A stretch of 18,038 bases of DNA from Omnitrophica bacterium GWA2_52_8 (lineage in GTDB: Bacteria > Omnitrophota > Omnitrophia > Omnitrophales > Aquincolibacteriaceae). This document shows positions 1 through 18,038 of the stretch, one piece after another. The stretch covers positions 4,160-22,197 of the forward strand of contig MHFC01000112.1 of NCBI GenBank assembly GCA_001804025.1, in the 5' to 3' direction. The notes under the pieces are model-generated. The model saw nothing but the letters and a program-made list of their open reading frames with translations. It ran no database searches and was not told the origin of the DNA. A program made the position numbers and the translations under genes. Each line of letters starts with the position of its first letter. The first letter of the stretch is position 1.

Positions 1-1105
1 AAGACCGGGTGTTATGCCCGGCTCCGTGGATCGGCAAAGGCTCCCGGCGCAGAGCATGCTCGATAAAATTCGGCAGCACGCGATAATCATCAGCACGGAT
101 GCCCGGGCCGTAAACATTGAAGGGCCGTATCACTTTGACCGGCACATTATAAACCTTCCAAAACACCTGGCACATGGTTTCGCCAAAACGCTTTGATTCA
201 TCATAACAAGAGCGCGGCCCGTCCATCGAAACATTTCCAAAATAAGTTTCCGCCGTCGGAACATGACGGTTATCCGGGTCCCCGTAAACTTCGCTGGAAC
301 TCATAAAAACAAAACTCTTCACATTTTTCTGCCGGGCCATTTCGAGCATCTGCCTCGTCCCTTGCGTCCCGACGTCCATGGTTTCGATAGGAAACTTCGT
401 ATAATAAACGGGTGAAGCAATGCCAGCCGCATGGATAAGGTAATCTACCGGCCCGTCAAGCTCCATCGGGCGCACGACATCGTGGCGCACAAAACGCAGG
501 TCGTCATCCGTGATGATCCGCTGCTCATACCCGGTCACAAAGTTATCGACAAGCACGGCCTTCATTTTCCGCTTTAGAACTTCCTGATTCAAATATTTAA
601 AAAGCAGAACCATATACCGGCCCAGAAAACCGAAGGCCCCTGTAACCAGAAAGGTTTTGCCCTCAAAAAAAGAATGATACGGTTTTAAAAAGCGTGCAAG
701 GTTACGGATGTCTTCAGATATCACTTCGGAAGTGATCAGTTCGGAAGCAGCGCTTCGAGCTGCCGGCGCAGGGAGTTTCGTCGCCTCGAGGGTCTCATGC
801 GAGACCTCGTTCGAAATTCGTTTTTTCGGGCTATACTTCCGGCCGGAAAACTTGCCAGATTCTTCTCCCGCTTCTTGGGACAATCCGCTCTGGATATACG
901 TCTTGATGAGCTGCTGATAACCCATGTCGCCTTTATGCTTCGCCATACCGCGCAAATCATCGATCATATTCTCGGGAATACGGATCGAAATCAACTTGCT
1001 GTCCAGTTTCTTGGCAGCCAAAACACCCGGTTCTGATTGAATTTCCTTATGCTTCATAGCAGATGCGGGCTTGTTCGCCTTAGCGGCCACCGTTTTTTTT
1101 GCCAT
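1..1105 (-). CDS. Ribbon-helix-helix (CopG/BrnA-like) domain fused to NAD-dependent sugar-nucleotide epimerase/decarboxylase, 3' truncated by window edge
   Basis: The gene reads in one frame from ATG at 1105 to the window edge without a stop (368 codons visible). Residues 1-35 are a basic, Ala/Lys-rich tail. Residues 36-75 (LISIRIPENMIDDLRGMAKH, then YQQLIKTYIQSGL) have the strand-helix-helix pattern of CopG-type antitoxins such as BrnA. Residues 76-127 are a polar linker. From about 128 an extended SDR fold begins: nucleotide-binding VTGAFGFLG (154-162), SSSEVYGDP, catalytic Y301xxxK305 within CYDESKRFGE, and RPFNVYGPG. The SDR part resembles UDP-glucuronate decarboxylase/dTDP-glucose dehydratase-type enzymes that make nucleotide sugars for surface polysaccharide. 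An AGGGGG ribosome-binding site precedes the ATG by five bases. No ATG lies near the epimerase start. A GTG at 722-724 could start it alone but has no Shine-Dalgarno. The C-terminus (substrate-binding part) is outside the window. The fusion is seen; DNA binding and substrate are inferred. Confidence 0.85.
   Translation of the reverse strand, partial: MAKKTVAAKANKPASAMKHKEIQSEPGVLAAKKLDSKLISIRIPENMIDDLRGMAKHKGDMGYQQLIKTYIQSGLSQEAGEESGKFSGRKYSPKKRISNEVSHETLEATKLPAPAARSAASELITSEVISEDIRNLARFLKPYHSFFEGKTFLVTGAFGFLGRYMVLLFKYLNQEVLKRKMKAVLVDNFVTGYEQRIITDDDLRFVRHDVVRPMELDGPVDYLIHAAGIASPVYYTKFPIETMDVGTQGTRQMLEMARQKNVKSFVFMSSSEVYGDPDNRHVPTAETYFGNVSMDGPRSCYDESKRFGETMCQVFWKVYNVPVKVIRPFNVYGPGIRADDYRVLPNFIEHALRREPLPIHGAGHNTRS
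716..745 (-). repeat. 15-bp imperfect tandem duplication in the linker of the fusion gene
   Basis: On the minus strand 745-731 (TCCGAACTGATCACT) is followed directly by 730-716 (TCCGAAGTGATATCT), matching at 12 of 15 positions and encoding SELIT-SEVIS at the junction between linker and epimerase. The same stretch holds the inverted repeat TCACTTC-G-GAAGTGA (721-735). A second inverted repeat, GGTCTC-ATGC-GAGACC, lies nearby at 791-806. This may mark how the two domains were joined, but it could equally be simple linker drift. Confidence 0.5.
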
Positions 1106-1119
1106 GCGATCCCCCTAAG

Positions 1120-1178
1120 TGTATATACATCATTTTCGAATTTCCAGCATTTGTATATACATCTTGCCGGATTGTCAA
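1120..1178 (-). promoter_or_regulatory. Promoter with twin perfect palindromes (candidate operators) upstream of the RHH-epimerase gene
   Basis: A perfect -35 (TTGACA, complement of 1173-1178) contains the TGA stop of the upstream PAP2 gene. A 17-bp spacer leads to TACAAA (complement of 1150-1155), or 15 bp to TATACA (1152-1157). Two identical 10-bp palindromes TGTATATACA lie at 1152-1161, overlapping the -10, and at 1120-1129, in the predicted 5' leader before the ribosome-binding site. They are 32 bp centre to centre, about three helical turns, so both face the same side of the DNA. RHH proteins typically bind such short repeated palindromes as dimers, and the downstream gene itself encodes an RHH domain, so autorepression is the simplest reading. 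The promoter and repeats are seen; the binding protein is inferred. Confidence 0.65.
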
Positions 1179-1933
1179 GAATTTTTTTCGGCTTTACTGT
1201 AGGATTCATGGCCCGCGACAAAGATTGCGGCCGCATGGGCCAAAAAAAATGCCGCCATGGCGTCCGAAGGCCAATGCTTTTCAAGCTGGATACGGGATAG
1301 TGCCGTAAACGCAGGAAGAATCAAAAGAAACCATAAATAAATACGCGCAGGAAATTTTATCATCAGATAGAACACCGCGGCCGCAACGATCGTGACATCT
1401 CCGGATGGGAAACTCTGAAACATGCCATCGTCTCCGAACACCCCTTGCCGGAAATTCAAAAATGAAGACGGCCCCAGTTCCGCAAGCGGCCGTGCTCGGG
1501 TAGACAATAACTTTAGAACCCCGGAAAATAAACCCGCGAGCAGGCAGGAGAAAACCACATGCGCCACAGCCTTTCTTCCGGAACCGAATTTGAGAGCGGT
1601 AAAAAGATAATAAATGAGCAGGAAATAAATAAGCAGATACTTGTCTCCAAGATGCGCCCCGAGACGGATCCAGAATTCCGGAGTTTCATAACTAAGCAGC
1701 TGAAAAAAATCGACCCAGTACCGGTCTCCGTAAATACAAGCGGCTAAAACTCCCGCGACACAAAGCACCGGGAGCGTCTGCCGCCGGATATCTTTTGTGA
1801 CCATCCAAGCATAGGCGACGAGCCCCTTAAACGACCCTCTCCGCCATTCAAGCGCCATCATGACCACGATAAGAAGCGAAAGGATTTTTTTATGATGAAT
1901 GAGCACCAAAACGTAATCGATCCATGATTCCAT
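1175..1933 (-). CDS. PAP2-family (phosphatidic acid phosphatase type 2) integral membrane phosphatase
   Basis: The 252-residue protein has several hydrophobic segments and the three PAP2 motifs in order: KLLSTRARP (the KX6RP motif), FPSGD, and SRIQLEKHWPSD (SRX5HX3D). Family members remove phosphate from lipid phosphates such as phosphatidate, undecaprenyl diphosphate or lipid A, with the active site at the membrane face. The second motif is normally PSGH; here His is replaced by Asp (codon GAT), which removes the usual general acid, so activity or substrate may differ. The nucleophilic His and its partner Asp in the third motif are present. The ATG at 1933 has no Shine-Dalgarno, but a TATAAT lies six bases before it, suggesting a leaderless transcript. 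The stop codon is embedded in the promoter of the next gene, so the two are closely packed but separately promoted. The exact lipid substrate cannot be told from sequence. Confidence 0.85.
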   Translation of the reverse strand: MESWIDYVLVLIHHKKILSLLIVVMMALEWRRGSFKGLVAYAWMVTKDIRRQTLPVLCVAGVLAACIYGDRYWVDFFQLLSYETPEFWIRLGAHLGDKYLLIYFLLIYYLFTALKFGSGRKAVAHVVFSCLLAGLFSGVLKLLSTRARPLAELGPSSFLNFRQGVFGDDGMFQSFPSGDVTIVAAAVFYLMIKFPARIYLWFLLILPAFTALSRIQLEKHWPSDAMAAFFLAHAAAIFVAGHESYSKAEKNS

Positions 1934-1939
1934 CGGCGG

Positions 1940-1945
1940 ATTATA
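1940..1945 (-). promoter_or_regulatory. Candidate -10 element (TATAAT) for a leaderless PAP2 transcript
   Basis: The minus strand reads TATAAT six bases before the PAP2 ATG, so a transcript would begin at or next to the start codon. This fits the lack of a Shine-Dalgarno. I see no clear -35 at 16-18 bp, which keeps confidence low. Confidence 0.3.
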
Positions 1946-1988
1946 CGATAGAACAAGCTGCTGTGCCCCGTTTTCTTTTTAATTAGTG

Positions 1989-2006
1989 TGATTTTTTTAA
2001 AAATCA
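1989..2006. promoter_or_regulatory. 18-bp palindrome between divergent PAP2 and sdhC genes
   Basis: TGATTTTT-TT-AAAAATCA is a perfect inverted repeat in the 112-bp gap between divergent starts, 39 bp before sdhC. A terminator is not expected between divergent genes, so an operator for sdhCAB or for both units is the better reading. It lacks FNR half-site spacing. Its AT-rich composition makes chance occurrence possible. Confidence 0.3.
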
Positions 2007-2045
2007 TGTTAAACTTCGCATGTCTATTCACCCAATCGCTATAAA

Positions 2046-2741
2046 ATGCCGACACTGCCTATACCTCAATCTTCTATCGGTAAAAAAGCCGTCATGGCCG
2101 TTACAGGCCTGATGATGTTCGGGTTTATTTTGGGACACCTCGCCGGCAATTTACTCATCTACGCAGGCCCGGATACTTTTAATGCTTATGCCAAAAAGCT
2201 GCAGAGCCTTGGCGAGTTCCTCTGGGTCGCACGTTGCATTCTTTTAACAGCACTTCTGTTCCATGTGCTTTCTGCAATCCAACTGACATTTGAAAACCGC
2301 AAGGCACGCCCCATCGGATACCGCCGGTATGACCCCGAAGTCACGACTTATGCCGCACGAACCATGATGCTCTCGGGTATTATTTTGACGGCGTTTATTG
2401 TTTATCATCTGCTTCATTTCACGTTCCGTCTGACGCATCCAGAAGTTTCAAACCTTCATGACGCCCGCGGCAATCATCATGTGTACGCGATGGTGGTGCA
2501 AAGCTTCCGCCAATGGCCCGTGGCGGTTGCCTATATTGCGGCCATGGTCCCGCTGTGTCTGCATCTGAGCCACGGGATTTCAAGCGCCTTCCAGTCCTTG
2601 GGCCTTCAAAACAACCGCCTTCTCCCCGTTTTCAAAAATGCGGCCCGCGGCATTGCGCTTCTGATCTTTGTCGGCTACGCCTCCATCCCCGCCGCATGCC
2701 TGAGCGGTTTGATTCAATACACCGCGGGAAGGACTCCATGA
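2046..2741 (+). CDS. sdhC: Succinate dehydrogenase/fumarate reductase cytochrome b558-type membrane subunit
   Basis: The 231-residue protein is the membrane anchor of complex II, carrying heme and the quinone site. The N-terminus [19 protein letters not shown] is typical of the single-subunit b558 family. About five hydrophobic segments are visible. Histidines H31 (GHLAGN), H73, H121/H124 and H173/H176 lie in successive membrane helices at the spacing of the axial ligands of the two b hemes in Bacillus/Wolinella-type enzymes. That places this complex in the diheme type usually coupled to menaquinone. No separate sdhD is present, as expected for the type. The first gene of sdhCAB, it overlaps sdhA by four bases (ATGA). 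No Shine-Dalgarno precedes the ATG. Whether the complex works as succinate dehydrogenase or fumarate reductase in vivo cannot be decided from sequence. Confidence 0.92.
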
Positions 2742-4651
2742 AACTTGATGCGAGAATTCCCGACGGACCGCTTGCAGAAAAATGGGACCGCCGGCGAAAC
2801 GAGCTGAAACTTGTCAATCCGGCCAATAAACGCAAATACAAAATTATTGTGGTCGGCACGGGTCTCGCAGGTGCGTCAGCATCCGCCAGCCTCGCGGAAC
2901 TCGGCTATCAAGTCGACACGTTCTGCTATCAGGACAGTGCGCGCCGGGCACACAGCATTGCCGCTCAAGGCGGGATTAATGCGGCGAAGAATTATCCCAA
3001 CGACGGCGACAGCATCTATCGCCTTTTTTATGACACAATCAAAGGCGGTGATTTCAGGGCCCGTGAAGCCAATGTCTACCGCCTCGCCCAAATCAGCAAC
3101 ACCATCATCGATCAGTGCGTCGCACAAGGAGTGCCTTTTGCGCGTGAATACAGCGGCTATCTGGCCAACCGGTCTTTTGGCGGCGCTCAGGTTTCGCGGA
3201 CATTTTACGCGCGCGGACAGACCGGACAGCAGCTTTTATTAGGCGCTTACCAGGCTCTCATGCGGCAAGTTCATGCCAAAAAAATCAATTTGTATACGCG
3301 CAGTGAGATGCTGGATCTGGTCGTTATTGCGGGAGAAGCCAAAGGCATTCTCATCCGGGATCTCATTACGGGAAAAATCACCTCGCATGCGGCGGATGCA
3401 GTCGTTTTAGCCACAGGGGGTTATGCCAACGTTTATTATCTTTCCACCAATGCCAAAGGCTGTAACGTCACCGCGACATTCCGCGCTTACCGCAAGGGGG
3501 CATTGTTTGCGAATCCTTGTTACACGCAAATCCATCCGACGTGCATCCCGGTTTCCGGCGATTACCAATCCAAACTGACCTTGATGTCGGAGTCCCTGCG
3601 CAATGACGGGCGCATCTGGGTCCCGAAACAGAAGGCCGACAAACGAGCACCGCAGGACATTCCCGAGGCTGAGCGAGATTACTTTCTCGAACGCAAATAT
3701 CCGAGTTTCGGGAATCTGGCGCCGCGCGACATTGCCTCGCGCAGCGCAAAAGAAGTCTGCGATGATGGCCGCGGTGTCGGCGAAGGGGGTTTTGGGGTTT
3801 ACCTTGATTTTGCAGATGCGGCCAAACGTTTGGGCAAGCCGGCTATTGCGGAACGCTACGGCAACTTGTTTCATATGTATGAAAAAATCACCGGGGAAAA
3901 TCCATACGCGCGTCCGATGCGCATCTATCCTGCGCCGCATTACACCATGGGCGGCTTATGGGTCGACTACCATTTAATGAGTAACATTCCGGGTCTTTTT
4001 GTCATCGGAGAAGCCAATTTCTCGGACCATGGCGCCAACAGGCTCGGCGCCAGCGCGCTCATGCAGGGACTGGCCGACGGTTACTTCATTCTCCCCTATA
4101 CGCTGGGAGATTATTTAGCACAAACCAAACCCGGTCTTTACAAAACCGGCCATGAGGAGTTCAAAAAAAGCGAAACCGCCGTCAGCTCACAAACCCGCCG
4201 CTTTATTGAAATGCGCGGAAAACGGACGGTTGATGATTTTCATCGCGAACTCGGAAAATTAATGTGGGACCTCTGCGGCATGTCACGCAGCGACAAAAGC
4301 CTGCGGGAAGCCCTGCAGCGCCTACCGAAGATTCGCGAGGAATTTTATCGGAACCTCAAAGTTCTCGGAACGGGAGAAGAACTCAACCAGTCGCTTGAAA
4401 AGGCCGGCCGGGTGGCGGACTTTTTTGATTTTGCCGAACTTCTCTGCCATGACGCACTGCATCGTTCCGAGTCCTGCGGCGGGCATTTCCGTATCGAAAG
4501 CCAGACACCCGACGGCGAGGCCCAGCGGGACGACAAACAATTCTCCTATGTTGCGGCTTGGCAGCATACGCAGCCCGGGCAAATGCCGCTGCTCCATAAA
4601 GAACCCCTCACATTCGAAAATATCAAGCTTGTACAAAGGAGTTACAAGTAA
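2738..4651 (+). CDS. sdhA: Succinate dehydrogenase/fumarate reductase flavoprotein subunit
   Basis: This 637-residue catalytic subunit oxidises succinate to fumarate (or the reverse) at a covalently bound FAD. The dinucleotide-binding motif VVGTGLAG is at 38-45. The covalent-FAD histidine is probably H72 in [13 protein letters not shown]. Substrate and flavin-site blocks [20 protein letters not shown] and [19 protein letters not shown] are intact, and length is normal for the family. The ATG at 2738 is used because it overlaps the sdhC stop and gives the usual N-terminus. The reading frame stays open upstream to 2513, but that 75-codon extension lies inside sdhC and does not look like protein. 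The gene is translationally coupled to sdhC and abuts sdhB. Confidence 0.95.
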
Positions 4652-5404
4652 ATGAAGCTCAAACTTCGTATCTGGCGTCAAAAAAATGCACAATCCCAAG
4701 GGCGGTTTGAAACCTATACAGCGGAAAATGTAAACCCGCATATGTCGTTTCTTGAAATGCTGGATGTGGTCAACGAAGACCTTCTTGGCAAAGGCATTGA
4801 TCCGATCGCCTTCGACCATGACTGCCGGGAAGGTATCTGCGGCGCATGCTCCCTGATGATTAACGGCGAGGCACACGGGCCGGGGCGGGGCGTCACGGCT
4901 TGCCAGCTTCACATGCGTGTTTTTAAAGAGGGGGATGAAATTACGGTCGAACCCTGGCGGGCCAGACCGTTTCCGGTTGTCCGGGATCTCGTCGTCGACC
5001 GCAGCTCCTTTGACCGGATCATTCAAGCAGGAGGCTATATCTCCGCAAGTACCGGGGGCGTTCCCGATGCCAACGCGATCCCGATAGGCAAACCGTTTGC
5101 CGATAAAGCCATGGATGCTGCCGCCTGCATTGGGTGCGGCGCCTGTGTCGCAGCGTGCCCGAATGCCTCAGCTATGCTCTTCGTCGCTGCAAAAGTCTCA
5201 CACCTGGCCCTGCTTCCCCAGGGCCGTATCGAAGCCAAACCGCGCGTATCCGCAATGATTCAATCCATGGACAACGAGGGGTTTGGAAACTGCACCAACC
5301 ATTTCGAATGCGAAGCTGCGTGTCCGAAAGAAATCAATGCCGATTTTATTGCCCGCATGAACCGTGAATATCTCCAGACCAAGATTTGCCCGGAAGTCTC
5401 TTAA
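4652..5404 (+). CDS. sdhB: Succinate dehydrogenase/fumarate reductase iron-sulfur subunit
   Basis: The 250-residue electron-transfer subunit carries electrons from SdhA flavin to the heme/quinone of SdhC. The N-terminal plant-ferredoxin domain has C58, C63, C66 and C84 for the 2Fe-2S cluster. The C-terminal domain has [11 protein letters not shown] (C159, C162, C165, C169) and C214, C220, C224 ([11 protein letters not shown]), the cysteine pattern for one 4Fe-4S and one 3Fe-4S cluster. All three clusters should therefore be present. The ATG follows the sdhA stop with no gap and has an AAGGAG ribosome-binding site at 4636-4641. It ends 30 bp from the convergent PPi-PEPCK-like gene; I see no clear terminator in that gap. 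Confidence 0.95.
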
Positions 5405-5434
5405 TCGAAAAACAGTTTTGAGTTAAAGTGCGAA

Positions 5435-8400
5435 CTAGGATCCGCTATGCTGCGGCGGGGCCGATGCGCTGCTTTCGGACACGGCCGGTTTTACGGAAGG
5501 TTTTTGGTAGAACCGAAGTTGTCGGCCATCTACAAGATCCGCACCGATAGAACCTTTGAGGCGTTTCAGAAACGCGCTTGATTTCGCAAGCTCGAGCCGG
5601 TCATTAGCCTTTCTCATACGGGCCGGAAGCGCCAATCTTTCACAGGCCTCATGATTCCCCGGTTTGGAAATAAAATTATTCAAATAACCGACATGCATTT
5701 CCCACAACCCGATATCGACGGCCTGTTTCGCCAGAAGCCTCTCTTTATACCACTCTGAATTGAGCAGATAATCGCGCGTAAACATTTTCCGGATTTCGGG
5801 ACTGGTCAGGTCCTTGCCCTCATATTCGCCGGATGACATGATGTGAAGCAGCGCTTTGAGCGGAGGGCATGCCGCGCGAATGCTCCCGTCCTGAAAATAG
5901 TTTTTCGCCACGCGCTCCTGAGCTTCAACGATATTGTCAATGCCGTCCACAAAAGTTTCCAGGTCCTGTAACTCCGGTTTCAGCATGTCTTCGTTAAACA
6001 CAGTATTAGGATTGTTGAAAATCCGGCCGAGAAACGAGTGGACAAATTTAATCGTGATCCGGAACCCCAGCCGGCTCGCCAGAGCCTTGCGCCCTTTGTA
6101 GTCAAAATCCGCAAGCTTCTCCAGATATTTTTCGCGGATTAAATATTTGGGATCGCGCTCATGAATGGACATGCGCGACCAGATTTCCGGCATCAATAAA
6201 CTCAGATCATGGTCCACACGGATATAAGGCCCCACATATCCCGCGGCGGATGTAAATCCGTCATAACCGGACAGGATATAAGATACCAGCGCATTATTAA
6301 GATCGGTGGTCGGCCACAGCGCATTAAACGGCCCTTTGGTCAGGGCCCCTTCGGAGCCGGCCCCCGTTGTGGAGGGCGATTTCCCCGTCAGACTGCAGAC
6401 AAAGTCCATAAACAGCTCGGGAAGCTCCTGATAATGAATCGGATTATAAACAGCAAGCGGACGCATTCCCGACTCAGGATCGGGGGGATTGTTGCGACGG
6501 CCCGCCAAAACTGCATTCACGACTGGATATATCTTCTCTTCGAGCGGGATGCGCCTAAAAAAACGCGTGCTGATTTCGCACAGGTACTGGAACCGCTCAT
6601 CTACCAGATCCGGACGGTTTTGCAAATAGCGCGGGTTTTTGCACCGCTGACCGTTGATAAGCCGCGGATGGGACGGCACCACGATAAACCCTTCCTTGCC
6701 CGCTTCTACAAATTTCCGGATAAACTTTCTCACCGGTTCCGTATAAAGGTCGAATCCAATGGCATCCTGCATTAACTCTTTTGCGGACAGAAGCGTCAAG
6801 GGCTCATAGTTCGAAACAAAACTATTCAGACTCACCAGATCCGCTTCCGCCTGTTTGTCATACCCGCGGTTAATCGCATCATCCGGGCGCTGAAACAAAC
6901 GGTATTCGCAGTTATGAACAATCTTGAGGCTAAGATTGTGATACTCGGCCACATGGTACGGCACATATTCTTTCGGAACCACGACCGAAACGGAAATATC
7001 GTCTTCAACCTGAAGCTTTGCGGCAGGGTTAAAGTCCTGGCGCAATTTATAGGTCCTCCACGATCCGTCTTTTGCCCAGCCGACACGCAGATAGTTGGCT
7101 ACGAGTTTCCGGTCTTCATATTTAAGTTCGTATCCGGGATACCCGTTGATGATATCGACGCTGAAATGTTCCCGCCAATTCTCACCCCACTCGGGCCGGT
7201 AGTACCGCTTCACGACGAAAATAATTTCGCGGATGTGGTGCGGGATGCTTTCAAGCCACCGGTTATAAACTTCCGTATATTCACTCGACGGCGTCAGCAG
7301 TTTAATCACCGAACCCAGCGACCGCTTAGGGCTTAAAACCGGCCGGCTGTCGCGCTTATCCTTGAATTTGCGCTTAAAGCGGTCTCCGAAATTCCGGTTC
7401 AGGATTTCCGCGACAATATTCATGTCCCGGTGGAAGTCTGAGACAAAAATCGACCCTTGAAATACGGAATAAGCAATGGACTTCGAAATTTCTGATTTTC
7501 CGCCGCCGGACACCGTACAGGGTTTATGGCACAGGATTCCTTCGGCAACCGTCCCAATCAAACGCCAGTAAGGACCCCCCGACTGCTTTTCCATATGAAT
7601 GCGGTAACCCGACGGCAGCACGTAGGTATTAAGCGGCGAAAGCCTGATTTTTTGCTCACTGCGTTCGAACGTCCAGCTTACCGTTTGTTCTTTAAGATTA
7701 AACTTTGTATTCTCGGGCACATAGAAGATATTCGGATATTTTTTATCGATCGCATAACGCTCGGGCCGGATGTCCATCATCGAACCGTACATATTGATCA
7801 AATCTTCGAATTTATGCGCATAAAGTGGGCCAAGGCTCTCGGCGTAATACTCTTCTCCCAAATCATAACTCGGGTACGCAATTGCGCCTCCCGAATGCTC
7901 TTCTTCGCAAAGGCCGAACAAATTGGCCGACATACTGATTTGAGTTTTAACTTCTTTTTTGCAGTAGCCGAAATAATTGTCGGCAATCAACGTCACCATG
8001 ACACCGCGGGCATCCCGGGCCGTGACCTTAAAGGCATTTCCGGAATTATAAAGCTCGCTTTCATCCCGCCAGCACATCCCGTCATGCCTTTGCCGCTCGG
8101 AAGCATCCTCCCAATGCGGAAGTCCGACCGATTTTTTCGTCAATTGCGTGAGATGCGGGGACAGAATGACGCACCCCGTGTGACCGGTCCAGTGCTCGAC
8201 ATCCAATCCGGCATCATTTTCGGGAAGAAACGGGTCGCCGGCATTTCCGAAAATAGACTCCACAAAATCCAGATTGCTGACCAGGCTTCCGGGAGCAAAA
8301 AAACGGATCTCCATCGATTTTTCACGGATATAGCCTTTTACCGTCGGGCAAACTACAGGGCGAAGCAGCAAAGACACGAAGGTTTCTGCCGTCTTCTTCT

Positions 8401-8977
8401 GAACGGCCGTAAAGGGAAGCGTGAGCGCTTGCTGCGGCGGATGTAACGCATGCCAGAGCAGTTTGGCGAAAACCGATTTTGGCACCGTCAGCTTATCTTC
8501 CGCAATGGGCAGACCGCCTTCGGCAATATGAAACGCCCCTTTTGTTGTCCGCCTGTCGTTTTTGGGGTTATGCAGCACGCCTTGCTCAACGCGGTAGGAG
8601 CTTACCAAATCAGAATGATATTCATCTTTATCAACAGGCAAGGAAAGTTCGCGGGCAATTCCGTACATATCAAGCACGAAGGTGCGCGTCGGAAGTTTGA
8701 TGGATTCGTTCAGCGGTATGTCTTTGAGATAAGAGTCGAGAAAGTCCTGAATGCGCCGGTCAGCGGGACAATAGTAATCGGAGAGCAGCCTGTTTTTTTC
8801 CTGATAGTTCCGCAATAGCGGCTCCGCCATGCGGATAAACTCACCCTCTCTTTCAATCCCAACCGACTGAAATCCCATCGAAGCCAGTTTAAGATTGATA
8901 TATTGGGTCAGTTTTTTCCGTGTCGCATGCCAGTCTTTATCCGAGTAGGAACCGATTTCTTTTTTGGTGCTCATCAC
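5435..8977 (-). CDS. Probable PPi-type phosphoenolpyruvate carboxykinase (1180 aa)
   Basis: PPi-type PEPCK (EC 4.1.1.38; known from Entamoeba and Propionibacterium) interconverts oxaloacetate plus PPi with PEP, Pi and CO2, and is far longer (over 1,100 residues) than ATP- or GTP-PEPCK. Supporting features: NYFGYCKKEVKTQISMSANL with K341, followed 20 residues on by H361, the spacing of the Mn-binding Lys and His in GTP-PEPCK; a P-loop-like TVSGGGKSEISKS (488-500); and D514 20 residues after K494, as for the kinase-2 Asp. The P-loop lies about 130 residues after H361 rather than about 26, implying a large insertion. A well-conserved-looking block is SPSTTGAGSEGALTKGPFNA (867-886). The C-terminal ~25 residues are low complexity. 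Start is GTG 8977 (GAGG seven bases upstream) or ATG 8974. No signal peptide or membrane segment, so cytoplasmic. The neighbouring sdhCAB fits C4 metabolism. The family call is from recognition, not a search; standard pipelines may label it hypothetical. Confidence 0.65.
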   Translation of the reverse strand: MMSTKKEIGSYSDKDWHATRKKLTQYINLKLASMGFQSVGIEREGEFIRMAEPLLRNYQEKNRLLSDYYCPADRRIQDFLDSYLKDIPLNESIKLPTRTFVLDMYGIARELSLPVDKDEYHSDLVSSYRVEQGVLHNPKNDRRTTKGAFHIAEGGLPIAEDKLTVPKSVFAKLLWHALHPPQQALTLPFTAVQKKTAETFVSLLLRPVVCPTVKGYIREKSMEIRFFAPGSLVSNLDFVESIFGNAGDPFLPENDAGLDVEHWTGHTGCVILSPHLTQLTKKSVGLPHWEDASERQRHDGMCWRDESELYNSGNAFKVTARDARGVMVTLIADNYFGYCKKEVKTQISMSANLFGLCEEEHSGGAIAYPSYDLGEEYYAESLGPLYAHKFEDLINMYGSMMDIRPERYAIDKKYPNIFYVPENTKFNLKEQTVSWTFERSEQKIRLSPLNTYVLPSGYRIHMEKQSGGPYWRLIGTVAEGILCHKPCTVSGGGKSEISKSIAYSVFQGSIFVSDFHRDMNIVAEILNRNFGDRFKRKFKDKRDSRPVLSPKRSLGSVIKLLTPSSEYTEVYNRWLESIPHHIREIIFVVKRYYRPEWGENWREHFSVDIINGYPGYELKYEDRKLVANYLRVGWAKDGSWRTYKLRQDFNPAAKLQVEDDISVSVVVPKEYVPYHVAEYHNLSLKIVHNCEYRLFQRPDDAINRGYDKQAEADLVSLNSFVSNYEPLTLLSAKELMQDAIGFDLYTEPVRKFIRKFVEAGKEGFIVVPSHPRLINGQRCKNPRYLQNRPDLVDERFQYLCEISTRFFRRIPLEEKIYPVVNAVLAGRRNNPPDPESGMRPLAVYNPIHYQELPELFMDFVCSLTGKSPSTTGAGSEGALTKGPFNALWPTTDLNNALVSYILSGYDGFTSAAGYVGPYIRVDHDLSLLMPEIWSRMSIHERDPKYLIREKYLEKLADFDYKGRKALASRLGFRITIKFVHSFLGRIFNNPNTVFNEDMLKPELQDLETFVDGIDNIVEAQERVAKNYFQDGSIRAACPPLKALLHIMSSGEYEGKDLTSPEIRKMFTRDYLLNSEWYKERLLAKQAVDIGLWEMHVGYLNNFISKPGNHEACERLALPARMRKANDRLELAKSSAFLKRLKGSIGADLVDGRQLRFYQKPSVKPAVSESSASAPPQHSGS

Positions 8978-9053
8978 CGCGCTGCCTCATTTATCATCAC
9001 CACGAGTCGTCTTGCGGCCGGAGGGAGGGGTTACGAAGCCGCATCTCGAAGGT

Positions 9054-9082
9054 AATATACGCCCATTCTTGCGATGGATCAA
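9054..9082 (-). promoter_or_regulatory. Sigma70-like promoter of the PPi-PEPCK gene
   Basis: On the minus strand TTGATC (complement of 9077-9082) is separated by exactly 17 bp from TATATT (complement of 9054-9059). The predicted start of transcription is near 9047, leaving a leader of about 70 nt before the GTG/ATG start. Confidence 0.65.
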
Positions 9083-9123
9083 GCTCTAACTCAGCTCTAA
9101 CTCAGGATGAAATAAAGAGTTAG
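9082..9123. repeat. Two tandem 11-bp repeats plus an inverted partial copy next to the PPi-PEPCK -35
   Basis: AGCTCTAACTC occurs at 9082-9092 and again at 9093-9103, with no gap. The reverse complement of part of it, GAGTTAG, occurs at 9117-9123. The repeats abut and slightly overlap the -35 on its upstream side and are phased one helical turn apart, the placement expected for an activator binding as tandem units. The regulator is unknown. Confidence 0.5.
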
Positions 9124-9288
9124 GAAACAACAGCAGGAATCAGCAGCTGCGCTATGCAGCTTTTCAGACCACAGTTTCAGCCACAACTATAAGATCCGCC
9201 TTAAGTAACAGCTTTTGCGGTATTCCCGCACAACGAAAGGCAAATAGTGAGTGACGGCAGTGCAACACGTTAAAAATTCGGATTATTT

Positions 9289-10233
9289 TCAGGCGGAGTT
9301 CGGTCTGCCAGATGCCCTGAGGTCAGTAAAAATTGCCGAAAGAGCGTCGTCGAGAAAAGGGTACTGAAATTTAAAACCAAGCATCCGGAGCTTTTCCGGG
9401 ACTGCCTGCTGGCCGCCAAGCAGCATCTCGGCCATATCGCCGAGGATCAGTTTCAGCACAAAGCCGGGCACCGGAGCCCAATTTGGCCGATGCAGCGCTT
9501 TCCCCAGCCCCGCACAAAATTCTTTCATCGTCACCGGCTTCGGAGCGACGGCATTCACAGGCCCCGAAACACAGCGGTCAGAAAGACAAAATAAAATAAT
9601 CCGGATCAAATCTTCGCGATGAATCCATGGCATCCATTGCTTCCCCGATCCCAGAGGACCCCCGGCATAGAAACGAAACGGCGGTATCATTTTAGCAAGC
9701 GCGCCGTCTCCCTGCTCGAGGACAATTCCGATTCTTGGCAAAACAACGCGCACGCCCGCTTTTTCAGCTTCAAGCGCCTCGCGTTCCCACGCCGCACAAA
9801 CTTCCGCCAAAAATCCATTTCCTGCCGCAGCTGTTTCCTGCACTTCCCCTTCCGGAACATTTCCGTAATACCCGACTGCGGAAGCATTGACTAAAATCCC
9901 GGGTTTTCGCTGGACCCCTTTGATCGCCAGCACCAGCGCCCGCGTTGCAAAAATACGGGAATCCGCAATTCTCCTTTTCTGTTCGGCCGTCCATCGCCTT
10001 GCAGCGATTGGTTCACCGGCCAAATTCACCACGGCGTCAATGCTTTCCAATTGACGTTCCCACCCGTTTAATATCCGCCCGTCCCAGGCAACGGCTTTCA
10101 GCATGCGTCCCGAAAATTGCCGGTACGGTTCCGGATTTCGCGTCAGAAGGACCAATTCATGCCCTTGCTGAAGCAGCGTCTCCGTCAATACCTTCCCCAC
10201 AAAACCCGTTCCCCCGGCGACGGCGATTTTCAT
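9289..10233 (-). CDS. TIGR01777-family (YfcH/SDR39U1-like) NAD(P)-binding SDR protein
   Basis: The 314-residue protein opens with the nucleotide-binding motif MKIAVAGGTGFVGK, then has the family blocks VVNLAGEPIAARRW, NASAVGYYGN, RIGIVLEQGDGALAKM, GGPLGSGKQWMPWIHREDL and a C-terminal DUF1731-like segment (NWAPVPGFVLKLILGDMAEM). This is a full-length atypical/extended SDR of the group that includes E. coli YfcH; the physiological substrate of the group is not established. It is last in a likely radC - phosphatase - SDR transcript, 49 bp after the phosphatase stop. The ATG at 10233 begins directly with the first strand of the Rossmann fold; the upstream AAAGAAAG is only a weak ribosome-binding site. 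Confidence 0.88.
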   Translation of the reverse strand: MKIAVAGGTGFVGKVLTETLLQQGHELVLLTRNPEPYRQFSGRMLKAVAWDGRILNGWERQLESIDAVVNLAGEPIAARRWTAEQKRRIADSRIFATRALVLAIKGVQRKPGILVNASAVGYYGNVPEGEVQETAAAGNGFLAEVCAAWEREALEAEKAGVRVVLPRIGIVLEQGDGALAKMIPPFRFYAGGPLGSGKQWMPWIHREDLIRIILFCLSDRCVSGPVNAVAPKPVTMKEFCAGLGKALHRPNWAPVPGFVLKLILGDMAEMLLGGQQAVPEKLRMLGFKFQYPFLDDALSAIFTDLRASGRPNSA

Positions 10234-10282
10234 AAACTATTTCTTTCTTTTGAGATCATGGTCCGCATCTCCGGAATCATCA

Positions 10283-10894
10283 TCATGACTCGCTTTCCTC
10301 GTGTTTCAACTTTTCGCGCTGTTTCAAAAACCCCTTGATCCGGCGGTTCACAAAAAAACGGTAACGCCATGAAGCGCGTACGGGATCAAATATTTCGTGT
10401 CTCGCAGCATCTTTTTCCAGCCCTTGATAACGCATCAAGGCCATCATCGACATCACGCCCGAGCGGTCCCTTCCGTATTTGCAATGCATGTAGAGCGGAT
10501 GGTGTTCCGCATCATCCAGAACCTCAAAATAACGCCGCAGGACATGTTCCTTCGGCTGCCATTGAATCCGCCACGGAATGGATATAAACCGCAGGCCGTT
10601 GCGCTCAACCATTTCTTTTTCGCGCGCGATCTTTTTTTTCTCATGACGGAAGCTGACCACGGTCCGGTACCCCAAATCCTTAAGTTTTTGAATCCCTGCT
10701 TCATCCGGCTGACTGCCCCTTGCCAGCCATGGCAGCAGCTCCTGAAATACAACCGCCGGCTTGTCTGACTTTTGTTCTGCCCCCAAGCCTTCCGCAGGAA
10801 CGGCGTACAATAAGAGCAGGCCAATTAAACTGCCGAGCCTTGAAACTTGTAGCAGCCCGTCATTAATCCGGAATCCCCATTTAGGCTGACTCAT
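10283..10894 (-). CDS. Exported dual-specificity (tyrosine/serine) phosphatase
   Basis: The 203-residue protein has the cysteine-phosphatase P-loop HCKYGRDRSG (CX5R; C138 and R144 from this start), the catalytic signature of dual-specificity/atypical plant-fungi-like phosphatases. Residues 18-39 (SRLGSLIGLLLLYAVPAEGL followed by GA) look like a signal peptide, so the enzyme probably acts in the periplasm or is membrane-anchored. The body WLARGSQPDEAGIQKLKDLG and VVSFRHE is typical of the fold. The ATG at 10894 is chosen; it overlaps the end of radC by 14 bases, implying translational coupling. The frame stays open to 10930, but that extension lies deeper in radC. No strong ribosome-binding site is visible; a GTG at 10843-10841 just before the hydrophobic segment is an alternative start. 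Substrate unknown; phosphoinositide or polyphosphate targets are possible for this family. Confidence 0.78.
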   Translation of the reverse strand: MSQPKWGFRINDGLLQVSRLGSLIGLLLLYAVPAEGLGAEQKSDKPAVVFQELLPWLARGSQPDEAGIQKLKDLGYRTVVSFRHEKKKIAREKEMVERNGLRFISIPWRIQWQPKEHVLRRYFEVLDDAEHHPLYMHCKYGRDRSGVMSMMALMRYQGLEKDAARHEIFDPVRASWRYRFFVNRRIKGFLKQREKLKHEESES

Positions 10895-11639
10895 CCAGCA
10901 ATCCGTGCTCCCGAAAACTGTAATATTCATTGTTGCCGATGATAAGGTGATCCAGCACCGCTACCGATACACTTTGGCACGCTTTTATGATTTTACGCGT
11001 GATTTGCTTGTCTTCCAGACTCGGAACGGCGCGGCCGGAAGGATGATTATGGACCAAAACGACCGCTGTCGCATGAAAATCCAAAACTGCTTTCACAATT
11101 TCCCGCGGATGCACCGCCGCTTCGTCAATCGTCCCTAAAAAAAGGTCCTTCTCGTCTAGTATACAGTTCTGTTTGTTTAAAAAAAGAACTTTGAAGACCT
11201 CTTTTTTTTTGTCCCGGAGCGAATAATACAGATAATTGAGAACCGAAGCGGGGTCGCGGACGTAGTTTTTCCCGAGCATTTCTTCGCGAAGCTGACGCCG
11301 TGTAATCTCAGTAGCAGCAAGCAGCGTTGCACTTTTAACCGGGCCGAGCCTGAAATAATGCCGCAGCCGCACACCGTCGGAGGAAAGCAGGTTCCGCAGC
11401 CCGCCGGACTTTGAAAGAAGCATCCGGGCTTCACTTATTACGTCTGTTCCCTTTTGGCCGTGCCGCAGCAAAATCGCCAAAAGTTCGGAGTCCGACAATG
11501 CCGCGGCACCCATCAGTAGCAGCCGCTCCCGGGGCCGTTCGGATTTGGGCCAGCTTTTGATGGTTTTTTGCGATTTTTCGTCAGTATTTAATGACTGCAT
11601 AATTTTTTTCCGCAGAATGGTCCCTTGGACACAGGGCAT
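10881..11639 (-). CDS. radC: RadC-family JAB/MPN+ domain protein
   Basis: The 252-residue protein has the N-terminal helix-hairpin-helix-like half (SERPRERLLLMGAAALSDSE, LLAILLRHG) and a C-terminal JAMM metal-binding motif VHNHPSGRAVPSLED (H197, H199, D210) typical of RadC. Despite its name the family has no proven general role in DNA repair; a metalloprotease-like or DNA-end role is suspected. Two starts are possible. The ATG at 11639 has AGAGG nine bases upstream, but that site is buried in the 3' arm of a perfect hairpin. The ATG at 11600 (MQSLNTDEKS) gives 239 residues, closer to usual length, with only a weak GGAAA. The gene leads a likely operon with the overlapping phosphatase and the SDR protein. 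Confidence 0.92.
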   Translation of the reverse strand: MPCVQGTILRKKIMQSLNTDEKSQKTIKSWPKSERPRERLLLMGAAALSDSELLAILLRHGQKGTDVISEARMLLSKSGGLRNLLSSDGVRLRHYFRLGPVKSATLLAATEITRRQLREEMLGKNYVRDPASVLNYLYYSLRDKKKEVFKVLFLNKQNCILDEKDLFLGTIDEAAVHPREIVKAVLDFHATAVVLVHNHPSGRAVPSLEDKQITRKIIKACQSVSVAVLDHLIIGNNEYYSFREHGLLDESA

Positions 11640-11640
11640 A

Positions 11641-11670
11641 TGAAAAGGCCTCTAATGAAAATTAGAGGCC
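11641..11670 (-). terminator. Perfect 10-bp hairpin with short U-tract: TPR-gene terminator or radC leader attenuator
   Basis: On the minus strand GGCCTCTAAT-TTTC-ATTAGAGGCC (11670-11647) forms a perfect 10-bp stem with a 4-base loop, followed by TTTTCA. It lies between the TPR stop (11735) and the radC start (11639). It would end TPR transcription, or, if the candidate promoter at 11701-11728 is real, sit about 25-50 nt into the radC leader and both terminate and sequester the AGAGG ribosome-binding site. The U-tract is short, so termination may be partial. There is no plus-strand gene for it to serve. Confidence 0.6.
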
Positions 11671-11700
11671 GGATCAGACAGAATCGGGGTGAGGAACGCC

Positions 11701-11728
11701 ATTCTACAAAAAAAACAGAATCGTGCAA
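11701..11728 (-). promoter_or_regulatory. Candidate promoter of the radC operon
   Basis: Minus-strand TTGCAC (complement of 11723-11728), a 16-bp spacer containing a run of eight T, then TAGAAT (complement of 11701-11706). It sits just after the TPR stop and fires toward radC through the hairpin at 11647-11670. Four of six bases match at the -35 and five of six at the -10. Confidence 0.4.
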
Positions 11729-11734
11729 GCGATA

Positions 11735-12937
11735 TTATGAGGTCGTGTTTGCGGAGGCAGAAAACTGTTTCTTGGGCGGCTGGAGCGCCAGGAGGTCCTC
11801 AATGGATTTCTGCGGGTCTTTAAGGGTAGCTGCTTGGGATTCTAAATACTGATTCGCCTCCTGCAACACGCGGTTTCTCTCCTGCAACAAACCTTGCTGC
11901 TCAAACACACGCGCAAGCCCCACATAAGCACTGATATAATCGGGCACCAGCACAATAACCTCCCGGTATTTGGCTGCAGCCTCTCCGAGCTTTCCCATGC
12001 GTCGGTAGACTTCCGCGATCAAAAAGTCAACGTCGGCTTCACGGGAATAAAAAAACTTAAGGTGATTCAGCAGAACTTCCGCCTTGTCATAATCGCCATG
12101 ATCCAGATAAGCCACGGTCAGGTTAAAGAGGATCTGCGGCGCCCGAATCCCTTCCTTAAACAGTCCTTCCCACATTTCAATGGCTTTGCCGGTTTTGTTC
12201 TGTGCTAAAAAGAGCGCCCCCAGATGATAGCGTACAAATTTATCGCCCGGTTTGTTTGCGGCCAGCTTTTCAAGTAATTGCAGCGCTTCCGACGGCCGGG
12301 CAGCGCGTTGATAAAGAATGCTCAGGAAAAACAGCGCTTCCTCATGGCCCGGATCGATTTCCAGGGCTTTTTGAACGCTTTCAATAGCTTCGCTTTCACG
12401 GCCCAGCCGCATCAAAGTAAGCCCTTTGGCGACCCAAATACCCGCATCCAGCGGATTGATCTCCAGGGCTTTGTTAATTCTTTCCAGCGCCTTTTCGTGA
12501 TTATCAAGACGGAAAAACATTTTTGCCGAGAAGACATTGAGGTGGAAATCATCAGGCGCTGCTTGGATGGCTTTTTGATAAAAACGGTTCGCTTCCGTCG
12601 GAACCCCGAGCATCCGGTACAAGTGCCCGAGCGAGGCCAGTGACTCGGCGTCCTCGGCATTGGCGGCAATTTTCCGGTTTAAATCCACAATCAGGTCGTT
12701 GACCCCAAACTCCGCATCGGGATTGGTCCACAAAGCGACCTGATAAAGTTCATCCAGATTTTTCTGATAGGTTTCGAAATCAATGCCGGCGGAACCCCCT
12801 TTGTCTGCCGCCGGCTGAAGGGAAACATCCGTAATCCCGGATTCCGCGGCAATAACAGGAACTGCCCCGGGAAGAAACATCGAAAGAAACATCGAAAGAA
12901 AAATCGAAAGAAAAATCGCTTTTTTCATAGAGAACAT
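11735..12937 (-). CDS. Exported tetratricopeptide-repeat protein
   Basis: The 400-residue protein begins with a signal peptide (MFSMKKAIFLSIFLSMFLSM then FLPGAVPVIAAES), likely cut near residue 32. From about residue 85 to 365 it is almost wholly TPR-like helical pairs, for example AESLASLGHLYRMLGVPTEA, DAGIWVAKGLTLMRLGRESE and HEEALFFLSILYQRAARPSE, about eight repeats. TPRs form protein-protein interaction scaffolds; in the periplasm they often serve envelope assembly or polysaccharide export, but no specific role can be assigned. The ATG at 12937 is chosen because AAGGA lies ten bases upstream; the frame is open to a GTG at 12964, which lacks a ribosome-binding site. It sits downstream of the two-component cluster and has its own candidate promoter. 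The signal-peptide codons are a 12-bp tandem repeat, annotated separately. Confidence 0.82.
   Translation of the reverse strand: MFSMKKAIFLSIFLSMFLSMFLPGAVPVIAAESGITDVSLQPAADKGGSAGIDFETYQKNLDELYQVALWTNPDAEFGVNDLIVDLNRKIAANAEDAESLASLGHLYRMLGVPTEANRFYQKAIQAAPDDFHLNVFSAKMFFRLDNHEKALERINKALEINPLDAGIWVAKGLTLMRLGRESEAIESVQKALEIDPGHEEALFFLSILYQRAARPSEALQLLEKLAANKPGDKFVRYHLGALFLAQNKTGKAIEMWEGLFKEGIRAPQILFNLTVAYLDHGDYDKAEVLLNHLKFFYSREADVDFLIAEVYRRMGKLGEAAAKYREVIVLVPDYISAYVGLARVFEQQGLLQERNRVLQEANQYLESQAATLKDPQKSIEDLLALQPPKKQFSASANTTS
12875..12918. repeat. 12-bp tandem repeat inside the TPR-protein signal peptide
   Basis: Plus-strand units AAACATCGAAAG (12875-12886), AAACATCGAAAG (12887-12898), AAAAATCGAAAG (12899-12910) and a partial AAAAATCG (12911-12918). 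Read on the minus strand each unit gives Leu-Ser-Met/Ile-Phe, so gain or loss of a unit changes the hydrophobic core by four residues without shifting the frame. Confidence 0.8.
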
Positions 12938-12990
12938 GACGGTTGATTCCTTGTTAATATTCACCGGGGGGAGCTTTTAAACCTTAGCAA

Positions 12991-13019
12991 AGCATATCAA
13001 GAGAGAAGTCAGACCGCAA
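12991..13019 (-). promoter_or_regulatory. Candidate promoter of the TPR gene
   Basis: Minus-strand TTGCGG (complement of 13014-13019), 17-bp spacer, then TATGCT (complement of 12991-12996), preceded by TGA to give an extended -10. Predicted start is near 12984, about 47 nt before the ATG. Matches are moderate. Confidence 0.35.
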
Positions 13020-13148
13020 CCGGAATTCTTGGAAATGAGCGTCTGTGCCTTATAATTTTTTACGCAAGCGCCCGGGGACAATCGATTTTTAAAATTTATG
13101 CCGGAAGCGGCTGCAACCCCGCATCCCAACCAGTCTGCTCAAAAAAGA

Positions 13149-13520
13149 TTATTCGCTTCCGTCAAAGCATTTTATGATTAGGCCCAGCAGCTTTTCAGGG
13201 TGATAAGGTTTCATCAAATAATCATAAATGCCTTCTGCAATAAACAAATCCTGCATATCTTCATAACCAGTCAGCACAATAATGGGAATTTCTTTTGTCC
13301 GGACATCCGTCCTCAGTTTCCGGACAAGCGACCACCCGTCCATTTTAGGCATCTTGATGTCCATCACGATCAGGTCCGGTTTGTTCTCGATCGCAAGTTT
13401 CAGCCCGGCCATGCTGTCGTTTGAGGTCATCACCCCGTACCCTTCGTGCTCAAGGCGGCGCCGCGTAACCTCAAGCAAGTCCGGGTCATCGTCAATTAAT
13501 ATGATTTTTTTTTGCGGCAT
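13149..13520 (-). CDS. Single-domain response regulator (CheY-like receiver)
   Basis: The 123-residue protein is a stand-alone receiver with the full phosphorylation site: acidic pair D11/D12 (ILIDDDPD), phospho-acceptor D54 (VMDIKMPKMDGW), T84 (VLTGYED) and K104 (MKPY). It has no output domain, so it passes phosphate on or acts by protein contact. It lies 73 bp downstream of the soluble histidine kinase and on the same strand, so that kinase is the likely partner. A GAGG about ten bases before the ATG serves as ribosome-binding site. Confidence 0.92.
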   Translation of the reverse strand: MPQKKIILIDDDPDLLEVTRRRLEHEGYGVMTSNDSMAGLKLAIENKPDLIVMDIKMPKMDGWSLVRKLRTDVRTKEIPIIVLTGYEDMQDLFIAEGIYDYLMKPYHPEKLLGLIIKCFDGSE

Positions 13521-13593
13521 CGGCAGCCTGCCTCATTTCCTTTTCCCAGGTCCGTGGCCTCAGGCGCGCATTCGTTTGATTTCCCTATCCTCC

Positions 13594-14955
13594 TCATCCT
13601 AAGCCGCCGGTCTTTTTTTCCTCAAAATTCGCCACGCGCGCCATGACATATTCAATCATTTCCGACTCACTGCGCCCGTCATCCGGCATGCCCGCATAAA
13701 CCCAATTCCAATTTACAAATTCCCTCAAATTAAGTTGCCTTAACTCCCGCTCAAGCGCGGTATCGATGCGGGCCGTTACCTTCGGCGCCTGTTTTTTATG
13801 CGTCTCCGATAGCAGAATCCAGATAAATTCCCTGTCGCGAATTACACGGTCCGCTTTCCTTCTCAAACCTCCCTCACAAATTTCCGAAACACGGGTTACC
13901 AGTGTTTCATGGTCCAGTCCGGCGGCGGTTCTTTGCAAAGGTTTGCCCGAATCAAACCGGCACACGGCCACAGCGCACGGGATGTCGGGATCGGGGCTTG
14001 AAACATAAACCTGCTTAATTTCCCGCGTCAGGACATCGCGTACCGTCAATTTCGGCAGCGTGAATGTAAATTTGGTTCCGGCCTTCAGCCGGCTTTCGAC
14101 CCCTATTTCGCCGCCATGCAGCAGCACGATTTGTTTGGAAATGACCAGTCCCAGCCCCGTACCTTGATCACCCGGACCGGCAATTCTTCCAAATTGCTGA
14201 AACCGGCCGAATACTTTCACCGCATCTTCTTCTGCGATTCCCCTGCCGGTATCGATGACCGATAACTCGACATGATCCCCATAATCGTCGAGCGTGATTG
14301 TGACTTTGCCTTTTTTGGTAAATTTAAGCGCGTTGCTGACAAGATTGGTCAAAACCTGGTGCAGGCGGTCATAATCACCAAGAATATGCACCGCGGGAGC
14401 AGACATGCGGACGTCCAATTTAACCGGCAATCGGTCCCCCGCGCCCGAAGGCCTCAGCGCGTTTGCAATCGAATGGATAAGCGTTGCGAGATTGATCACT
14501 TTCCAGCGGAGTATGACCCTGCCGGCTTCCAGTTTTGAAATATCCAGCAAGTCGTTTATCAGGCGGACCAGCCGGTCGACGTTTTTAAGCGACATGGACA
14601 AAACTTCAGCCTGACTTTTGGAGATGGGCCCATGGATCGCTTCCAGGATCTGACAAATCCCTTCGCGAAAGATCGTAATCGGGGTCCTCAGTTCATGCGA
14701 CACCGTTGATATAAAATCCGACTTGAGCTGGTCCAGCTTCTGGAGCTCGCGGTTCTTTCGCTCCAGTTCCTTATAAAGAACACGAATCCCTTCGTTTGTT
14801 TTTTTAAAGGCACTGCTCAGATCGCGGACTTTGCGCTTGAGTTCTTCGATTTTACGCCGCTTGGAGGCCGCGGGGCCTCGTTTGGAAGCACGGGCTTTTT
14901 CTTTGGGGCCGCCCACCGCAGAACGTCTTTTTTTCCTGTCCCGTTTTATCGCCAT
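13594..14955 (-). CDS. Soluble histidine kinase with C-terminal degenerate GGDEF-like domain
   Basis: The 453-residue protein has no membrane segment. Residues 1-35 are very basic (MAIKRDRKKRRS, SKRGPAASKRRK); 36-80 are a coiled coil; HisKA follows with H87 in SHELRTP; the ATPase domain has N204/N208 (LTNLVSNALKF), DTGRG (235-239) and GDQGTGLGL. After about residue 310, where most kinases end, 140 more residues resemble a GGDEF fold: strand CAVAVCRFDSG (327-337), then RDREFIWILLSET (373-385) in the place of the GGDEF motif and the following strand, then a helix and GMPDDGRSESEMIEYVM like the end of diguanylate cyclases. The active-site glycines are missing, so this would be a non-catalytic, perhaps c-di-GMP/GTP-sensing or structural, domain. 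The start overlaps the upstream receiver by ten bases, implying coupling. The kinase call is firm; the GGDEF relationship is inferred by eye. Confidence 0.9.
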   Translation of the reverse strand: MAIKRDRKKRRSAVGGPKEKARASKRGPAASKRRKIEELKRKVRDLSSAFKKTNEGIRVLYKELERKNRELQKLDQLKSDFISTVSHELRTPITIFREGICQILEAIHGPISKSQAEVLSMSLKNVDRLVRLINDLLDISKLEAGRVILRWKVINLATLIHSIANALRPSGAGDRLPVKLDVRMSAPAVHILGDYDRLHQVLTNLVSNALKFTKKGKVTITLDDYGDHVELSVIDTGRGIAEEDAVKVFGRFQQFGRIAGPGDQGTGLGLVISKQIVLLHGGEIGVESRLKAGTKFTFTLPKLTVRDVLTREIKQVYVSSPDPDIPCAVAVCRFDSGKPLQRTAAGLDHETLVTRVSEICEGGLRRKADRVIRDREFIWILLSETHKKQAPKVTARIDTALERELRQLNLREFVNWNWVYAGMPDDGRSESEMIEYVMARVANFEEKKTGGLG

Positions 14956-15332
14956 AATGATCCGAATATTTTCTTAAGGGATTCGATAAACGATGAGAAA
15001 TCAGACGTCTTGACAACATAATCATCAGCACCCGACGTTTTTGCTTTTTCCGCATCGACGGCGTCGATATGCCCGGTGGAGATAATAATTTTCCCTTTAA
15101 ATTTTTTTTTACGCGCTTCCAGACAAATTTCGAACCCGTCCATATCCGGAAGAATCGTGTCGAGGATAATGACAGCGGGTATTTCCGCATCAAGGGCTCT
15201 GAGGCAGGATTCCCCATTCTGGACAAAGCGCACATGACTAAAACCGGCCTTAGTCAAACAAAACCTCATGTTTTTCTGATTCTGCAAGCTGTCTTTGGCA
15301 ACCATAATCAACGGGTTATACGCGGGGCTCAT
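14946..15332 (-). CDS. Single-domain response regulator with altered acidic pocket
   Basis: The 128-residue receiver has phospho-acceptor D58 (IILDTILPDMDGFE), T86 (IISTGH) and K108 (YVVKTSD). In the usual Asp-Asp pair before the first turn the sequence is VAKDS, so only one acidic residue (D14) remains and the other is Lys13. Mg2+ binding and phosphorylation could be weakened. A strong AAGGAG lies five bases before the ATG. The stop overlaps the downstream kinase start by ten bases, so the two are translationally coupled and probably work together. It follows the membrane kinase by 157 bp. Confidence 0.9.
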   Translation of the reverse strand: MSPAYNPLIMVAKDSLQNQKNMRFCLTKAGFSHVRFVQNGESCLRALDAEIPAVIILDTILPDMDGFEICLEARKKKFKGKIIISTGHIDAVDAEKAKTSGADDYVVKTSDFSSFIESLKKIFGSLWR

Positions 15333-15489
15333 AATCTCCTTAAAATCAATCCCATTATCGGCGTTTCATCCATCCGGTATCCATCATCTTTCTCACGTAC
15401 CGCATAGCGCGATACCTTTATTTGACATTCTCTTAGGATATTTCGAAAGATCGCCCATCAAGCGGGTCTTGAGAGTTTTTCAGATCGCT

Positions 15490-17337
15490 TCATTGTGAGA
15501 CCGGATGCATAGGAATCGTAAAATGAAACTCAGCGCCTTTTCCTGTTTCGGACTTAACCCACACCCGGCCCTGATGCTCCTCCACAATACGCTTTACGAT
15601 GCTCAGCCCGGCCCCCGTACCGCCGAAATTTCCGGCAGATTGCAGTCGCTTAAACAGCCCGAAAATTTGATCCTGCTCCCGGGGGTCAATTCCGATCCCA
15701 TTGTCCGCAACGATAAAATGATGGGCCTGGTCCTCTTCGTAATATTTGATTTCGATTTCTGGAAGCCTTCCGGTTTGATCACGGTTTGAGAATTTAATCG
15801 CATTGCTAATAAGGTTTGAAAAGACCTCCGTTATATTAATCGCATCGCATAACATAACCGGCAAATCCTTAGCCACGGAAAGCCGCGCTTGCGACTGCTC
15901 GATGGAATGGGCATAGCGGCTGATAACACCCTCGACAAGCGGGCCGATCGCCGTTTTTTTAATCGGGTTGCGCACCTGGGATATCCGGGCCAACCGGATC
16001 AAATCTTCAACATAGTCATCCATTTTGACGGCCCTGCCGATAATTTCGTTAAGGAAATCGTTCGCCTGAACGTCCAGCCGCTCCCCATAATCATTTTTTA
16101 AACGCTGCGCAAAGGATAAAATACCCCGCAAGGGCGGCCGCAAATCATGGCCTGCGGCGGAAACAAAACCATCCAGCTGCGAATTCATCTGACGTATATC
16201 CTGTTTCTGGATCTCCAGACTTTCCCTAACCCGGGCCAAGGACTCTTCTTCTTTCCGCAATTCATCATGCGCTGCCAAAAGCGCTGCGCGATCCTGTTGA
16301 TCTGTGGAGGATAATGGGCCCGTTCGTTTGTCTTGAACCGGTTCAGAGCCCGGTGCTTCTTGTTTCTTTCTGTCCGGATCCCACGGCAGCTTTGCCGGCC
16401 GCAAGACCCATAATCCGGCCAAAATCAAAAAGCCGGAAGCGGCCGCAGCCACGGCCAACATTGTTTTTTGCATGCCGCCAAGCGCATTAAAAATAACGCG
16501 GCGCGGAAAACTCACGATCCATCCTCCGGCAATCTCCGGAAGGGTCAATAAAAGGGCGAAAACATGCTCGCCCCGTTCATTAAAAGTATCCGGCAATATC
16601 CTGCTGCGGCCGATGTCCGTAAGCCCCGTAATGAGAGGACCCGCATTTCTCAGACTCAGGGTCCGTCGCCGCCATCCTTCTTTTCCTGTTTTTGATTTTT
16701 CAATGATCGTCACTGTATTTTCCGTTTGAAATAAAACAAGCTGGCTTTCGGATTCGCCCCATTCTTTTTCAGCATTCAAAAAAAGATCGAAATACCGGCC
16801 AGGTTTCATTTTAACGGCAAATATCCCGACATCGCTCTGCCCCGAACGGACATTGGCAAAAGCATAAAAATGCAACACCTCGCTATCGTCCCATGAGATT
16901 GAAACATCGGTACCGCTTCCGCCCCGCACCACAATCGGCGCATCAACCCAACGCTGGTTTTCGCGCGCTGGATGAGACGAGAGCCGAATGATCATTTTTG
17001 AGTCGATCACACTGATTTCTTCAATGTCGGGCATTACCGACCGGAGCGTGCCGAAGGCTGCGCGGATTTTTTGCCGGGCCGCAATATCCGGCATTGCCAG
17101 ATAATTTTTCAAATCCCGGCACAAAGATTCCGTAAGAAAGGACCGTATACGCAGCTGTGTATCCGAAAGAAATTGCCGGCTGAGTGCTTCCTGATTCAGG
17201 CTCAGAGTTTCTAATTTTCTTTTTGCGGTTTCGGATAAAAGGCGGCTTGCATGGCTCAACCCAAGAAAACAAGTCAGCCAAAGCGGCATGACCGTGATCA
17301 ACAAAAAACCAAGAAACCGTTTTTGGCGCGGATTCAT
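15490..17337 (-). CDS. Membrane histidine kinase with extracytoplasmic sensor and phytochrome-type kinase core
   Basis: The 615-residue protein has a membrane segment at about 8-27, an extracytoplasmic region of about 260 residues (30-290) that looks like a Cache-type ligand sensor, a second segment at 291-312, a Pro/Lys-rich linker, a coiled coil (345-390), then HisKA with H397 in AAGHDLRPPLRGI and an ATPase domain with N508/N512 (SNLISNAIKF), DNGIG (545-549) and GGTGAGLSI. The HDLRPPL variant of the H-box is typical of phytochrome-like and related kinases. The fused core has no receiver; the receiver downstream (157 bp away) is a plausible partner. No clear Shine-Dalgarno precedes the ATG at 17337, which lies 57 bp after the EAL-gene stop. 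The ligand is unknown. Confidence 0.9.
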   Translation of the reverse strand: MNPRQKRFLGFLLITVMPLWLTCFLGLSHASRLLSETAKRKLETLSLNQEALSRQFLSDTQLRIRSFLTESLCRDLKNYLAMPDIAARQKIRAAFGTLRSVMPDIEEISVIDSKMIIRLSSHPARENQRWVDAPIVVRGGSGTDVSISWDDSEVLHFYAFANVRSGQSDVGIFAVKMKPGRYFDLFLNAEKEWGESESQLVLFQTENTVTIIEKSKTGKEGWRRRTLSLRNAGPLITGLTDIGRSRILPDTFNERGEHVFALLLTLPEIAGGWIVSFPRRVIFNALGGMQKTMLAVAAAASGFLILAGLWVLRPAKLPWDPDRKKQEAPGSEPVQDKRTGPLSSTDQQDRAALLAAHDELRKEEESLARVRESLEIQKQDIRQMNSQLDGFVSAAGHDLRPPLRGILSFAQRLKNDYGERLDVQANDFLNEIIGRAVKMDDYVEDLIRLARISQVRNPIKKTAIGPLVEGVISRYAHSIEQSQARLSVAKDLPVMLCDAINITEVFSNLISNAIKFSNRDQTGRLPEIEIKYYEEDQAHHFIVADNGIGIDPREQDQIFGLFKRLQSAGNFGGTGAGLSIVKRIVEEHQGRVWVKSETGKGAEFHFTIPMHPVSQ

Positions 17338-17393
17338 GGCGGTAGAATAATCCTTTTGGCGGGGTTAAACAAGAACGGGATTTGTCACAATTG

Positions 17394-18038
17394 TTATGAG
17401 GCCAGCGGCGTGGCCGGCTTTCCCCATAAAAAACCCTGTCCGTAAACAACGCCCAGCTGCTTCAAGACCTCCAGATCTTCCCGCTCTTCGATGCCTTCGG
17501 CGATAATTTCGGCATCAAGGCTCCTGGAAACGGCGAGAAGACGTTTCAAGGCTTCGCGGACGGCAACGTCTTGGGCAAGTCCGTGAACATTTTTTCGGTC
17601 AATTTTAATAATGTCCGGTTTTAGCAATACAAGACTTTCGAGGCAGCTTCGCCCGAACCCCACATCGTCGATGGCAATCAAGACTCCGGCTTTTTTAAAA
17701 GCCTTGACGGACTCGAGCAGGTGCGCGGGACTCCCGAAAATCTGCTGTTCGCTGACTTCGATGCAATAACGGGTGCCGGTCAGTTCCGGCGGCGGCAGCA
17801 GTTTGACAAGATGGGCAGCGGGAATATCCAGCATGGTCGACGGAAAAAGATTTAAATGGCAGCGCGCTCCCTGGGGTAAGTGCAACGACCCGGAAACAGC
17901 GGTTTTAAAACAACAATGGTCCACCAGCGTCAGAATATTGTGTTCGCTGCTCAACCGGAAAAAATCAACCGGCATTTCAAAGCCCTTGATCGTAGAGCGC
18001 ATCAGAATTTCATAGCCGACCTTGCGTTCGGACCGCAG
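17394..18038 (-). CDS. EAL-domain c-di-GMP phosphodiesterase, 5' end beyond window
   Basis: The frame is open to the right edge: 12 more codons (including VGYEILM) precede the first ATG at 18002, and that stretch is the conserved EAL signature (here EIL), so the true start lies outside the window. Visible catalytic residues are E of EIL, N in CHLNLFPSTM, E in YCIEVSE, the DD pair in IAIDDVGFG, K in IIKIDRKNV, E in IIAEGIEERED and Q in YGQGFLWGKP. The set is complete, so the domain should hydrolyse c-di-GMP to pGpG. Loop 6 is DDVGFG rather than DDFGTG. What precedes the domain (sensor, GGDEF, receiver) is not visible. It is the first visible gene of the minus-strand signalling cluster. Confidence 0.92.
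   Translation of the reverse strand: MRSERKVGYEILMRSTIKGFEMPVDFFRLSSEHNILTLVDHCCFKTAVSGSLHLPQGARCHLNLFPSTMLDIPAAHLVKLLPPPELTGTRYCIEVSEQQIFGSPAHLLESVKAFKKAGVLIAIDDVGFGRSCLESLVLLKPDIIKIDRKNVHGLAQDVAVREALKRLLAVSRSLDAEIIAEGIEEREDLEVLKQLGVVYGQGFLWGKPATPLAS

Follow-up and report, generated by a model that had tools for sequence, protein, structure and literature searches.

An antitoxin-like ribbon-helix-helix domain on an Omnitrophota nucleotide-sugar enzyme that probably represses its own operon

We consider it likely that a nucleotide-sugar enzyme of Omnitrophota resembling UDP-glucuronate decarboxylase acts as an autorepressor of its own operon, using an N-terminal ribbon-helix-helix (RHH) domain akin to antitoxins to bind paired copies of the palindrome GTATATAC in its promoter. 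The gene opens a stretch of 18,038 nucleotides from Omnitrophica bacterium GWA2_52_8 (hereafter the window). At the level of sequence, the evidence comprises the fusion itself and its conservation, the single group that its members form in a tree, the presence of paired sites at one place per fusion genome, the spacing of these sites, and the occurrence of the same site at related antitoxin genes; from these observations we infer binding and repression.

The initial annotation had claimed an uninterrupted frame starting at position 1105, and this frame (1105..2, reverse strand) is indeed free of stops over all 368 residues of its translation. Its proposed RHH domain at residues 36-75 was likewise borne out by a match of the CopG_antitoxin type (PF12441) that is conserved across 55 aligned fusions. 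The full short-chain dehydrogenase (SDR) core that it had described held in part: the Rossmann motif (G156, G159, G162) and the Y301/K305 pair are where it had placed them, but the window begins at the edge of a scaffold gap and therefore lacks the last part of the enzyme. Pfam assigned residues 153-367 of the window protein to the Epimerase family (PF01370, E 4.8e-36), while CopG_antitoxin matched residues 35-72 of the full window protein with 25.3 bits, just below its cut-off of 28 bits; the 44-residue RHH slice alone passes this cut-off with 29.1 bits. Coordinates of all features are given in Table 1.

The contig around the window (L007; 22,197 bases) belongs to a 2.2-Mb genome bin of 82% completeness and holds runs of N at about 691-749, at 2947-2994 and at 4142-4159, the last directly before window base 1. 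This last run of 18 N interrupts the fusion gene, the C-terminal part of the enzyme resumes beyond it in a different frame, and the stated gap length does not match the missing enzyme portion as judged against relatives. In a MAG with scaffold gaps, one of them at the window edge, a frameshift, a misassembly or a chance open frame could in principle have joined two separate genes. However, the domain junction (about 655-880) is over 650 bases away from the gap and the same junction recurs in 54 other clusters, which led us to reject this reading, whose probability we regard as negligible; by its sequence, the RHH-SDR fusion is genuine. Elsewhere in the window, Pfam searched up to an E of 0.01 gave nothing for an open frame of 1180 residues (5435-8977, reverse strand). 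A run of signalling genes (13149-18038, reverse strand) appears by eye to encode histidine kinases and response regulators, and Pfam found an EAL domain at its far end (17394-18038).

Table 1. Features of the window around the RHH-epimerase fusion gene and its promoter.
Feature	Position	Strand	Basis or remark
RHH-epimerase fusion gene, first 368 codons	2..1105	-	Open frame; remainder past the 18-N scaffold gap that adjoins window base 1
SDR domain, residues 151-368 portion	2..655	-	Pfam; structure searches with homologue P0002
Poorly conserved, variable linker (approximately residues 76-128)	722..880	-	Alignment; modelled with low confidence in homologue P0002
RHH domain, residues 36-75, CopG_antitoxin (PF12441) type	881..1000	-	Pfam and alignment of 55 fusions
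Probable ribosome-binding site AGGGGG	1111..1116	-	Read from sequence
Proximal candidate operator palindrome GTATATAC	1121..1128	.	Between promoter and ATG
Predicted -10 box TACAAA	1150..1155	-	17 bases from -35; partly inside distal operator
Distal candidate operator palindrome GTATATAC	1153..1160	.	Overlaps predicted -10 box; 32 bases from proximal
Predicted -35 box TTGACA	1173..1178	-	Overlaps stop codon of upstream PAP2 gene
PAP2-family phosphatase, upstream neighbour, not part of the system	1175..1933	-	Pfam

A search for homologues with the same two-domain order, as the initial annotation had proposed, returned 54 further fused clusters. Among the best 120 of 6,634 protein clusters with an E of at most 0.001, these 54 (425-475 amino acids) cover 90-100% of the query including the RHH domain, and the other 66 cover 66-70% of it. 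When the 121 enzyme domains from this protein search were placed in a tree, without the separately collected locus sequences discussed below, all 55 fused rows fell inside one group of 58 (SH-aLRT 96), within which three unfused rows (P0085, P0089 and P0092) also sit. The distribution of the two states requires at least three changes on the tree, as one gain followed by two losses would give. Public names of some clusters include UDP-glucuronate decarboxylase, nucleoside-diphosphate-sugar epimerase and NAD-dependent epimerase/dehydratase family protein; the RHH domain is mentioned in none of the cluster names shown, some of which are shortened.

Of 97 related genomes, nine, all from one family, were recognised as carriers of the fusion. 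One orthologue (L034, G037:C39) was left out of these counts because it starts at query residue 212, at a contig start, where its fused or unfused state cannot be told, and the fusion of G008 retains the RHH domain and promoter on a contig that ends inside the enzyme. When 384 genomes drawn from the phylum were scanned with the RHH profile, 57 matches came up in 49 of them; nine matches lie in open frames of 299-630 codons, which are the nine fusions, and the frames of the remaining 48 do not exceed 184 codons. A separate RHH scan of genome contigs confirmed seven loci out of 57 stretches, namely six fusions from named records of Candidatus Omnitrophota and one stand-alone antitoxin of Elusimicrobia. 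When we searched for long proteins in which this RHH is joined to another domain, just nine candidates came up and five known fusions were returned, a sample too small to say much on other RHH fusions.

Within the fused proteins, conservation sets the RHH apart from the stretches on either side of it. Over the 55 aligned fusions, the commonest residue has a mean frequency of 0.74 in the RHH, compared to 0.21 in the N-terminal tail before it and 0.26 in the linker after it. Nine RHH residues are invariant (I39, S40, R42, L51, A55, Y63, Q64, I67 and K68), including S40 and R42, present in 55/55 fusions, which we take to face the DNA. The PF12441 profile matched all 23 RHH slices of fusions given to it at E up to 1, with a best value of 2.5e-7. 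That the name of the domain comes from this one profile, barely at its cut-off, is a point that we count against our preferred reading. Searching solved structures with the RHH by itself gave weak matches to a pArc chain (E 0.044), to Arc repressor chains (E 0.32 and up) and to chains with unrelated names. In a single-chain model of the fused homologue P0002, the SDR domain is mostly confident and the linker is of low confidence; helices 43-56 and 60-77 occupy the place of the RHH, likewise at low confidence (block pLDDT 47-58), and the strand is missing, as one would expect of a domain whose folding depends on dimerisation.

The enzyme domain has the motifs of the SDR fold (TGxxGxxG and YxxxK), with G156, G159, G162, Y301 and K305 invariant in the 55 aligned fusions. 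Both by sequence and by fold, the closest solved structure to P0002 is human UDP-glucuronate decarboxylase / UDP-xylose synthase (UXS1; PDB 2b69 and 4gll), which its SDR domain matches with a sequence E of 1.2e-56 and, as the best Foldseek matches, with 38% identity. By this resemblance the SDR domain is UDP-glucuronate-decarboxylase-like; for the gap-cut window protein, no family scored above its cut-off among those shown from NCBIfam (25 of 28). Downstream on the window's contig follow genes for a cupin, a short-chain dehydrogenase and a C-methyltransferase. All three are also present after the fusion in L049, L051 and L052, and the cupin and short-chain dehydrogenase were seen in L050 and L053 before the contig ends (Pfam named all three genes of L052 and the cupin and methyltransferase of L051, the others being named by likeness).

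The palindrome GTATATAC, which corresponds to the TGTATATACA repeats of the initial annotation, occurs exactly twice in the window, at 1121 and 1153, and its paired form tracks the fusion closely. In a first set of 16 genomes, the pattern GTATATAC-N8..38-GTATATAC was present in 9/9 genomes with the fusion and 0/7 without it (reversed-pattern control 0/16), and across 47 genomes of the order in 9/9 with the fusion compared to 2/38 others (reversed-pattern control 1/47); since the window itself supplied the pattern, the independent score is 8/8. Within the nine fusion genomes, paired GTATATAC is found only at the fusion gene, just upstream. The two other occurrences (G002:C35:686-711 and G032:C34:19622-19647) each lie, by eye, within a larger inverted repeat. 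The RHH profile found nothing in these two genomes despite their paired sites, which we also count against our preferred reading. Among unfused orthologues (67-73% identity), GTATATAC is absent from 18/18 loci covering 64,080 bases, and the next gene is the same kind of cupin in 16 of the 18; it went unread in two loci, L018, whose contig ends first, and L027, with an early stop in the frame walk. The proposal that the fusion controls its own promoter through these repeats is thereby supported by candidate sites at the fusion gene in the window genome and in 8/8 others. The annotation had also considered repression of polysaccharide promoters; because the paired pattern that we searched has one place per fusion genome, the sites favour autoregulation over control of polysaccharide promoters in general.

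Both the spacing of the sites and their position within the promoter fit a repressor. Adjacent sites are separated, start to start, by 12, 21, 22, 31, 31, 31, 32, 32, 40, 40 and 41 bases, i.e., near whole helical turns. A Rayleigh test gave R 0.81 and p 0.0003 for all spacings at 10.5 bp (p below 0.0001 at a period of 10.0 and 0.0051 at 11.0) and R 0.83 and p 0.0006 for one spacing per genome (32, not 12, taken for G011, and 40 for G006), though these p values are optimistic given the uniform background of 8-45 and the relatedness of the genomes: the nine fusion genomes are apparently of one origin and do not represent nine independent events. In all nine fusion promoters, TTGAC stands 12 or 13 bases before GTATATAC, so that a TACAAT-like -10 box, assigned like the -35 box by consensus, would fall partly inside the operator; this predicted layout fits repression by blocking of the polymerase. 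Searching the 47 genomes for TTGAC-N12..14-GTATATAC gave 13 matches, nine of which are the fusion promoters (one match for the reversed control). We rejected a wider regulon sharing the fusion promoter layout, as the four other matches (G031, G004:C46 and two in G030) all have the N14 spacing, and by eye no RHH or sugar gene was seen beside them in the forward frames.

In the mechanism that we favour, the RHH domain would have retained the DNA specificity of its kin among BrnT-module antitoxins, i.e., recognition of the palindrome GTATATAC. Dimerisation of the enzyme may bring two RHH chains together, and pairs of RHH domains would then occupy the two palindromes on the same face of the DNA. 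With the upstream palindrome covering the predicted -10 box, bound protein would block RNA polymerase and shut down the operon of fusion enzyme, cupin, short-chain dehydrogenase and C-methyltransferase. Enzyme made in excess would thus bind its own promoter and stop transcription of its own operon, and repression would presumably fall as the level or ligand state of the enzyme changes.

Stand-alone relatives of the RHH domain point to its likely source. The closest of the five compared, L069, shares 59% identity over 44 residues; its antitoxin gene is the second behind an open reading frame matching BrnT_toxin (E 1.6e-7) with 32.0 bits, just under the cut-off of 34.5, and GTATATAC occurs in the stretch before this toxin–antitoxin pair. 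Across 21 stand-alone loci (60,344 bases), ten hold GTATATAC, with ten sites that all lie upstream of the antitoxin, at the actual or expected place of the toxin promoter. In seven of these ten loci we recognised a toxin frame from a sequence motif or by eye (the others being L083 and L086, which come from one genus, and L091); the Pfam toxin test covered only the toxin of L069/L064. Further upstream sites were found at the Elusimicrobia antitoxin (L055) and at L072 in G004, both of which also show BrnT-like frames, but not at L071. Exact upstream GTATATAC is therefore present at 12/24 stand-alone antitoxin loci (23 of the 48 stand-alone matches listed, plus L055) and missing from the other 12, so we rejected the palindrome as a rule for all such antitoxins. 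One-mismatch versions stand before the toxin in L073 and L076, and as a second site 11 bases away in L064 and L080. The arrangement TTGACA-N12-GTATATAC at L078 and L084 is that of 7/9 fusion promoters. A toxin–antitoxin fusion occurs at L072 (7468-8019, G004:C24), where one open frame of 184 codons encodes both a BrnT-like toxin and a CopG-type antitoxin, with GTATATAC close upstream. The same genome carries an RHH-epimerase, and given this single GTATATAC at its BrnT-antitoxin frame, besides the paired sites at the fusion, the fusion may have further targets with single sites.

The palindrome shared with related antitoxin genes suggests that the domain arrived together with its operator from an antitoxin. 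Going further, we tentatively propose, with a confidence somewhat short of even, that the fusion descends from a gutted BrnT-type module which lost its toxin, whereas its promoter with GTATATAC and its antitoxin RHH survived, the RHH becoming part of a nucleotide-sugar enzyme. This enzyme would have turned into a self-sensing repressor of the sugar operon to which it belongs and might share operators with surviving BrnT modules, as could happen in G004.

The fused RHH could instead have kept its antitoxin role, binding a BrnT toxin in trans, with its DNA binding as a leftover. We think this very improbable, in spite of the closeness of the domain to the BrnT-associated antitoxin L069 and of BrnT genes in three of the nine fusion genomes, including the window's own (one match, on another contig). 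No BrnT match was found in the other six, though several are incomplete and the search also missed the L069 toxin, and no BrnT toxin gene was found adjoining the fusion, where the cupin, SDR and C-methyltransferase genes follow. The operators have moreover stayed paired, and matches of the fused proteins to the 79-position antitoxin profile start late, spanning 41-77 in the window protein and 35-77 in the fused L052, compared to 22-77 in the stand-alone L069. About as improbable in our view is a domain that merely dimerises or tethers the enzyme and has no regulatory role. Dimerisation of PutA is mediated by its RHH (PMC5293562), but a purely structural role would leave unexplained both the sites at 9/9 fusion genes versus 0/18 unfused ones and the invariance of S40 and R42.

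A different question is whether autorepression would also respond to a ligand, i.e., whether the protein is a true trigger enzyme in which substrate, product or NAD+/NADH in the SDR domain alters RHH binding and the operon tracks the sugar-nucleotide or redox state. This reading, which adds a ligand switch to our preferred explanation, is possible, although we lean against it. A cofactor site with intact, invariant SDR motifs and a DNA-binding domain reside in one protein, and PutA couples the two (PMC5293562), but the linker is long, unconserved and modelled with low confidence, and does not suggest a tight allosteric path.

The BrnAT complex binds and downregulates its own promoter (PMC5086665). 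With BrnT/BrnA and CopG_antitoxin (PF12441) modules, the fusion shares the RHH sequence family and the upstream GTATATAC of half of the stand-alone loci; unlike them, it has no toxin gene, its RHH is joined to an enzyme, and its operators are mostly 21-41 bases apart rather than 11 (with one mismatch) as in L064 and L080. The likeness to human UXS1 is confined to the SDR domain of P0002, as the matches cover this domain and not the RHH. Among the papers returned by our open-access searches (subscription papers and preprints being outside this scope), no title or abstract opening described an RHH-epimerase fusion, and in the available part of PMC12419801 the term ribbon-helix-helix appears in the reference list only.

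The closest parallel is trifunctional PutA of E. coli and relatives (RHH, proline dehydrogenase and P5C dehydrogenase), an autogenous transcriptional repressor with an N-terminal RHH on a metabolic enzyme (PMC5293562). The idea of a wholly new kind of trigger enzyme therefore has to be given up, and the fusion appears as a further case of a known kind: one chain holds an RHH and a catalytic domain, and the candidate operators, located by sequence, lie in the enzyme's own promoter. In related genomes, the same enzyme precedes the same kind of cupin gene in fused form with operators and in unfused form without them, so that one promoter and one protein would suffice for a direct test of how autoregulation arose. 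The differences from PutA are an SDR nucleotide-sugar enzyme (Pfam finds Epimerase in the window protein and neither proline dehydrogenase nor P5C dehydrogenase), an RHH of the CopG_antitoxin type and the operator GTATATAC; no flavin or membrane switch is known for the fusion. If our reading is true, this enzyme would stand besides PutA as a further metabolic enzyme turned transcription factor by the gain of an RHH domain, here with the likely donor visible among related antitoxins of the same phylum that have the same operator.
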